Source: Tropicimonas sp. IMCC34043
GTDB lineage: Bacteria > Pseudomonadota > Alphaproteobacteria > Rhodobacterales > Rhodobacteraceae
Direction of reading: 5' to 3'
Length of the DNA: 64,000 nt
Assembly: GCF_003390845.1 (NCBI RefSeq)
Contig: NZ_QMEK01000002.1
Span: 248,001 to 312,000 of the forward strand
Shown: positions 1 to 64,000 of the stretch, in pieces
Layout of the letters: every line of letters starts with the position of its first letter
Numbering within the stretch: position 1 is the stretch's first letter
Made by a program: the position numbers and the translations under genes
The notes under the pieces: model-generated
What the model saw: only the letters and a program-made list of their open reading frames with translations
The model's database searches: none
What the model was told of the DNA's origin: nothing

Positions 1-789
1 CCCGCCGGTCTCGTGCCGCGGCGGGGCCAGCCGCGGCAGCCGCCCCTTCTGGGTCAACTCCAGATAGGCGACGAGCGCGCCCATGGCGCCCAGCTCGGCG
101 CGGGTGAAGGCGCCGAAGGCGTCCAGCGAGGCGGTGCCATAAAGCGCCGTCAACCGGCGTTCGGCCGACAGGCTGTCAAAGCTGCCCTGTGCTACCTCGG
201 TCACCGCCGCGCCGCTTTCCGTCACGATCCCGGCCAGCGCGCGGTCCTCGTTCTCGGCCAGCAGCACCTCGCGCGGGGCAAGGCGGGCCAGTTCGGGGCC
301 AAGCCGGACAGCCGGGCAGGGGCCGACCCAGAGCTCGCCGGTCGAGATGTCGACGCTCGCCAGCGCCGCCTCGTCGCGGACACGGGCAAAGGCCGAAAGA
401 TAGTTGTTGCGCCGCGCGTCGAGCAGGCTGTCCTCGGTCAACGTGCCCGGCGTGACCAGCCGCACCACCTCGCGCCGGACGACCGACTTCGCGCCGCGCT
501 TCTTCGCCTCGGCCGGGTCCTCCATCTGCTCGCAGACAGCGACCCGGAATCCCTTGCGGATCAACGTCAGAAGATAGCCTTCGGCCGCATGGACCGGCAC
601 GCCGCACATCGGGATGTCATCGCCGTCGTGCTTGCCGCGCTTGGTCAGCGCAATATCCAGCGCCTCGGCCGCCGCCGCCGCGTCGTCGAAGAACATCTCG
701 TAGAAGTCGCCCATCCGATAGAACAGCAAGGCCCCCGGATGGTCGGCCTTGATCTCGAGATATTGCGCCATCATCGGCGTGACGGTCAC
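1..789 (-). CDS. mutS: DNA mismatch repair protein MutS (5' part, runs off left edge)
   Basis: The first 263 codons of MutS, which recognises mismatches and starts methyl-directed-type repair with MutL. The reading frame stays open to base 1, so the rest of the gene lies left of the window. The N-terminal mismatch-recognition domain carries GDFYEMF, containing the Phe-x-Glu motif that stacks on the mismatched base, and later CEQMEDP. I chose the GTG at 787-789 because it gives the usual N-terminus ([13 protein letters not shown]) and has a purine-rich GGGGGA upstream; an ATG five codons in (772-774) is the alternative. It is divergent from maeB across a 231-base spacer that contains a perfect dyad. 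Confidence 0.95.
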
Positions 790-886
790 GGCCTGTCCCC
801 CTGCCTGGTTTTCGGCGACCATAGGCGAGCCGCCCGCCGCTTTGAAGCCGCATCGGCCCGAGACGGGCGTTCTCTCTGCACCGGCA

Positions 887-904
887 ATGCTGCAAATGCA
901 GCAT
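887..904. promoter_or_regulatory. 18-bp perfect dyad (operator candidate) between mutS and maeB
   Basis: The sequence ATGCTGCA-AA-TGCAGCAT has two perfectly complementary 8-base arms around a 2-base centre, in the divergent mutS/maeB spacer, about 115 bases before maeB. No T-run follows on either strand, so it does not look like a terminator. A dimeric regulator site is the simplest reading. The regulator is unknown; a TGCAAA core is loosely like sites of acyl-CoA-responsive ScfR-type regulators, but this is only a resemblance. Confidence 0.4.
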
Positions 905-1020
905 CACTGACTGCGCAGGCAGCGCCAAAATCGTGCCAATCTGCGTCGATCGGCGGTTTTGCATTTCCCCGAAAGTCGGGATAGTGGCGGCGCAAAGTTA
1001 CCCCGGGGAGCGCCGTTCAA

Positions 1021-3276
1021 ATGGCCAAGAACAAGATCACCTCAAGCGAGGCACTGCTGTATCACACCGAACCGGAGCCCGGAAAATACGAGGTGGTGGC
1101 GACAAAGCCGATGACCACCCAGCGGGACCTGAGCCTTGCCTATTCTCCGGGCGTCGCCGTCCCCGTCGAGGCGATCGCCGAGAACCCGGAAAGCGCCTAT
1201 GACTATACCACCAAGGGCAACATGGTGGCGGTGATCACGAACGGCACTGCGATCCTGGGGCTTGGCAACCTGGGGGCGCTGGCGGCGAAGCCGGTGATGG
1301 AGGGCAAGGCGGTACTGTTCAAGCGCTTTGCCGATGTGAACTCGATCGACATCGAGCTCGACACCGAAGACGCCGAGGAGTTCATCAACGCGGTCAAGCT
1401 GATGGGCCCGGCCTTTGGCGGCATCAACCTTGAAGACATCAAGGCGCCCGAGTGTTTCATCATCGAACAGCGGCTGAAGGAGATCATGGACATCCCGGTG
1501 TTCCACGACGATCAGCACGGTACGGCGGTGATCTGCGCGGCGGGCCTGATGAACGCGCTGCTGCTGACCGGCAAGAAGATCGAGAATTGCAAGATCGTGC
1601 TCAACGGTGCCGGGGCTGCCGGGATCGCCTGTATCGAGCTGATCAAGACCATGGGTGCGAAGCACGACAACTGCATCGTCTGCGACACCAAGGGCGTGAT
1701 CTGGCAGGGCCGCACCGATGGCATGAACCAGTGGAAAAGCGCCCACGCAGTCGCGACCGACGCCCGCACGCTGCAGGACGCCATGGTCGGCGCCGATGTC
1801 TTTCTGGGTGTGTCGGCAAAGGGCGCCGTCACCGCCGAGATGCTGGCCGTGATGGCCGACGATCCGGTGATCTTTGCCATGGCCAACCCCGACCCCGAGA
1901 TCACGCCGGAAGAGGCGCACGAGGTGCGTGCCGATGCCATCGTTGCGACCGGGCGCTCGGACTATCCCAACCAGGTCAACAATGTCCTTGGCTTCCCGTA
2001 TCTGTTTCGTGGGGCGCTGGATATCCATGCCCGCGCCATCAATGACGAGATGAAGCTTGCCTGTGCCCGCGCGCTGGCCGAACTGGCGCGCGAGGATGTG
2101 CCCGACGAGGTTGCCATCGCCTATGGCCGCAAGCTCAGCTTCAGCCGCGACTATATCATCCCGACGCCCTTCGACCCGCGGCTGATCTACCGGATCCCGC
2201 CCGCGGTCGCCCTTGCGGGCATGGAAACCGGCGTCGCGCGCCGCCCCATCGTCGACATGCCGCGTTATGTGGAATCGCTGCGCACCCGGATGGATCCCAC
2301 GGCCTCGATGCTGTCGTCGATCTCGGCCCGGGCAAAGGCGGCACAGGCGCGGATGATCTTTGCCGAAGGCGACGACCTGCGGGTGCTGCGCGCCGCCGTC
2401 GCCTATCAGCGTCAGGGCTTTGGCAAGGCGCTGGTGGTGGGCCGCGAGAACGACGTGAAGGAAAAGCTCGAGGCCGCGGGCCTTGGCGACGCGGTGCGCG
2501 AGTTGACCGTGGTCAACGCCGCAAACAGCCGGCATCTCGAAAGCTACACCGCCTTTCTCTACAAGCGGCTGCAGCGCAAGGGCTTTGACCGCGGCGACAT
2601 CTTCCGCATGGCGGCGCGGGACCGGCACGTGTTCTCGGCGCTGATGCTGGCGCATGGCCATGGCGACGGGCTGGTCACCGGGGTTACCCGGAAATCCTCG
2701 CACGTCATGCACCAGCTCGACCGCGTGTTTCCGGCCTCGGCCGAGGATGGTGCGGTCGGCGTCACGGCGATCCTGCACAAGGGCCGGGTCGTTCTGGTCG
2801 CCGACACGCTGGTTCATGAATGGCCCGAGGCCGAGGATCTGGCCGATATCGCGGTCGCTGCGGCCCGCGTCGCCCGCAGCCTGGGGCTCGAACCGCGGGT
2901 GGCGTTCTGCAGCTTCTCGACCTTCGGCTATCCGCGCTCGGAGCGCGCCACCAAGATGCATCAGGCGCCCGGCGTTCTGGACCGTCGCGGCGTCGATTTC
3001 GAATACGATGGCGAAATGACGGTCGACGTGGCGCTGAACATGACCCAGATGGCCGAATACCCGTTCTGCCGCCTGACCAAACCCGCCAATATCCTGGTGA
3101 TGCCGGCGCGCCATGCCGCCTCGATCTCGGTCAAGTTGATCCAGGAGATGGCGGGCGCGACCGTGATCGGCCCGATCCTTGCCGGCGTCGGCAGCCCGAT
3201 CCAGGTCTGCCACACCGGGGCGACCGTGAACGACATCCTCAATATGGCGACAATTGCAGCCTGCAAGATCGGGTAA
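1021..3276 (+). CDS. maeB: NADP-type malic enzyme with C-terminal phosphotransacetylase-like domain
   Basis: Oxidative decarboxylation of malate to pyruvate, supplying NADPH and pyruvate during growth on organic acids. At 751 aa it has the MaeB long architecture: malic N-terminal domain (about 1-160), NAD(P)-binding domain with a glycine-rich NGAGAAGIA loop near residue 195, then a phosphotransacetylase-like domain (about 430-750). In characterised MaeB proteins that last domain is regulatory (acetyl-CoA sensitive) and not catalytic. ATG start with GGGGAG about 10 bases upstream. The PfkB kinase follows after only four bases, so the two are probably co-transcribed. Confidence 0.95.
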   Translation: MAKNKITSSEALLYHTEPEPGKYEVVATKPMTTQRDLSLAYSPGVAVPVEAIAENPESAYDYTTKGNMVAVITNGTAILGLGNLGALAAKPVMEGKAVLFKRFADVNSIDIELDTEDAEEFINAVKLMGPAFGGINLEDIKAPECFIIEQRLKEIMDIPVFHDDQHGTAVICAAGLMNALLLTGKKIENCKIVLNGAGAAGIACIELIKTMGAKHDNCIVCDTKGVIWQGRTDGMNQWKSAHAVATDARTLQDAMVGADVFLGVSAKGAVTAEMLAVMADDPVIFAMANPDPEITPEEAHEVRADAIVATGRSDYPNQVNNVLGFPYLFRGALDIHARAINDEMKLACARALAELAREDVPDEVAIAYGRKLSFSRDYIIPTPFDPRLIYRIPPAVALAGMETGVARRPIVDMPRYVESLRTRMDPTASMLSSISARAKAAQARMIFAEGDDLRVLRAAVAYQRQGFGKALVVGRENDVKEKLEAAGLGDAVRELTVVNAANSRHLESYTAFLYKRLQRKGFDRGDIFRMAARDRHVFSALMLAHGHGDGLVTGVTRKSSHVMHQLDRVFPASAEDGAVGVTAILHKGRVVLVADTLVHEWPEAEDLADIAVAAARVARSLGLEPRVAFCSFSTFGYPRSERATKMHQAPGVLDRRGVDFEYDGEMTVDVALNMTQMAEYPFCRLTKPANILVMPARHAASISVKLIQEMAGATVIGPILAGVGSPIQVCHTGATVNDILNMATIAACKIG

Positions 3277-3280
3277 GACC

Positions 3281-4168
3281 ATGGCGATCTACAATCTCGG
3301 GTCGATCAATATCGACTGGTTCTACAAGGTTCCGCACTTTCCAGTGGCGGGCGAAACCGTGGCCGCCGGCGCCTGTGACAGCGGGCTTGGCGGCAAGGGC
3401 GCCAACCAGTCGGTGGCGGCGGCGCGCGCCGGCGCCAGCGTTCATCACCTGGGGGCGGTCGGCAGCGAAGGCGTCTGGACCACCGAGCGGCTGAAGGCTG
3501 CGGGCGTTGACGTGACACATGTGGCGATCGAGATGGCCGCGCCCACCGGTCACGCGCTGATCTTCATCGAGCCCGATGGCGAAAACCGGATCGTGATCTA
3601 TCCCGGCACCAACCGGCTGATCGCCGATGGCGACGTCAAGGCGGCGCTGGCCCCTGCCCGGGCGGGCGACACGCTGATGCTGCAAAACGAGACCAACTGC
3701 CAGGTCGCGGCCGCACGGCTGGCGCGTCTTCGCGGCATGAGGGTGGTCTATTCGGCGGCGCCCTTCGATGTCGCGGCGGTGCGCGAGGTGATCGAAGACG
3801 TCGATCTTCTGGCCGTCAACGCGATCGAGGCTGAACAGGTCGCCGAGGCGCTCGGTGTGGCCATCACCGACCTGCCGGTGCCGGAATTGCTGATCACGCG
3901 CGGCTCAAAGGGCGCGACATGGCATGACCTCGCCACAGGCGAAACGCTGACCGTGACCGCGCCGAAGGTCACGCCGGTCGACACCACCGGTGCCGGTGAC
4001 ACCTTCGCGGGGTTCTTCTGCGCCAGCCGCGACCAGGGCCTGCCAGTCGCCGAATGCCTTGAACTTGCTGTCGCCGCGGCGTCGCTGAAGGTTACCCGCG
4101 AGGGCACCGCCGATGCGATCCCGACCATGGCCGAGACCCGCGCTTTCATCGCCGAGCTTGCCGGCTGA
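3281..4168 (+). CDS. PfkB-family carbohydrate kinase (ribokinase-like)
   Basis: An ATP-dependent kinase of the ribokinase/PfkB family, 295 aa. The first signature appears as GLGGKGANQSVAAARAG near residues 34-50 and the second, with the catalytic Asp, as DTTGAGDTFAGFF near residue 235. Overall it is closest to ribokinase, but the substrate (ribose, another pentose, a nucleoside) cannot be fixed from sequence, and no sugar transporter sits beside it. I placed the start at ATG 3281, giving MAIYNLGSINID, which is the usual family N-terminus; the frame is open upstream inside maeB. It ends convergently with msrA, 68 bases away. Confidence 0.85.
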   Translation: MAIYNLGSINIDWFYKVPHFPVAGETVAAGACDSGLGGKGANQSVAAARAGASVHHLGAVGSEGVWTTERLKAAGVDVTHVAIEMAAPTGHALIFIEPDGENRIVIYPGTNRLIADGDVKAALAPARAGDTLMLQNETNCQVAAARLARLRGMRVVYSAAPFDVAAVREVIEDVDLLAVNAIEAEQVAEALGVAITDLPVPELLITRGSKGATWHDLATGETLTVTAPKVTPVDTTGAGDTFAGFFCASRDQGLPVAECLELAVAAASLKVTREGTADAIPTMAETRAFIAELAG

Positions 4169-4236
4169 CACCGGTCGGGGCGCGGGCCGCCCGTCTCCGA
4201 TCCGGGCCTCTCCGCGGGAAAATGACAGCTGCCAGG

Positions 4237-4899
4237 TCAGCCGCCGGCAAAGGGTGCGTCGGCCCCCCACAGGGCCTTCACCCGCTGGTCGCGGCCGCAG
4301 GCATTTCGATACAGCTTGTAGGCATCGGCTTTCGACTTTGGCCCGAACCGGGTCAGGATCAGATCGCCGCTCTTGTAGTAGCCCTGATGATAGTCCTCGG
4401 CCGGATAGAACGGCACGGCTGCCTGAATCTCGGTGATGACCGGTTGCCCAAGTTCCGCCTCGGCCTCGGCTTTCGCGGCCTCGGCCACCGGCCGCTGCGC
4501 CGCTGTTGCGAAGATCGCGGTGCGGTAGCTTGCACCCCGGTCACAGAACTGACCGCCGCCATCCGTCGGATCGACCGAGCGGAAGAACAGGTGCACCAAC
4601 TGGTCATAGCTTACCACGGCCGGATCATAGGTGATCTCGACCGCCTCGTAATGCCCGGTGCCGCCGCGCACGACCTGCTTGTAGCTCGGGTTTTCGACCG
4701 TGCCGCCGGCAAAGCCCGAGATCGCGCCGGTCACGCCTTTGACCTTCTCGAAATCCGCCTCGACGCACCAGAAACAGCCGCCGGCAAAGATCGCGGTCTC
4801 GGATGCCGCCGCGCGGGCCGGCGCGGAATGCACCACAAATCCCAGCGCAATGGCGATGACAAGGATCGCGGGCTTCAGGGTCTCCAGTGCGATGCGCAT
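4237..4899 (-). CDS. msrA: Exported peptide-methionine (S)-S-oxide reductase
   Basis: MsrA reduces methionine-S-sulfoxide in oxidised proteins. The active-site motif GGCFWC is present (catalytic Cys42), followed by EADFEKVKGV, with a resolving-type Cys near the C-terminus (NACGRDQ). The first 33 residues form a hydrophobic signal peptide ending in APARA-A, so this copy should act in the periplasm, unlike the common cytosolic form. ATG 4899 is chosen because the frame further upstream would bury the signal peptide. It is 220 aa and divergent from the class IV aminotransferase gene. Confidence 0.93.
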   Translation of the reverse strand: MRIALETLKPAILVIAIALGFVVHSAPARAAASETAIFAGGCFWCVEADFEKVKGVTGAISGFAGGTVENPSYKQVVRGGTGHYEAVEITYDPAVVSYDQLVHLFFRSVDPTDGGGQFCDRGASYRTAIFATAAQRPVAEAAKAEAEAELGQPVITEIQAAVPFYPAEDYHQGYYKSGDLILTRFGPKSKADAYKLYRNACGRDQRVKALWGADAPFAGG

Positions 4900-5053
4900 G
4901 GCAAGTCTCCTCTCCGGCCAAGAATGCGGTCGCGGCTCCCCGGCCGACAAGTCACCGGCGCGTGAGGTCACGGACAGGTGACACAGGTTTCAGGGTATCC
5001 TGCGACAGCCAAGGCGCTTTCCGCCGCCCCGAACTGCTCCTATCGTCCGCGCC

Positions 5054-5983
5054 ATGACAGAGACATCCGACAAGATCACCACCCATCAGGCGGCCGACGA
5101 TCCGCGCAACGACCATCTGCAGATCTGGCTGAACGGCCGGGTCGTGCCAAAGGCCGAGGCGCTGGTGTCGGTCTATGACGCAGGCTTCATGCTGGGCGAC
5201 GGCGTGTGGGAGGGGCTCCGGCTCTATGACGGCTGCTGGGCCTTCCTCGACGATCACCTCGACCGGCTGTTCGAGGCCGCCAAGGCGATCGACCTCGACA
5301 TCGGCATGAACCGGGCCGGAATCGCCGCGGCGCTGGAGCAGACACGCGCCGCGAACGCCATGCAGACCGACGCCCATGCGCGGCTGATGGTGACCCGCGG
5401 GGTGAAATCGCGGCCGTTCCAGCATCCGGGCCTGTCGCTGCAGGGACCGACGGTCGCGATCATCATGGAACATTCGGTGCCCTCGCTGCCGCGGCCGGTG
5501 CGGCTTGCCACCGTGCCCCATGTCCGCGGCTTGCCGATGACGCAGGACCCGAAGCTCAACTCGCATTCCAAGCTGAACTGTATCCTTGCCTGCATCGCCG
5601 CCGAGAAGGCCGGTGCCGACGAGGCGCTGATGCTCGACATCCATGGTTTTGTGAACACCACCAACGCCTGCAACTTCTTCATCATCCGCAAGGGGCAGGT
5701 CTGGACCAGTACCGGGGACTATTGCATGAACGGCATCACCCGCCAGAAGGTGATCGACCTCTGCCGGGCGAACGGCATTCCGGTCTTCGAACGCAACTTC
5801 AGCCTTGTCGATACCTATGGCGCCGACGAGGCGTTTCTGACCGGCACCTTCGGCGCCCAGACCCCGGTCGGGCAGATCGACGGCCGGGTAATCGGCACCG
5901 GCCAGATGGGCCCGGTCACCGAACGGATCCGCGGCCTTTACACGGCGCTGATCGCAAGTCAGGCCCCGACGGTGACCTGCTGA
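5054..5983 (+). CDS. Class IV aminotransferase (BCAT/D-amino-acid transaminase-like)
   Basis: A PLP-dependent fold-type IV aminotransferase of 309 aa. The PLP lysine is expected at about Lys173 in SHSKLNCILA, and the cofactor phosphate region at FVNTTNACNFF corresponds to the usual E/N-x-x-x-x-N stretch. The N-terminal motif VYDAGFMLGDGVWEGLR is typical of the family that includes branched-chain aminotransferase, D-amino-acid transaminase and aminodeoxychorismate lyase; the exact substrate is undecided. The stop overlaps the start of the sulfotransferase-like gene (TGATG), so the two are translationally coupled. That pairing is informative, because plant BCAT-like proteins carry the same two domains fused. 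Confidence 0.85.
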   Translation: MTETSDKITTHQAADDPRNDHLQIWLNGRVVPKAEALVSVYDAGFMLGDGVWEGLRLYDGCWAFLDDHLDRLFEAAKAIDLDIGMNRAGIAAALEQTRAANAMQTDAHARLMVTRGVKSRPFQHPGLSLQGPTVAIIMEHSVPSLPRPVRLATVPHVRGLPMTQDPKLNSHSKLNCILACIAAEKAGADEALMLDIHGFVNTTNACNFFIIRKGQVWTSTGDYCMNGITRQKVIDLCRANGIPVFERNFSLVDTYGADEAFLTGTFGAQTPVGQIDGRVIGTGQMGPVTERIRGLYTALIASQAPTVTC

Positions 5984-6699
5984 TGCGTATCGCCATGTGG
6001 TCCGGCCCCCGCAACCTGTCGACAGCGATGATGTATGCCTTCGGCAACCGCGCCGATTGTGCTGCAACCGACGAGCCCTTCTATGCTGCCTATCTGGCCA
6101 GGACCGGGCTCGATCACCCGATGCGGGCCGAGATCCTGGCCAGTCAGCCCCAGGACCCGGCCGAGGTTGCCGCGCAGATCATGGGCCCGATCCCGGGCGG
6201 CAGGCCGCATTGGTATCAAAAGCATATGACCCACCACATGGTGCCGGGCGTGCCGCGCGACTGGATGGCCGAGGTCGTGAACGTCTTCCTTCTGCGCCAT
6301 CCGGCGCGGGTGATCGCAAGCTATGCCGAGAAACGCGAAAACCCGACGCTTCAGGACATCGGCTTTGTCCAGCAGGCCGAGCTTTACGACGAGGTCATTG
6401 CGCGTCACGGCAGGGCGGTGGTGATCGACGGCGCCGATATCCGGATGGACCCCGAGGGGATGTTGCGCCGGCTCTGTGACGCCATCCTGTTGCCCTTCGA
6501 TGCCGCCATGCTGTCCTGGCCGAAGGGTCCGAAACCCGAAGACGGCGCCTGGGCACCGCACTGGTACAACGCGGCCTGGGCCAGCACCGGCTTTGCCGGC
6601 CCCGAGGGGCCGCTGCCAGAAGTGCCCGAGCATCTGCAGCCGGTGCTGAAAGCAGCGATGCCGGTCTATGAGGCGCTGGCGGCCGCCAAGCTCCGATAG
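5983..6699 (+). CDS. Sulfotransferase-like P-loop protein coupled to the aminotransferase
   Basis: A 238-aa protein with a PAPS-binding-like 5' loop near the N-terminus (SGPRNLST, residues 7-14), then DEPFYAAYL and FLLRHPARVIASY, all typical of the sulfotransferase fold. Near the C-terminus comes PEDGAWAPHWY...STGF. From memory, this is the same layout as the N-terminal domain of plant branched-chain-aminotransferase-like proteins. Whether it transfers sulfate is unknown. The ATG at 5983 overlaps the stop of the aminotransferase (TGATG); the frame is open upstream but the coupled start fits the family N-terminus. Confidence 0.7.
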   Translation: MRIAMWSGPRNLSTAMMYAFGNRADCAATDEPFYAAYLARTGLDHPMRAEILASQPQDPAEVAAQIMGPIPGGRPHWYQKHMTHHMVPGVPRDWMAEVVNVFLLRHPARVIASYAEKRENPTLQDIGFVQQAELYDEVIARHGRAVVIDGADIRMDPEGMLRRLCDAILLPFDAAMLSWPKGPKPEDGAWAPHWYNAAWASTGFAGPEGPLPEVPEHLQPVLKAAMPVYEALAAAKLR

Positions 6700-6834
6700 G
6701 CCCGGGAGGGATTGAGCCAGGCGAGGGCCCTCGAGGCCGGCCTTTGGACCGCGGAATGCCGCCTGTTGCGGCGGCGTTAACGAAGATTAATTGACTCGAT
6801 CACTCCGGCTGGCCAAGATTTCCCGAGGCCTGTC

Positions 6835-7851
6835 ATGAGCAATACGCAACACGATCCAGCATCGCGATTCGCAGATGCCTTGCCGTATGACCCGGTCGAA
6901 TGGGAGCAGCGACTGGCGAAGGCGCGCGTTCAAAGGGCCGAAGTTCTCAAGCGCAAGGGCCTCACCCTCGACGAGCCGAGTTTCGGCTTTCCCATGCACC
7001 TGAATGCGCCGCCACAGAAGGGCGGATCCAAACCGGACACGGCCCGGCCCATCGGGAAGGACCCCGGATCCCGACGCGAACGGCGGATGTGGCAGCTTGC
7101 GATTGTCGCGGCGCTTCTGGTCGGAGCGGCCATCGGGGCCTCTGTGCGGTCACTCACAAGCCCCGCCGAAACCGATGTAGCCGGCATCTATGTGGAATCC
7201 GCCGGCTCCGCTGAGGCCGCCGGCTCCGCTGAAGCCGCTGGCCCTGTAGAGGCCGGCGACGCGCAGCCCGCGCCATTGCTGCCGGTCACGGACCCGGCGC
7301 CGCAGACCGACGCTCCCGCCGAGGATGTCGCCGCCAGCCCGCCCGCACCGGCAGAGCTGCCCACGATTGCAGACATGGCCTTGGCAGACATGGCCTTGCA
7401 ACCGACGCCGCAGGTCCTGGCAGAACCGCCTGCGCCGGAAGATCCGGCCCCTGTCCCCGCGTTCGATGCCAACCACGTTGTCGTCTATGCCCCGGCAAGT
7501 GTTCCCGAGCAGCAGCGCGGCGAGATCGTCGATGCGTTGTCGCAGGCCGACTGGCATGTCGATGCGCCACGGCAGACCCGGTTCACAATCGCGGACACGC
7601 AGGTCCGCTTCTATCACGAAGAGGATCGCGAAGCGGCGCAGGCCCTCGCCGAGGCGGTCGGGGCAGAGGCGCGCGACTTCACGCAGTATACTCCGTCCCC
7701 CGACGTCGGCATGCTGGAGCTTTGGGTGGCCGGCAACAGCCCTTCGTCAAGCCGCAGCAATACTACCGTATCGAGGCGGAACACCGATCCGCAGGATCTT
7801 CCAGACATCCGCAAATTCCTGAAGCGGCTCGCCCGACCGCGCCCTGAATAG
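6835..7851 (+). CDS. Single-pass membrane protein with Pro/Ala-rich linker and LytR_C-like C-terminus
   Basis: Not recognised as a named family. The 338 residues divide into a charged cytoplasmic N-terminus (1-90), one transmembrane helix (about 92-112, WQLAIVAALLVGAAIGA), a low-complexity Ala/Pro/Glu linker with short tandem repeats (GSAEAAGSAEAAG; ADMALADMAL), and a compact C-terminal domain (about 218-305). That domain, from HVVVYAPASVPEQ to MLELWVAG, resembles the LytR C-terminal/SPOR-type fold used for envelope attachment or peptidoglycan contact. The topology suggests a periplasmic domain held out on a flexible linker. It has its own promoter region and ends before the argG terminator. 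Confidence 0.75.
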   Translation: MSNTQHDPASRFADALPYDPVEWEQRLAKARVQRAEVLKRKGLTLDEPSFGFPMHLNAPPQKGGSKPDTARPIGKDPGSRRERRMWQLAIVAALLVGAAIGASVRSLTSPAETDVAGIYVESAGSAEAAGSAEAAGPVEAGDAQPAPLLPVTDPAPQTDAPAEDVAASPPAPAELPTIADMALADMALQPTPQVLAEPPAPEDPAPVPAFDANHVVVYAPASVPEQQRGEIVDALSQADWHVDAPRQTRFTIADTQVRFYHEEDREAAQALAEAVGAEARDFTQYTPSPDVGMLELWVAGNSPSSSRSNTTVSRRNTDPQDLPDIRKFLKRLARPRPE

Positions 7852-7910
7852 GGCCAAGGGGTCGCGGTGCCTTCGGTCGTCGCGCACCTGACGCGATGGC
7901 ACGGCACCCC

Positions 7911-7938
7911 ACAAAAACGGACGCCGCGGCGTCCGTTC
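7911..7938 (-). terminator. Intrinsic terminator of argG
   Basis: A 20-bp perfect palindrome (7917-7936, ACGGACGCCG/CGGCGTCCGT) followed on the minus strand by a run of five Ts. It sits 58 bases after the argG stop codon and reads in the correct direction. On the plus strand no T-run follows, so it serves argG and not the upstream membrane-protein gene. Confidence 0.85.
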
Positions 7939-7993
7939 GTGATCGTTGAGAGTGTGATCGCGCGTCAGAATAACGCCCGACGCAAAGAGCCAG

Positions 7994-9217
7994 TCACTCG
8001 AACTTCTTGTTGCGTTGCGCCAACAGCTTCAGCCGCAGGGCGTTCAGCGCGATGAACCCCTCGGCGTCCTTCTGGTCATAGGCGCCGGCGTCGTCCTCGA
8101 AGGTCACGGCCGCTTCGGAATAAAGCGAATGTTCCGACCACCGCCCGACGGTACGCGCCAGACCCTTGTACAGCTTCAGCCGCACGGTCCCGGTGACATG
8201 TTCCTGGCTCTTGTCGATCAGGGCTTGCAGCATCTCGCGCTCGGGGCTGTACCAGAAGCCGTTATAGATCAGCTCGGCATAGCGCGGCATCAGGTCGTCC
8301 TTCAGATGCATCGCGCCGCGGTCGAGCGTGATCGATTCGATGCCGCGATGCGCCTCGAGCAGTAGCGTGCCGCCCGGGGTTTCATAGACGCCACGGGATT
8401 TCATGCCGACGAACCGGCCCTCGACCAGATCGAGCCGGCCGATACCATGCTTGCCGCCAAGCTCGTTCAGGCGGGTCAGCAGCGTCGCCGGGCTCATCGC
8501 CACGCCGTCGATGGCGACCGCATCGCCCTTTTCGAACGTGACCTCGACGTACTCGGGCTGGTTCGGTGCATCCTCGGGGTTCACGGTGCGCTGATAGACG
8601 TAATCGGGCGCCTCCTGTGCCGGATCCTCCAGCACGCGGCCTTCGGACGAGGTGTGCAGCAGGTTGGCATCGACCGAGAACGGCGCCTCGCCGCGCTTGT
8701 TCTTGGCGATCGGGATCTGGTGCGCCTCGGCGAATTCGAGCAGCTTGGTGCGGCTCGACAGGTCCCATTCCCGCCAGGGTGCGATGACCTTGATCGAGGG
8801 GTTGAGCGCGTAGGCGCTCAGCTCGAACCGGACCTGGTCGTTGCCCTTGCCGGTCGCCCCGTGCGACACCGCATCGGCCCCGGTCTCGGCGGCGATCTCG
8901 ACCAGACGCTTCGAGATCAGTGGCCGGGCGATCGAGGTGCCGAGCAGATAGAGCCCCTCGTACTGGGCGTTCGCCCGGAACATCGGGAAGACAAAGTCGC
9001 GGACGAATTCCTCGCGCACATCCTCGATAAAGATGTTCTCGGGCTTGATGCCCAGCAACTCCGCCTTGGCCCGCGCCGGCTCCAGCTCTTCGCCCTGACC
9101 GAGGTCGGCGGTGAAGGTCACGACCTCGCAGCCATACTGCACCTGCAGCCACTTCAGGATGATCGAGGTGTCGAGGCCGCCGGAGTAGGCAAGCACCACT
9201 TTTTTCGGCTGGGTCAT
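7994..9217 (-). CDS. argG: Argininosuccinate synthase
   Basis: Joins citrulline and aspartate with ATP to form argininosuccinate, the penultimate step of arginine synthesis. It is 407 aa, the normal size, with the N-type ATP pyrophosphatase loop AYSGGLDTS close to the N-terminus, GNDQVRFE in the middle, and GTSIARPLI and [11 protein letters not shown] later. ATG 9217 gives the canonical [14 protein letters not shown] start; GGAGGCTCCG-type purines lie upstream in the divergent spacer with ilvA. The other arginine gene in the window, argJ, is 32 kb away, so the pathway is dispersed. Confidence 0.97.
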
Positions 9218-9325
9218 CGGAGGCTCCGTCACGTATTGTTCGAGGCCCGGATTTACCGGGGATACCCCGCAGCGGCAAGGCGGATTCCCGTAGCGGGCGG
9301 CTGTGTGGTCTGGTACGCGCGAACC

Positions 9326-10570
9326 ATGACCAGCTTTGCCGAAAAAGCCCGCGCGGCGACCCTGAAGATGCGGGAGTTGTTCCCGCCGACACCGCTGCAG
9401 CGCAACGACTTCCTGTCCGACCGCTTTGGCGCCGAGATTCTGCTGAAGCGCGAGGATTTGGCCCCCGTCAGATCCTACAAGCTGCGCGGCGCCTTCAACG
9501 CCATGCACAAGGTGCTGGCGGTAAAGCCCGATCAGGGGCTGTTCGTCTGCGCGAGTGCTGGCAACCATGCCCAGGGCGTCGCCTTCGTCTGCCGCCATTT
9601 CGGGGTGAAGGGCGTGATCTTCATGCCGGTGACCACACCGCAGCAGAAGATCTACAAGACCCGCAGCTTTGGTGGCGACGCAATCGAGATCCGGCTGACG
9701 GGCGATTATTTCGACGACACCCTGACCGAGGCAAAGGCCTGGTGCGCGCGCGAGGGCGGCCATTTCCTGGCGCCCTTCGACGATGCCGACGTGATCGAGG
9801 GTCAGGCCTCGGTCATCGTCGAGGTGCTGGACGAGATCGACCCGCCCGATCTGGTGATCCTGCCGGTGGGTGGCGGCGGGCTTTCGGCCGGCGTCAGCCG
9901 CTATCTGGCCGAGACGGCGCCGATGGTCGGCCTGCGCTATGTCGAGCCCGCGGGCGGCGCGAGCCTGACCGCGGCGGTGGCCGCGGGCCGGCCGGTTACG
10001 TTGTCCAAGGTCGACAGTTTTGTCGACGGTGCCGCGGTGGCGCGGATCGGCGATCTGCCCTTTGCGGCACTGAGCCAGGTGGCGCCGGCAGACGTGTTGC
10101 GCGCGCCTGAGGACCGGATCTGCACCACCATTCTCGACATGCTGAACATCGAGGGGATCGTTCTGGAACCCGCGGGCGCGCTGTCGATCGATGCGCTGCC
10201 CGATCTGGCCAATCAGATCCGCGGGCGGCGCGTGGTCTGCGTGACCTCGGGCGGAAATTTCGATTTCGAGCGGCTTCCGGACGTCAAGGAACGCGCGCAG
10301 CGGTTCCTTGGCGTGAAGAAGTACCTCATCCTGCGTCTGGCGCAGCGCCCCGGCGCGCTGCGGGATTTTCTGGATCTGCTTGGACCGGAAGATGACATCG
10401 CCCGGTTCGAATACATGAAGAAATCGAGCCGCAACTTCGGGTCGGTCCTGCTGGGAATCGAGACGACAGATGCGGCGAATTTCGACGCGCTGTTCGCCCG
10501 GCTCGAGGCGAAGGGATTTGTCTTTACCGACATCACCCGCGACGAAACTCTGGCGGAATTCGTGATCTGA
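9326..10570 (+). CDS. ilvA: Threonine ammonia-lyase (threonine dehydratase)
   Basis: Deaminates threonine to 2-oxobutanoate, the entry step to isoleucine. PLP is bound by Lys52 in [17 protein letters not shown] and the glycine loop VGGGGL, which bind the cofactor phosphate, follow. The C-terminal ~80 residues from [16 protein letters not shown] form one ACT-like regulatory domain, so this is the 414-aa short form with a single domain, shorter than E. coli IlvA with two. A long open frame precedes it antisense to argG, but ATG 9326 ([12 protein letters not shown]) matches the family start. Confidence 0.93.
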
Positions 10571-10607
10571 ACGCCCATGGTGCGGCGCAGCCCGGAGGGA
10601 CGTGTCG

Positions 10608-10940
10608 TCACGCCGCCACGCGCGATTGCAGCCCGGCAAGGAATTCGACCTTCGAGGCCGCATAACAGGCGAAGATCGGGGCGAGATCGACGGTTTCGGG
10701 ACGGCCGGCGGCCGATGTCGTCTCGCCGACAAGGCAGAGCCTGGCGAATTGTTCGAAGCCGAGGTTGACCGCGCAGCCCTTCAGGAAATGCAGGTCAGCC
10801 TCGAATTTCGATGGTTGCGGGTTGCTTTGCAGCCGCGCCATCAGCGCCTCCACCTCCTCCAGAAACAGGTCCACCACTTCCTGAAATTCCGAAACGCCAA
10901 TTTCGTCGCGCAACTCGTCGACCCGTTTCCAGTCGATCAT
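10608..10940 (-). CDS. Histidine phosphotransfer (Hpt) domain protein
   Basis: A 110-aa stand-alone Hpt domain, a phosphorelay intermediate that passes phosphoryl groups between histidine kinases and response regulators. The phosphorylatable residue is His51 in [13 protein letters not shown], the Hpt H-x-x-K-G signature, inside a four-helix bundle. ATG 10940 has GGGGGATTGAAG directly upstream. It is transcribed divergently from the response regulator/PP2C gene 162 bases away, which makes that receiver domain its most likely partner. It ends 37 bases from the convergent ilvA. Confidence 0.85.
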
Positions 10941-11102
10941 CTTCAATCCCCCTCGCATGGATTGTCTCAATGCGCGCAGCCTAGGTCCCGAGAGCTTAAC
11001 ATTGCCTTAGCGACTGCCGTCCGGAAACGGTTTCGGTTCATCTGACATTAATCGGCCCCGTGCAAGGGATCGGTACAGAGCGAACGAAACGCGGAACACG
11101 AC

Positions 11103-12398
11103 GTGGCATTGAGGGAACCGGAGCGAAGCGACGAGACGACGGAGCACGGTCTGGTGCCCGCCCGGCGGATTCTTGTCGTTGACGACAGCCGACTGCAGCG
11201 GCGCATCCTGCTCGCCTCGCTGAAGCGCTGGGGATTTGAGGTCGAGGAGGCAGCCTCGGGGCCCGAAGCGCTGGAGCTTTGCCGCACGAACCCGCCCGAC
11301 ATCGTGATCAGCGACTGGATGATGCCCGAGATGAACGGGCCGGAATTCTGCCAGGAGTTCCGCCGGATGGGGCGCGGCAGCTATGGCTATTTCATCCTTC
11401 TGACGTCGAAGTCGGAATCCTGCGATGTGGCTCAGGGGCTCGATGCCGGGGCCGACGATTTCCTCACCAAGCCGGTCAGCGGCGACGAGTTGCGGGCGCG
11501 GCTGAACGCGGGGGAGCGGATCCTGAAAATGGAACAGCAGCTGGTCGAAAAGAACCGGCTGGTGTCCGAGACGCTGGCCGAGCTTCAGGCGCTCTACAAC
11601 TCGCTCGACAGCGATCTGGTCGAGGCGCGCAAGCTGCAGCAGTCGCTGGTGAAGGAACGGTTCCGGCAGTTCGGCAGCTCGCAGGTCTCGCTGCTGCTGC
11701 GGCCCAGCGGTCATGTGGGGGGCGATCTGGTGGGGTTCTTCCCAGTGAATGCGCGGCGGGTCGCCCTGTTTGCCATCGACGTCTCGGGACATGGCGTCGC
11801 CTCGGCGCTGATGACGGCGCGGCTGGCCGGGTATCTGTCGAGCGCAGCACAGGGTCAGAACGTGGCGCTGATCGAAGGGCCGGAAGGCCAGTACGACTCG
11901 CGCCCGCCCGAAGAGGTCGCGGCCGAACTCAACTGGCTGACCCTGGCAGAGATGGAGACCGACACCTATTTCACCCTGCTGTTTGCCGACGTGGATCTGG
12001 TGACCGGCGATCTGCGGCTGGTGCAGGCGGGCCACCCCCATCCGGCGGTGCTGCACGCCGACGGCTCGGTCGAATTTCTCGGCGATGGCGGGCTGCCCGT
12101 GGGGCTGATCGGCGAGGCGGGGTATCAGCGGATCTCGACGCGGCTCGGCCCCGGCGACCGGCTGTTCATCACTTCGGACGGGGTGACGGAATGCGAGGAC
12201 GCGGCCGGAAAGATGCTCGATCACGCAGGTCTGAGCGAGCTGCTGCAGCGCAACGCCGGGCTTGCCGGCCCGGCGTTTCTGGAAGCGTTGACCCACGATC
12301 TGTCCAGCTATGCCGGCGAAACCGAGTTTGCGGACGACGTCTCGGCCGTCCTGTTCGAATTCGGCGGCAAGGATGGGCCGCAAGGTTTTGGCTCGTGA
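11103..12398 (+). CDS. Response regulator with PP2C-type serine phosphatase domain (RbaY/RsbU-like)
   Basis: 431 aa: receiver domain (about 22-140, phosphoacceptor Asp71 in VISDWMMPEMNG, conserved Thr/Lys in LLTSKSES and FLTKPVS), a coiled-coil linker (about 145-185), then a PP2C/SpoIIE phosphatase (about 200-420) with metal-binding GGDLVG, AIDVSGHG and ADDVSAVLF. Such proteins dephosphorylate an anti-sigma-factor antagonist in partner-switching systems; RbaY in Rhodobacter capsulatus, which affects gene-transfer-agent production, has this layout. No antagonist or anti-sigma gene is adjacent. The start is GTG 11103, with only a weak ribosome site. Confidence 0.85.
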   Translation: MALREPERSDETTEHGLVPARRILVVDDSRLQRRILLASLKRWGFEVEEAASGPEALELCRTNPPDIVISDWMMPEMNGPEFCQEFRRMGRGSYGYFILLTSKSESCDVAQGLDAGADDFLTKPVSGDELRARLNAGERILKMEQQLVEKNRLVSETLAELQALYNSLDSDLVEARKLQQSLVKERFRQFGSSQVSLLLRPSGHVGGDLVGFFPVNARRVALFAIDVSGHGVASALMTARLAGYLSSAAQGQNVALIEGPEGQYDSRPPEEVAAELNWLTLAEMETDTYFTLLFADVDLVTGDLRLVQAGHPHPAVLHADGSVEFLGDGGLPVGLIGEAGYQRISTRLGPGDRLFITSDGVTECEDAAGKMLDHAGLSELLQRNAGLAGPAFLEALTHDLSSYAGETEFADDVSAVLFEFGGKDGPQGFGS

Positions 12399-12461
12399 CA
12401 GGAACCGGAGCGGCGCGCCCGATACGACGCGGGTTTGCCAGGGGGGCGAGCGGATGCCCGG

Positions 12462-12905
12462 CTAGAGCTTTCGCAGCGCCTGACGCAGGAAATGCCGGTC
12501 GCCGCTGTTTCCTAGCATGTCGGCCGCGTCCCGCGCCGGCATCCAGACCGCCTGATGTTCCGGTTCCGGAACGGGGCCGAGCCTTTGGCCCGGTCGGCCC
12601 AGATAGACAGTGCAGAGCTTTTCGGCCCAGAGATCGTAATCTGGCATGTAGGTGAAGCGGCGGAAGGCACCGAGGCGACGGTGAGGGCGCATGCTCCAGC
12701 CGGTTTCCTCGAACACCTCGCGGTGCAGTGCGGCGAGCGGCTGTTCGCCCGGATCGATGCCGCCGCCGGGCAGTTGCAGTTCGGGGGTTGGCGCCGCCTG
12801 ATGGGTCAGCAACACCAGATCGCCCTTCATCAGCACCGCGTAGACGCCGTGCCGCAGCCTGTAGTCCTGGCCCGGTTTCACGCGCTCGCCGACCCGTCTG
12901 ATCAT
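12462..12905 (-). CDS. Nudix hydrolase
   Basis: A 147-aa Nudix pyrophosphohydrolase. The Nudix box is complete: GGGIDPGEQPLAALHREVFEETGW fits G-x5-E-x7-R-E-x-x-E-E-x-G. Substrate unknown; the size and the box context (PTPELQLPGGG) resemble general nucleotide-diphosphate-X hydrolases. ATG 12905 begins MIRRVGERV. It converges with the RR-PP2C gene (63 bases) and is divergent from hslO (77 bases). Confidence 0.85.
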   Translation of the reverse strand: MIRRVGERVKPGQDYRLRHGVYAVLMKGDLVLLTHQAAPTPELQLPGGGIDPGEQPLAALHREVFEETGWSMRPHRRLGAFRRFTYMPDYDLWAEKLCTVYLGRPGQRLGPVPEPEHQAVWMPARDAADMLGNSGDRHFLRQALRKL

Positions 12906-12982
12906 CGCCTGCCCCTTTTACCCGTGCATTGCCGCGCCTACATGGCTGCGATATGCCAAGTACAGGCTTGCAAGGAAACCCC

Positions 12983-14008
12983 ATGACACTTGGATCCCGA
13001 ATTGCGTGGGACGACACCGTCCTGCCCTTCCAGCTTGATCGTTCCGACATCCGGGGCCGCGTTGCGCGGCTCGACGGCGTGCTCGACCGGCTGCTGGCGC
13101 AGCACAGCTATCCCCCCGCGATCGAGGCGCTGGTGTCCGAGATGGCGCTTTTGACGGCCCTGATCGGGCAGACCATAAAGCTGCGCTGGAAACTGTCGCT
13201 GCAGGTCCGCGGAAACGGACCGGCGCGGCTGATCGCGACCGACTATTATGGACCGGCCGAGCCGGGTGCGCCGGCGCGGATCCGCGCCTATGCCAGTTTC
13301 GACAAGGAGCGCGATCTGGGCGGCGATCCCTTTTCGCTGATCGGCGAGGGCTATTTCGCGATCCTGATCGACCAGGGTGCGGGCACGACGCCCTATCAGG
13401 GCATCACGCCGATCTCGGGGCGCAGCCTGTCCTCCTGCGCCGAGACCTATTTCGCGCAGTCCGAACAGATCCCGACCCGGTTTGCCCTGAGTTTCGGCGA
13501 GATGATCGGTGAGACGGGCGACGAATGGCGCGCCGGCGGCGTGATGCTGCAGGCGATGCCCAAGGCCTCTCCTTTCGTTGCACAGGACGGCGGCTCGGGC
13601 GAGCAGGGCCTGCTGCAGGCCGAGGACATCCTGCAGGGCGAGGAAGGTGAGAACTGGACGCGCGCCAACTTGCTGCTCGATACCGTCGAGCCACTGGAAC
13701 TGGTCGGGCCGCATGTACAGCCGACCGACCTTCTGGTGCGCCTGTTTCACGAGGAATGGCCGCGGGTCTTCGATGCGCAGCCGGTGGAATTCGGCTGCAC
13801 CTGTTCGCCCGACCGGGTGCGGCAATCGATGTCGATCTATTCGGCCAAGGACATCGCACACATGACGACCGAAGACGGCATTGTGACCGCCGATTGCCAG
13901 TTCTGCGGCGCGCATTACGAATTCGACCCGAAGACACTCGGTTTCGAGGCCGAAGTGGCCCCGGATGACGCCGACACCAATCGCGAGGCGGGCGGTGAGC
14001 AGTCGTGA
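12983..14008 (+). CDS. hslO: Redox-regulated chaperone Hsp33
   Basis: A cytosolic holdase activated by oxidation. The C-terminal zinc-redox switch is present as CTCSPDR and, 30-odd residues later, CQFCGAHY, giving the C-x-C/C-x-x-C tetrad. The N-terminal dimer domain has SEMALLTALIGQTIKLRWKLSLQVRG. It is 341 aa; the ATG at 12983 follows AAGGAAACCCC, a good ribosome site, and an in-frame ATG 54 bases upstream gives no family-like sequence. The next gene, a Nudix enzyme, overlaps its 3' end. Confidence 0.93.
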   Translation: MTLGSRIAWDDTVLPFQLDRSDIRGRVARLDGVLDRLLAQHSYPPAIEALVSEMALLTALIGQTIKLRWKLSLQVRGNGPARLIATDYYGPAEPGAPARIRAYASFDKERDLGGDPFSLIGEGYFAILIDQGAGTTPYQGITPISGRSLSSCAETYFAQSEQIPTRFALSFGEMIGETGDEWRAGGVMLQAMPKASPFVAQDGGSGEQGLLQAEDILQGEEGENWTRANLLLDTVEPLELVGPHVQPTDLLVRLFHEEWPRVFDAQPVEFGCTCSPDRVRQSMSIYSAKDIAHMTTEDGIVTADCQFCGAHYEFDPKTLGFEAEVAPDDADTNREAGGEQS

Positions 14009-14597
14009 GGCGCTGCGCGAGCGGCTGCTCCGCGCCGTCGCTGCCACGGGGCGGCCGTCGTCAGATTACGATCTGAATCCCGACACGCTGCCGCCGAACC
14101 GCAAGCTGCGCGAGGCGGGCGTGCTGGTGCCCATCGCGCTCGAGGCGCGGGGGCCGCGGCTTTACCTGACCAAGCGGTCCTCGGGGTTGAAACACCATCC
14201 GGGCCAGATCGCCTTTCCGGGCGGCAAGCGCGACGAGGGCGACACCACGGTGACTGACACCGCGCTGCGCGAGGCCTGGGAGGAGATCGCGCTGCCGCCC
14301 GAAAACGTCGAGGTTCTGGGCTGCCTGCCCGAGCACGAGACGATCACGAGTTTTCGCATCACTCCGGTCGTCGGGCTTTTGCGCGGGCCGTTCCAGCCCC
14401 GGTCCGAGCCCGGCGAGGTCGAAGAGATCTTTTCGGTGCCGCTCGATCTGGTCACCACGCCGGCGCGATTTTCCATCGAACGGCGGCGTTGGCGCGGCGA
14501 GTGGCGGCATTTCTATACCGTGCCGCACGGGCCCTATTACATCTGGGGCGCTACCGCGCGAATGCTGCGGGCACTGGCCGACCGGATGGGGCCGTGA
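13995..14597 (+). CDS. Nudix hydrolase, CoA pyrophosphatase type
   Basis: About 200 aa, with the extended UPF0035/CoA pyrophosphatase signature LKHHPGQIAFPGGKRDEGD just before and through the Nudix box (ALREAWEEIALP). These enzymes split CoA to 3',5'-ADP and 4'-phosphopantetheine. I prefer the GTG at 13995, which overlaps the hslO stop and starts VSSREALRERL; an ATG at 13965 deeper inside hslO is possible. The 3' end overlaps the GTG start of cca (GTGA), so hslO-nudix-cca look like one transcript. Confidence 0.85.
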   Translation: MSSREALRERLLRAVAATGRPSSDYDLNPDTLPPNRKLREAGVLVPIALEARGPRLYLTKRSSGLKHHPGQIAFPGGKRDEGDTTVTDTALREAWEEIALPPENVEVLGCLPEHETITSFRITPVVGLLRGPFQPRSEPGEVEEIFSVPLDLVTTPARFSIERRRWRGEWRHFYTVPHGPYYIWGATARMLRALADRMGP

Positions 14598-15745
14598 CGC
14601 GGCTGTCTGCCTCCTGGCTCGATGCGCCTGCCGTGCAGCGGGTCTGCGGGCTGCTGGAGGCGGCCGGGTTCCGGGCCCTGTTCGTTGGCGGCTGCGTGCG
14701 CAACACGTTGCTCGGTCAGCCGGTGTCGGACCACGACCTGTCGACCGACGCCCGGCCCGAGAGGGTAACCGAGGTGATGCAGGCCGCCGGGTTGAAGGTG
14801 GTGCCCACAGGCATCGAACATGGAACTGTGACCGTGCTGGTCGGGCGCGAACCTTTCGAGATCACGACCTTCCGGCGCGATGTCGAAACCGACGGCCGCC
14901 GCGCGGTGGTGCATTTCTCGGACAGGGTGGAGGAGGACGCGCGACGCCGCGACTTCACCATGAACGCGATCTATTGCGACAGGCTCGGGCTGATCGTCGA
15001 TCCGCTGAACGGGATGCCCGATCTGCAGGCCCGGCGGCTGCGCTTTGTCGGCACGGCGGTCAACCGGGTGCGCGAGGACTATCTGCGCATCCTGCGCTTC
15101 TTCCGCTTTTCGGCCTGGTATGCGGACCCGGCAGACGGGATCGACCCCGAGGCGCTGGCGGCCTGTGCTGCCAATGTCGAGGGCTTGCACCAGATCTCGG
15201 CCGAACGTATCGGGGCCGAGGTGTTGAAGCTGCTGGCCGCCCCCGATCCCGCCCCCGCGGTTGCGGTGATGCAGACCGCGGGCGTGCTTGCCGCAATCCT
15301 GCCCGGGGCCGATGTGTCGCCACTGACGGTGCTTGTGCATCTGGAGCAGATGACCGGCACGGCGTCCGACCCGATCATGCGGCTGGCGGCGCTGGGCGGC
15401 GAGGCCGCACCACAGCGGTTGCGCCTGAGCCGCACGGAGGCGCGCCGGCTCGACACCCTTGCCGAGGCCGCGCGGTCCGATCGTGGCGCGGGCGAGCTTG
15501 GCTTTCGCCTCGGCGCGGTCGATGGGCGGGCCGCAGTTCTGGTACGCGCGGCACTGATCGGTGTCGCTGTGCCGCCCGAGGCGCTGGCCGAGGTCGCGCT
15601 TGGTGCCAACGCGCATTTTCCGGTTGCGGCGCATGACCTGATGCCGGGGCTTCAGGGTGCAGCCCTTGGTGCCCGGATGCGGGCGCTGGAACAGCGCTGG
15701 ATCGCTTCGGGTTTTGCACTCAGCCGGGCCGAGCTTCTGGCTTGA
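14594..15745 (+). CDS. cca: CCA tRNA nucleotidyltransferase / poly(A) polymerase family
   Basis: Adds or repairs the 3' CCA of tRNA. The 383-aa protein has the class II nucleotidyltransferase head: FVGGCVRNTLLG followed by SDHDLSTDARPE (the catalytic D-x-D equivalent), ARRRDFTMNAIY, and the RNA-binding ERIGAEVLKLL. The C-terminal part is typical of the alphaproteobacterial form. GTG 14594 is chosen because it overlaps the Nudix stop in GTGA and gives the family start TRLSASWLDAP. Poly(A) polymerase activity is the alternative that sequence alone cannot exclude. Confidence 0.9.
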   Translation: MTRLSASWLDAPAVQRVCGLLEAAGFRALFVGGCVRNTLLGQPVSDHDLSTDARPERVTEVMQAAGLKVVPTGIEHGTVTVLVGREPFEITTFRRDVETDGRRAVVHFSDRVEEDARRRDFTMNAIYCDRLGLIVDPLNGMPDLQARRLRFVGTAVNRVREDYLRILRFFRFSAWYADPADGIDPEALAACAANVEGLHQISAERIGAEVLKLLAAPDPAPAVAVMQTAGVLAAILPGADVSPLTVLVHLEQMTGTASDPIMRLAALGGEAAPQRLRLSRTEARRLDTLAEAARSDRGAGELGFRLGAVDGRAAVLVRAALIGVAVPPEALAEVALGANAHFPVAAHDLMPGLQGAALGARMRALEQRWIASGFALSRAELLA

Positions 15746-15793
15746 CGCGTCAGGGTGCGACCGGCAGTCTCCGCCGCGATCAGGAGTGCTATC

Positions 15794-16399
15794 ATGTCGG
15801 CCATGTCACCAGAGACGTTTTCCGCGCTTGTTGCGCTTGCGGCGGTCGCGGCCTTCACGCCGGGGCCGAACAATGCGCTGCTGGCCAGCTCTGGCGCCAC
15901 CTTCGGTCTGCGCCGGACGGTGCCGCATGTGCTGGGCGTGGCCTTGGGCTTTCCGGTGATGATCTTTCTGGTGGGCTATTTCCTCGGCGGGCTGTTCCAG
16001 ACGGTCCCGGTTTTTCGTGAGGCGCTGCGCTGGATCGGGGCGGCGGTGCTGCTGTGGATGGCCTGGAAACTGGGCCATACCGGAGCCATCGTGACTGCGC
16101 GCGGCGAGCCGCGGCCGTTCACCTTCATCGAGGCGGCGGGATTCCAGTGGATCAACCCGAAGGGTTGGGCGATGGCCATCGCGATCACGGCGCAGTTCGT
16201 CCTGCCCGAGGCGCCGCTGCGCAGTGCCGCCATCGTGGCGCTGGTCTTTGTCGCACTCGGGCTTGGCAGCGCGGCAAGCTGGGCGGTTCTGGGGCAGGGG
16301 ATCACCCTTTGGGCCCGGGACGAGCGACGGATGCGCCGGTTCAACCTGGTGATGGCGTTGCTGCTGGTCGGCTGCGTGGGGCTTTTGTTGCTCGACTGA
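15794..16399 (+). CDS. LysE/RhtB-family amino-acid exporter
   Basis: A 201-aa inner-membrane protein with about six hydrophobic segments. The family signature FTPGPNNALLASSGATFGLRRT lies near residues 22-43 and NPKGWAMAI in the middle, both diagnostic for LysE/RhtB exporters of amino acids or their analogues. Substrate unknown. ATG 15794 is supported by AGGAG seven bases upstream; the frame is open before it but without homology. It is followed by a 118-base spacer before the ABC exporter genes. Confidence 0.88.
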   Translation: MSAMSPETFSALVALAAVAAFTPGPNNALLASSGATFGLRRTVPHVLGVALGFPVMIFLVGYFLGGLFQTVPVFREALRWIGAAVLLWMAWKLGHTGAIVTARGEPRPFTFIEAAGFQWINPKGWAMAIAITAQFVLPEAPLRSAAIVALVFVALGLGSAASWAVLGQGITLWARDERRMRRFNLVMALLLVGCVGLLLLD

Positions 16400-16517
16400 C
16401 CGCTGCCGGCAGCCCGCCGGTCGCCTCCGCCACCGGTTCTTTTCGAACGCCGGGTTTTGAGATAACAGGAGGGCAATCCGACGGCCCAAGCCGTCCGCCG
16501 TCGCAGGGTAGTTCCCG

Positions 16518-18374
16518 GTGTTCCGATATTTTGAGAACCTGATCGATCCTTATACGCCGTATGAGGAAACCGACCATCCGCCCCGCCGGTTGGTGGCTTT
16601 CCTGTGGGAGTATTCGCGCCCGCTGCGCAAGTGGTACGTGGTCATCACGGTGCTGTCGATTCTGGTCGCGGCGATGGAAATCGCGCTGATCGACTACATG
16701 GGCCGGATGGTCGACCTTCTGTCGGGGGCCGACCGCGCGACGTTCTGGACCGATCACGGGCTCGAAATGGTCGGGGTGGCGGCGTTCCTGCTGCTGATCC
16801 GGCCGGCGTTGCAGGGGCTCGACGTGCTGGTGCTGAACCTTGGCATCGTGCCGAACTTCATCACTTTGGTGCGCTGGCGGGCTCACCGGCAGGTGCTGCG
16901 GCAGTCGGTCGGCTGGTTCGAGAACGATTTTGCCGGCCGCATCGCCAACCGCGTGATGCAGACGCCGCCTGCGGCGGGCGAGGCGATCTTCCAGATCTTC
17001 GATGCGATGACCTATTCGGTGGCCTATGTGATCGGCGCGGCGGTGCTGCTGGCCGATGCCGACCTGCGCCTTGCGCTGCCGCTGCTGGTCTGGTTCGTGC
17101 TCTACGTGCTGCTGATGCGCTGGACGCTCAATCGTGTCGGCCCGGCGTCCAAGGCGGCGTCCGAGGCGCGCAGCCAGGTGACCGGACGGGTTGTCGACAG
17201 TTATACCAACATCCATTCGGTCAAGATGTTCGCCCACCACGACCGCGAACTTGGCTATGCCCGCGAGGCGATCGAGAACACCCGTATCACGGCGATGCGC
17301 GAGATGCGGATCCATTCGATCATGGATATCGTGCTGACGATCCTGAACGGCCTGCTGATCGTCGGCGTCGTCGGCTGGGCGATCCTGCTCTGGACGCAGG
17401 GATCGGCCTCGGTCGGGGTGGTCGCGGCGGCGGCCGCGCTGACGCTGCGGCTGAACGCCATGACCGGCTGGATCATGTGGGCCATGTCGAGCTTCTTCCG
17501 ACAGCTCGGGGTGGTGGCAGAGGGGATGGAGACCATCGCCCAACCGGTCGAGCTGACCGACCGGCCGAGTGCGCCCGAGATGAAGATCGACCGCGGCGGC
17601 ATCGAGTTTCGCGCCGTCAGCCACCATTACGGCCGCGGCGGCGGCGGGTTGGACCGGCTGTCGCTGAGCATCGCGCCGGGCGAGAAGATCGGGCTGATCG
17701 GCCGGTCGGGGGCGGGAAAATCGACTCTGGTGAAGCTGCTGCTGCGGTTCTACGACCCCGAGGCGGGGCAGATCCTGATCGACGGCCAGGACGTGACTGC
17801 GGTCACGCAGGACAGCCTGCGCCGCCAGATCGGCATGGTCCAGCAGGACAGCGCGCTGCTGCACCGCTCGATTGCCGAGAACATCCTTTATGGCCGCCCC
17901 GAGGCGAGCGAGGCCGAGCTGACGGCCGCAGCCGACCGCGCCGCGGCGACCGAGTTCATCGACGCGCTGACCGACCCGCAGGGCCACAGCGGCTATGACG
18001 CGCGGGTCGGCGAGCGCGGGGTGAAGCTGTCGGGCGGGCAACGTCAGCGGATCGCGCTGGCACGTGTCATCCTGAAGGACGCGCCGATCCTCGTGCTGGA
18101 CGAGGCGACATCGGCGCTCGACAGCGAGATCGAGGCGGCGATCCAGGACACGCTCTATGGCGTGATGGAGGGCAAGACGGTGATCGCCATCGCGCACCGG
18201 CTGTCGACCATTGCGCGCATGGACCGGATCGTGGTGCTGGATGGCGGACGGATCGTCGAGGTCGGGGACCACAACGCGCTGCTGGCGCAGGGCGGGCTTT
18301 ACGCAAGCTTCTGGAAACGCCAGTCGGGCGGCTTCATCGGTGTCGAAACCGAAGAAACTGAGGCCGCGGAATGA
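16518..18374 (+). CDS. ABC exporter half-transporter (first of a pair)
   Basis: A fused transmembrane-ATPase half exporter of 618 aa: six predicted helices (about 35-330) and an ATPase (about 375-605). Walker A is GRSGAGKSTL, signature LSGGQRQR, Walker B ILVLDEATSALD with catalytic Glu, and the H-loop IAHRLST. All catalytic parts are intact. GTG start, since no ATG precedes the first conserved residues. It overlaps the next, homologous half transporter by ATGA, implying a heterodimer. The substrate is unknown; such pairs export lipids, drugs or peptides. Confidence 0.9.
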   Translation: MFRYFENLIDPYTPYEETDHPPRRLVAFLWEYSRPLRKWYVVITVLSILVAAMEIALIDYMGRMVDLLSGADRATFWTDHGLEMVGVAAFLLLIRPALQGLDVLVLNLGIVPNFITLVRWRAHRQVLRQSVGWFENDFAGRIANRVMQTPPAAGEAIFQIFDAMTYSVAYVIGAAVLLADADLRLALPLLVWFVLYVLLMRWTLNRVGPASKAASEARSQVTGRVVDSYTNIHSVKMFAHHDRELGYAREAIENTRITAMREMRIHSIMDIVLTILNGLLIVGVVGWAILLWTQGSASVGVVAAAAALTLRLNAMTGWIMWAMSSFFRQLGVVAEGMETIAQPVELTDRPSAPEMKIDRGGIEFRAVSHHYGRGGGGLDRLSLSIAPGEKIGLIGRSGAGKSTLVKLLLRFYDPEAGQILIDGQDVTAVTQDSLRRQIGMVQQDSALLHRSIAENILYGRPEASEAELTAAADRAAATEFIDALTDPQGHSGYDARVGERGVKLSGGQRQRIALARVILKDAPILVLDEATSALDSEIEAAIQDTLYGVMEGKTVIAIAHRLSTIARMDRIVVLDGGRIVEVGDHNALLAQGGLYASFWKRQSGGFIGVETEETEAAE

Positions 18375-20200
18375 GGCCCGAAGACCTGATCGATGCCTTC
18401 ACCCCGGCCGAGGGGCAGCCGCCGCGCCGGTTTCTGCCCTTCGTGACCTGGAGTCTGAAGGGATCGCTGCCGGTCTTGCTGGTCTCGGGGCTGCTGTCCT
18501 CGCTGGTCGGTACGCTCGAGGTCGTTTCGGCGCTGGTGCTGGGGCGGATCATCGACAGTGCCCTCGGCAGCGGCCCGGCCGAATTCTTTGACCAGAACAC
18601 GGGGCTGCTGATTGCGGCCTTCGTGTTTTTCGTGGTGCTGCGCCCGGTCGCCTTCGGGCTGTCGGCAACGGCAAACGCGGTCGTCGTGCAGCCGAACGTC
18701 ATGCCGCTGGTGCTGTCACGGCTCAATCGCTGGACGCTCGGTCATTCGGTGACGTTCTTCGACAACGACTTTGCCGGGCGCATCGCGCAGAAGATGATGC
18801 AGACCTCGCGTGCGATCACCGACGTCGTGTCCGAAATCATCAACGTCGTCTTCTTCGCCGTCGCCTCGCTGGTCGGGGCGGTGCTGATGCTGACCTCCAT
18901 CGACGGGCGCATCGCGCTGTCGCTGGCGGTCTGGCTTTGCGCCTATGTGGCGCTGATTGCCTGGTTCATGCCGCGGATCCGCAAGCGGTCGAAGGCACGG
19001 GCGGGCGCGCGCGCCATGGTGTCGGGCCACATCGTCGACACGATCACGAACGTCAAGACGGTCAAGCTGTTCGGCCATGCCGGGCGCGAGGATCAGGCCG
19101 CGCTGCAGTCGATGCAGCAGTTCCGGCTTCGGGCCATTGCCTTTGGCAATTACGCCTCGATCTTTCGCACCCTGCTGATGACGCTGGCGGGGTTTCTGCC
19201 CGTGCTGCTGATCGGCGGCACGCTGATCCTGTGGAGCCATGGCCATGCCACGGCCGGCGACATCGCGGCGACCGGCGCGATTTCGATCCGGATTGCGCAG
19301 ATGACGGGCTGGGTCAGTTTCACGCTGATGGGGATCTATGCCAATATCGGCGAGATCGAGGACGGGATCCGCACCCTGACGCCGCCCTATGGGCTGACCG
19401 ACGCGCCGGACGCCAGGCCGTTGCCGGCAGCGAAGGGGCGGGTGGTGTTTGACCACGTCAGTTTCACCTATGGCCGCGGCAAGGGCGGGCTCGAGGATGT
19501 GTCGCTGGTGCTGGAGCCGGGCGAGAAGGTCGGGCTGGTCGGCGCCTCGGGCGCGGGCAAGTCGACACTGGTGTCGTTGCTGCTGCGGCTGCACGATGTC
19601 GAGGCGGGCGCGGTGACGATCGACGGGCAGGACGTGCGCGAGCTGACCCAGGATTCCTTGCGCCGCCAGATCGGCATGGTCACGCAGGAAACCGCGATGT
19701 TCAACCGCTCGGCACGCGACAACCTGCTGTATGGCCGCCCGGACGCGACAGAGGCCGAGGTGGTGGCCGCCGCCGAACGCGCCGAGGCGCACGAATTCGT
19801 GCTGGGCCTGCGCGATTTCGCCGGGCGCGAAGGCTATGAGGCGCATCTGGGCGAGCGTGGCGTCAGGCTGTCGGGCGGACAGCGCCAGCGGGTTGCACTG
19901 GCCCGGGCCATCCTGAAGGACGCGCCGATCCTGGTGCTGGACGAGGCGACATCGGCGCTCGACAGCGAGGTCGAGGCGCTGATCCAGACCGCCCTCGAAC
20001 GGGTGATGGAGGGCAAGACGGTGCTGGCCATCGCGCACAGGCTGTCGACCGTCGCCCGGATGGACCGGATCGTCGTCATGGATGCGGGCCGCATTGTCGA
20101 AGAGGGAACTCATGCCGATCTGCTGGCCCGCGGCGGGCTTTATGCCCGCTACTGGAAGCGTCAGTCCGGCGGTTTCCTGAACCTCGAGGCGGCGGAGTGA
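18371..20200 (+). CDS. ABC exporter half-transporter (second of a pair)
   Basis: A 609-aa paralogue of the preceding gene, with the same six-helix plus ATPase layout: Walker A GASGAGKSTL, signature LSGGQRQR, Walker B ILVLDEATSALD and IAHRLST. The two proteins share long identical stretches around Walker B, which points to tandem duplication followed by divergence of the membrane parts. Both ATP sites seem competent, unlike many heterodimers with one degenerate site. ATG overlaps the upstream stop (ATGA), and its own stop overlaps the methyltransferase start (GTGA). Confidence 0.9.
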   Translation: MRPEDLIDAFTPAEGQPPRRFLPFVTWSLKGSLPVLLVSGLLSSLVGTLEVVSALVLGRIIDSALGSGPAEFFDQNTGLLIAAFVFFVVLRPVAFGLSATANAVVVQPNVMPLVLSRLNRWTLGHSVTFFDNDFAGRIAQKMMQTSRAITDVVSEIINVVFFAVASLVGAVLMLTSIDGRIALSLAVWLCAYVALIAWFMPRIRKRSKARAGARAMVSGHIVDTITNVKTVKLFGHAGREDQAALQSMQQFRLRAIAFGNYASIFRTLLMTLAGFLPVLLIGGTLILWSHGHATAGDIAATGAISIRIAQMTGWVSFTLMGIYANIGEIEDGIRTLTPPYGLTDAPDARPLPAAKGRVVFDHVSFTYGRGKGGLEDVSLVLEPGEKVGLVGASGAGKSTLVSLLLRLHDVEAGAVTIDGQDVRELTQDSLRRQIGMVTQETAMFNRSARDNLLYGRPDATEAEVVAAAERAEAHEFVLGLRDFAGREGYEAHLGERGVRLSGGQRQRVALARAILKDAPILVLDEATSALDSEVEALIQTALERVMEGKTVLAIAHRLSTVARMDRIVVMDAGRIVEEGTHADLLARGGLYARYWKRQSGGFLNLEAAE

Positions 20201-21429
20201 GCGCAAAAGTCACGATCGAACGGCTGGGTCATCTGGGCGACGGGATCGCGCGGGGCCCGGTCTTTGTCGCAGGCGCCCTGCCGGGTGAGGTGGTTTCGGG
20301 CGAACTCGATGGCGGGCGGCTGACCGCGCCGCGGATCGTCACGCCCTCGCCCGACCGGGTTTCGGCGCCCTGCCGGCATTACAAGACCTGCGGCGGCTGC
20401 GCGTTGCAGCACGCCTCGGACGCCTTTGTGGCCGCGTGGAAGCAGGAGGTGGTGCGCACTGCGCTGGCAGCACAGGGGCTGGCGCCGCCGTTTCGCGCCA
20501 TCCTGACCTCGCCGCCGCAGTCACGCCGCCGCGCGGTGTTTTCGGGCCGCCGGACCAAGCACGGCGTCCTGGTCGGGTTCCACGCCCGCGCCTCGGGTAT
20601 GGTCGTCGACGTGCCGGGTTGCCTGCTCGTCGACCCCGCAATCGCCCGCGCCCGCCCGTGCCTTGAGGCGCTGACCCGGCTTGGCGCCTCGCGCAAGGGC
20701 GCATTGGCGCTGACCGTGACCGTGGCGCCGGAAGGACCCGACATCGCGGTTGCCGGTGGCAAGCCCGCGGATGCTGCGCTCCGCGCCGAACTGGCGGCGC
20801 TGGCCGAGGCACATGGCCTGTCGCGGCTTAGCTGGGAGGGCGAGGTGATCGCGCTGCGCCAGCGCCCGACCGTCGGGTTCGATGGCATTGCGGTCACGCC
20901 CCCGCCCGGCGCCTTCCTGCAGGCGACCGGGCAGGGCGAGGCGGCGTTGCGCGCAGCGGCCGCCGAGGCGGTGGGGAATGCCGCGCGGATCGCCGATCTG
21001 TTCGCCGGATGCGGCAGCTTTGCTCTGCCGCTTGCCCGCCGGGCCGAGGTTCATGCGGTCGAAGGCGCGGGCGAGATGGTCGCGGCGCTCGACGAGGGCT
21101 GGCGCCGGGCCTCTGGCCTCAAGCGCGTCACCACCGAGGTGCGCGACCTGTTCCGCCGGCCGCTTTTGCCCGACGAGCTTGCCCGATTTGATGCCGTGGT
21201 GATCGACCCGCCACGTGCCGGGGCCGAGGCGCAGATGACCGAACTTGCCCGGGGAGAGGTGGCGCGTATCGCGGCTGTTTCCTGCAACCCGGTCAGCTTT
21301 GCCCGCGACGCGGCCATTCTGGTCGCCGGCGGATACGCGCTGCACTGGGTGCAGGTGGTCGATCAGTTCCGCTGGTCGCCGCATGTGGAACTTGCAGCCC
21401 TGTTTTCGCGCGACCATATCCCGGTCTGA
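20197..21429 (+). CDS. TrmA/RlmD-family 23S rRNA or tRNA m5U methyltransferase
   Basis: A 410-aa SAM-dependent RNA methyltransferase. The N-terminal Fe-S ligands are C-x5-C-G-G-C (CRHYKTCGGC) with a later Cys in VPGCLLVD; the SAM motif is ADLFAGCGSFALPLA, and the catalytic region is IDPPRAG followed by AVSCNPVSFARD, with the nucleophilic Cys. This fits the RlmC/RlmD/TrmA class; the exact uridine is not predictable. An N-terminal TRAM-like stretch (ERLGHLGDGIAR) is present. GTG start overlaps the ABC gene stop. Confidence 0.88.
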   Translation: MSAKVTIERLGHLGDGIARGPVFVAGALPGEVVSGELDGGRLTAPRIVTPSPDRVSAPCRHYKTCGGCALQHASDAFVAAWKQEVVRTALAAQGLAPPFRAILTSPPQSRRRAVFSGRRTKHGVLVGFHARASGMVVDVPGCLLVDPAIARARPCLEALTRLGASRKGALALTVTVAPEGPDIAVAGGKPADAALRAELAALAEAHGLSRLSWEGEVIALRQRPTVGFDGIAVTPPPGAFLQATGQGEAALRAAAAEAVGNAARIADLFAGCGSFALPLARRAEVHAVEGAGEMVAALDEGWRRASGLKRVTTEVRDLFRRPLLPDELARFDAVVIDPPRAGAEAQMTELARGEVARIAAVSCNPVSFARDAAILVAGGYALHWVQVVDQFRWSPHVELAALFSRDHIPV

Positions 21430-21454
21430 GCGACCCATTCCAAAGCGGACAGAC

Positions 21455-22300
21455 ATGCGACAGACCCTGAAGGCCTGGCTTGAACGCCCGGCGACCGGCA
21501 ATTTCATCATCGGCGTGATCGTGTTCAACGCGATCCTGCTCGGGCTCGAGACCTATCCGGCGGCGATGGAGCGGGCGGGCGGGCTGATTTTGACCCTCGA
21601 CTACCTCTGCCTGACGATCTTCGTGATCGAGATCGCGGTGCGGATCTTTGTCCACCGGCTGGCGTTTTTCCGCGACGGCTGGAGCCTGTTCGACTTTGCG
21701 GTGGTCGGCATCGCGCTGGTGCCCAACGCACACGGGCTGTCGGTGCTGCGGGCGCTGCGGATCCTGCGGGTGCTGCGCGTGATCTCGGTCATGCCGCGGC
21801 TGCGCCGGGTGGTCGAGGGCTTCGTTTCGGCGCTGCCCGGCATGGGCTCGGTCTTTGTGTTGATGGGGCTCGTGTTCTATATCGGCGCGGTGATGGCGAC
21901 GAAGCTCTTCGGCGCGGCGTTCCCGGACTGGTTCGGCTCGCTTGGCAAGTCGGCCTATTCGCTGTTCCAGATCATGACCCTCGAATCATGGTCGATGGGG
22001 ATCGTCCGTCCGGTGATGGAGGTCTATCCCGAGGCCTGGGTTTTCTTCATCCCCTTCATCCTGCTCACCACCTTCGCGGTGGTGAACCTGCTGGTCGGCC
22101 TGATCGTGAACTCGATGCAGGACGCCCACCAGGAGGACGAGATCGCCCGCACCGAAGCCTATCGCGACGAGGTTCTGATCCGCCTTGCCGCAATCGAAAC
22201 GCGCCTGAGCCAGTCCGAACCGCAGGGAGACTCGCGCGCGATCCCCGATCCCGATGGCGCCGCAGTGCGGCAGGCGGATCACACCGGGATGCGTCTGTAG
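21455..22300 (+). CDS. Bacterial voltage-gated sodium channel (BacNav)
   Basis: A 281-aa, six-helix channel subunit that assembles as a tetramer. The voltage sensor S4 has four arginines at every third position (R99, R102, R105, R108 in SVLRALRILRVLR). The pore loop holds TLESWSM (residues 175-181), the exact filter of NavAb-type sodium channels, and S6 has NLLVGLIVNSMQDAHQ leading into a C-terminal coiled coil (about 230-260). ATG 21455 is chosen; the frame extends upstream inside the methyltransferase gene but without homology. The methyltransferase ends 25 bases before, so co-transcription is likely. Confidence 0.93.
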   Translation: MRQTLKAWLERPATGNFIIGVIVFNAILLGLETYPAAMERAGGLILTLDYLCLTIFVIEIAVRIFVHRLAFFRDGWSLFDFAVVGIALVPNAHGLSVLRALRILRVLRVISVMPRLRRVVEGFVSALPGMGSVFVLMGLVFYIGAVMATKLFGAAFPDWFGSLGKSAYSLFQIMTLESWSMGIVRPVMEVYPEAWVFFIPFILLTTFAVVNLLVGLIVNSMQDAHQEDEIARTEAYRDEVLIRLAAIETRLSQSEPQGDSRAIPDPDGAAVRQADHTGMRL

Positions 22301-22330
22301 GCGAAGCGGTGCCGAAGCCGCCAAGGCCTC

Positions 22331-22369
22331 TTCAAGATAACGATTTTTCGGCTATAATCCGCCTATAAA
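22331..22369 (+). promoter_or_regulatory. Promoter of the L,D-transpeptidase gene, with two -10-like boxes
   Basis: A perfect TATAAT (22353-22358) lies 16 bases after TTCAAG (22331-22336), and a second TATAAA (22364-22369) sits 11 bases further, one helical turn on, inside a near-repeat CGGCTATAA/CGCCTATAA. This is the most AT-rich spot locally and is 25-40 bases before the gene start. Either box could be used. Confidence 0.6.
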
Positions 22370-22392
22370 AAAACTGGTTGGGGCAAGGCAGC

Positions 22393-22896
22393 ATGAACTA
22401 TCCCAGACGCACTCTGCTGGCTGGCGGTGCAGCGCTCGCGCTTTCGGCGTGTTCGGGCAAGAAGGTCGCGACCTATAACGGACCCGAGGTAACGCGGCTT
22501 CAGGTCGTGAAAAGCCGACGCAAGCTTTACGTCTTCAACGGCCATACCTTGCTTGAGGACTACAAGATCGACCTCGGCTCGGCGGCCGAGGGGCCGAAGC
22601 GATTCCGCGGCGATGGCAAGACGCCGGAAGGAACCTACGTGATAGACCGCCGCAATCCGCGCAGTTCCTATCACCTGTCGATCGGGATCTCCTATCCGAA
22701 CCAGGACGACGTGGCCTATGCGAACGCCTTTGGGCAGGACCCCGGCGGCGACATCTTCATTCACGGCGAACCGAACGACGGCAAGAAAGGCCGCCGCAAG
22801 GACTGGACCGCCGGCTGCATCGCCCTGACCGACGAAGAGATGGAACAGATCTATCTCATGGTCCGCCTCGGGACACCGATCGACATCTACGCCTGA
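22393..22896 (+). CDS. Lipoprotein L,D-transpeptidase (YkuD fold)
   Basis: 167 aa. A lipobox LSAC near residue 20 after an RRTLLAGG signal (twin arginines are also present) makes it a membrane-anchored periplasmic protein. The YkuD domain has HGEPND (His124) and the catalytic Cys142 in TAGCIALTDEEM; the usual Ser/Thr-His-Gly-Cys is modified to Thr-Ala-Gly-Cys. Such enzymes form 3-3 peptidoglycan cross-links or attach proteins to the wall. ATG 22393 follows GGGGCAAGGCAGC. A strong terminator follows the gene, so it is monocistronic. Confidence 0.88.
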   Translation: MNYPRRTLLAGGAALALSACSGKKVATYNGPEVTRLQVVKSRRKLYVFNGHTLLEDYKIDLGSAAEGPKRFRGDGKTPEGTYVIDRRNPRSSYHLSIGISYPNQDDVAYANAFGQDPGGDIFIHGEPNDGKKGRRKDWTAGCIALTDEEMEQIYLMVRLGTPIDIYA

Positions 22897-22915
22897 AACC
22901 GGATCCTGAATCAAG

Positions 22916-22955
22916 AAGGCGCCGCGTGGTCTGTCCCGCGGCGCCTTCCTGTTTT
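22916..22955 (+). terminator. Intrinsic terminator after the L,D-transpeptidase gene
   Basis: An 11-bp perfect stem (22916-22926 AAGGCGCCGCG with 22937-22947) around a 10-base loop, followed by CCTGTTTTT. It lies 20 bases after the stop codon. The other strand has no T-run next to the stem, so the convergent CAP lipoprotein gene is not clearly served. Confidence 0.85.
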
Positions 22956-22976
22956 TCGGGCTGTTCCGTTGCCGCC

Positions 22977-23513
22977 CTAGAAGCCGGTGGCCTCATAGGC
23001 TGCGGTCATCGATGTGCCGTATATTGGGGCACCTGTCACCAAAGTCCACCAGATCTTGCTGTTGGCGTCCTGATGCCACCCGAACCCCATTTCGGTCGCT
23101 TCGGGATCCATGATCACTGACCGGGTGTCGCTTTCGTTCATCCAGGCGTTCAGCGTGGTGATCTCGTCCTCGAAGGATTCCGACACGTTTTCACCCATGA
23201 ACTTGCCGGAATAGCCGGCGCGCGCGACGCGCTGGATCGGCGAGGAGCCGTCCGAGCCCCAGTGCCAGGGCCGGTTCTGATAGGACATGTCGCGTGAATG
23301 CGCCATCGCGGCGGCGCTCAGTTCGCTGCTGAGCGTCATCGGCTGCAGGCCGGCCGCGGTGCGCGAGCCGTTGGCCTGTTCGAGCACCCGGCCGGGGATC
23401 CGGGCAGCGTCACCGCGGGAGATACGATAATTGCCGCTGCCGCCGCCCCCAGGGCTTCCGCAGGCTGCCAAGGTCAGGGTCAGGGCTGAGAGGATCGCAA
23501 TCAAGCGTGTCAT
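22977..23513 (-). CDS. CAP (SCP-like) domain lipoprotein
   Basis: 178 aa with a lipoprotein signal (lipobox LAAC at about Cys18) and a CAP/SCP domain (about 40-165): MAHSRDMSYQN, HWGSDGSSPIQRVARAGY, GENVSESF and MGFGWHQD. The CAP active-cleft His and Glu positions seem present (HSRD, GENV). In alphaproteobacteria these proteins are periplasmic; function is not established. It sits between two L,D-transpeptidase genes and faces the second one divergently. Confidence 0.85.
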   Translation of the reverse strand: MTRLIAILSALTLTLAACGSPGGGGSGNYRISRGDAARIPGRVLEQANGSRTAAGLQPMTLSSELSAAAMAHSRDMSYQNRPWHWGSDGSSPIQRVARAGYSGKFMGENVSESFEDEITTLNAWMNESDTRSVIMDPEATEMGFGWHQDANSKIWWTLVTGAPIYGTSMTAAYEATGF

Positions 23514-23611
23514 GTATCTGCCAGAAGATTCGAGTTCAGACCCGTCTAGCCTTCGAAACGCCGGGGCACAAACACTTCAAGAGGCAAGTCGAAAACTGGC
23601 GCGCGTTTGAT

Positions 23612-23640
23612 TTGCGACCGAGGCGCTATGGCCATAGTAT
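23612..23640 (+). promoter_or_regulatory. Promoter with 12-bp palindrome overlapping the -10 (second L,D-transpeptidase)
   Basis: TTGCGA (23612-23617), a 17-base spacer, and TAGTAT (23635-23640) form a sigma70-like promoter about 50 bases before the gene start. The perfect palindrome CTATGGCCATAG (23626-23637) covers the end of the spacer and half of the -10 box, where a bound dimer would block RNA polymerase. Confidence 0.5.
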
Positions 23641-23689
23641 GACGCAGCACCCGGACGAGGTGTGTCAAACGGAGTCTCAAGGATACCCG

Positions 23690-24292
23690 ATGTCTGATTC
23701 GTTCCTTTCGAAGCCTAGCCGCCGCGCCTTCCTTCGGGCAGGCGTTGCCGCAACGGCCAGCGGCATTGCCCTTCCGGCATTTGCCCAGACCGACGTCTTC
23801 GGCGTGGTGGAAGAAACCGGCACCACTCCGTCGCACAACATCTCGAGCTTCCGGAACCGCAGCTGGCAGCCCTATTTCACCTCGACTCAGGGCGGCGCGA
23901 TCCTGGTCGACATCGACTCGCGTGCGCTGCATTACTGGTCCTCGGATCAAAGCGTCTATCGGCTTTATCCCTGCAGCGTTCCGGTGTCGCAGGACCTGAC
24001 CCGGCGGGGCCGGACCGATGTGATCCGCAAGGTCGAGGGGCCGACCTGGTCGCCGACGCCGTCGATGAAACTGCGCAATCCCGAATGGCCGGATTTTGTG
24101 CCCGCGGGCCCCGACAACCCGCTCGGCACCCACGCGCTCTATCTCGGATGGCAATACTATCGGATCCACGGAACGCACGACACACGCAAGATCGGGCGCC
24201 CCTCGTCGTCAGGCTGCATCGGCCTGTACAATGAACATATTGCAGAACTTTATTCTCTGGTGGCGCCGGGCGCGCAGGTGTTGCTTATTTGA
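23690..24292 (+). CDS. Tat-exported L,D-transpeptidase
   Basis: 200 aa. A twin-arginine signal (SRRAFLRAG, then a short hydrophobic core and LPAFAQ) targets it to the periplasm by Tat. The YkuD catalytic domain has His160 in RIHGTHDTRKIGRPSSSGC and Cys176 in SSGCIGLYNEHI, matching the ErfK/YbiS group. It may cross-link peptidoglycan or attach a lipoprotein or outer-membrane protein. ATG 23690 follows AAGGATACCCG; the frame upstream lacks a signal peptide. It is unlike the first enzyme at 22.4 kb in signal type and motif spacing, so they are not recent duplicates. Confidence 0.88.
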   Translation: MSDSFLSKPSRRAFLRAGVAATASGIALPAFAQTDVFGVVEETGTTPSHNISSFRNRSWQPYFTSTQGGAILVDIDSRALHYWSSDQSVYRLYPCSVPVSQDLTRRGRTDVIRKVEGPTWSPTPSMKLRNPEWPDFVPAGPDNPLGTHALYLGWQYYRIHGTHDTRKIGRPSSSGCIGLYNEHIAELYSLVAPGAQVLLI

Positions 24293-24434
24293 CGACATCG
24301 GCGCAAGCTTGCTGATGTGTGGCGCGGAGACCGATTGCCAAATCTGCGATGGTCTGCGAGGAATTGAGCACGAGGTACTACTAGAGCGTGCGGGCGTCCT
24401 CACTATCCAGCCCGTGCAAAAACTGGAGGTTAAC

Positions 24435-24626
24435 ATGAAGAAGTTCGTTCTCGCTGCTGCTCTGGCCGCTGCCGCTTCGACGGCTGTCGCTGGTGGCTAC
24501 GAAGAGCCGGTCGTTGAGCCGGTAATCATCGAAGAAGACACCGGTTCGTCGGGCGGTGGCCTCTGGGTTCCGCTGTTGATCTTTGTGATCATCGCCGGCG
24601 CCGCGGCTGCTGCTGCTTCCAACTGA
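24435..24626 (+). CDS. Small secreted/membrane protein, 63 aa, unknown function
   Basis: Starts at ATG 24435 with a perfect GGAGGT five bases upstream. It has a signal peptide (MKKFVLAAALAAAASTAVAGG), a short acidic middle (EEPVVEPVIIEEDTG), a glycine turn and one hydrophobic helix (WVPLLIFVIIAGAAAAAAS) ending at the C-terminus. Mature size about 43 residues. The strong ribosome site and following terminator show it is a real gene. The family is unknown to me. The 142 bases before it hold no other gene. Confidence 0.75.
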   Translation: MKKFVLAAALAAAASTAVAGGYEEPVVEPVIIEEDTGSSGGGLWVPLLIFVIIAGAAAAAASN

Positions 24627-24647
24627 TAAGTTGGTCGAAAAGATTCT

Positions 24648-24680
24648 GGAAAAGGCGGGCATCGGCCCGCCTTTTTCATG
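24648..24680. terminator. Bidirectional intrinsic terminator between the small protein gene and hemH
   Basis: The stem AAAGGCGGGC/GCCCGCCTTT (24651-24660 with 24665-24674) has an ATCG loop and five Ts after it on the plus strand. On the minus strand the same hairpin is followed by TTTTCC, so it can also stop hemH transcripts, which end about 50 bases away. Confidence 0.85.
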
Positions 24681-24727
24681 TCTGGCGTCAGGGAAACTGA
24701 AACCCCATTCGGCCGCTTTTTGCAGAT

Positions 24728-25762
24728 CTATTCCGTCCAGCCGCGAAGATTGTCGCCGATCACGTCGCAAAGCGCTGCAATATGGGCGTCGTCGTCATTT
24801 AGACACGGGATGTAGGTGAATCGCTCGCCGCCCGCATGTTCGAAACTCTCGCGGATTTCCTCGCGGATCTCTTCCAGCGTCTCGATGCAATCGGCCGAAA
24901 ACGCCGGCGCGATCACCGCGATCCGTTTGTTTCCCGCCTCGGCCTGACGGGCAACCTCCTCCACCGTATAAGGCTTCAGCCATTCCTCGGGGCCAAAGCG
25001 GCTCTGGAAACTGGTCTTGATGCGGTCATCGGCCCAGCCCAGCCGTTCCTTCAACAGCCGCGTCGTTTTCTGGCATTGGCAATGATAGGGATCGCCCTCG
25101 GTCAGATAGCGTTCGGGCAGGCCGTGGTAGGAGCAGATCAGGATGTCAGGCTCGGGGTCGAGCGCGGCATAGGCCCGGCGCACCGAGGCCGCAAGCGCAT
25201 CCATATAGCCATCGTTGGTAAAATAGGGCGGCACGGTGCGCACCGCTGGCTGCCATCTTTCTTCCATCAGCGCGCGAAAGAACTGGTCGTTGGCAGTTGC
25301 GATCGTTGCACCGGCGTATTGCGGGTATAGCGGAAAGAACAGGATCCGGCGGCAGCCCTGTTCGACCAGGGCGCGGACCTTCGAGGCGGTCGAGGGATTG
25401 CCGTAGCGCATGCAATAGTCGACCACGACACCCTCGCCATGACGATCTGCAAGCGTCGCGGCGATCTTTTCCGTCTGCGCCCGGGTGATCGTCGCCAGCG
25501 GGCTTTCGTTCGCTTCCTCGTTCCAGATCGAGCGATAGGCAGCGCCCGACGAGAACGGCCGTTTCGACAGGATGATCAGCTGCAGCAGCGGCTGCCATTT
25601 CCAGCGCGGATAGTCGATCACGCGGCGGTCGCTGAGAAACTCGCTCAGATAGCGGCGCATCGACCAATAGTCGGTGCCATCGGGTGTTCCAAGGTTTGCA
25701 AGCAGCACACCGATCTTGTCGGTCGGCAGAACCGGGTGGCTGGCAGGACGGGTGTCGGTCAT
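24728..25762 (-). CDS. hemH: Ferrochelatase
   Basis: Inserts Fe2+ into protoporphyrin IX, the last step of haem synthesis. The 344-aa sequence has LLANLGTPDGTDYW, PLYPQYAGAT, the catalytic His region CSYHGLPERYLTEGDPYHCQC and the conserved PAFSADCIETLEEI (Glu pair). ATG 25762 gives the MTDTRPASHPVLP start; the frame continues upstream toward 26 kb but with no homology. It lies downstream of the BioC-like gene on the same strand (40-base gap). Confidence 0.95.
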   Translation of the reverse strand: MTDTRPASHPVLPTDKIGVLLANLGTPDGTDYWSMRRYLSEFLSDRRVIDYPRWKWQPLLQLIILSKRPFSSGAAYRSIWNEEANESPLATITRAQTEKIAATLADRHGEGVVVDYCMRYGNPSTASKVRALVEQGCRRILFFPLYPQYAGATIATANDQFFRALMEERWQPAVRTVPPYFTNDGYMDALAASVRRAYAALDPEPDILICSYHGLPERYLTEGDPYHCQCQKTTRLLKERLGWADDRIKTSFQSRFGPEEWLKPYTVEEVARQAEAGNKRIAVIAPAFSADCIETLEEIREEIRESFEHAGGERFTYIPCLNDDDAHIAALCDVIGDNLRGWTE

Positions 25763-25802
25763 CGGGAAACTCCGGTGGCAGTTGCAGTCGTTTTGCCGGC
25801 GA

Positions 25803-26651
25803 TCAGTCGCCGACGGGCGGCAATGTCCCGCCAACGGGGTGTTCCTCGGTTCCCAGCGCGTCGGCCAGCCGGGTGGCGGCCGAGCCGGGGCGCAGGGGCC
25901 GCGGTTGCGAGGCGTCGGGCGCCCAGCCCGACAGGAACAGGATCTCGAAGGTCGCGGGGATGCGGCCGTCCTCCTGGCCATGGTCGGCGGCATATACCTC
26001 GGCCATCCGAAGGAACAGTTGCCGTGGCGCCGGCTGGCGGTGGCGGGCATCAAGCGCGTTGGTCTCGCCCATGGCGCGCAGATCGTGCATCAGGTGGAAT
26101 GGCGTCTGGTAGCTGACGTTCAGCGTCAAGCTGTCGGCGACCGGCAGCGCAAAGCCCGCCCGCTGCAGCAGGCTGCCGATGTCCCGGATCTCGGCCATCG
26201 GCAGGATCCGCGGCGACAGCCCGCCGAGTTCCGCGATCTCGGCCCGGGTCAGGGCGTCGCGCAGCTCGCACAGGGTTTCGCCGCCAAAGAGGCAGGCGAG
26301 GAACAGCCCGTCGGGCTTCAGCGCCCGGTGGGACTGGACCAGCTGGCCCACGGGATCGTCGGCCCAGTGCAGCGCCAGCGCATGGATCACCAGATCATGG
26401 GCGCCGACGGACAGATCCAGAACCTCGTCGTCGGCCACGTGGGTCGCCTCCGGCATCAACTCGGCCCAGAGATCCGGGAAACCCGACACCACCGCCGGTG
26501 CCGTAAAGCTCCTGTTAACCATGGCCAGTCTCTCCTGCATCTCGTCGGCCATTTCGCGGTGCAGGAAGTCGGCCATGCCCTCGGGCGCCCGCCGGGCGCG
26601 GGCGCGGGCGCGGCTGAGGGCGGCGCGGTCGGTAAGGCGGGGTGGGGGCAT
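25803..26651 (-). CDS. BioC/NDUFAF5-like SAM methyltransferase-family protein with degenerate SAM loop
   Basis: 282 aa of the alphaproteobacterial family related to BioC and to mitochondrial NDUFAF5. Typical features are an N-terminal LTDRAALSRARARARR, then FLHREMADEMQERLAMVNRSF, and the HDLVIHALALHWADDPVG core with ALKPDGLFLACLFG. Motif I, normally a glycine-rich D-x-G-x-G loop, is replaced by AVVSGFPDLW, so SAM binding is doubtful. NDUFAF5 hydroxylates an arginine of a complex I subunit; a similar role here is only analogy. Its ATG shares bases with the comF ATG on the other strand. Confidence 0.75.
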   Translation of the reverse strand: MPPPRLTDRAALSRARARARRAPEGMADFLHREMADEMQERLAMVNRSFTAPAVVSGFPDLWAELMPEATHVADDEVLDLSVGAHDLVIHALALHWADDPVGQLVQSHRALKPDGLFLACLFGGETLCELRDALTRAEIAELGGLSPRILPMAEIRDIGSLLQRAGFALPVADSLTLNVSYQTPFHLMHDLRAMGETNALDARHRQPAPRQLFLRMAEVYAADHGQEDGRIPATFEILFLSGWAPDASQPRPLRPGSAATRLADALGTEEHPVGGTLPPVGD

Positions 26652-27396
26652 GATCGGTCTATCTGGGGTGAGGGCAGGGGCGCAGGCGGTGATCGCGGCA
26701 ATCTACCCGCCCCATTGCGTCAACTGCAACGCCATCGTCGGTCACGAAGGTGCGCTTTGCGGTCCGTGTTGGCGCGATACGCCGTTCATCACCGGCCTTG
26801 TCTGCGATCTTTGTGGCACGCCTTTGCCTGGCGAGGCGCCAAAGGGGCCGGTGCATTGCGACGATTGCCTGAAGATCGCCCGGCCCTGGACCCGCGGGCG
26901 GGCGGCGATGACCTATGGCGGCAACGGGCGTCGGCTGGTTCTGGGGCTCAAGCATGGCGACCGGACCGATCTTGCCCGTGCTGCGGCCGGATGGATGGCG
27001 ACCGCGGGTGCGGCGCTGCTGCAGGACGATCCGCTGATCGTTCCCGTGCCGCTGCACTGGCGGCGTCTGTTCCAGCGCCGCTATAACCAGTCGGCCCTGC
27101 TGGCCCGGGCGCTGGCGGCACGGACCGGGCTTGCCTGCTGCCCCGACCTGCTGCAACGCCGCCGTTTCACCGGCAGCCAGGACGGCAAGGGCATCGAGGC
27201 GCGATTTGCCAACCTTGCGTCGGCGATTCGCGTTGCGCCGGGGCGGGCGGCGTTGTCACGGTGCCGGGTGATTGTGCTGGTCGACGACGTGATGACCTCG
27301 GGTGCCACCTTTGCAGCCTGCGCCGAGGCCTGCCTTGCGGCTGGCACGGCCGAGGTTCGGGTTCTGGCACTGGCGCGGGTCAGCAAGGACGGATAG
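26650..27396 (+). CDS. comF: ComF-family phosphoribosyltransferase-like protein
   Basis: 248 aa. N-terminal zinc ribbon with CVNC...CGPC and CDLCG...CDDC, then a phosphoribosyltransferase domain with VPVPLHWRRLFQRRYNQSALLAR and the PRPP loop VLVDDVMTSGAT. ComF proteins work in DNA uptake in naturally competent bacteria; in alphaproteobacteria the role is not defined. ATG 26650 overlaps the divergent start of the BioC-like gene within CATG; a GTG six codons later is an alternative start. It leads comF-grxC-nitrilase-marR. Confidence 0.9.
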   Translation: MIGLSGVRAGAQAVIAAIYPPHCVNCNAIVGHEGALCGPCWRDTPFITGLVCDLCGTPLPGEAPKGPVHCDDCLKIARPWTRGRAAMTYGGNGRRLVLGLKHGDRTDLARAAAGWMATAGAALLQDDPLIVPVPLHWRRLFQRRYNQSALLARALAARTGLACCPDLLQRRRFTGSQDGKGIEARFANLASAIRVAPGRAALSRCRVIVLVDDVMTSGATFAACAEACLAAGTAEVRVLALARVSKDG

Positions 27397-27425
27397 GGTT
27401 TTGCAGGTCCCATTCGGAGAATTGA

Positions 27426-27683
27426 ATGCCACCTGTCGAGATCTACACCACACCCTATTGCGGCTATTGCGCGGCAGCCAAACGGTTGCTCGAGAAGAAA
27501 AGCGTGCCGTTTTCCGAGATCGACCTGTCGCGCCAGCCAGAGCGGCGGCAGGAGATGCTGAGCCGCGCCAACGGCGGCTATACCGTGCCGCAGATCTTCA
27601 TCGGTCCCACCCATGTCGGCGGCTGCGACGAACTTTATGCGCTGGAGCGGGCGGGCAAGCTCGACCCGCTGCTGGGGGCATGA
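27426..27683 (+). CDS. grxC: Glutaredoxin 3
   Basis: 85-aa dithiol glutaredoxin reducing disulfides with glutathione. The active site is CGYC (YTTPYCGYC), where enteric Grx3 has CPYC; the GSH-binding TVPQIFI and GGCDELYALE follow. The intact second Cys indicates dithiol activity. Its stop TGA overlaps the start of the nitrilase-family gene (ATGA), and comF is 29 bases upstream. Pairing with a Nit-type amidase suggests linked glutathione metabolism. Confidence 0.94.
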   Translation: MPPVEIYTTPYCGYCAAAKRLLEKKSVPFSEIDLSRQPERRQEMLSRANGGYTVPQIFIGPTHVGGCDELYALERAGKLDPLLGA

Positions 27684-28522
27684 GCCGGGTTCGTGCCGCC
27701 CTGCTGCAGCTGAACGCCGGCGACGATCCGGCGGCAAACCTTCCGGTGACGCGAGGGTTCATCGACAGTGCCGTGTCCGAAGGGGCAGAGTTCGTGCTGA
27801 CCCCCGAGATGACCAATTGCCTGTCGGCCAGTCGCCGGATTCAGGCCGAGGCGATGCGCCCCGAGGCCGAGGACCCGACCCTGGCGGGCCTGCGCGATAC
27901 CGCGGCGCGCCACGGGATCTGGCTGCTGATCGGCTCGCTCGGGCTGAAGACCGACGACCCGGACGGCCGGTTCGCCAACCGCTCGTTCCTGATCGGCCCC
28001 GATGGCGGCATCGAAGCGCGTTATGACAAGATCCACATGTTCGACGTGGATGTCTCGCCAACCGAAAGCTATCGCGAATCCACCGCCTATCGGCCGGGCG
28101 CGCGGGCGGTTCTGGCCCGGACGCCTTTTGCCACGCTCGGTCTTTCGATCTGCTATGACCTGCGATTTCCGTATCTGTTCCGTCGCCTTGCCGGGGCGGG
28201 CGCGCAGATCTTGACCGTTCCGGCGGCCTTCGCGGCCGTCACCGGCGCCGCCCATTGGGAGGTGTTGCTGCGTGCCCGCGCCATCGAAACCGGCGCCTTC
28301 GTTCTGGCACCCGCGCAGACCGGCACCCATGCCGCACGCGAAGGCCGGTCGCGGCAGACCCATGGACACAGCCTGGCGGTGGCGCCATGGGGCGAGATCC
28401 TGGTCGATGCCGGCACGGCACCCGGCGTCAGCTGCGTCGATCTCGACCTCGATGCGGTGGCCGAGGCGCGCTCGCGCGTTCCCTCGTTGCGTCATGACCG
28501 CGCCATTGAGGGCCCGGAATGA
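27680..28522 (+). CDS. Carbon-nitrogen hydrolase, Nit1-type (deaminated glutathione amidase candidate)
   Basis: 280 aa with the nitrilase-superfamily catalytic triad: Glu in VLTPEMTN, Lys in RYDKIHMFDVD, and Cys in LSICYDLRFPYLF. The IHMFDVDV and DLRFP motifs are those of Nit1/NitA proteins, which hydrolyse deaminated glutathione (a repair reaction) or omega-amides. The ATGA overlap with grxC fits a glutathione role. The alternative is another amidase of the same class. Confidence 0.88.
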   Translation: MSRVRAALLQLNAGDDPAANLPVTRGFIDSAVSEGAEFVLTPEMTNCLSASRRIQAEAMRPEAEDPTLAGLRDTAARHGIWLLIGSLGLKTDDPDGRFANRSFLIGPDGGIEARYDKIHMFDVDVSPTESYRESTAYRPGARAVLARTPFATLGLSICYDLRFPYLFRRLAGAGAQILTVPAAFAAVTGAAHWEVLLRARAIETGAFVLAPAQTGTHAAREGRSRQTHGHSLAVAPWGEILVDAGTAPGVSCVDLDLDAVAEARSRVPSLRHDRAIEGPE

Positions 28523-28974
28523 ACCCGCAGAGCCGAAGCCTCGCCGTCGCCTTGTTCAGCGAGATCTTCACGGTCGACCAGCTCGCCCGCAACCGGCTGA
28601 CCAAGGCGATGCCGAAGGGCATGGAGATCAGCCATTTTTCGGTTCTGAACCACCTCGCCCGCGTCGGCGAGGAGCGGACGCCTGCGCAGCTTGCCCAGGC
28701 GTTTCATCTGACCCGCGGTGCCATGACCAATACGCTCGCGAAACTCGAATGGGCGGGGCATGTCCATATCCGGCCCGACTGGAACGACGCCCGGCGCAAG
28801 TTCGTGTCGATCAGCCCCTCGGGGCGCGCAGCCCGTGACGCGGCGATCGCCGCTGTCGCGCCCCTCGTCGCCGAAGTGGTGGAAGAGATCGGCGCCGACC
28901 GCATCCGCCTGATCCTTCCCGTTCTGCGCCAGTTGCGGGAACGGCTCGGGGCCGAATCGCCCGGGTCCGAATAG
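28519..28974 (+). CDS. MarR-family transcriptional regulator
   Basis: 151 aa winged-helix regulator. The DNA-recognition helix lies in LAQAFHLTRGAMTNTLAKLEWAG and the wing in DWNDARRKFVSISPSGRA, the usual D-x-R-(x)3-V MarR wing. It probably represses a small set of genes in response to a ligand or redox change; the overlapping nitrilase gene (ATGA) suggests it could autoregulate the comF-grxC-nit operon. Ligand unknown. Confidence 0.88.
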   Translation: MNPQSRSLAVALFSEIFTVDQLARNRLTKAMPKGMEISHFSVLNHLARVGEERTPAQLAQAFHLTRGAMTNTLAKLEWAGHVHIRPDWNDARRKFVSISPSGRAARDAAIAAVAPLVAEVVEEIGADRIRLILPVLRQLRERLGAESPGSE

Positions 28975-29087
28975 CAAATTAGGGTACGCCAGACCGTCGT
29001 TCGGGATGCTATCGTGAACCAGCGGCCGCCTGCTCCCGCAGGGAGCGGCCGGCTCCTCGGGACCCAAACGATGCAAGGACCTTGCCG

Positions 29088-31154
29088 ATGCCCCAGCCTC
29101 AGGACGACATTTTCCGCCTTGGCCTGACCATGGCCGGCGCAATCTCGGCCGGTGCCTACACCGCCGGGGTGCTGGATTTCCTGTTTTCGGCGCTGAAGGC
29201 GCAGGACCCGGAGGGCAGCGGGATCCGGGTCGTGCTGAAGGCGATGAGCGGCACTTCGGCCGGCGGGGTCTGCACCGCGCTGTCGGTTCCGGCCCTGATT
29301 GAAGGTATCCGCCCGTTCGACGCTGCGGCGCCCTCGGTGCCGCTGCTGCACGCGATCTGGGTGCGCGAGCTTGATTTTCTTGGCGGACCGGGGCGCACCG
29401 GCCTCGTCTCGCAGACCGACCTCGACCGGGCCCGCAAGGATCCCGCCGGTGCCCATGTCTATTCGCTGCTGAACAGCGAGGCGATCGAGGAGGCGGCGAG
29501 CCGGGTGCTGGCCGATGTGGCGTGGAAAGGCGGGCGCTATGATTTCGTGGCCGAGGAGCTCGATCTTTTCATCACCTGCACAAACCTTGCAGGCCAGCCC
29601 TATCGCATCGCCTTCAACGCGGGGGACGAGGGCGACGGCCATCTGATGGCGAACCACGCCTATGTCGCGCATTTCCGGGTCGACGGGCTGGGCGCGATCC
29701 CGGTCGCGTCGCATTGGCTCGATATCTGGAAGGATCGCGGGGTCAGGCTGACGCTCGATCCCGCCGCCGGTCCCGGCGCGCCACAGGCGATCGACTTCGA
29801 GACGGCGGGCCCCTGGCACGATCTGCGCGAGATGGGCGTGGTCACCGGCGCCTTTCCCATCGGGCTTGCCGCCAAGCAGGTCGTTGTCAGCGCCCGCGAA
29901 TTCGGGGTGTTCGATCCCGACGAGGACGATTGCGCCCGCGGCGGCGCCTGGCCGCTGGAGATCGACCCGGGACTGCGCCCCGTCGCATTCGGGCAGGGCG
30001 AACTGGTCTGCAGCCAGTCGATGAGCTTTGTCGGCGTCGATGGCGGGGTCTGCAACAACGAACCGTTCGAGCTTGCCCGCTATGCGCTGCGCGCGCCCGC
30101 CGCCCGGCCCGGTGCCGCGCCATGGGAGCTGGAGCCGAACCCGCGCGCACCGGACCGCGCCGACCGCGCGGTCATCATGATCGACCCTTTCCCCGAAGGA
30201 CCGCAGCCTGACATGCGACGCGAGCTTTCTGCCGCGGACCGGGCGATCCTGCCGGTCGTCGCGGCGTTGAAATCGGCGCTGCTGGATCAGGCAAGGTTCA
30301 AGCCAGGCGAACTGGTCGCCGCGATGGACGGCGCCGGGCGCTCGCGGTTCCTGATTGCGCCGGTGCGCGACGGCAAGCGCGGTTCAGAGGCCATCGCCAG
30401 CGGTCTTCTCGGCGGCTTCGGCGGGTTTTTCAGCGAGGCGTTCCGCGAGCACGATTTCCAGCTGGGGCGCCGCAACTGCCAGTGGTTCCTGCAGAAGTAT
30501 TTCACCCTGGAGGCGCCGCATCAGGTCTTTTCCGGGTTCGGCGCCGGCTCTGCGGCGGGGGATCGCCCGATCCTTGCGCTCGACGCAAGCCTCACCGCCG
30601 AGATCGCAGAGCCGCAATGGCCGCGGCTGGACGTGTCAGACATCACGACGCTGATCGAGGCGTTGCAGGCCCGCGTCGGCCGGATCGGCGGCGAACTGGT
30701 CCGCCAGGGATTCAGCGGAAAGATCTGGAAGATGGCGGTTGGCCTGCTGTGGAATGCCGCGGGACGGGGCCGGATCGAACAGTTGCTGACGCGGACCGTC
30801 GGCGCTGAACTGATCGCGCGCGATCAGGTGACCGAACTGGCCGGGCGCAGCGAGGCCGAACGCAAGGTGCTTGCCACGCTATTCGCCCCCGGACCCGACC
30901 TGCGGACGATCCCGGGGCTTGGCGCTGCGACGGGCCTGCCCGAAACCGATGTGGCGCACGTCATCGCCCGGCTCAAATCCGACCCGCGGCACCAGAACTT
31001 CGCAATCTGGGAAGGCGACGGGATTGTGATCGACGGTCAACGCCACCGGACCTTTGCAATCTGGGGCTTCCGGCCCAGGAGCATTCTGCTGTTCCCGGGG
31101 ATCGGCGGCTATCTTCAGGGTCTGGCCGGGCGGATTTCGAGCGATATGGATTGA
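29088..31154 (+). CDS. Patatin-like phospholipase family protein, large form
   Basis: 688 aa. The N-terminal patatin hydrolase has the oxyanion turn AGAISAGAYTAGV, the nucleophile elbow MSGTSAGGV (G-x-S-x-G) and the catalytic Asp in VGVDGGVCNNEP, so the Ser-Asp dyad is intact. A long C-terminal half (about 330-688) has no motif I recognise and includes a membrane-proximal FGGFFSEAFREHDFQLGRRNCQWFLQ stretch. I chose ATG 29088, six bases after the first possible TTG, with AAGGAC at 29075. It stands alone between marR and thpR. Confidence 0.85.
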   Translation: MPQPQDDIFRLGLTMAGAISAGAYTAGVLDFLFSALKAQDPEGSGIRVVLKAMSGTSAGGVCTALSVPALIEGIRPFDAAAPSVPLLHAIWVRELDFLGGPGRTGLVSQTDLDRARKDPAGAHVYSLLNSEAIEEAASRVLADVAWKGGRYDFVAEELDLFITCTNLAGQPYRIAFNAGDEGDGHLMANHAYVAHFRVDGLGAIPVASHWLDIWKDRGVRLTLDPAAGPGAPQAIDFETAGPWHDLREMGVVTGAFPIGLAAKQVVVSAREFGVFDPDEDDCARGGAWPLEIDPGLRPVAFGQGELVCSQSMSFVGVDGGVCNNEPFELARYALRAPAARPGAAPWELEPNPRAPDRADRAVIMIDPFPEGPQPDMRRELSAADRAILPVVAALKSALLDQARFKPGELVAAMDGAGRSRFLIAPVRDGKRGSEAIASGLLGGFGGFFSEAFREHDFQLGRRNCQWFLQKYFTLEAPHQVFSGFGAGSAAGDRPILALDASLTAEIAEPQWPRLDVSDITTLIEALQARVGRIGGELVRQGFSGKIWKMAVGLLWNAAGRGRIEQLLTRTVGAELIARDQVTELAGRSEAERKVLATLFAPGPDLRTIPGLGAATGLPETDVAHVIARLKSDPRHQNFAIWEGDGIVIDGQRHRTFAIWGFRPRSILLFPGIGGYLQGLAGRISSDMD

Positions 31155-31216
31155 ACTTTGGTGCCAATACCGCGCCGCCCCTTGCGCACCGCCCCGAGGC
31201 GAGCGAGGTTCGGCTC

Positions 31217-31762
31217 ATGCGATGCTTCGTGGCAATATCCCTGACCGATTCCCTGACCGACGCCCTGGCGGAGTTGCAGGCGGAAATACCCGTCGGTCGG
31301 TTGACGCCGCCCGAAAACCTGCACCTGACGCTGAATTTCCTTGGTGAGCTTCGCGATCCGCAGGTGGTCGAAGCTCACGAGGCGCTCGAGGCGATCCGCG
31401 CCAAGCCGGTGCGCATCGAACTGACCGGGCTCGACCTGTTGGGCGCAGGCCGGCCGCAGGCCCTGCACGCCACCATCCGCTCGACCGAGCCGTTGCTGGC
31501 GCTGCAACGCAAGGTCACGCAGGCCCTGCGTAGCGCGGGACTCGATCTGCCGCGCCAGCGCTATCATCCTCATATTACCCTGGCGCGGTTCAACCGTCAG
31601 CCACAAGGCCTGGAAGCGACCGGACTTGCCGCGTTCCTGCAAGCGAATGCCGTGGCGGCCCTGCCAGGGTTCATGGCCGAGGCGATCACGCTGTTCCGCT
31701 CGGACCTCGGGATTGGCGGGGCCGTTCACAGTGAACTCGGGTGCTACCCGCTGGTTCCCTGA
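31217..31762 (+). CDS. thpR: RNA 2',3'-cyclic 3'-phosphodiesterase
   Basis: 181 aa of the 2H phosphoesterase family, which opens 2',3'-cyclic phosphates to 2'-phosphates on RNA ends. Both catalytic His-x-Thr-x motifs are present: HLTL (His36) and HITL (about 118). The fold-typical MRCFVAISLTD opens the protein, so I take ATG 31217; the frame is open upstream into the patatin gene without homology. It converges with ubiG, 84 bases away. Confidence 0.9.
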   Translation: MRCFVAISLTDSLTDALAELQAEIPVGRLTPPENLHLTLNFLGELRDPQVVEAHEALEAIRAKPVRIELTGLDLLGAGRPQALHATIRSTEPLLALQRKVTQALRSAGLDLPRQRYHPHITLARFNRQPQGLEATGLAAFLQANAVAALPGFMAEAITLFRSDLGIGGAVHSELGCYPLVP

Positions 31763-31846
31763 GGCCTAGGGGCGCACCCCGACCGGCGCGCCGTTGCCAG
31801 AGCATGCCGCCGCGCGGCCCGCAGGCCGCACCGCGGCAGTGCCGCC

Positions 31847-32593
31847 TCAGGCCGGCCGCACGCTTGCCGTCACATAGTTCACCGCAAGATCCTTGTCCGA
31901 GATCGACCAGCTCCAGTTCAGCGGGTTGAACACGAACCCCTTGACGTCGACCGGGGTCAGTCCGGCCTTGGCGATCAGGTCCTGCAGTTCCGCGGGCTTT
32001 ATGAACTTGTCCCAGTCGTGGGTGCCCTTCGGCAACCAGCGCATCACCCATTCGGCGCCCACGATTGCCATCGCAAAGCTTCGGGCGTTGCGGTTGATCG
32101 TCGAACAGATCATCAGCCCGCCGGGCCGCAGCAGGTCATGGCAGGCGGTCAGATAGCTTTGCGGATCGGACACATGCTCGACCACTTCCATGTTCAGCAC
32201 GACGTCGAACTGCTCGCCCGCCGCGGCCAGCGCCTCGGCGGTGACGTGGCGATAGTCGATATCGAGCCCCGATTGTTCGGCATGGATCTGTGCCACCGGA
32301 ATGTTGCGCGGCGCCGCGTCGGCGCCGACCACCGTCGCGCCAAGCCGCGCCATCGGTTCGCTCAGCAATCCGCCGCCGCAACCGATGTCGAGCACGCGCA
32401 GTCCCTCGAACGGGCGCGGTGCGTTCAGGTCGCGGTCGAATTCTGCCGCGGTCTGCCGGGTGATATAGTCGAGCCGGGTCGGATTCATCATGTGCAGCGG
32501 CTTGAACTTGCCCGTCGGGTCCCACCACTCTGCGGCCATCGCCTCGAACTTGGCGACTTCGGCCGGATCGACGGTATTGGTGGACGTGGTCAT
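31847..32593 (-). CDS. ubiG: 3-demethylubiquinol O-methyltransferase
   Basis: SAM-dependent methyltransferase of ubiquinone synthesis, acting twice on the ring hydroxyls. 248 aa with motif [19 protein letters not shown], then [25 protein letters not shown] and the C-terminal [14 protein letters not shown] that is specific to UbiG. ATG 32593 gives the family start with [18 protein letters not shown]. It is divergent from pip. Confidence 0.95.
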
Positions 32594-32661
32594 GGCGGGC
32601 TCCTTCGGACGGGCGTTCATTGGACGTAGCGCGCTTCTTTCGGGCGCTATATAGCTCACTT

Positions 32662-33651
32662 ATGGACAAAGACGCAGGGCACAAGAGCGCACTCCAGTAT
32701 CTCTATCCGCCGCTGGTACCCTACGACCAGCGCATGATCGAGGTGGGCGATGGCCACACGCTTTACGTCGAACAATGCGGCAATCCCGGGGGCATTCCTG
32801 TCGTCGTCCTGCACGGCGGTCCCGGCGGTGGCTGCAGCCCGGCCATGCGGCGCTATTTCCATCCGCGACACTACCGGATCGTGCTGTTCGACCAGCGTGG
32901 CTGTGGCAGGTCGCGCCCCCATGCCAGCGTCGAGGCCAATACGACCTGGCATCTGGTCTCGGACATCGAGGTGATCCGCGAGGCGCTGGGAATCGACCGC
33001 TGGGTCGTCTTCGGCGGCAGCTGGGGGGCGACGCTGGCGTTGTGCTATGCCCAGACCCATCCCGACCGCGCCGCCTATCTGGCGTTGCGCGGGGTATTCC
33101 TGATGACCCAGGGCGAGCTCGACTGGTTTTACGGCGGCGGTGCCGGGCAGTTCTTTCCCGAACAATGGCGGCGCTTTGCGGGCATGATCCCGGGGGCCGC
33201 GCCAGGCAATCTGATCGACGCCTATACGCCCTTTCTGTTCGATGGCGACATGGCCCGGCAGATCCGCTTTGCCCGCGCCTGGACGGCGTGGGAAAACGCG
33301 CTCGCCTCGATCAACAGTTCCGATTCAGGTGGCGAAAGCCCGGGCGATCATGCCCGCGCCTTCGCCCGGATCGAGAACCACTTTTTCCGTCACCGCGGCT
33401 GGCTTGACAGCGACGAACAGATTCTCGAGCGCGCCGACCGTCTCGCCGGGATGCCGGGGGCCATCGTGCAGGGCCGGTACGACATGATCTGCCCGCCGGT
33501 TTCGGCCTGGCGGCTGGCCGAGCGCTGGCCCGCCGCCGATCTGCGCATGATCGGGCTTGCGGGGCACGCGCTCAGCGAACCGGGGATCAGCGCCGAACTG
33601 GTGCGGGTCACCGACGCGCTCATTCACCAGGCCGACCGTCTGGATCTGTGA
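32662..33651 (+). CDS. pip: Proline iminopeptidase
   Basis: An alpha/beta hydrolase of 329 aa removing N-terminal proline. Motifs: oxyanion HGGPGGGCSP, nucleophile GGSWGATLAL (Ser), DQRGCGRS, Asp in GRYDMICPP and His in GHALSEPG. ATG 32662 has no Shine-Dalgarno match; a TATATA box (32648-32653) ends only eight bases before it, so the mRNA may be leaderless. Its last 32 bases overlap the convergent end of the antiporter gene. Confidence 0.92.
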   Translation: MDKDAGHKSALQYLYPPLVPYDQRMIEVGDGHTLYVEQCGNPGGIPVVVLHGGPGGGCSPAMRRYFHPRHYRIVLFDQRGCGRSRPHASVEANTTWHLVSDIEVIREALGIDRWVVFGGSWGATLALCYAQTHPDRAAYLALRGVFLMTQGELDWFYGGGAGQFFPEQWRRFAGMIPGAAPGNLIDAYTPFLFDGDMARQIRFARAWTAWENALASINSSDSGGESPGDHARAFARIENHFFRHRGWLDSDEQILERADRLAGMPGAIVQGRYDMICPPVSAWRLAERWPAADLRMIGLAGHALSEPGISAELVRVTDALIHQADRLDL

Positions 33652-34864
33652 CCGCGGGCGGTTCCGGGGCGGTACCGTTCACCGGACCAAGCCGGAAGAT
33701 CTGCGCCGCCCATCGCGCCGTCAGCCCGTGGACATAGGCCGAGACGAGGACGGCGCTGGTGGCGACGACCAGGATCTCGGGCCCTTTCGCCAGCTCGTCG
33801 AAATCGAGCACCACGAAAATCGCGAACAGCGCCGTGGCGAGCCCGCGCGGCCCGAACCATCCGAGGAACAGCCGTTCGTTCGGCCGCGTCGAGGTTCCCA
33901 TCAGCGACAGCCAGATCGCGACCGGACGCACCACGAGGATTGACAGGAACACGACGCCCAGCGTGGCAAGATCGGCGTGGGTCAGCGCCAGCGGCACCAG
34001 ATAGGCACCGATCAGCAGAAAGCTCAGGATCGCCAGGAACTGGCCGTCTTCCTCGAGGAAGTCCCGGATTGCGATCACCTTGCCGCCCGCGGCGTTGGCA
34101 AAGGCGAAGCCGCCGGCGAAGACGGCGACGAAACTGTTGCCGCCAAGGATCTCGGCAAGGAAAAACATCGAGCCGACCAGCGCCAGCGTCATCACCCCGT
34201 CAAGCGCCGGGTCCATCCCATTGCGCGCGGTCGCGACGCGCCGCAGCCAGCCGCCGAGGATCCCGACCGCAACCCCGACCGCAAGCCCGATCCCGACCTG
34301 TGCCAGGATGAACAGCACCAGACTGTTCGGCGCGTCGGTGTCCTCGCCCACCGCGAGGAAGGCGAAGAACACGACGAAGGGGAATGCCAGCCCGTCGTTC
34401 AGCCCGCTTTCGGCATTGATCGTGTCGCGCAGGGTTTCCGGTATCTTCGGGTCGCCCATGATCGGCTTTCCCAGCGCCGCGTCGGTGGGCGCGAGCAGCG
34501 CGGCCAGCACGCAGGCCTCCCAGAACGGCCAGTCGGGCAGCAGGACGAGGTTCACCGCCAGCCCCAGCACAATCGCGACCGGCAGCCCGATCAGCAGCAT
34601 CCGGCCCGCCAGGCCCTGGATCCGGCGCGCCGCACCGCGGGTCAATTCGGTCGCGTCGGCAAACAGCAGCAGCGCCAGCGTCAGCTCGGCCAGCCTGTGG
34701 AACATGCTGCCGGTGTCGTGGCTGAGTGCGGGAACCTGCAGGGCCGCGACCACACCGACCGCCAGAAACACCATCGGCATGGTGATCCCGATCCCCGCCA
34801 GACCGCGCGAGAACAACGTGTAAAGCAGGATCAGGATGGCAATTGCCGCATAGAGATGGACCAT
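33620..34864 (-). CDS. Na+(K+)/H+ antiporter, NhaP/CPA1 type
   Basis: 414 aa with about 12 hydrophobic segments. The CPA1 transport core is visible: [38 protein letters not shown], which holds the paired Asn-Asp type site and the family motif, and [17 protein letters not shown]. Residues around it are typical of NhaP exchangers; the cation is not certain. ATG 34864 ([12 protein letters not shown]). The C-terminus overlaps pip on the other strand by 32 bases. Confidence 0.88.
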
Positions 34865-34976
34865 GGCCGTCCTTTCGATGGTGTACCTCACCCTAGCGGC
34901 CGAGCCGACCGACGGGAAGTGTCGCCTGCGATCCGGCAATTCATCGGCGCGCGACAGCGAACGGCCGCAAGGGCGC

Positions 34977-35005
34977 TTGCAATCGCTGTGTGATTCGCCT
35001 ATGTG
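34977..35005 (+). promoter_or_regulatory. Promoter of the rimP-nusA-ylxR-infB operon
   Basis: TTGCAA (34977-34982), a 17-base spacer and TATGTG (35000-35005) give a sigma70-like promoter in the spacer divergent from the antiporter gene. Transcription would begin near 35012, leaving a leader of about 90 bases before rimP that contains a terminator-like hairpin. Confidence 0.55.
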
Positions 35006-35061
35006 CCAATCCAACAGCGGCGCTGCCGGGTTCCTCCCGAATGCTCCACCGGGAAAGATCG

Positions 35062-35084
35062 ACGGGCCGCGTGCCCGTTTTTTT
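35062..35084 (+). terminator. Terminator-like hairpin in the rimP leader (attenuator candidate)
   Basis: Stem ACGGGC/GCCCGT (35062-35067 with 35073-35078), loop CGCGT, then a run of seven Ts (35078-35084). It lies only 18 bases before the rimP ATG and downstream of the operon promoter, while the upstream gene faces away. It cannot be the end of a known plus-strand gene, so it most likely attenuates the operon. Confidence 0.65.
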
Positions 35085-35102
35085 GTGTTTGGGATATTCC
35101 CT

Positions 35103-35744
35103 ATGAACGACCTGATTGCCAAGACCAACATCGACCAGCGCCTGGCCGAGATCCTGACCCCCGTGATCGAGGGGATGGGATACGAACTGGTGCGGATCAG
35201 GCTGATGTCCGGGAAGACCCGGATCCTGCAGATCATGGCCGAGAAGCCCGAGGGTGGCATCGAGGTCGACGATTGCGCCAAGATATCGACCGCGGTCAGC
35301 GCGGTGATGGATGTCGAGGACCCGATCGAGGACAATTACACCCTCGAGGTGTCATCGCCCGGCATCGACCGCCCGCTGACCCGGCTGAAGGATTTCGAGA
35401 CCTGGGCCGGCTATGAGGCCAAGATCGAGACCGTGGAACTGATCGACGGCCGCCGCCGGTTCAAGGGTGCCCTGCAGGGGGTCGAGGACGGCGAGGTGCT
35501 GATCGAGATCGAGGGCGCGAGCCCGGATGCCGAACCGATCGTGATCGGGCTGCAGTTCGACTGGCTGAGCGACGCGAAGCTGGTGCTGACCGACGAGCTT
35601 ATCCGCGAGATGCTGAACCAGCGCAAACATGCGGGCGTGATTGACGAGGCTGGTTTCGACGAAGTTCAGACCTTCCTGGCCTCCGACGACACGGATGCCG
35701 AAGACACAGACGCCGGTGACAACGGCGCCACGGGCGAAGACTGA
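35103..35744 (+). CDS. rimP: Ribosome maturation factor RimP
   Basis: 213 aa, needed for 30S subunit maturation. The N-terminal domain has [18 protein letters not shown] and the [17 protein letters not shown] stretch, and the [21 protein letters not shown] signature is complete; an Sm-like second domain follows, then an acidic C-terminal tail ([14 protein letters not shown]...). ATG 35103 is chosen because the homology starts there. It heads the conserved rimP-nusA-ylxR-infB order. Confidence 0.95.
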
Positions 35745-35770
35745 GAATTCCCAGAGAGGACCGACAAGAG

Positions 35771-37384
35771 ATGGCCATCACATCCGCCAACCAGCTGGAA
35801 CTGCTGCAGACTGCCGAGGCCGTCGCGCGCGAGAAGATGATCGACCCGGGCCTCGTGATCGAGGCGATGGAGGAGAGCCTCGCCCGCGCCGCCAAGTCCC
35901 GCTATGGCAGCGAGATGGACATCCGCGTCAAGATCGACCGCAAGACCGGGCGCGCGGCCTTCACCCGCGTGCGCACCGTGGTCGAGGAAGAGGCGCTGGA
36001 GAATTATCAGGCCGAACTGACCGTCGAGCAGGCCAGGCAGTACCTTGCCGACCCCAAGGTGGGCGACGAGATCCTCGAAGAGGTTCCGCCCGTGGAACTT
36101 GGCCGGATTGCCGCGCAATCGGCCAAGCAGGTGATCCTGCAAAAGGTCCGCGAGGCCGAGCGTGATCGCCAGTACGAGGAATTCCGCGACCGTGCCGGCA
36201 CGATCATCAACGGCGTCGTCAAGCGCGAGGAATACGGCAACGTCATCGTCGATATCGGCCGTGGCGAGGGTATCCTGCGCCGCAACGAGAAGATCGGCCG
36301 CGAAAGCTATCGCAACGGCGACCGCATCCGCTGCTACATCAAGGACGTGCGTCGCGAGGCCCGCGGCCCGCAGGTGTTCCTGTCGCGCACCGCGACCGAG
36401 TTCATGGCCGAATTGTTCAAGATGGAAGTGCCCGAGATCTACGACAACATCATCGAGATCAAGGCCGTGGCCCGCGACCCCGGCAGCCGCGCCAAGATCG
36501 CCGTTGTCAGCTATGACAGCTCGATCGACCCGGTGGGCGCCTGCGTCGGCATGCGTGGCAGCCGTGTGCAGGCCGTGGTGAACGAACTGCAGGGCGAGAA
36601 GATCGACATCATCCCGTGGAACGAGGACATGCCGACCTTCCTTGTGAACGCGCTGCAGCCCGCCGAGGTCACCAAGGTCGTGCTCGACGAGGAAGCCGAG
36701 CGGATCGAGGTCGTCGTCCCCAACGAGCAACTGTCGCTGGCGATCGGCCGGCGCGGCCAGAACGTGCGGCTGGCGAGCCAGCTGACCGGGCTCGACATCG
36801 ACATCATGACCGAGGAAGAGGAATCGCGCCGCCGCCAGGCCGAGTTCGAGGAACGCACCAAGCTGTTCATGGACACGCTCGATCTGGATGAATTCTTCGC
36901 GCAGCTCCTGGTCTCGGAAGGGTTCACCAACCTCGAGGAGGTCGCCTATGTCGATCTCGACGAGCTTCTGGTGATCGACGGGGTCGACAGCAGCACCGCA
37001 GCCGAGCTGCAGGCCCGTGCCCGAGATCATCTCGAGGAGATGAACCGCAAGGCGCTCGATCATGCCCGCGAACTGGGTGTCGAGCAGGGTCTTATTGACT
37101 TTCCCGGTCTTACACCCCAGATGATCCAAGCTCTTGCCGAGGACGGCGTGAAAACGCTCGAGGACTTTGCCACCTGCGCCGACTGGGAGCTTGCAGGGGG
37201 CTGGACCACCGTGAATGGCGAACGCGTCAAGGACGATGGTATTCTGGAGAAATTCGACGTATCTCTTGCAGAAGCACAGAATCTCGTCATGACGGCGCGC
37301 ATTCAGCTTGGATGGGTCGATCCGGCCGATCTGGAGCCGGAATCGGAAGACGCCGCGGACGAGCCCGAAGAGGCAGGTGCCTGA
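35771..37384 (+). CDS. nusA: Transcription termination/antitermination factor NusA
   Basis: 537 aa RNA polymerase-binding factor for pausing, termination and antitermination. Order: N-terminal polymerase-binding domain (1-125), S1 (about 130-200), two KH domains (about 230-345; [15 protein letters not shown] and [17 protein letters not shown]), then two helix-hairpin-helix repeats ([30 protein letters not shown]), and an acidic tail. GAGAGGA precedes ATG 35771. Part of the rimP-infB operon; the following gene starts 22 bases after its stop. Confidence 0.97.
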
Positions 37385-37406
37385 GTCGGAAAACGGAAAT
37401 CCGGCC

Positions 37407-38039
37407 ATGGGGCGAGGTGGGCACAAGCAGGATCGGGCAGAGGCGGAACGCCGCTGCATCGCGACCGGGCGGGTCTTGGGCAAGGCGGATCTGATCCGCT
37501 TTGTCGTCGGGCCCGACAACTCGGTTGTTCCCGATCTGGCGGAAAAGCTGCCGGGTAGGGGCATCTGGGTGTCGGCGGACCGGCAGGCGCTGGAACTGGC
37601 GGTGCGCAAGCGGTTGTTTGCCCGCAGCGCCAAAAGTCCGGTGGTGGTGCCGGAGGATCTGGTTGCCATGGTCGAGGCGGGTCTGACGCGCCGGATGATC
37701 GAAATGCTGTCGCTGGCCCGCAAGGCGGGGTTGGCGGTGGCTGGATACGAAAAGGTTCGCGGCATGCTGCAGTCCGGTGAGGCGGTGGTGTTGCTGCAAG
37801 CCTGCGATGGCTCCGAACGGGGCAAGAGCAAGTTGCGTCTTCCATCCGATGAGGGTGACACATTCGATTTTCTGACGGCCCGGGAATTGGGTTTGTCCTT
37901 TGGTCGAGACCATGCAATACACGCGGCGCTGTGCGCTGGCGGACTCACAACGCGTGTTGTAGAAGACGCCACACGGCTTTCCGGCCTGCGCGGAACGAAC
38001 GGGGCATCCGGCCCCGGAAAGGACGATGGGATCGCATGA
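37407..38039 (+). CDS. ylxR: YlxR-family RNA-binding protein with C-terminal L7Ae-like domain
   Basis: 210 aa. The YlxR (DUF448) motif [22 protein letters not shown] is near residues 15-40, followed by [10 protein letters not shown]; a second half (about 95-200) with [18 protein letters not shown] looks like the L7Ae/L30e RNA-binding fold often fused in alphaproteobacteria. The usual context between nusA and infB is kept. ATG 37407 follows AAACGGAAAT. Its 3' end overlaps the infB start by four bases (ATGA). Confidence 0.88.
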
Positions 38040-40603
38040 GCGAGAATGACGGCAAGAAAACCTTGGGCCTGAAGGGCGGCGCGCGCTCTGGGCAAGTGAA
38101 GCAGAGCTTCAGCCATGGACGTACCAAAAGCGTCGTGGTCGAGACGAAGCGCAAGCGTGTCGTCGTGCCAAAACCCGCAGCCGCGAATACCGGCGGCGGG
38201 GCAAAGGGCGGCAGCCCTGGGCGTCGTCCCGCCGGAATTTCCGATGCCGAGATGGAGCGCCGCATGAAGGCGCTCGCGGTGGCCCGGTCGCGCGAGGCAG
38301 AGGATGCCGCGCAGCGCGAGGCTGACGAAAAGACGCGGGAAGAAGAACGCCAGCGTCGCCGCGACGATATCGAAGCCAAAGAGCGCGAGGAACGCGAGCG
38401 TGAAGACGCGCGGCGTGCCAAGATCGAGGCCGAAGAGGCTGCGAAGCGCGAGGCCGAAGAGGCTGCAAAACGCGAGCGCGACGAGCGCGAGGCGCGTGTT
38501 GCCACGACAGCCAGCAACGGTGCCGCCAAGGCCGACGAGAAAGACGCGCGCCCGGTCGAAGACCGCCGCGCACCTGTGGCCCGCACCGATGCCGAAGGCG
38601 AGTCGCACCGTGGTGTCGGCAAGCCCGCTGGTGGCACGCGCCGGCCCGAGCGCGACGATCGCCAACGCGACACGCGCAACGCCAAGGCCCGCGACGACGG
38701 ACGCCGCGCCGGCAAGCTGACGCTGAACCAGGCCCTCACCGGGGGCGAAGGCGGCCGTCAGCGCAGCCTTGCTGCGATGAAACGCAAGCAGGAGCGTGCG
38801 CGCCAGAAGGCCATGGGTGCCGGAGATCTGCGCGAAAAGGTCGTGCGGGACGTGCAACTGCCCGAGACCATCGTTGTGTCCGAACTGGCCAACCGTATGG
38901 CAGAACGCGTGGCCGACGTGGTCAAGGCGCTGATGCAGAACGGCATGATGGTCACCCAGAACCAGACCATCGACGCCGATACCGCCGAGTTGATCATCGA
39001 GGACTTTGGCCACCACGTGGTCCGGGTCTCGGACGCCGACGTCGAGCAGGTTATCTATACCGTCGAGGACAAGGACGAGGATCTGGTGACGCGGCCTCCG
39101 GTCGTGACCGTGATGGGCCACGTCGACCACGGCAAGACCTCGCTTCTCGATGCGATCCGTCATGCCAAGGTGGTGTCCGGCGAAGCCGGCGGGATCACCC
39201 AGCACATCGGCGCCTATCAGGTTCGCACCGATCGCGGCGGGCTGATCACCTTCCTCGACACGCCGGGTCACGCGGCCTTCACCTCGATGCGTGCCCGTGG
39301 TGCGCAGGTGACCGACATCGTGGTTCTGGTGGTCGCGGCCGACGATGCGGTGATGCCGCAGACCGTCGAGGCGATCAACCACGCCAAGGCGGCGGGTGTC
39401 CCCATGATCGTGGCGATCAACAAGATCGACAAGCACGAGGCCAACCCGCAGAAGGTCCGGACCGACCTGCTGCAATATTCGGTCGTGGTCGAAGAGATGT
39501 CGGGCGACGTTCAGGATGTCGAAGTCTCGGCCAAGACCGGCCTCGGGCTTGATGACCTGCTCGAATCGATCGCGGTGCAGTCCGAGGTCCTCGAACTCAA
39601 GGCCAACCCGAATCGGGCTGCCATGGGTGCGGTGATCGAAGCCCAGCTCGACGTCGGGCGCGGTCCCGTGGCCACCGTTCTGGTTCAGAACGGCACCCTG
39701 CGCCAGGGCGATATCTTTGTCGTCGGCGAGCAATGGGGCAAGGTTCGGGCGCTGATCAACGATCAGGGCGACCGGGTCACCGAGGCCGGGCCGTCGGTTC
39801 CGGTCGAGGTTCTGGGGCTCAACGGCACGCCCGAGGCGGGCGATGTGCTGAACGTGGTCGATACCGAGGCTCAGGCCCGCGAGATCGCCGAGTACCGCCA
39901 TCAACTGGCCAAGGACAAGCGCGCCGCAGCCGGAGCCGCGACAACGCTCGATCAGCTGCTGGCGAAGGCCAAGGCCGATCAGGACGTCAAGGAACTGCCG
40001 GTGCTGGTCAAGGCCGACGTTCAGGGCTCGGCCGAAGCCATCGCTCAGGCGCTGGAGAAGGTCGGCAACGACGAGGTCCGGGTGCGTCTGTTGCATTCGG
40101 GCGTCGGCGCCATCACCGAAAGCGATATCACGCTGGCCGAGGCCAGCGGCGCGCCGGTGATCGGCTTCAACGTTCGGGCCAATGCGCCTGCGCGCGCCGC
40201 GGCGAACCAGAAGGGCGTCGAGATCCGCTACTATTCGGTGATCTACGACTTGGTGGACGATGTGAAGGCGGCGGCCTCCGGCCTGCTGTCGGCAGAGGTT
40301 CGCGAGCACTTCATCGGCTATGCCGAGATCAAGCAGGTGTTCCGGGTTTCGGGCGTCGGCAAGGTCGCGGGCTGTCTGGTCACCGAGGGCGTCGCCCGCC
40401 GGTCGGCCGGTGTACGTCTGCTGCGGGACAACGTGGTGATCCACGAAGGCACGCTGAAGACGCTGAAGCGCTTCAAGGACGAGGTTCCCGAGGTTCACTC
40501 CGGTCAGGAATGCGGCATGGCCTTCGAGAACTACGAAGATGTTCGCGACGGCGACGTGATCGAGATCTTCGAGCGCGAAGAGATCGAACGCAAGCTGGCC
40601 TGA
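38036..40603 (+). CDS. infB: Translation initiation factor IF-2
   Basis: 855 aa GTPase that places fMet-tRNA on the 30S subunit. A long charged N-terminal region (to about 290), with a coiled stretch of Glu/Arg/Ala repeats such as [15 protein letters not shown], precedes the G domain: GHVDHGKTS (G1), DTPGHAAF (G3) and NKIDK (G4). Domains II-IV run to residue 855. ATG 38036 overlaps the ylxR stop, with AAGGA 13 bases before. A UUCG-loop terminator follows 23 bases after the stop. Confidence 0.97.
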
Positions 40604-40625
40604 CCCGGCCTGCATCGCGATACGG

Positions 40626-40660
40626 AAAACGGGCGGCCTTCGGGCCGCCCGTTTGCTTTG
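40626..40660 (+). terminator. Intrinsic terminator of the infB operon
   Basis: Perfect 12-bp stem AAACGGGCGGCC (40627-40638) with GGCCGCCCGTTT (40643-40654), closed by a stable TTCG loop, followed by GCTTTGG. The T-run is partly inside the stem. Confidence 0.9.
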
Positions 40661-40837
40661 GCACCTGGCGCCAGAGCCGCACGGTGCCGGGGTGCGGCCG
40701 GTTTAACGGGGACGACAGGAAGCGAGGCCCAGGAGAAGCCACAAGCCGCATCTTCGGCGTCACCTGCGAAACGGGAACGGGGGGGCGAGACGGGTTTGTG
40801 GCGCAAGGTCGACGCTGCCACACATCCTGTCGGCCAA

Positions 40838-40871
40838 AACAATACGGGCGGCCGAGTGAGGGCCGCCCGTG
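40838..40871 (-). terminator. Intrinsic terminator of the 45-aa protein gene
   Basis: Stem ACGGGCGGCC (40844-40853) with GGCCGCCCGT (40861-40870), 7-base loop, and on the minus strand ATTGTTTT after it. It ends the small gene whose stop is 38 bases upstream on that strand. The stem is identical to the inner ten bases of the infB terminator. The stretch 40661-40837 between the two hairpins holds no gene that I can see. Confidence 0.75.
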
Positions 40872-40907
40872 TTTCTGTGGTGTGATTGCCCGAGGTGGTG
40901 TCGGGGC

Positions 40908-41045
40908 TTAGGCGGCCTTCGACTTGATGGGGGTACCCTTGAAGGTACGCTCACCGACCTGGACGAGAATCCGTCCATCGGCCAGATCACGCACAAAGGT
41001 TCCCTGCACAGAGATATGAGACCCAACAGTGATAGTACGCAGCAT
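40908..41045 (-). CDS. Small protein of 45 aa, unknown function
   Basis: Begins at ATG 41045 (MLRTITVGSHISVQGTFV) with a near-perfect AAGGGAAGGAGAAA ribosome site; ends in a basic KSKAA tail. It is rich in beta-forming residues (ISVQGTFVRDLADGRILVQVGERTF) and has no membrane helix or signal. Coding strength is supported by the ribosome site, its own terminator and an AT-rich upstream region. It may be a small RNA-binding or regulatory protein, but that is a guess; I do not recognise the family. Confidence 0.6.
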   Translation of the reverse strand: MLRTITVGSHISVQGTFVRDLADGRILVQVGERTFKGTPIKSKAA

Positions 41046-41180
41046 CGAGAGGTTTCTCCTTCCCTTGGATTTTGTCCGACCAACGTAATTTATGTTCGTA
41101 CAAACACCACTAATAAAATTGTCACAAACACCCAAAACGGGATTAAATGTTGTGCAAATACGATATGACGTTGCGGCGTG
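41046..41180 (-). promoter_or_regulatory. AT-rich promoter region of the 45-aa protein gene
   Basis: This spacer is clearly more AT-rich than its surroundings, with TTATTAGTGG and CATAAATT stretches on the minus strand and an imperfect dyad (GTTCGTACAAAC, 41094-41105). No exact -35/-10 pair stands out. It is the likely promoter and operator region of the 45-aa gene; nothing else is visible in it. Confidence 0.4.
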
Positions 41181-41579
41181 TTACAGCCAGTCGCGCAGGT
41201 GCGCGATCAGCGGGATGTCCGCGGGCGGCATCGGATGGGCGGCAAGATCTCCTGCTTTCACCCATTTCAGACGCTGTCCTTCCCGGGACATCGGGGTTCC
41301 CTGCCATTTTCGACAGGCAAACAGCGGCATCAGAAGATGAAATTCAGGATAGCTGTGGCTGGCGAAGGTCAGGGGGGCGAGGCACGAGGCCCAGGTGTCG
41401 ATCCCCAGTTCTTCCTGCAATTCGCGAATCAGGGCGATCTCGGGGGTTTCGCCCGGCTCGACCTTGCCGCCCGGAAACTCCCACAGACCGGCCATCGACT
41501 TTCCTTCTGGCCGTTCGGCCAGAAGAACGCGTCCGTCGACGTCGATCAGCGCAACCGCCGACACCAGCAGGGTCTTCAC
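41181..41579 (-). CDS. mutT: 8-oxo-dGTP diphosphatase MutT
   Basis: 132-aa Nudix enzyme that removes 8-oxo-dGTP from the nucleotide pool and prevents A:T to C:G changes. MutT-specific features: AERPEGKSMAGLWEFPGGKVEPGE with the Nudix box ALIRELQEELGI, and the HLLMPLFACRKWQGTPMSREGQRLKWV C-terminal region. ATG 41579 overlaps the argJ stop by four bases, so it is translated with argJ, a neighbour pair common in Rhodobacteraceae. Confidence 0.92.
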   Translation of the reverse strand: MKTLLVSAVALIDVDGRVLLAERPEGKSMAGLWEFPGGKVEPGETPEIALIRELQEELGIDTWASCLAPLTFASHSYPEFHLLMPLFACRKWQGTPMSREGQRLKWVKAGDLAAHPMPPADIPLIAHLRDWL

Positions 41580-42823
41580 GACCTGTAGTCCGCGTTGATC
41601 GTGATGTAGCCGTGGGTCAGATCGCAGGTCCAGGCGGTGAACCGACCGGCCCCCAGCCCGAGGTCGACGCCGATGACCAGTTCGGACTGCTTCATGTAGG
41701 CTGCGCCCTCGGCCTCGGTATAGCCTTCGGCGACCCAGCCCTTTTCGGCCAGCAGGATGTCGCCGAAGTGGATGGTCAGCCGGTCGCGGTCGGCCTCTGC
41801 CCCCGATTTTCCGACGGCCATCACCACCCGACCCCAGTTCGGATCCTCGCCCGCGATCGCGGTCTTGATCAGCGGCGAATTCGCGATCGCCATCGCGACC
41901 TTTCGCGCATCGGCATCGTCGGCGGCCCCGGTCACGCGAACCTCGACAAACTTCGTCGCACCTTCGCCATCGCGGACCACCTGATGCGCCAGATCCAGCA
42001 TCACCCCGTGCAGGGCCTCGACAAAGATCCGGCCAGTATCGCTCTCCAGGGCCTCGACCGAGACGGCGCCGCGCCCCGTGGCGGCCAGGATCAGCGAGTC
42101 CGATGTCGAGGTGTCGCTGTCCACGGTGATCGCATTGAACGTGATCGGGGTCAGCGCCGACAGCGCAAGCTGCAGCAGCTCCTGCGAAATCTTCACGTCG
42201 GTGAAGATATAGACCAGCATGGTTGCCATGTCGGGGGCGATCATCCCCGACCCCTTGGCAAAGCCCGCGATGCGGATCGGCCCCTCGGGGGTCTCGACCA
42301 CGCCGCCCGAGCCCTTCGGGAACGTGTCGGTGGTCATGATCGCCGCGGCGGCCGCCTCGATGGCGCCGGCGTCCAGATCGGAGACCAGCGAATCGATCTT
42401 GGCGACGATACGATCATGCGGCAGACGCTCGCCGATGACGCCCGTCGAGGCGGTGAAGACCCGTGCCTCGGGCACGCCCGCGGCCGCAGCGACGGCGGCA
42501 CAGATGGCCGCCACCGATCCGTCGCCCGCGGCGCCGGTAAAGGCATTCGAATTGCCCGAGTTCACGAGAATGGCCGCGCCAGAGCGTTCGTCGGCGCCGA
42601 TGGCAAGCTTCAGCTCGCAGTCGCGTACCGGGGCGGACCGGGTGGCCGAGCGGGTGAAGACGCCCGCCACGACGCTGCCCGGCGCAAGCCGAGCCAGCAT
42701 CACGTCGGTCCGGCCGGCATAGCGTACGCCCGCCGCACCTGCCGAAAACTCTACCCCCGCAATCGGGGGCAGATCAGGAAATCCCTCGGGGGCGAGGGGC
42801 GAAACGGGCGGCTTGCCGGCCAT
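41576..42823 (-). CDS. argJ: Glutamate N-acetyltransferase / amino-acid acetyltransferase
   Basis: Bifunctional ornithine acetyltransferase that recycles the acetyl group in arginine synthesis. 415 aa, self-cleaving: the scissile motif is KGSGMIAPDMATML, where the Thr of the beta chain becomes the nucleophile. Other conserved blocks: ILVNSGNSNAFTG, TASTGVIGERLP and TVDSDTSTSDS. ATG 42823 (MAGKPPVSPLAPEGF) is the family start. It lies between the PpiC-type isomerase and mutT. Confidence 0.96.
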   Translation of the reverse strand: MAGKPPVSPLAPEGFPDLPPIAGVEFSAGAAGVRYAGRTDVMLARLAPGSVVAGVFTRSATRSAPVRDCELKLAIGADERSGAAILVNSGNSNAFTGAAGDGSVAAICAAVAAAAGVPEARVFTASTGVIGERLPHDRIVAKIDSLVSDLDAGAIEAAAAAIMTTDTFPKGSGGVVETPEGPIRIAGFAKGSGMIAPDMATMLVYIFTDVKISQELLQLALSALTPITFNAITVDSDTSTSDSLILAATGRGAVSVEALESDTGRIFVEALHGVMLDLAHQVVRDGEGATKFVEVRVTGAADDADARKVAMAIANSPLIKTAIAGEDPNWGRVVMAVGKSGAEADRDRLTIHFGDILLAEKGWVAEGYTEAEGAAYMKQSELVIGVDLGLGAGRFTAWTCDLTHGYITINADYRS

Positions 42824-42839
42824 GAACGCGCTCCGCCGA

Positions 42840-43694
42840 TCAGTTAGACAGGAAGTCCGGATTGTTCAGCACAGCCGCCGGGTCGATGTCCAGCTCGGGA
42901 CGGTCGACCTCGGTCTTGGCCATGACGTCGGTCAACGCGTCGCCGATCACCTGATCGCGAACCTCGGCGACCAGATCGTCACGCACATCGTCCATCGAGG
43001 GTGCCGCAGCCATCCGGGTGTCTTCGAGCAGGATGACATGCCAGCCGAACTGGGTCTGCACCGGATCCGACACCTGGCCGGGTTCCATCGCAACGACGGC
43101 CGTCTCGAACTCCGGCACCATCATGCCAAGGCTGAACCAGCCCAGATCGCCGCCGTTCGGGCCGGAGGGACCCGTCGACTTTTCCTTGGCCAGCGCCGCG
43201 AAATCGGCCCCGCCGTCAAGTTCGGCCTTGATGGCCTTGGCCTCGTCCTCGCTCGCCACAAGGATGTGGGCGGCGTGGAATTCCTTGGTGGGTTCGGCAG
43301 CAGCGTATTTCGCGTCATAGGCGGCCTTGAGCATCTCGTCGGTCACGCCCGCGTCGACCACCTTGCGCAGCGCGTCTGCGGCCATCAGCCCGGTGCGCTG
43401 GTTGTCGATGGTCAGTTCTGTGAAGGGCGAAACGCTCCCGTCGAGGGTCTGGGCCAGCGCGGTCTGCTGGATCAGTTGTTCGACCAGCCCCGAATACAGC
43501 ATCGCGGGATCGACCTGCTGGTATTCAGCGGGCAGCGTGGCGCGAGCGGCATAGACGTTGCCAAGCGTGATCGCCTTGCCGCCGACGGTCGCAACCACGG
43601 TGTCCGGCCCGATGTCCTGGGCCCAGAGCGGTGCGGCTCCGAGCAGCGTAAATGCTACCATCCCGGCGGCCCAGGTTGTTCTGATTGTCGTCAT
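42840..43694 (-). CDS. Exported PpiC-type peptidyl-prolyl cis-trans isomerase
   Basis: 284 aa, signal peptide ending in PLWAQ-D. A SurA-like N-terminal chaperone part (about 25-140) precedes a parvulin domain (about 145-235): FHAAHILVASEDEAKAI, FAALAKEKSTGPSGPNGGDLGWF and PVQTQFGWHVILLED. It should act in the periplasm on outer-membrane proteins. ATG 43694 has AGGGGAGCC upstream. It is divergent from secA, which fits an export theme. Confidence 0.9.
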   Translation of the reverse strand: MTTIRTTWAAGMVAFTLLGAAPLWAQDIGPDTVVATVGGKAITLGNVYAARATLPAEYQQVDPAMLYSGLVEQLIQQTALAQTLDGSVSPFTELTIDNQRTGLMAADALRKVVDAGVTDEMLKAAYDAKYAAAEPTKEFHAAHILVASEDEAKAIKAELDGGADFAALAKEKSTGPSGPNGGDLGWFSLGMMVPEFETAVVAMEPGQVSDPVQTQFGWHVILLEDTRMAAAPSMDDVRDDLVAEVRDQVIGDALTDVMAKTEVDRPELDIDPAAVLNNPDFLSN

Positions 43695-43732
43695 ATTAAG
43701 TGGCTCCCCTTCAACCGCGCCGTTGCGCGGCG

Positions 43733-43761
43733 TTGACACTGCAATGGCGCCCCCTTACATC
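43733..43761 (+). promoter_or_regulatory. Promoter of secA
   Basis: A perfect TTGACA (43733-43738), 17-base spacer and TACATC (43756-43761). Transcription would start about 43768, giving a leader of roughly 100 bases before secA. It lies in the divergent spacer with the isomerase gene. Confidence 0.6.
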
Positions 43762-43869
43762 GCGGTTGGTCCGAGAGTGCCGGGCGGTCCTTCGTTGGAA
43801 GCTTGGTAGCGTTGTGCGGAGAGACCGGCAAGGCGTACTCTCACACGAATACGTCAAGGCGGAGCGGAA

Positions 43870-46581
<2,712 letters not shown>

Positions 46582-46669
46582 CCGACCACCGGCCCGGCGC
46601 TGCATTTCGCGGTTGATCGGCGGCGCCGCCGCCGGGATGATCGACGAAAACCAGTCGGGCGGTGCTGTC

Positions 46670-48244
46670 ATGTCTAACGCGATGCTGCTGAGCGCGATGC
46701 TGGCGGTGGCGACCGTTCTGCCGCAAGCCGCAGCGGCGCAACAGGAGGCGCCTGTCACGGTGACCTCGCGGGACGGCGGCTTTGTGATAACGGGCACGCT
46801 GGCCGGTTTCGACGGGCAGCTTCTGAGGCTGTCGACCGACTATGGCCCGGTGACTGTCGACATCGCCGAGGTGACCTGCGAGGGCGCGGCCTGCCCCGAT
46901 CCCTCTGCGCCCATGGTTCCCACATTGCGGCTTTCGGGTGCCCCCGCGCTTGGCGCCGTGCTGCTGCCGGCGCTGATCCAGACTTTCGCGGGCCGCCGCG
47001 CCGTGTCGTTTGACCGTGCCGATCCTGCGCCCGACCGGATAGAGATTGCGCTGTCTGACGCGGGCGTCCCTGTCGCGCGCTTCGAGTTGACCCTCAGCAC
47101 GACAGAAGAAGGCTTTGCCGACCTCGCGGCCGACGAGGCCGACATGGTGATGGCAGTGCGCGAGATCCGGGCCGATGAGGCGCAGCGCAGCTTCGATGCC
47201 GGGGCCGGGGACCTGACCGGTCCGCGCAGGCTTCGTGTGGTCGCGCTCGATGCGCTGGCGCCTGCGGTCTCGCCCGCCAATCCGTTCGGGGGCGCCTCGT
47301 TCCCGATGCTGGCAGGGATCTGGTCGGGCGAAATTGCCGATTGGTCGGCGCTGACCGGGATCGAGGCGCCGGTCGCGGTCCACGACCTTCCGGCCGAGGG
47401 TGGCTTTGCGCAGGGCTTCGCGGACCGGGTGCTGGCGCCGGCCGGCCTTGCACCGGCGCCGACGGTCATGCGCCACGACGATGCGGCGGAGCTGGCGCTG
47501 GCGGTGGCGCAGAACCCCGCCGCGATCGGCCTCGCGCGGTTTTCCCAGATCGGCAACCTGCGCCCCGTCGCGCTGGTCGGGGATTGCGGGCGGCGGCTGT
47601 CACTGTCGGCCGCCAGCCTCAAGGCCGAGGACTATCCGCTGGCCGCGCCACTCGCGCTCTATGTGCCGGCGCGCCGGATGCCGCAGATCTTCCGCGATTT
47701 CCTCGATTTCCTCGGCACGCCCGCCGCCGATCTGGTGGTACGCCGGCTTGGACTGACCGACCAGGTGCCGGTCGAGGTCCCGCTTGCCGATCAGGGAGAG
47801 CGGCTCGCCAATGCAATTCTCGCCGCGGGCGAGGAGGTCAGCCTCGGCGATCTGCAACAGATGCTTGTCGAACTGGCCGACACGCGGCGGCTCTCGATCA
47901 CCTTCCGGTTCCGCGGTGGCTCGACCCGGCTCGATCCGATGTCGGAATCCGGTGTCGACCGACTGGCCCGCGACATTGCCGCGGGGATCTACGATGGCCG
48001 CCAGATCCTGTTTGCAGGCTTCTCCGACGGCGACGGCGCGGCGGCAGGCAACCGAGAGATAGCCCTGCGGCGGGCCGAGGCGGTTCTGGCGGCGGTCCGC
48101 GAGGAACTGCAGCGGCTCGGCACGCCACCCGGTGCCGGCCCGGCGCTTCGCGCCGAGGGCTTTGGCGAGGCTCTGCCGCTTGCCTGCGACGACAGCGACT
48201 GGGGCCGGCAGGCGAACCGCCGGGTCGAGGTCTGGCTGCGCTGA
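46670..48244 (+). CDS. PstS-type substrate-binding domain fused to an OmpA domain
   Basis: 524 aa: signal peptide (about 1-23), a small N-terminal beta domain (24-75), a PstS/PBP-like domain (about 80-340) with APALGAVLLPALIQTF and IWSGEIADWSAL, a linker, and an OmpA peptidoglycan-binding domain (about 410-524) with LFAGFSDGDG, NREIALRRAEAV and NRRVEVWLR. The binding residues for phosphate are not clear. Tethering a binding protein to the wall suggests a periplasmic sensor or storage site. ATG 46670 fits the signal peptide. It may be read from secA (88-base gap). Confidence 0.82.
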   Translation: MSNAMLLSAMLAVATVLPQAAAAQQEAPVTVTSRDGGFVITGTLAGFDGQLLRLSTDYGPVTVDIAEVTCEGAACPDPSAPMVPTLRLSGAPALGAVLLPALIQTFAGRRAVSFDRADPAPDRIEIALSDAGVPVARFELTLSTTEEGFADLAADEADMVMAVREIRADEAQRSFDAGAGDLTGPRRLRVVALDALAPAVSPANPFGGASFPMLAGIWSGEIADWSALTGIEAPVAVHDLPAEGGFAQGFADRVLAPAGLAPAPTVMRHDDAAELALAVAQNPAAIGLARFSQIGNLRPVALVGDCGRRLSLSAASLKAEDYPLAAPLALYVPARRMPQIFRDFLDFLGTPAADLVVRRLGLTDQVPVEVPLADQGERLANAILAAGEEVSLGDLQQMLVELADTRRLSITFRFRGGSTRLDPMSESGVDRLARDIAAGIYDGRQILFAGFSDGDGAAAGNREIALRRAEAVLAAVREELQRLGTPPGAGPALRAEGFGEALPLACDDSDWGRQANRRVEVWLR

Positions 48245-48274
48245 GCATGGCGCCGTGGCGGTACAGGCCTGTGT

Positions 48275-49015
48275 CTAAAGGTACCCGTCGGCGCGAAAGC
48301 TCAGCTCGCGTTCCTTGCCGATGATCAGATGGTCGTGCAGCGTCAGCCCCAGCGCAAGGGCCGCATCTTCAACCGAGCGGGTCATGGTGATGTCGGCCTC
48401 GGACGGGGTCGGATCGCCCGAGGGGTGGTTGTGCACCAGGATCAGCGCCGAAGCGTTCAGCTCCAGCGCCCGTTTGACGACTTCGCGGGGATAGACCGGT
48501 ACGTGATCGACGGTGCCGCGCGCCTGCTCCTCGTCGGCGATCAGCACATTCTTGCGGTCAAGATAGAGCACCCGGAACTGTTCGGTCTCGCGATGCGCCA
48601 TCGTGGTGTGGCAATAGTCGAGCAGCGCGGTCCAGCCCGACAGCACCGGCCGGTCGATGATCCGGCTGCGCGCCAGCCGGTGCGCCGCGGCTTCGACGAT
48701 CTTCAATTCAAGGATCACGGCATCGCCGACGCCCTGGATCGCGCCAAGTCGCGCCGCAGGGGCCGAGAGCACGCGGTTGAAATCGCCGAACGCCTCCAGC
48801 AGCCGGCGCGCCAGCGGCTTTACATCCTGACGCGGGATGGCGCGAAACAGCACCAGCTCCAGCAGCTCGTAGTCCGGCATCGCCTGCGCGCCGCCGTTCA
48901 TGAACCGCGCGCGCAGCCGGCGCCGGTGATCGCGGATATAGGAGGGAAGCCGCCCCGCCGGCCCATCGGGCGCGATCGGTTCTGGCGCGGCCTCGTCGCC
49001 GTCGAACAGCGACAT
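48275..49015 (-). CDS. radC: DNA repair protein RadC-family (JAMM domain)
   Basis: 246 aa. N-terminal helix-hairpin-helix part (about 35-110; DYELLELVLFRAIPRQD, GAIQGVGDA) then an MPN/JAMM domain with HNHPSGDPTPSEAD, the metal-binding His-x-His...Asp set. Despite the name, a repair role is not proven in general. ATG 49015 (MSLFDGDEAAPEPI). It is convergent with the PstS-OmpA gene, 30 bases apart. Confidence 0.9.
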   Translation of the reverse strand: MSLFDGDEAAPEPIAPDGPAGRLPSYIRDHRRRLRARFMNGGAQAMPDYELLELVLFRAIPRQDVKPLARRLLEAFGDFNRVLSAPAARLGAIQGVGDAVILELKIVEAAAHRLARSRIIDRPVLSGWTALLDYCHTTMAHRETEQFRVLYLDRKNVLIADEEQARGTVDHVPVYPREVVKRALELNASALILVHNHPSGDPTPSEADITMTRSVEDAALALGLTLHDHLIIGKERELSFRADGYL

Positions 49016-49094
49016 CGGCCTCTCGGAAAAGGAATGGTCGCGGCCCATGCCGCGACCCTCTCAGATCATGCTGAACGAAACGTTAATCGCCCCG

Positions 49095-50246
49095 TCAGCC
49101 CTTCATCTCGTCCCAGAACGACTTCACCTTCGAGAAGAAGTTGGTCGAGGCCGGATTGTTTTCCTCGCTCAGGCGTTCGAACTCGCGCAGCAGTTCCTTT
49201 TGCCGGCTGGTCAGGTTGACCGGGGTCTCGACCATCATCTCGATGAACATGTCGCCCGAACCGCCACCGCGCAGTGCCGGCATCCCCTTGCTGCGCAGAC
49301 GCATCTGCTTGCCGGTCTGGCTGCCCGGCGGGATCTTGACCCGGCTGCGGCCGCCGTCGATGGTCGGCACCTCGATGTCGCCGCCAAGTGCGGCCACCGT
49401 GATGCTGACAGGAACCTGGCAGAACAGATGCTGGGCGTCGCGCTTGAACAGGTCATGCTCGGCAACCTCGAGGAAGATATAAAGATCCCCCGACGGGCCA
49501 CCGCGGCTGCCGGCATCACCCTCGCCGGCGAGCCGGATCCGGGTGCCGGTCTCGACGCCTGCAGGAATGTTGACCGAAAGCGACCGTTCCTTCTCGACCC
49601 GGCCGCTGCCGTGGCAGGTATTGCAGGGGTTCTTGATGATCTGGCCAAGCCCCGAACAGGTCGGGCAGGTGCGTTCGACGGTGAAGAATCCCTGCTGGGC
49701 GCGCACCTTGCCCATGCCCGAACAGGTCGGGCAGGCGACAGGTTCGGCACCACCCTCGGCACCGGTGCCCGAACAGACCGAACAGGCGACAGAGGTCGGC
49801 ACCTTGACGCTCTTCTGGACGCCGGTGAAGGCCTCTTCCAGCGTCACCCGCATGTTATAGCGCAGGTCCGATCCGCGCGCGGCGCGTTGCCGTTGGCCGC
49901 CCCCGCGCTGACCGCCCATGAAGTCGCCGAACAGATCGTCGAACACGTCTGAAAACGCCGAGGCGAAATCGCCGTGCTGCTGGAACCCGCCCCGCTGGCC
50001 GCCGCCGCCGCCCATGCCACCATCGAATGCCGCATGGCCGAACCGGTCATAGGCCGCCTTCTTGTCGGCGTCCTTCAGCACGTCGTAGGCTTCGTTCGCT
50101 TCCTTGAACTGCGCCTCGCTGTCGGGTTTGCCAACGTTGGTGTCCGGGTGCAGCTCCTTCGCCTTCCTGCGATAGGCTTTCTTAATTTCCTCGGCGGTCG
50201 CGCCGCGTGCGATGCCGAGAACCTCGTAGTAATCACGTTTTGCCAT
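49095..50246 (-). CDS. dnaJ: Chaperone protein DnaJ
   Basis: 383-aa DnaK co-chaperone. J domain with HPD (KELHPDTN) in the first 70 residues, Gly-rich region, four zinc-binding CxxCxGxG repeats ([32 protein letters not shown]) and the C-terminal substrate-binding part. It follows dnaK on the same strand after 71 bases, the usual dnaKJ operon. Confidence 0.97.
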
Positions 50247-50317
50247 CGGCCATCCTCATCCCTCCAATGCAGGAACCGGCCCGGTTGCCCGGACCGGTTC
50301 CCCGGAGGTTCTGCCGC

Positions 50318-52234
<1,917 letters not shown>

Positions 52235-52339
52235 ATGTACTACCTCTTCTTTCGGCGATGTTACGGGCCCAGGCCCTTGCAGGCTCCCAAGCCCCTATCC
52301 CAACGCGGCCGGGTGGCTGCCCCGCCGTGCATCTGGGCG

Positions 52340-52368
52340 TATATAGGAGTGGAGTATTGACCCTGCAA
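52340..52368 (-). promoter_or_regulatory. Promoter of dnaKJ
   Basis: On the minus strand TTGCAG (52368-52363), a 17-base spacer and TATATA (52345-52340). The -35 is part of CTTGCAG, which also resembles the CTTG-type -35 of heat-shock sigma32 promoters, but the -10 is a sigma70-like TATATA, so dual use is possible. Confidence 0.5.
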
Positions 52369-52401
52369 GCGTGGATGGCCGCCGGATATGCTGAGAAAAA
52401 C

Positions 52402-53034
52402 ATGAAAAAAGAGGCATCGAAGCGATCCGTCGAGCCAGATCTGACGATCCGCGGGGTGACGGTGTTTCGCGGCCTCGTGCCCTCGGAGGTGCAGCGGGCG
52501 CTGGTGGACGATCTGCGCGAAGTCGTGGCCAGCGCGCCGCTTTTCCGGCCCGAGACCGCGCGCGGCCAGAAGATGTCGGTGCGCATGACCTCGGCCGGGT
52601 CGGTCGGCTGGGTCAGCGACAGGCGCGGCTATCGCTATCAGGAACTGCATCCCTCGGGCCTGCCCTGGCCGCAGATTCCGCCCCGCGCGCTGGAGATATG
52701 GCGCACGGTCTCGGGCAGCGACCGGCTGCCCGACAGTTGTCTGGTCAACTTCTATGACGCCGATGCGCGCATGGGGCTGCATCAGGACCGCGACGAGGCC
52801 GACCTGACCGAGCCGGTGGTTTCGGTTTCGCTTGGCGACGAGGCCTTGTTCCGGCTCGGCAACCTGACCCGCGGCGGCAGCACACAATCCGTCTGGCTGC
52901 GCTCGGGCGATGTCGTGGTGCTGGCGGGGGAGGCGCGCCTGATCCACCACGGGATTGACCGCCTGCGTCCCGGCAGTTCGACCCTGCTTCCGCAGGGTGG
53001 GCGCATCAACCTGACCCTGAGGGTGGCGCGCTGA
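52402..53034 (+). CDS. alkB: Alpha-ketoglutarate-dependent dioxygenase AlkB
   Basis: 210 aa, removes methyl groups from 1-methyladenine and 3-methylcytosine in DNA and RNA. Iron ligands are His-x-Asp in MGLHQDRDEAD and the distal His in LIHHGIDRL; the 2-oxoglutarate Arg is in GRINLTLRVAR. ATG 52402 (MKKEASKRSVEPDLT) is the most likely start, as earlier in-frame starts read through the dnaK promoter. Strand and position next to dnaK suggest nothing functional. Confidence 0.9.
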   Translation: MKKEASKRSVEPDLTIRGVTVFRGLVPSEVQRALVDDLREVVASAPLFRPETARGQKMSVRMTSAGSVGWVSDRRGYRYQELHPSGLPWPQIPPRALEIWRTVSGSDRLPDSCLVNFYDADARMGLHQDRDEADLTEPVVSVSLGDEALFRLGNLTRGGSTQSVWLRSGDVVVLAGEARLIHHGIDRLRPGSSTLLPQGGRINLTLRVAR

Positions 53035-53078
53035 CGGGGTGGAAAGGGGGGAGGGGATGTCAGAAAGGGGACGGGATG

Positions 53079-53175
53079 AAAAAACGTCCGGACCGCTGTT
53101 CCTGTGGCAGGGTCCCCGCCCCGCATCCCCTGCCAGCCGAATCAACGGCAGGCGCATGGTTCAGGCCCGGACGTC
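53079..53175 (-). ncRNA. Candidate structured small RNA ending in an intrinsic terminator
   Basis: On the minus strand an 11-bp stem (ACGTCCGGGCC at 53174-53164 with GGTCCGGACGT at 53094-53084, one G-U pair) closes a ~70-base interior and is followed directly by a run of six Ts. The interior holds a 7-bp hairpin (GGCAGGG/CCCTGCC, 53134-53106) and a second GGCAGG partner (53147-53152), so two mutually exclusive hairpins are possible. A weak TTGAGA/CGCGAT pair lies just upstream. It does not carry the conserved SRP RNA (GGAAGGAAGCAGCC) or tmRNA signatures. It may be only an elaborate terminator of the lipoprotein gene. Confidence 0.35.
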
Positions 53176-53222
53176 ACGATCCGATCGCGACGCCCGAACC
53201 CGATAGTCTCAAGACGGCGGCG

Positions 53223-53384
53223 TCAGCGGCCGGCCGGCTTGTTCGGCTGGTCGGCTACGGTGCCGCTGTATTCATGGTAGGTGGCACCATCGGTCGGGGG
53301 CGTGCCGCCGTTGGGGGTGTCGCAAGCCGACAGCAAGAAGGTCCCGACGAAGAGTGCGAGAAGTCCAGCCGTACGAGTTTTCAT
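53223..53384 (-). CDS. Small lipoprotein, 53 aa, unknown function
   Basis: Begins at ATG 53384 (MKTRTAGLLALFVGTFLLSAC) with AAAGGGAAAAACCC upstream. A clear lipobox LLSAC at Cys21 makes a mature lipopeptide of 33 residues (DTPNGGTPPTDGATYHEYSG...), Pro/Gly-rich with no known domain. It is too short for length-filtered gene calling. It could be a small outer-membrane or periplasmic lipoprotein; Asp at +2 of the mature protein hints at inner-membrane retention in enterics, but this rule does not always hold in alphaproteobacteria. Confidence 0.7.
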   Translation of the reverse strand: MKTRTAGLLALFVGTFLLSACDTPNGGTPPTDGATYHEYSGTVADQPNKPAGR

Positions 53385-53569
53385 GGGTTTTTCCCTTTAA
53401 AATTAACGCCAGATGTGCTGACAACACTCTTCCCAAACGATCTGAAAGTCCGAAGAAATCTGAAGAACGGGTGTTGCTGGAACCGACCCTAGTCGCTCGC
53501 CACTTTCCGAACAAGTCTGGCGATCCGGCCGCGACGCAATGTGCAATCTTTTTCGCGGCTTGCGTCCGG

Positions 53570-54190
53570 CTATCGCCTGTCCAGAGTGCAGCAGCCGTGG
53601 GCGAGGCCCATTTTCCCCTCGGATTGCCGCATCAGGGTGATCCGCCATCCAAAATGTCGGTCCGACATGCCGTCGCTGCAACTCCCGGCCTCGATCACAC
53701 CCGAAAGCCTGACGCCTTCGCGGGCCAGATCGAAGCCGAAACCCTGGCGTCCCGGCGGAACAGGGGTGGCGGCCGCCTCTACCGGCACCGCCGGCCATAC
53801 CTCGTCGGGCGCCGAGACGCTGGCCGACCCGCCCCGGAAGCCGATCCGCCAGAACGGCTCGGTCCCAAGGCAGGTCATCCCATCCGGGATTATCCCCTCG
53901 GGCCAGGGATCGGCCGCCAGATAGGCCATCGCGACCCAGCCGTCGCCCTCGCCCATCCCGATCCGCCCCCAGCGCCCCGAGGGATCGAGCGCCGTGACCT
54001 CGACCCCGCCCTGTCCCGGTTCAAGACCTCCGAGGATCGCGGCCGACGCACCGGGTGCGCTCCGGACGTTCAGGACGTCGTCTGCCGCCACACCCGAGAC
54101 ATGATGGAGGGTGGGGATAAAACCCTGTTCCGCTGCGGCCGGCGTGGCGGCGACGAGCAGCAGGACGAAGCAGATGGGACGTGGTGTCAT
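53570..54190 (-). CDS. Secreted protein with SH3-like domain and COG3650-like C-terminus
   Basis: About 206 aa with a signal peptide (MTPRPICFVLLLVAATPAAA-E). A bacterial SH3-like domain (about 35-95) has VLNVRSAPGASAAILGGLEPGQ and GDGWVAMAYL. The C-terminal part (about 108-200), with TCLGTEPFWRIGFRGG, is a domain seen in small secreted alphaproteobacterial proteins; it has four cysteines (two near the end). Binding to wall or glycans is plausible for the SH3 part. ATG 54190 is preferred, a second ATG at 54208 is possible. Confidence 0.75.
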   Translation of the reverse strand: MTPRPICFVLLLVAATPAAAEQGFIPTLHHVSGVAADDVLNVRSAPGASAAILGGLEPGQGGVEVTALDPSGRWGRIGMGEGDGWVAMAYLAADPWPEGIIPDGMTCLGTEPFWRIGFRGGSASVSAPDEVWPAVPVEAAATPVPPGRQGFGFDLAREGVRLSGVIEAGSCSDGMSDRHFGWRITLMRQSEGKMGLAHGCCTLDRR

Positions 54191-54453
54191 GGCAGGACCC
54201 GGGGGCATGGTGAGGGATCGGCGTATCGATACATAATTGTAATGTGAAAATTCGATGAAATGCGCGGCGAAGTGCCCGCATCCTGTTCCCATTAACGGAT
54301 TCTGGCGCCACAACAGTATAAATTTCGGGTGAATCGATGTCTGGAGCGATTTTCGACAGACGTTGGGACAGGGACAACTTGCCGATCCCGTGCCGGCTGA
54401 CGATAAGGGGTGCGTCGCGAGACTCCCCACCCCGTCCCGCAAGGAGATTGAGA

Positions 54454-55254
54454 ATGGATTACGCCCGTCTGACCGAGGTGATACGGCGCCTGGCGCTGGA
54501 GGCCGGCGACCGGATCATGGAGATTTATGGTGCCGACGATTTCGAGGTGCGCTCCAAATCGGATGCGAGCCCTGTCACCGAAGCCGACGAAGCCGCCGAC
54601 GCGCTGATCTCTGCCGGTCTGGCCGCGGCGTTTCCCGATGTCCTGGTCGTGACCGAGGAACAGGCGGAGTCTCATACCGAGTCGGCCGCCAACTTCCTGA
54701 TCGTCGATCCGCTTGACGGCACAAAGGAATTCGTCAAACGGCGTGGCGATTTCACGGTGAACATCGCCTATGTCGAAAACGGCGTTCCGGTCCGCGGTGT
54801 GGTCTATGCACCGGCCAAGGGCCGCCTGTTCTATACCGACGCCGAGGGGCGCTCGGTCGAGGAAACCGGCGATTTTGCCAAAGACACGGTGGGTCCGGTG
54901 ACGCCGCTGTCGGTCAAGGCACCCGACAATTCAGCCCTGCTCGTCGTCGCATCGAAGTCGCACCGCGATCAGGCGACCGACGACTATATCGCGAAATACG
55001 CGGTCAAGGACATGACCAGCGCGGGGTCCTCGCTGAAGTTCTGTCTGGTCGCTGCGGGCGAGGCCGACCTCTATCCGCGGCTCGGCCGCACCATGGAATG
55101 GGACACAGCCGCCGCCGATGCCGTGCTGCGCGGTGCGGGCGGCAAGATGATCCGGTTCGAGGACCAAGGCGCGTTCACCTATGGAAAGCCCGGCTATGCC
55201 AATCCGTTCTTCATCGCCTATGCCCCGGGTGTGGAGTTGAAGCCGGCCAAATGA
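54454..55254 (+). CDS. cysQ: 3'(2'),5'-bisphosphate nucleotidase CysQ
   Basis: 266 aa of the inositol-monophosphatase fold, removing 3'-phosphoadenosine 5'-phosphate formed in sulfate assimilation. The Li+-sensitive metal motifs are VTEADEAADALI, VVTEEQAE, and DPLDGTKEFVKRRGDFTVNIA, plus the C-terminal MEWDTAAADAVLRGAGG. Good ribosome site AAGGAGATTGAGA before ATG 54454. The stop overlaps kdsB (ATGA), the common alphaproteobacterial pair. The 263 bases between it and the SH3-domain gene hold only promoter-like AT-rich sequence (a GTATCGATAC dyad at 54223-54232, TATAAA at about 54320). Confidence 0.93.
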   Translation: MDYARLTEVIRRLALEAGDRIMEIYGADDFEVRSKSDASPVTEADEAADALISAGLAAAFPDVLVVTEEQAESHTESAANFLIVDPLDGTKEFVKRRGDFTVNIAYVENGVPVRGVVYAPAKGRLFYTDAEGRSVEETGDFAKDTVGPVTPLSVKAPDNSALLVVASKSHRDQATDDYIAKYAVKDMTSAGSSLKFCLVAAGEADLYPRLGRTMEWDTAAADAVLRGAGGKMIRFEDQGAFTYGKPGYANPFFIAYAPGVELKPAK

Positions 55255-56051
55255 GCGTTCTCATTGTCATTCCCGCGCGCTTCGCTTCGCAGCGGTATCC
55301 GGGCAAGCCGCTGGTGCCGCTGCGCGGCGCCGGTGGTGTGGCGCGAACGCTGATCCGGCGCAGCTGGAATGCGGCAATGGCGGTTCCCGGCGTCGACCGT
55401 GTGGTCGTGGCCACCGACGACGACCGGATCCGTGCCGAGGCCGAGGGCTTTGGCGCGGAGGTGGTCATGACCTCGTCCGATTGTGCCAACGGGACGGAAC
55501 GATGCGCCGACGCGCTCGACCGGCTGGGCATGGCGGCCGAAATCGTGGTCAACCTTCAGGGCGACGCGCCGCTGACGCCTGCGTGGTTCATCGCCGATCT
55601 GGTGGCGGCCCTGAGGGGCGCGCCCTGGGCCGCACTGGCCACGCCGGTGCTGCGCTGCGACGGCGCGAGCCTTGCAGCGCTTCGCGCCGACCGCGCCGCC
55701 GGCCGCGTAGGCGGGACCACGGCAGTGTTTGACCGGCAGGACCGGGCGCTCTATTTCTCGAAGGAAGTGATCCCCTTCACCGATGACGACTTTGCGCCCG
55801 ACGCCCCGACACCGGTGTTTCATCACGTGGGCGTCTATGCCTATCGTCCCGACGCGCTCGGGGCGTATCCGTCCTGGCCGCGCGGGCCTCTCGAACGGCT
55901 CGAAGGGCTTGAGCAGTTGCGGTTTCTGGAAAACGGGCGCGATGTTCTCTGCGTCGAGGTCGAGGCGCGCGGACGACGTTTCTGGGAACTTAACAACCCC
56001 GAGGACGTTGACAGACTCGAGACCATGATGGCCGAGATGGGTATCGAGTGA
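55251..56051 (+). CDS. kdsB: 3-deoxy-manno-octulosonate cytidylyltransferase
   Basis: 266 aa CMP-Kdo synthetase, activating Kdo for lipopolysaccharide or capsule. N-terminal IPARFASQRYPGKPL (nucleotide-binding), VVVATDDDRI and VVNLQGDAPL, where the catalytic Asp lies. ATG 55251 overlaps the cysQ stop. With kdsD at 62 kb the window holds two Kdo genes. The C-terminal FWELNNPEDVDRLE is normal. Confidence 0.93.
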   Translation: MSVLIVIPARFASQRYPGKPLVPLRGAGGVARTLIRRSWNAAMAVPGVDRVVVATDDDRIRAEAEGFGAEVVMTSSDCANGTERCADALDRLGMAAEIVVNLQGDAPLTPAWFIADLVAALRGAPWAALATPVLRCDGASLAALRADRAAGRVGGTTAVFDRQDRALYFSKEVIPFTDDDFAPDAPTPVFHHVGVYAYRPDALGAYPSWPRGPLERLEGLEQLRFLENGRDVLCVEVEARGRRFWELNNPEDVDRLETMMAEMGIE

Positions 56052-56192
56052 GTGGTATGTCTGAAACGCCAGATACTCGGGCATCTGCCGCCGCAGGTCA
56101 CACTGCCTACCCTGTGGGCCGATGTGTCGCTGCGTTGCAGCACATTTGCACGGGACATTTCGGGCGGGAAATCGCTAAGGTGCAGGCGAAAA

Positions 56193-56221
56193 TTGCACTA
56201 TGGATGGCCCAGGAATATGAC
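56193..56221 (+). promoter_or_regulatory. Promoter of galU-galE
   Basis: TTGCAC (56193-56198), 17-base spacer, TATGAC (56216-56221), in a local drop of GC content between kdsB and galU. Start about 56228 gives a leader of roughly 40 bases to the galU start. Confidence 0.65.
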
Positions 56222-56271
56222 CTAAAGTCAATTTCGCTGAGGCAATCGGAGATCTAAAGAGGATGTCGAAT

Positions 56272-57165
56272 ATGAAGCGTAAGGTTATCAAGGCCGTATT
56301 CCCTGTGGCAGGCTTGGGTACCCGTTTCCTGCCGGCGACCAAGTCCGTTCCGAAGGAGATCATGACCCTCGTCGACCGGCCGCTGATCCAGTATGCCATT
56401 GACGAGGCGCGGTCCGCCGGCATCGAGGAGTTCATCTTTGTCACCTCGCGGGGCAAGAGCGCACTGGAAGACTATTTCGACTCGTCGCCCGAGCTGGAAA
56501 ACACCCTGCGACGCAAGGGCAAGGACGACCTGCTGAAGGTCCTCGAACATACCAACATGGAAAGCGGCGCCATCGCCTATATCCGTCAGCACCAGGCGCT
56601 TGGCCTTGGTCATGCGGTGTGGTGCGCGCGTCGGCTGATCGGTGACGAACCCTTTGCCGTGATCCTGCCCGACGACGTCATCGCCGGCGAGAAGAGCTGT
56701 CTGCAGCAGATGGTCGAGGCCTATCAGGAAACCGGTGGCAGCATGGTTGCGGCCATGGAGGTTCCCTACGAGAAGACCTCGGCCTATGGCATTCTCGATG
56801 TCTCCGAGGACATGGGCCAGAAGGTCAGGGTCAAGAGCATGGTCGAGAAGCCCAAGGCCGAGGATGCGCCCTCGAACCTTGCCGTGATCGGCCGCTATAT
56901 CCTCAGCCCCGACGTGATGGAGAACCTCAACCGGATGAAATCCGGTGCGGGCGGCGAGATTCAGCTGACCGACGCGATCGCCGACGAGCTGGAAGCGGGG
57001 CGCGATGTCTTTGGCTTCCGGTTCCGCGGCCAGCGGTTCGACTGCGGCTCCAAGGCGGGCTTCCTGCAGGCGACTGTCGCCTTCGGTCTGGCCCGTCCCG
57101 AGCTGCATGACGAGTTCCAGCAGTATCTCGACGAGTTGATGGCGCTGAAAAGTGCTGCACAATAG
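56272..57165 (+). CDS. galU: UTP-glucose-1-phosphate uridylyltransferase
   Basis: Makes UDP-glucose for polysaccharides. About 297 aa: VFPVAGLGTRFLPATKSVPKEI (nucleotidyltransferase signature), GHAVWCAR, ILPDDVI and VEKPKAEDAPS with KSGAGGEIQLTDAI. I chose ATG 56272 because AAAGAGG lies nine bases upstream, while the ATG at 56263 would directly touch it; KRKV..AVFPVAGLG then starts right away, as in relatives. galE follows after 15 bases. Confidence 0.95.
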   Translation: MKRKVIKAVFPVAGLGTRFLPATKSVPKEIMTLVDRPLIQYAIDEARSAGIEEFIFVTSRGKSALEDYFDSSPELENTLRRKGKDDLLKVLEHTNMESGAIAYIRQHQALGLGHAVWCARRLIGDEPFAVILPDDVIAGEKSCLQQMVEAYQETGGSMVAAMEVPYEKTSAYGILDVSEDMGQKVRVKSMVEKPKAEDAPSNLAVIGRYILSPDVMENLNRMKSGAGGEIQLTDAIADELEAGRDVFGFRFRGQRFDCGSKAGFLQATVAFGLARPELHDEFQQYLDELMALKSAAQ

Positions 57166-57180
57166 GCGCCTGAACCGAGA

Positions 57181-58164
57181 ATGACCAAGATCCTGGTAAG
57201 CGGGGGCGCGGGCTATATCGGTTCGCACGCCTGCAAGGTGTTGGCGCGCGAGGGCTATACCCCCGTGGCCTTCGACAACCTGTCGACCGGCTGGGAACAG
57301 GCGGTCAGATTCGGTCCGCTCGAGGTCGGCGATCTGCTGGACCGGGCGCGGATCGACGAGGTCTTTGCCAAACACAAGCCGGCCGCCGTAATGCACTTCG
57401 CCGCCCTGAGCCAGGTCGGCGACTCGATGAAACAGCCGGGTCTCTATTGGCGGGAAAACGTGCTTGGCGCAGTCAATCTGGTCGAGGCGGCGGTCGCGGC
57501 GGGGTGCCTGAACTTCGTCTTTTCCTCGACCTGCGCCACCTATGGCGATCAGGACGGGGTGGTTCTGGACGAGGCAAGCCTGCAACTGCCGATCAACGCC
57601 TATGGCGCCTCGAAGCGGGCGATCGAGGATATCCTTGCCAATTTCGGTGAGAGCTTTGGCCTGAAACGGGTGATTTTCCGCTACTTCAACGTTGCCGGTG
57701 CCGACCCCGAGGCCGAGGTGGGCGAGTTTCATCGCCCCGAGACCCATCTTATCCCATTGATGTTGCAGGCAATCGATGGCCAGCGGCCGGCGCTGACGGT
57801 CTATGGGACCGATTACGACACGCCCGATGGCACCTGCATCCGCGACTATGTCCATGTGATGGATCTGGTCGAGGCGCATGTGCTGGGCCTCAAATGGCTT
57901 GAGGCCGGCAACGGCAGCCGCGTCTTCAACCTCGGGACCGGGACCGGTTTCTCGGTGCGCGAGGTGATCGAGGCAAGCCGGAGCGTCACCAACCGGCCCG
58001 TGCCCGTGGTCGATGGCCCGCGACGCCCGGGGGATGCGGTGCGTCTGGTCTCTGGCAGCCGCCGTGCGATCGATGAGCTTGGCTGGAATCCGCAGCGATC
58101 GACCATGCCCGAGATGATCGGCGACGCCTGGCGCTGGCATACGAGCGGCGGTTACGGCGACTGA
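57181..58164 (+). CDS. galE: UDP-glucose 4-epimerase
   Basis: 327-aa SDR enzyme interconverting UDP-glucose and UDP-galactose. NAD-binding GGAGYIGSH at the start, catalytic YGASK (Tyr-x-x-x-Lys) with Ser in FSSTCATYGD, and the GE-type YGTDYDTPDGTCIRDYVHVMDL stretch. Together with galU it supplies hexose nucleotides for exopolysaccharide or LPS. It converges with ptsN, leaving 105 bases without a clear terminator. Confidence 0.95.
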   Translation: MTKILVSGGAGYIGSHACKVLAREGYTPVAFDNLSTGWEQAVRFGPLEVGDLLDRARIDEVFAKHKPAAVMHFAALSQVGDSMKQPGLYWRENVLGAVNLVEAAVAAGCLNFVFSSTCATYGDQDGVVLDEASLQLPINAYGASKRAIEDILANFGESFGLKRVIFRYFNVAGADPEAEVGEFHRPETHLIPLMLQAIDGQRPALTVYGTDYDTPDGTCIRDYVHVMDLVEAHVLGLKWLEAGNGSRVFNLGTGTGFSVREVIEASRSVTNRPVPVVDGPRRPGDAVRLVSGSRRAIDELGWNPQRSTMPEMIGDAWRWHTSGGYGD

Positions 58165-58269
58165 GCCGTCGCGGCGCTCGTCCTGTCGTCGACAGGTGGC
58201 GTGAATGCGGTTAACTTCAGAACAGTGCCAACCCAGGGGCGGTGCCGGAAACGGCGCGGCCCGCCGCGT

Positions 58270-58734
58270 TCAGGCCGCCTGCGGTGACAGACCGGCCGCC
58301 AGCACGGCATAGATCGTGGCGGCATTGTCATTGGCGCGCAGTTTGGCACAGACCGCCCGGTCGCGCATGGTGCGCGAGATCAGCGCCAGCGCCTTGAGGT
58401 GTTCGACCCCCGCATCCTCGGGCGCGAACAGGGCAAAGACCAGATCGACGGGCTGGCGGTCGACCGAATCGAAATCGACCGGACGTTCCAGACGCAGGAA
58501 CACGCCGCGGACCTTGTCGGCGCGGGCCAAGCGGGCGTGGGGAAGGGCAATGCCATTCCCCACGCCTGTCGGACCGAGGCTTTCGCGTTCGAGCAACGCT
58601 TCCACGGCGCGCGGTCCGTCAAGGCCATAGGCAGACTCGGCAACCTCGCCAAGGCGCTGGAACAGCCGCTTCTTGCTGCTGGCCTCGGAAATCACCTTTA
58701 CGGCCTCTGGTCTCAGAAGGGTCGACAGTTCCAT
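58270..58734 (-). CDS. ptsN: Nitrogen-regulatory PTS component EIIA(Ntr)
   Basis: 154-aa phosphocarrier of the nitrogen PTS. The phosphorylated residue is His66 in GNGIALPHARL, preceded by RESLGPTGVG. It signals phosphate/nitrogen state to transporters and kinases. It is the last gene of the minus-strand run rnd-kdsD-lptC-lptA-lptB-hpf-ptsN, after hpf with 37 bases between. Confidence 0.93.
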   Translation of the reverse strand: MELSTLLRPEAVKVISEASSKKRLFQRLGEVAESAYGLDGPRAVEALLERESLGPTGVGNGIALPHARLARADKVRGVFLRLERPVDFDSVDRQPVDLVFALFAPEDAGVEHLKALALISRTMRDRAVCAKLRANDNAATIYAVLAAGLSPQAA

Positions 58735-58771
58735 GGTTCCTGTTCTTACCCCATCTTCGCCTCAGGCCGGA

Positions 58772-59350
58772 TCAGTTGAGGGACTTCGGGTCGATCCAGC
58801 CGATGTTTCCATCCTCGCGGCGGTAGACCACGTTGATGGTGTCCTTTGCTTCGGGACGGAACACCAGAACCGATGCGCCCAGAAGCTCCATTCGCATCAC
58901 GGCCTCTCCGACCGAAAGGCGCGGAATCTGGGTTTCCATCTCTGCGATGATCATCGGCTGAAGCGTATCGGGTTCTTTGTCTTCGGCCCCATCCTCCGAT
59001 GCGGCGAGGATATACGAGGCTGCGCCCGAGACTTCAACCGGCTCTTTGTGGTCCTTGTAGTGATCCTTCAGGCGACGCTTGTAGCGGCGGAGCTGCTTGT
59101 CGAGCTTTTCGCGGCAATCGTCGAAGGCAGCGTAGATGTCGTTGGCCCGACCGCCGGCCTTCGCGTTCAGACCAGTCGAAAGATGCACGGTCGTCTCGCA
59201 ATGGAACTCGTGCGCCCGCTTTGAAAAGATCACCTGAGCATCGACGGGGCGCTCCGAATATTTTTCGACCGTCTCACCGAGCTCGGATTTGACGTGGGTC
59301 TGAAGAGATTCACCGATGTCGATCTGATGACCGCTGATCTGGTAACGCAT
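58772..59350 (-). CDS. hpf: Ribosome hibernation promoting factor, long form
   Basis: 192 aa: N-terminal S30AE domain (about 1-105; AHEFHCETTVHLSTGLNAKAGGRANDIYAAFDDC) and a C-terminal dimerisation domain (about 130-190; LSVGEAVMRMELLGASVLVFRPEAKDTINVVYRREDGNIGWIDP). The long form pairs 70S ribosomes into 100S dimers in stationary phase. Located between lptB and ptsN, where rpoN usually precedes it. Confidence 0.94.
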   Translation of the reverse strand: MRYQISGHQIDIGESLQTHVKSELGETVEKYSERPVDAQVIFSKRAHEFHCETTVHLSTGLNAKAGGRANDIYAAFDDCREKLDKQLRRYKRRLKDHYKDHKEPVEVSGAASYILAASEDGAEDKEPDTLQPMIIAEMETQIPRLSVGEAVMRMELLGASVLVFRPEAKDTINVVYRREDGNIGWIDPKSLN

Positions 59351-59683
59351 CTCGCCTCCTTGAGGTTCTGATTTATGGTCCGCTCACCTTCTGGCGAACG
59401 TCCCGGATTGTGAAGCCGGAAAAGCAGAAGAGCGTGGCGGGGCATCCGAATGTCGCGGCAGGTACCGTGGCGGGTCGACCGACCTCGACTCGACGCTGCA
59501 CGGAGCGGCTTTGGACAAGTCGTCGGTACGGTGCGGATGCGGGGCTGCGTGCACATTTTCCGTATCTGGCGTCCGTTCGACCGCGCCTGTCAACGTCTTC
59601 TCGCCGAAAAATGGTTAAGACTTCGCAAATGATCGCGACCCGGCCCGCCGACCGGGTCGCTGCGCGGTCGCGCCAGGGCGGTG
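59351..59683. other. 333-base gap between lptB and hpf, without a gene
   Basis: I find no rpoN or other convincing gene here on either strand. On the minus strand a perfect TTGACA (59593-59588) lies about 240 bases before hpf, with a poor -10 (CAGATA after a 19-base spacer). This could be a separate hpf promoter. In many alphaproteobacteria this place holds rpoN. Confidence 0.5.
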
Positions 59684-60448
59684 TCAGCCGATGCGGAAGT
59701 TCTGGCCCAGATAGACGCGGCGGACGTTCTCGTCGCGCACCACGTCCTCGGCCGTGCCGCTCATCAGCACCTTGCCGTCGTGCAGGATATAGGCGCGTTC
59801 GACGATTTCGAGGGTCTCGCGCACGTTGTGGTCGGTGATCAGCACGCCGATGCCGCGGTTCTTCAGATCCATGACCAGATGGCGAATGTCGCCGACCGAG
59901 ATCGGGTCGACCCCGGCGAAGGGTTCGTCGAGCAACAGGTACTTCGGCTCGGCGGCCAGGCAGCGGGCAATTTCGACCCGCCGGCGTTCGCCGCCCGACA
60001 GCGACAGCGCCGAGGCGCGGCGCAGATGTTCGATCCCGAACTCAGACAACAGGTTCTCGAGCCGCTCGCGCCGCTTGTGGCGGTCGGGTTCGGTGATTTC
60101 GAGAATGGCGGTGATATTGTCCTCGACCGACAGCCCGCGGAAGATCGAGACCTCCTGCGGCAGGTACCCGATGCCGACCCTTGCGCGGCGGTACATCGGC
60201 AGCGTCGTGACATCGCGCCCGTCGATCTGCACGCGCCCCGACTCGGGCGTGATCAGGCCGGCGATGGAATAAAAGCACGTGGTCTTGCCGGACCCGTTGG
60301 GACCAAGCAGCGCCACCACTTCGCCGCGCTGGAGCGACAGGGTAACGTCGTGGATCACCGGCCTGCCGCGATAGCTCTTACGCAGTTGAACGACCTGCAG
60401 CCCGGTCGAGCCCGGCTCTTCCGTCAATCCGCGGGTCGGTCGGCTCAT
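59684..60448 (-). CDS. lptB: LPS export ABC transporter ATPase LptB
   Basis: 254-aa ATPase of the LptB2FG complex, powering LPS extraction from the inner membrane. Walker [10 protein letters not shown], signature LSGGERRR, Walker [14 protein letters not shown] and the H-loop [24 protein letters not shown] is typical of LptB. ATG overlaps the lptA stop (ATGA). A short N-terminal extension (about 18 residues) precedes the core. Confidence 0.96.
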
Positions 60449-60993
60449 TGCGCGGGCTCCGCGGGGGGCGTGGCGCCGTCCTTGGTATCCTTGTTGAACA
60501 ACACCCGCACCCGGCCCTCCATCACGCCCTTCCCGGTGTCGAGGTTGACGGTCAGCGTATCGCCTGCGACGGCATTCTCTCCCTGGGTCACCACGACGTC
60601 GCCGGTTATCACCACCTCGCCTGAATCGAGCGTATAGGTGGCCTCCTTGCCCTCGGCAGCCTCGACCCCGTTGAACAGCGTCACCCCCCCGGTGGCGTGA
60701 ACCCAGCGGATCTCGGTCTCGCCAAGGGCGTTCTCGCCGTATTCGACGTCCGCCACCGCGGCGGTCATGCGCAGCGCGCCCTGGCTGACAAAGACATTGC
60801 CGGTGAACTTGGCCCGGTTGTCGTACTGGCTGAGATCGAGCCGTTCGGAGGTCACCTCAACCGGTTGCGAGCGGTCCTGCTTGGACGCGGTCAGCCCGAT
60901 CTGTGTGCCCTGCGCCGCGCCGATGCCAGGCGAAAGAAGCAGGAGAGGAGCGGCAAGCAACAATGTGCGGGCAATCACGGAAACGAACCTCAT
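60445..60993 (-). CDS. lptA: LPS transport periplasmic protein LptA
   Basis: 182-aa beta-jellyroll bridge protein, signal peptide ending GIGAAQ-G. OstA-like domain: [26 protein letters not shown], then a second [57 protein letters not shown] repeat. It carries LPS across the periplasm between LptC and LptD. Overlaps lptC (ATGA). Confidence 0.93.
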
Positions 60994-61601
60994 TCGGTTT
61001 TCGGCGTGTATATCAGTTTCACGCCGTCCTGGAAAACAACGACGACCGCATCGGGGTGGTCGGGGTCGGGTGTGACATTCATGCGGCCGGCGTCGATCTT
61101 GCCAAAGGGGCCGGTTCCGGTGACCGGCCCGGCACTTTCCATATCGATCTGGTCGAGCGCAGAGGTGAGATCGTCGGTCACGATGGTGTAGCCGGTCGAG
61201 GTTGTCACGCGGACATTCCCGATCAGCCGTGCAAGCGACTTGCCGGAAAAGATCGTGCCGCTGTCGGACTCGACCTCGATCTGTCCGCCATCTGCGGTCT
61301 CGAGCGTGCCGCGCATGCGCGTCGTGTCGACGATCGTGCTGTCCTCTGCCCGCGGGAACGCGGTGTCGGCCCAGACCCTGATCGCGCGCCCGTCGTTTGT
61401 TGTGCCGTTGAACATCGGCCGGTCGATCCGGCGCTCGCTGACCATTTCCTCGAGTTCCTGTTCGGAATAGGGCGGCGGATCCGCCGGCCCGTCACGGCGC
61501 GGCACCAGAAACAAGGTCGACAGCAACCCGAGCGCCACGATCGGCAGGATCACCTTCAACCAGGCAACCACGTGGGAATGGAGGTTGTCGGCGCGTGCCA
61601 T
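60990..61601 (-). CDS. lptC: LPS export protein LptC
   Basis: 203 aa with one N-terminal transmembrane helix (about 12-32, VVAWLKVILPIVALGLLSTLFLV) and a periplasmic LptC jellyroll domain (VWADTAFPRAEDSTIVDTTRMRGTLETADGGQIEVESDSG). It receives LPS from LptBFG and hands it to LptA. Three bases separate it from kdsD upstream. Confidence 0.9.
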   Translation of the reverse strand: MARADNLHSHVVAWLKVILPIVALGLLSTLFLVPRRDGPADPPPYSEQELEEMVSERRIDRPMFNGTTNDGRAIRVWADTAFPRAEDSTIVDTTRMRGTLETADGGQIEVESDSGTIFSGKSLARLIGNVRVTTSTGYTIVTDDLTSALDQIDMESAGPVTGTGPFGKIDAGRMNVTPDPDHPDAVVVVFQDGVKLIYTPKTE

Positions 61602-61604
61602 GGC

Positions 61605-62594
61605 TCAGACGATGCCGGCGCGAAGGCAGTCGTGGATATGCAGGATACCCACGGCGCCGGACGGCGTCCCGCCGGGTCTCGGTGCGGGCACGACAAAAAG
61701 GCAGGTGATCTTGCGCGCATTCATCAGCGCCAGCGCTTCCTCGGCCAGCGAGTCGGGCAGGATGGTGCGCGGATGCGGTGTCATCACCGCCTCGGCGCGG
61801 CAGTCGAGCAGGCCGACCATGTGGCGCCTGAGGTCGCCGTCGGTGACGATCCCGGCAAGGGAGCCATCGGCTTCGGTCACGCCCACCACGCCGAAGCCCT
61901 TGCGCGTCATCTCGAGCAGCGCCTCCTGCATCGGGGCATCGCGGGCGACCAGCGGCAGATCCGCGCCGCTGTGCATCAGGTCCTCGACCCGCGACAGCCG
62001 GGCGCCGAGGCTGCCACCGGGATGAAAGTCGCGGAACATCTGCGGCGTGAAGCGGCGGTGTTCCATCAACGCCACCGCCAGCGCATCGCCAAGCGCCAGC
62101 GTCATGGTGGTCGAGGTGGTGGGCACGATCCCGTTGCCGCAGGCTTCGGGGGCCTCGGGCAACAGCAGCGCGATATCGGCCCGGCTGAGCAGATTGCTGC
62201 CCGCGCGTTCGGCGACGCCGATCAACGGAATGCCAAAGCGGCGGGTATAGGCGATCATGTCGGCCAATTCAGGCGTCTCGCCCGATTTCGACACCAGCAA
62301 CGCCACATCGCCCGCCGCCATCATGCCGAGATCGCCGTGGCTCGCCTCGGCCGGGTGGACAAAATAGGCGGGCGTGCCGGTCGAGGCAAAGGTCGCGGCG
62401 ATCTTGCGCGCAATGTGGCCCGACTTGCCCATGCCCGAGACGATCACGCGGCCGCGCGCCTCGAGGATCAGTTCGACAGCGCGCACGAATTCCGACCCGA
62501 TCGATCCTTCGAGAAGGCCAAGCGCCTCGGCCTCGCGCTGGATCACCTGTCGGCCGGTGGCCAAAAGCGTTTGGGGGTCGGGCCGTTCCTGCAT
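61605..62594 (-). CDS. kdsD: D-arabinose 5-phosphate isomerase, KdsD/KpsF type
   Basis: 329 aa; converts ribulose-5-P to arabinose-5-P, the first dedicated Kdo precursor. SIS domain (about 35-165) with SGMGKSGHIARKIAATFASTGTPAYFVHPAEASHGDLGMM, then two CBS domains (about 205-329). It could be called KpsF, but the lpt context favours the LPS enzyme. Start ATG 62594 (MQERPDPQTLLATGRQ) lies eight bases after rnd. Confidence 0.93.
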   Translation of the reverse strand: MQERPDPQTLLATGRQVIQREAEALGLLEGSIGSEFVRAVELILEARGRVIVSGMGKSGHIARKIAATFASTGTPAYFVHPAEASHGDLGMMAAGDVALLVSKSGETPELADMIAYTRRFGIPLIGVAERAGSNLLSRADIALLLPEAPEACGNGIVPTTSTTMTLALGDALAVALMEHRRFTPQMFRDFHPGGSLGARLSRVEDLMHSGADLPLVARDAPMQEALLEMTRKGFGVVGVTEADGSLAGIVTDGDLRRHMVGLLDCRAEAVMTPHPRTILPDSLAEEALALMNARKITCLFVVPAPRPGGTPSGAVGILHIHDCLRAGIV

Positions 62595-62602
62595 GTTCTG
62601 GC

Positions 62603-63214
62603 TCAATGTGAAAAGACGTCGATCTCGGGCCAGCCGGCAAGGTCGAGCTGCGCCCGCGTCGGCAGGAACTCGAAACAGGCCCGGGCGATACCGATCCTGC
62701 CCTCGCGCTCCAGCATCTCGTCCAGAATGGCCCGCAGGCGATGAAGGTGGAGCACGTCCGAGGCGGCATATTCCTGCTGGGCCGCCGTCAGCAAGGGCGC
62801 GCCCCAGTCGCTCGACTGCTGCTGCTTGGAGAGGTCGATGCCGAGCAACTCCTGGCACAGGTTCTTCAGCCCGTGCCGGTCGGTGAAGGTGCGCACCAGC
62901 TTCGAGGCGATCTTGGTGCAATAGACCGGCGCCGCCAGGGCCCCGAAGGCGTGAAACATCACGGCGATGTCGAACCGGCCGAAATGGAACAGCTTGAGTA
63001 CGGCGGGATCGGTCAGCAGTCGTTCGAGGTTGGGCGCCGATGTCTGACCCTGTGCGACCTGCACCAGATGGGCGTTGCCATCCCCGCCCGACAGCTGGAT
63101 CAGGCACAGCCGGTCGCGGTGCAGGTTCAATCCCATCGTCTCGCAGTCGATGGCGACGACAGACCCCAGGTCGAGATCGTCGGGCAGATCGGAGTGATAG
63201 AGGAAAATTGCCAT
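62603..63214 (-). CDS. rnd: Ribonuclease D-like 3'-5' exonuclease
   Basis: 203 aa, only the DEDDy exonuclease domain without the HRDC tails of full RNase D. Catalytic residues: Asp23 and Glu25 in VAIDCETMGL, Asp in FHFGRFDIAV, and Tyr/Asp in EYAASDVLHL. It heads the Kdo/LPS-transport run, a position common in alphaproteobacteria. A role in tRNA or other RNA 3' trimming is likely; the exact target is unknown. Confidence 0.88.
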   Translation of the reverse strand: MAIFLYHSDLPDDLDLGSVVAIDCETMGLNLHRDRLCLIQLSGGDGNAHLVQVAQGQTSAPNLERLLTDPAVLKLFHFGRFDIAVMFHAFGALAAPVYCTKIASKLVRTFTDRHGLKNLCQELLGIDLSKQQQSSDWGAPLLTAAQQEYAASDVLHLHRLRAILDEMLEREGRIGIARACFEFLPTRAQLDLAGWPEIDVFSH

Positions 63215-63645
63215 GTCTGGTCCGGCTGGCTCTTGTCTATCTTCACCGGTGTCCTGATTTTGGCCGATTGTCCAGATTGCATGCGGTCGCGAAGCGATTT
63301 GTTGGTGGGCCGGTGGGGGCGCGGCGCCCCGGCGCAGGCGGGCCGGGCGAGCGAAGCGGCGCCATGCAAAGCCGCCCGGGGTCGCGGTCGCCCCATTGAT
63401 TCATTGTTAACGTAAACGGTTCAGAAATTAACTGGTCATTGCGGCTGCAAGCAATTATATAGGGTAGCGACGTCGCAGAGATGGGACGATCGACGATGTA
63501 ACGACCGAACGGTGATGCCGGATCCCGACGACGGGCCGGCGCCGAGCGGGGCGGCAGGGATGTTCCTGTCGCTGTTTTTGGGTTTTCGGGTCTTCGGGTT
63601 GTCCGGTTTCCCTGGTTCTTGGTTTTTGGTTTCGAGTGTTGACAT
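63215..63645. other. 431-base spacer with AT-rich promoter region and GT-rich tract
   Basis: No gene is evident. It contains a GC-poor block (about 63396-63470) with TATATA (63456-63461), likely a -10 for the last gene, preceded by only a weak -35, and then a strongly G/T-biased tract (about 63573-63643, repeated GGTTTT and TTCGGGT words) directly before the next start. The divergent rnd promoter should lie at its left part. The only open frame on the other strand is low complexity. Confidence 0.55.
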
Positions 63646-64000
63646 GAATGCCCAGTTTTCCGACCTTATGTCTGTTGACCCGTTAGGGTTTCAATGCATT
63701 CCCGAGGATCTGCTTGATGCCGCCTTTGCTCGGGCGGACAAACCGGTTCTGGTGCCGCGTACCTGCGACACCGGAGATCAGTTCTTGGATCCAGGGGTTC
63801 TGGCACAGCTTCTGGGGCACACCCCGTCCGCCGAGGAATGGTCGCAGTACCAATGGCGGTACCTGCATTTTTATGGGCTCTCGACGACATCGCTTCCCGG
63901 CAAGCTGCTCTATTCAGACAACCCCAGTCCGGTGCCGGTGCCGGGGTCGTCCGTCGGCTTGTTGACGGCTATGCTGATCGTGGCCTTCGTCGGTTTCGTC
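63646..64000 (+). CDS. Unidentified membrane protein (5' part, runs off right edge)
   Basis: 118 codons are visible from ATG 63646 (an in-frame start at MSVDPLGF is the alternative) with no stop. The first ~95 residues are soluble (FQCIPEDLLDAAFARADKPVLVPRT...) followed by a transmembrane helix beginning SSVGLLTAMLIVAFVGFV. I do not recognise the family. Position next to Kdo/LPS genes makes a polysaccharide role possible, but the part shown has no glycosyltransferase motif. No good ribosome site precedes it. Confidence 0.6.

Follow-up and report, generated by a model that had tools for sequence, protein, structure and literature searches.

Why should a gene for an aminotransferase-like protein overlap one for a sulfotransferase-like protein, and what could the two products do together? 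The question is raised by a gene pair in a 64,000-nucleotide stretch of the genome of Tropicimonas sp. IMCC34043 (hereafter the window; L and G numbers are our handles for loci and genomes). An earlier note on this DNA had described a class IV aminotransferase-like (AT-like) gene overlapping a sulfotransferase-like (ST) gene, and its coordinates are right: the stop and start codons form TGATG, with the A shared (Table 1). The motifs it named were recovered as SGPRNLST, PEDGAWAPHWY and STGF. Both proteins match their Pfam models above threshold, the AT-like protein to Aminotran_4 (PF01063; 7.3e-39, 134.3 bits against a threshold of 28.5) and ST to Sulfotransfer_5 (PF19798; 1.4e-90, 303.1 bits against a gathering threshold of 23.2, covering model positions 1-224 of 226). 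Upstream lies a divergent msrA-like gene, followed by genes for a pfkB-family kinase and a malic enzyme/phosphotransacetylase-type protein, and argG lies downstream; the names msrA and argG are our own, given by recognition rather than by profile scan. Between the pair and argG (6835-7851) is an Ala/Pro-rich gene of 338 codons, whose product had no Pfam match and whose cluster contained, among 142 loci, own-genome copies only.

Table 1. Features of the AT-like/ST gene pair, in positions of the window.
Feature	Position	Strand	Description
AT-like gene	5054..5983	+	309 aa; ATG at 5054, TGA at 5981-5983; class IV (fold type IV) aminotransferase-like; no catalytic lysine
ST gene	5983..6699	+	238 aa; ATG at 5983, TAG at 6697-6699; Sulfotransfer_5 (PF19798), predicted PAPS-type sulfotransferase
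TGATG stop/start overlap between AT-like and ST genes	5981..5985	+	one base (A) common to both
Spacer between divergent msrA-like gene and pair	4972..5053	.	82 bp from ORF coordinates; likely promoter region of the pair
Asn169 codon of AT-like gene	5558..5560	+	column of class IV Schiff-base Lys (DPKLN169SHSKLN vs canonical xxxIKSLNYLN)
Thr202 codon of AT-like gene	5657..5659	+	column of PLP N1-contacting Glu (VNT202TN vs VSEGS/VAEGS)
WSGPRNLST, 5'-phosphosulfate-binding loop of ST	5998..6024	+	residues 6-14; from residue conservation
K80HMTHH85 segment of ST	6220..6237	+	K80 and H85 invariant; candidate catalytic residues
R105HPARVIAS113, 3'-phosphate-binding motif of ST	6295..6321	+	R105 and S113 invariant; aligns with motif of 4gbm and 4gox

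Sequence and model together predict that ST is a soluble PAPS-dependent sulfotransferase. Across an alignment of 57 STs (that of the window and 56 of the 79 picked), W6, S7, G8, P9, R10, N11, S13, T14, Lys80, His85, Arg105 and Ser113 were invariant; these include the residues by which PAPS-dependent sulfotransferases are recognized, in both the 5'-phosphosulfate-binding loop (R10, S13, T14) and the 3'-phosphate-binding Arg/Ser motif (R105, S113). An AlphaFold2 model of ST (pLDDT 96.4) retrieved 16 Foldseek hits with E <= 0.001, all of them sulfotransferases (TM-score by query 0.37-0.58), StaL among them, with P-loop kinases ranking just below. The top hit, 4gbm (CurM), is a remote match (15% identity; TM-score 0.50 by query). 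Together with 4gox it is also the nearest solved sulfotransferase by sequence, as the profile of the 57 STs matched the two at 6.4e-8 and 1.3e-7, respectively, with detectable homology over the 3'-phosphate-binding half. Unlike ST, both are polyketide synthase domains, in which sulfation of a hydroxyl precedes an elimination. PAPS, the putative donor, is supplied by APS kinase; this enzyme was identified in 94 of the 102 genomes with ST in the family sample described below, so PAPS should usually be available, and was not found in the other eight (76-96% complete). APS kinase was considered as a discriminating test for ST and dropped as uninformative, since it is present in 137 of 149 family genomes overall and in 43 of 47 without ST. 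PF19798 is named in the literature.

The AT-like protein, in turn, has lost the residues on which class IV transaminases depend for catalysis. When aligned using HMMER, the Schiff-base lysine of three solved branched-chain transaminases (IKSLNYLN) falls on Asn169 (KLNSHSKLN), and this column was Asn in all 115 distinct AT-like sequences (from 130 rows, loci up to L182). The column of the glutamate that contacts the PLP ring nitrogen N1 (Thr202 in the window protein) was Thr in 107 and Ser in 8 of the same 115 sequences, and no lysine at any position was conserved throughout the set, the best being K118 (111/115). These substitutions make a normal working aminotransferase highly improbable. Branched-chain transaminase, D-amino acid transaminase and aminodeoxychorismate lyase belong to the same fold family and share the phosphate-cup residues of the AT-like protein but, unlike it, carry the catalytic Lys as well as the Glu that contacts PLP. 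Both residues are also retained by the other three Aminotran_4 proteins encoded in the genome of the window: the glutamate aligns in all three, while the lysine occupies the Asn169 column in L278 only and, in L279 and L280, lies five columns earlier beside a gap (IKTVQLLY). A transamination step thus finds no support in a family without the class IV catalytic lysine and PLP-contacting glutamate, and the tests of transaminase substrates suggested in the earlier note would, for the same reason, probably fail.

The nearest solved structure to the AT-like protein, PDB 7z79 ("Aminotransferase, class 4"; 6e-87), is lysine-less as well (RLNSHSRLN). A close variant chain, 9j32, carries Lys where 7z79 has Asn in the aligned stretch, and since the change falls at exactly that position, the depositors were probably aware of the loss; our literature search found no paper on either structure. 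7z79 differs from the window protein in that it groups with lysine-less proteins whose genes have no adjacent ST (L155, L157, L139).

That the two genes would be linked in other genomes, as the earlier note expected, is borne out. In a family sample of 149 genomes from 148 genera (cut-offs of >190 bits for ST and E <= 1e-60 for AT-like), full-length ST was detected in 102 genomes and the AT-like protein in 105, with exactly one AT-like match per genome in all 105; both were present in 101, ST only in 1, AT-like only in 4, and neither in 43. The genes were adjacent in 71 of the 101 genomes with both (70 AT-like then ST, and one, G002, in the reverse order) and at separate loci in the other 30. 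Leaving out the 71 adjacent pairs gave 30/1/4/43 for the same four categories (Fisher test, 4e-16). A phylum sample of 349 genomes, overlapping the family sample by six, showed the same pattern (both 32, ST only 0, AT-like only 4, neither 313), and in its 12 ST genomes from outside the family, the genes were adjacent in every case (11 AT-like then ST, one ST then AT-like). Among 57 relatives of Leucothrix, a set that shares at least one genome with the phylum sample, the corresponding counts were 6, 1, 1 and 49. On a tree of argG, 12 independent supported contrasts in ST were identified, for which AT-like changed in the same way in 10-11 and in the opposite way in none (p about 0.001); this tree was built from 81 of the 149, after exclusion of those lacking a full argG match (it includes 40 of the 43 genomes that have neither gene, 37 of the 101 that have both, and 4 of the 5 that have a single one), its bootstrap is not settled, and argG adjoins ST in many genomes and is thus not a fully independent marker. 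Because both genes are nearly always kept or lost together in the sampled bacteria, one shared function is suggested and, given the linkage in other genomes, the single conserved function supposed in the earlier note is very likely.

Among 89 distinct bacterial loci with both genes, 58 showed an overlap of the two (34 by one base and 23 by four), and no fused open reading frame was found. These overlaps, combined with the extreme co-occurrence statistics, go beyond chance. Exceptions to co-occurrence run in both directions. ST without an AT-like gene was seen in G083, G517 and G492, and some of these genomes are perhaps incomplete assemblies. The AT-like protein without full-length ST was found in 4 of 105 AT-bearing genomes of the family, 4 of 36 in the phylum sample and 1 of 7 Leucothrix relatives, which indicates that the AT-like partner can work alone. 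A distant PF19798 subfamily (about 30-95 bits; G082, G098, G487, G520, G540 and others) does not track the AT-like protein, and PF19798 proteins scoring below about 100 bits are found in genomes with no AT-like partner. Relatives of the pair were detected neither in viral contigs nor in phages, and four, all weak, in plasmids.

Genomes in which the two genes lie apart offered a second view of this coupling. ST without an adjacent AT-like gene was seen at 24 loci, and in 21 of the 22 genomes that could be searched (at least four of which, G495, G496, G500 and G508, are by identical coordinates also in the 149-genome sample; in the same way, G560 and G179 are one genome), an AT-like gene was found elsewhere. 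Most distant copies fall in a sister clade, about 64-72% identical to the window protein and mostly encoded away from ST, which contained 17 of the 19 distant copies sampled (AT-like tree, support 97). The STs of genomes of this kind are scattered over the ST tree, with at least 6 changes forced by well-supported branches. From these trees, it appears that the AT-like gene has been exchanged many times for a sister-clade copy elsewhere, while ST stayed in place. One such exchange may be visible in Leisingera daeponensis (L018), in which about 45 N-terminal residues of the operonic AT-like gene persist as a truncated relic beside ST (about 3840-3974), and a 64%-identical AT-like copy is encoded elsewhere in the genome. 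The 30 family genomes with separated genes, along with this replacement of the AT-like gene, argue that the coupling does not come from linkage alone.

Loss of the lysine was itself associated with ST. A search with the AT-like partner encoded at L197 gave 38 matches in 36 of 369 genomes, and loci were examined for 30 of these. Fourteen were lysine-less, including 2 of a His-His-Asn-Asn type (L282, L283), both with ST upstream, and 12 of an Asn-Ser-(His/Leu)-Ser type; ST lies downstream of 9 of these 12, with L287 and L288 among the nine being near-copies. ST was therefore adjacent to 11 of 14 lysine-less proteins vs 0 of 16 lysine-bearing relatives (Fisher test, 7e-6); around these 16, which keep both lysine and glutamate, none was found within roughly 1.5 kb on each side. 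In a tree of 46 proteins, 29 lysine-less ones fell on one side of a single branch (support 100/99). The group of 7z79, L139, L155 and L157, which lacks an adjacent ST, branches from within the Asn type, suggesting that its link to ST was lost secondarily.

The His type offers a possible link to plants. The earlier note had pointed to plant branched-chain-aminotransferase-like proteins in which the same two domains are fused, and we scored a provisional 555-residue sequence of such a protein, one not taken from a database. This provisional sequence matched PF19798 at residues 7-236 (1.1e-42) and PF01063 at residues 291-517 (9.1e-48), i.e., ST first and then AT-like, and its lysine region reads SKIHHNNLLN, with no lysine at the Schiff-base position. 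Two bacterial proteins found only after this scoring (L282, L283) read SKIHHNNLIN and SKIHHNNLLN in this region, each with ST upstream, and the SKIHHNNLIN protein shares 63% identity with the AT-like half of the provisional sequence over 292 residues. Because the same motif and gene order turned up afterwards, the provisional sequence is credible and its type is tied to the bacterial ST-then-AT-like pair. Plants probably carry the same module in fused form. We keep the fusion as a lead: its domain order stands on both Pfam models for the provisional sequence and its bacterial counterpart has the same motif. Going by that sequence, the plant protein would share with the window pair the two domains and the missing Schiff-base lysine, but would be fused with ST first, whereas the window has two separate polypeptides, AT-like first, of the Asn-Ser-His-Ser type. 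The literature search yielded no paper on the AT-like/ST pair or on the plant fusion; in the parts of the literature accessible to us, the plant aminotransferase-like name occurs in lists of genes or proteins.

Clues to the ligand come from AT-like genes away from ST. Neighbors were listed for 21 AT-like loci without adjacent ST (18, plus L155-L157), and 10 of these, mostly chosen as operon-like, were scanned. Genes of family-3 amino acid ABC importers (SBP_bac_3, permease or ATPase) lay beside the AT-like gene at seven (L129, L139, L140, L155, L156, L157, L182), which points to a small, acidic, amino-acid-like ligand. The other three (L124, L126, L141) had a TRAP transporter, a ParA-like ATPase and a D-2-hydroxyacid dehydrogenase gene. 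The genomes of L129 and L139 have ST elsewhere, while no full-length ST was detected in those of L140, L155, L156, L157 and L182. GntR regulators (L157, L182) and a LysR gene (L155) were observed near the AT-like and importer genes, and a gene for a ProC-like pyrroline-5-carboxylate reductase lies upstream of them in L157 (3418-4251).

Genes around the pair itself vary between lineages and indicate no pathway: a pooled Pfam scan of 63 of 96 neighbors, whose rough gene calls served solely for picking them, found no family in more than 5. Two unrelated prolidase-like families adjoin the pair, each in one lineage, namely Xaa-Pro dipeptidase (NF051886; L146:8891-10213, L150:5401-6693) and M24 peptidase (L145:6205-7383, L149:9198-10376). 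Along with the ProC-like neighbor, they were considered as pathway clues and dropped as too lineage-bound. At L153 (4800-6761; genome G179), a TIR-domain protein gene is divergent from the pair and a catalase gene lies downstream.

Taken together, the co-conserved genes, the repeatedly replaced partner, the missing lysine, and a sulfotransferase with the expected fold and motifs lead us to favor a two-component sulfotransferase module that would act on a single small amino-acid-like acid, a reading to which we assign a probability of roughly 0.6. The AT-like protein would be a fold type IV protein that has moved past transaminase chemistry while keeping the phosphate cup and three pocket arginines, and would bind a small anionic amino-acid-like compound, possibly with non-covalent PMP or PLP. 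ST would place a sulfate, with PAPS as the likely donor, on a hydroxyl of that compound. The AT-like protein may either present the acceptor to ST or process the sulfated product, so that the two would act in turn on the same compound; that they share one small acid as substrate, and in which order they act, is what we infer rather than observe.

A first alternative, which we consider possible if somewhat unlikely, is that the AT-like protein has no catalytic role and serves as a scaffold or an allosteric pseudoenzyme that stabilizes or regulates ST, as might be suggested by the close partnership, the frequent gene overlap, and the fact that every one of the 115 distinct sequences has lost both canonical catalytic residues. 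Pseudoenzymes of this kind would not obviously explain the pocket, however: Arg56, Arg110, Arg115, Asn169, His171 and the phosphate cup are invariant or nearly so (for the cup, R71 and T229 in 115/115, and T265 in 112 with Ser in 3), which suggests a working ligand site. Nor would they account for those AT-like genes that adjoin amino acid importer genes where no full-length ST is present.

A second alternative, unlikely in our view, is lysine-free PMP chemistry activated by sulfation: ST would turn a hydroxyl into a sulfate leaving group, after which the AT-like protein would use non-covalent PMP to form a ketimine with a keto acid and so drive the sulfate out. ColD, an enzyme with His in place of Lys, catalyzes a dehydration by analogous PMP chemistry, and the His-type subclade would fit this scheme, with His replacing Lys and the PLP-contacting glutamate retained (L282, L283). 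The phosphate cup (R71, T229, T265) is also kept in both the His-type L197 and the Asn type, and the role of 4gbm and 4gox, sulfation ahead of elimination, would be in line with such a step. The majority type, however, carries Asn rather than His and lacks the glutamate too, which weighs against ordinary PMP chemistry.

Two further explanations are highly improbable. An ordinary class IV transaminase that merely neighbors a sulfotransferase agrees with the Aminotran_4 match, but not with the missing Schiff-base lysine and PLP-N1 glutamate in 115/115 sequences. Linkage without shared function, the genes being gained and lost as one operon block, would be consistent with what looks like an empty site in 15 of the 40 genomes examined that lack the pair (under 700 bp separates msrA from argG, and neither gene intervenes), but not with separate loci in 30 family genomes vs one gene alone in 5, nor with an AT-like gene apparently replaced repeatedly from elsewhere.

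For annotation, these results mean that AT-like proteins labeled as branched-chain or D-amino-acid transaminases are probably misnamed; they constitute a natural series of replacements of the catalytic lysine by Asn or His. A bolder proposal, which we hold to be rather doubtful, is a widespread module, encoded by two genes in bacteria and as one fused protein in plants, that couples PAPS-dependent sulfation of a hydroxyl to new chemistry of a lysine-less fold type IV protein on a sulfated amino or keto acid, e.g., a sulfate-activated elimination with non-covalent PMP. If true, this would provide a first function for the plant aminotransferase-like genes and show how the PLP fold can be repurposed after loss of its lysine. 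If the two-component sulfotransferase reading is right, the pair, which about two thirds of the sampled genera of the family possess and which is apparently fused in plants, would define an unknown sulfation pathway, and the plant "aminotransferase-like" genes could be put to the test as a two-component system amenable to study in bacteria.
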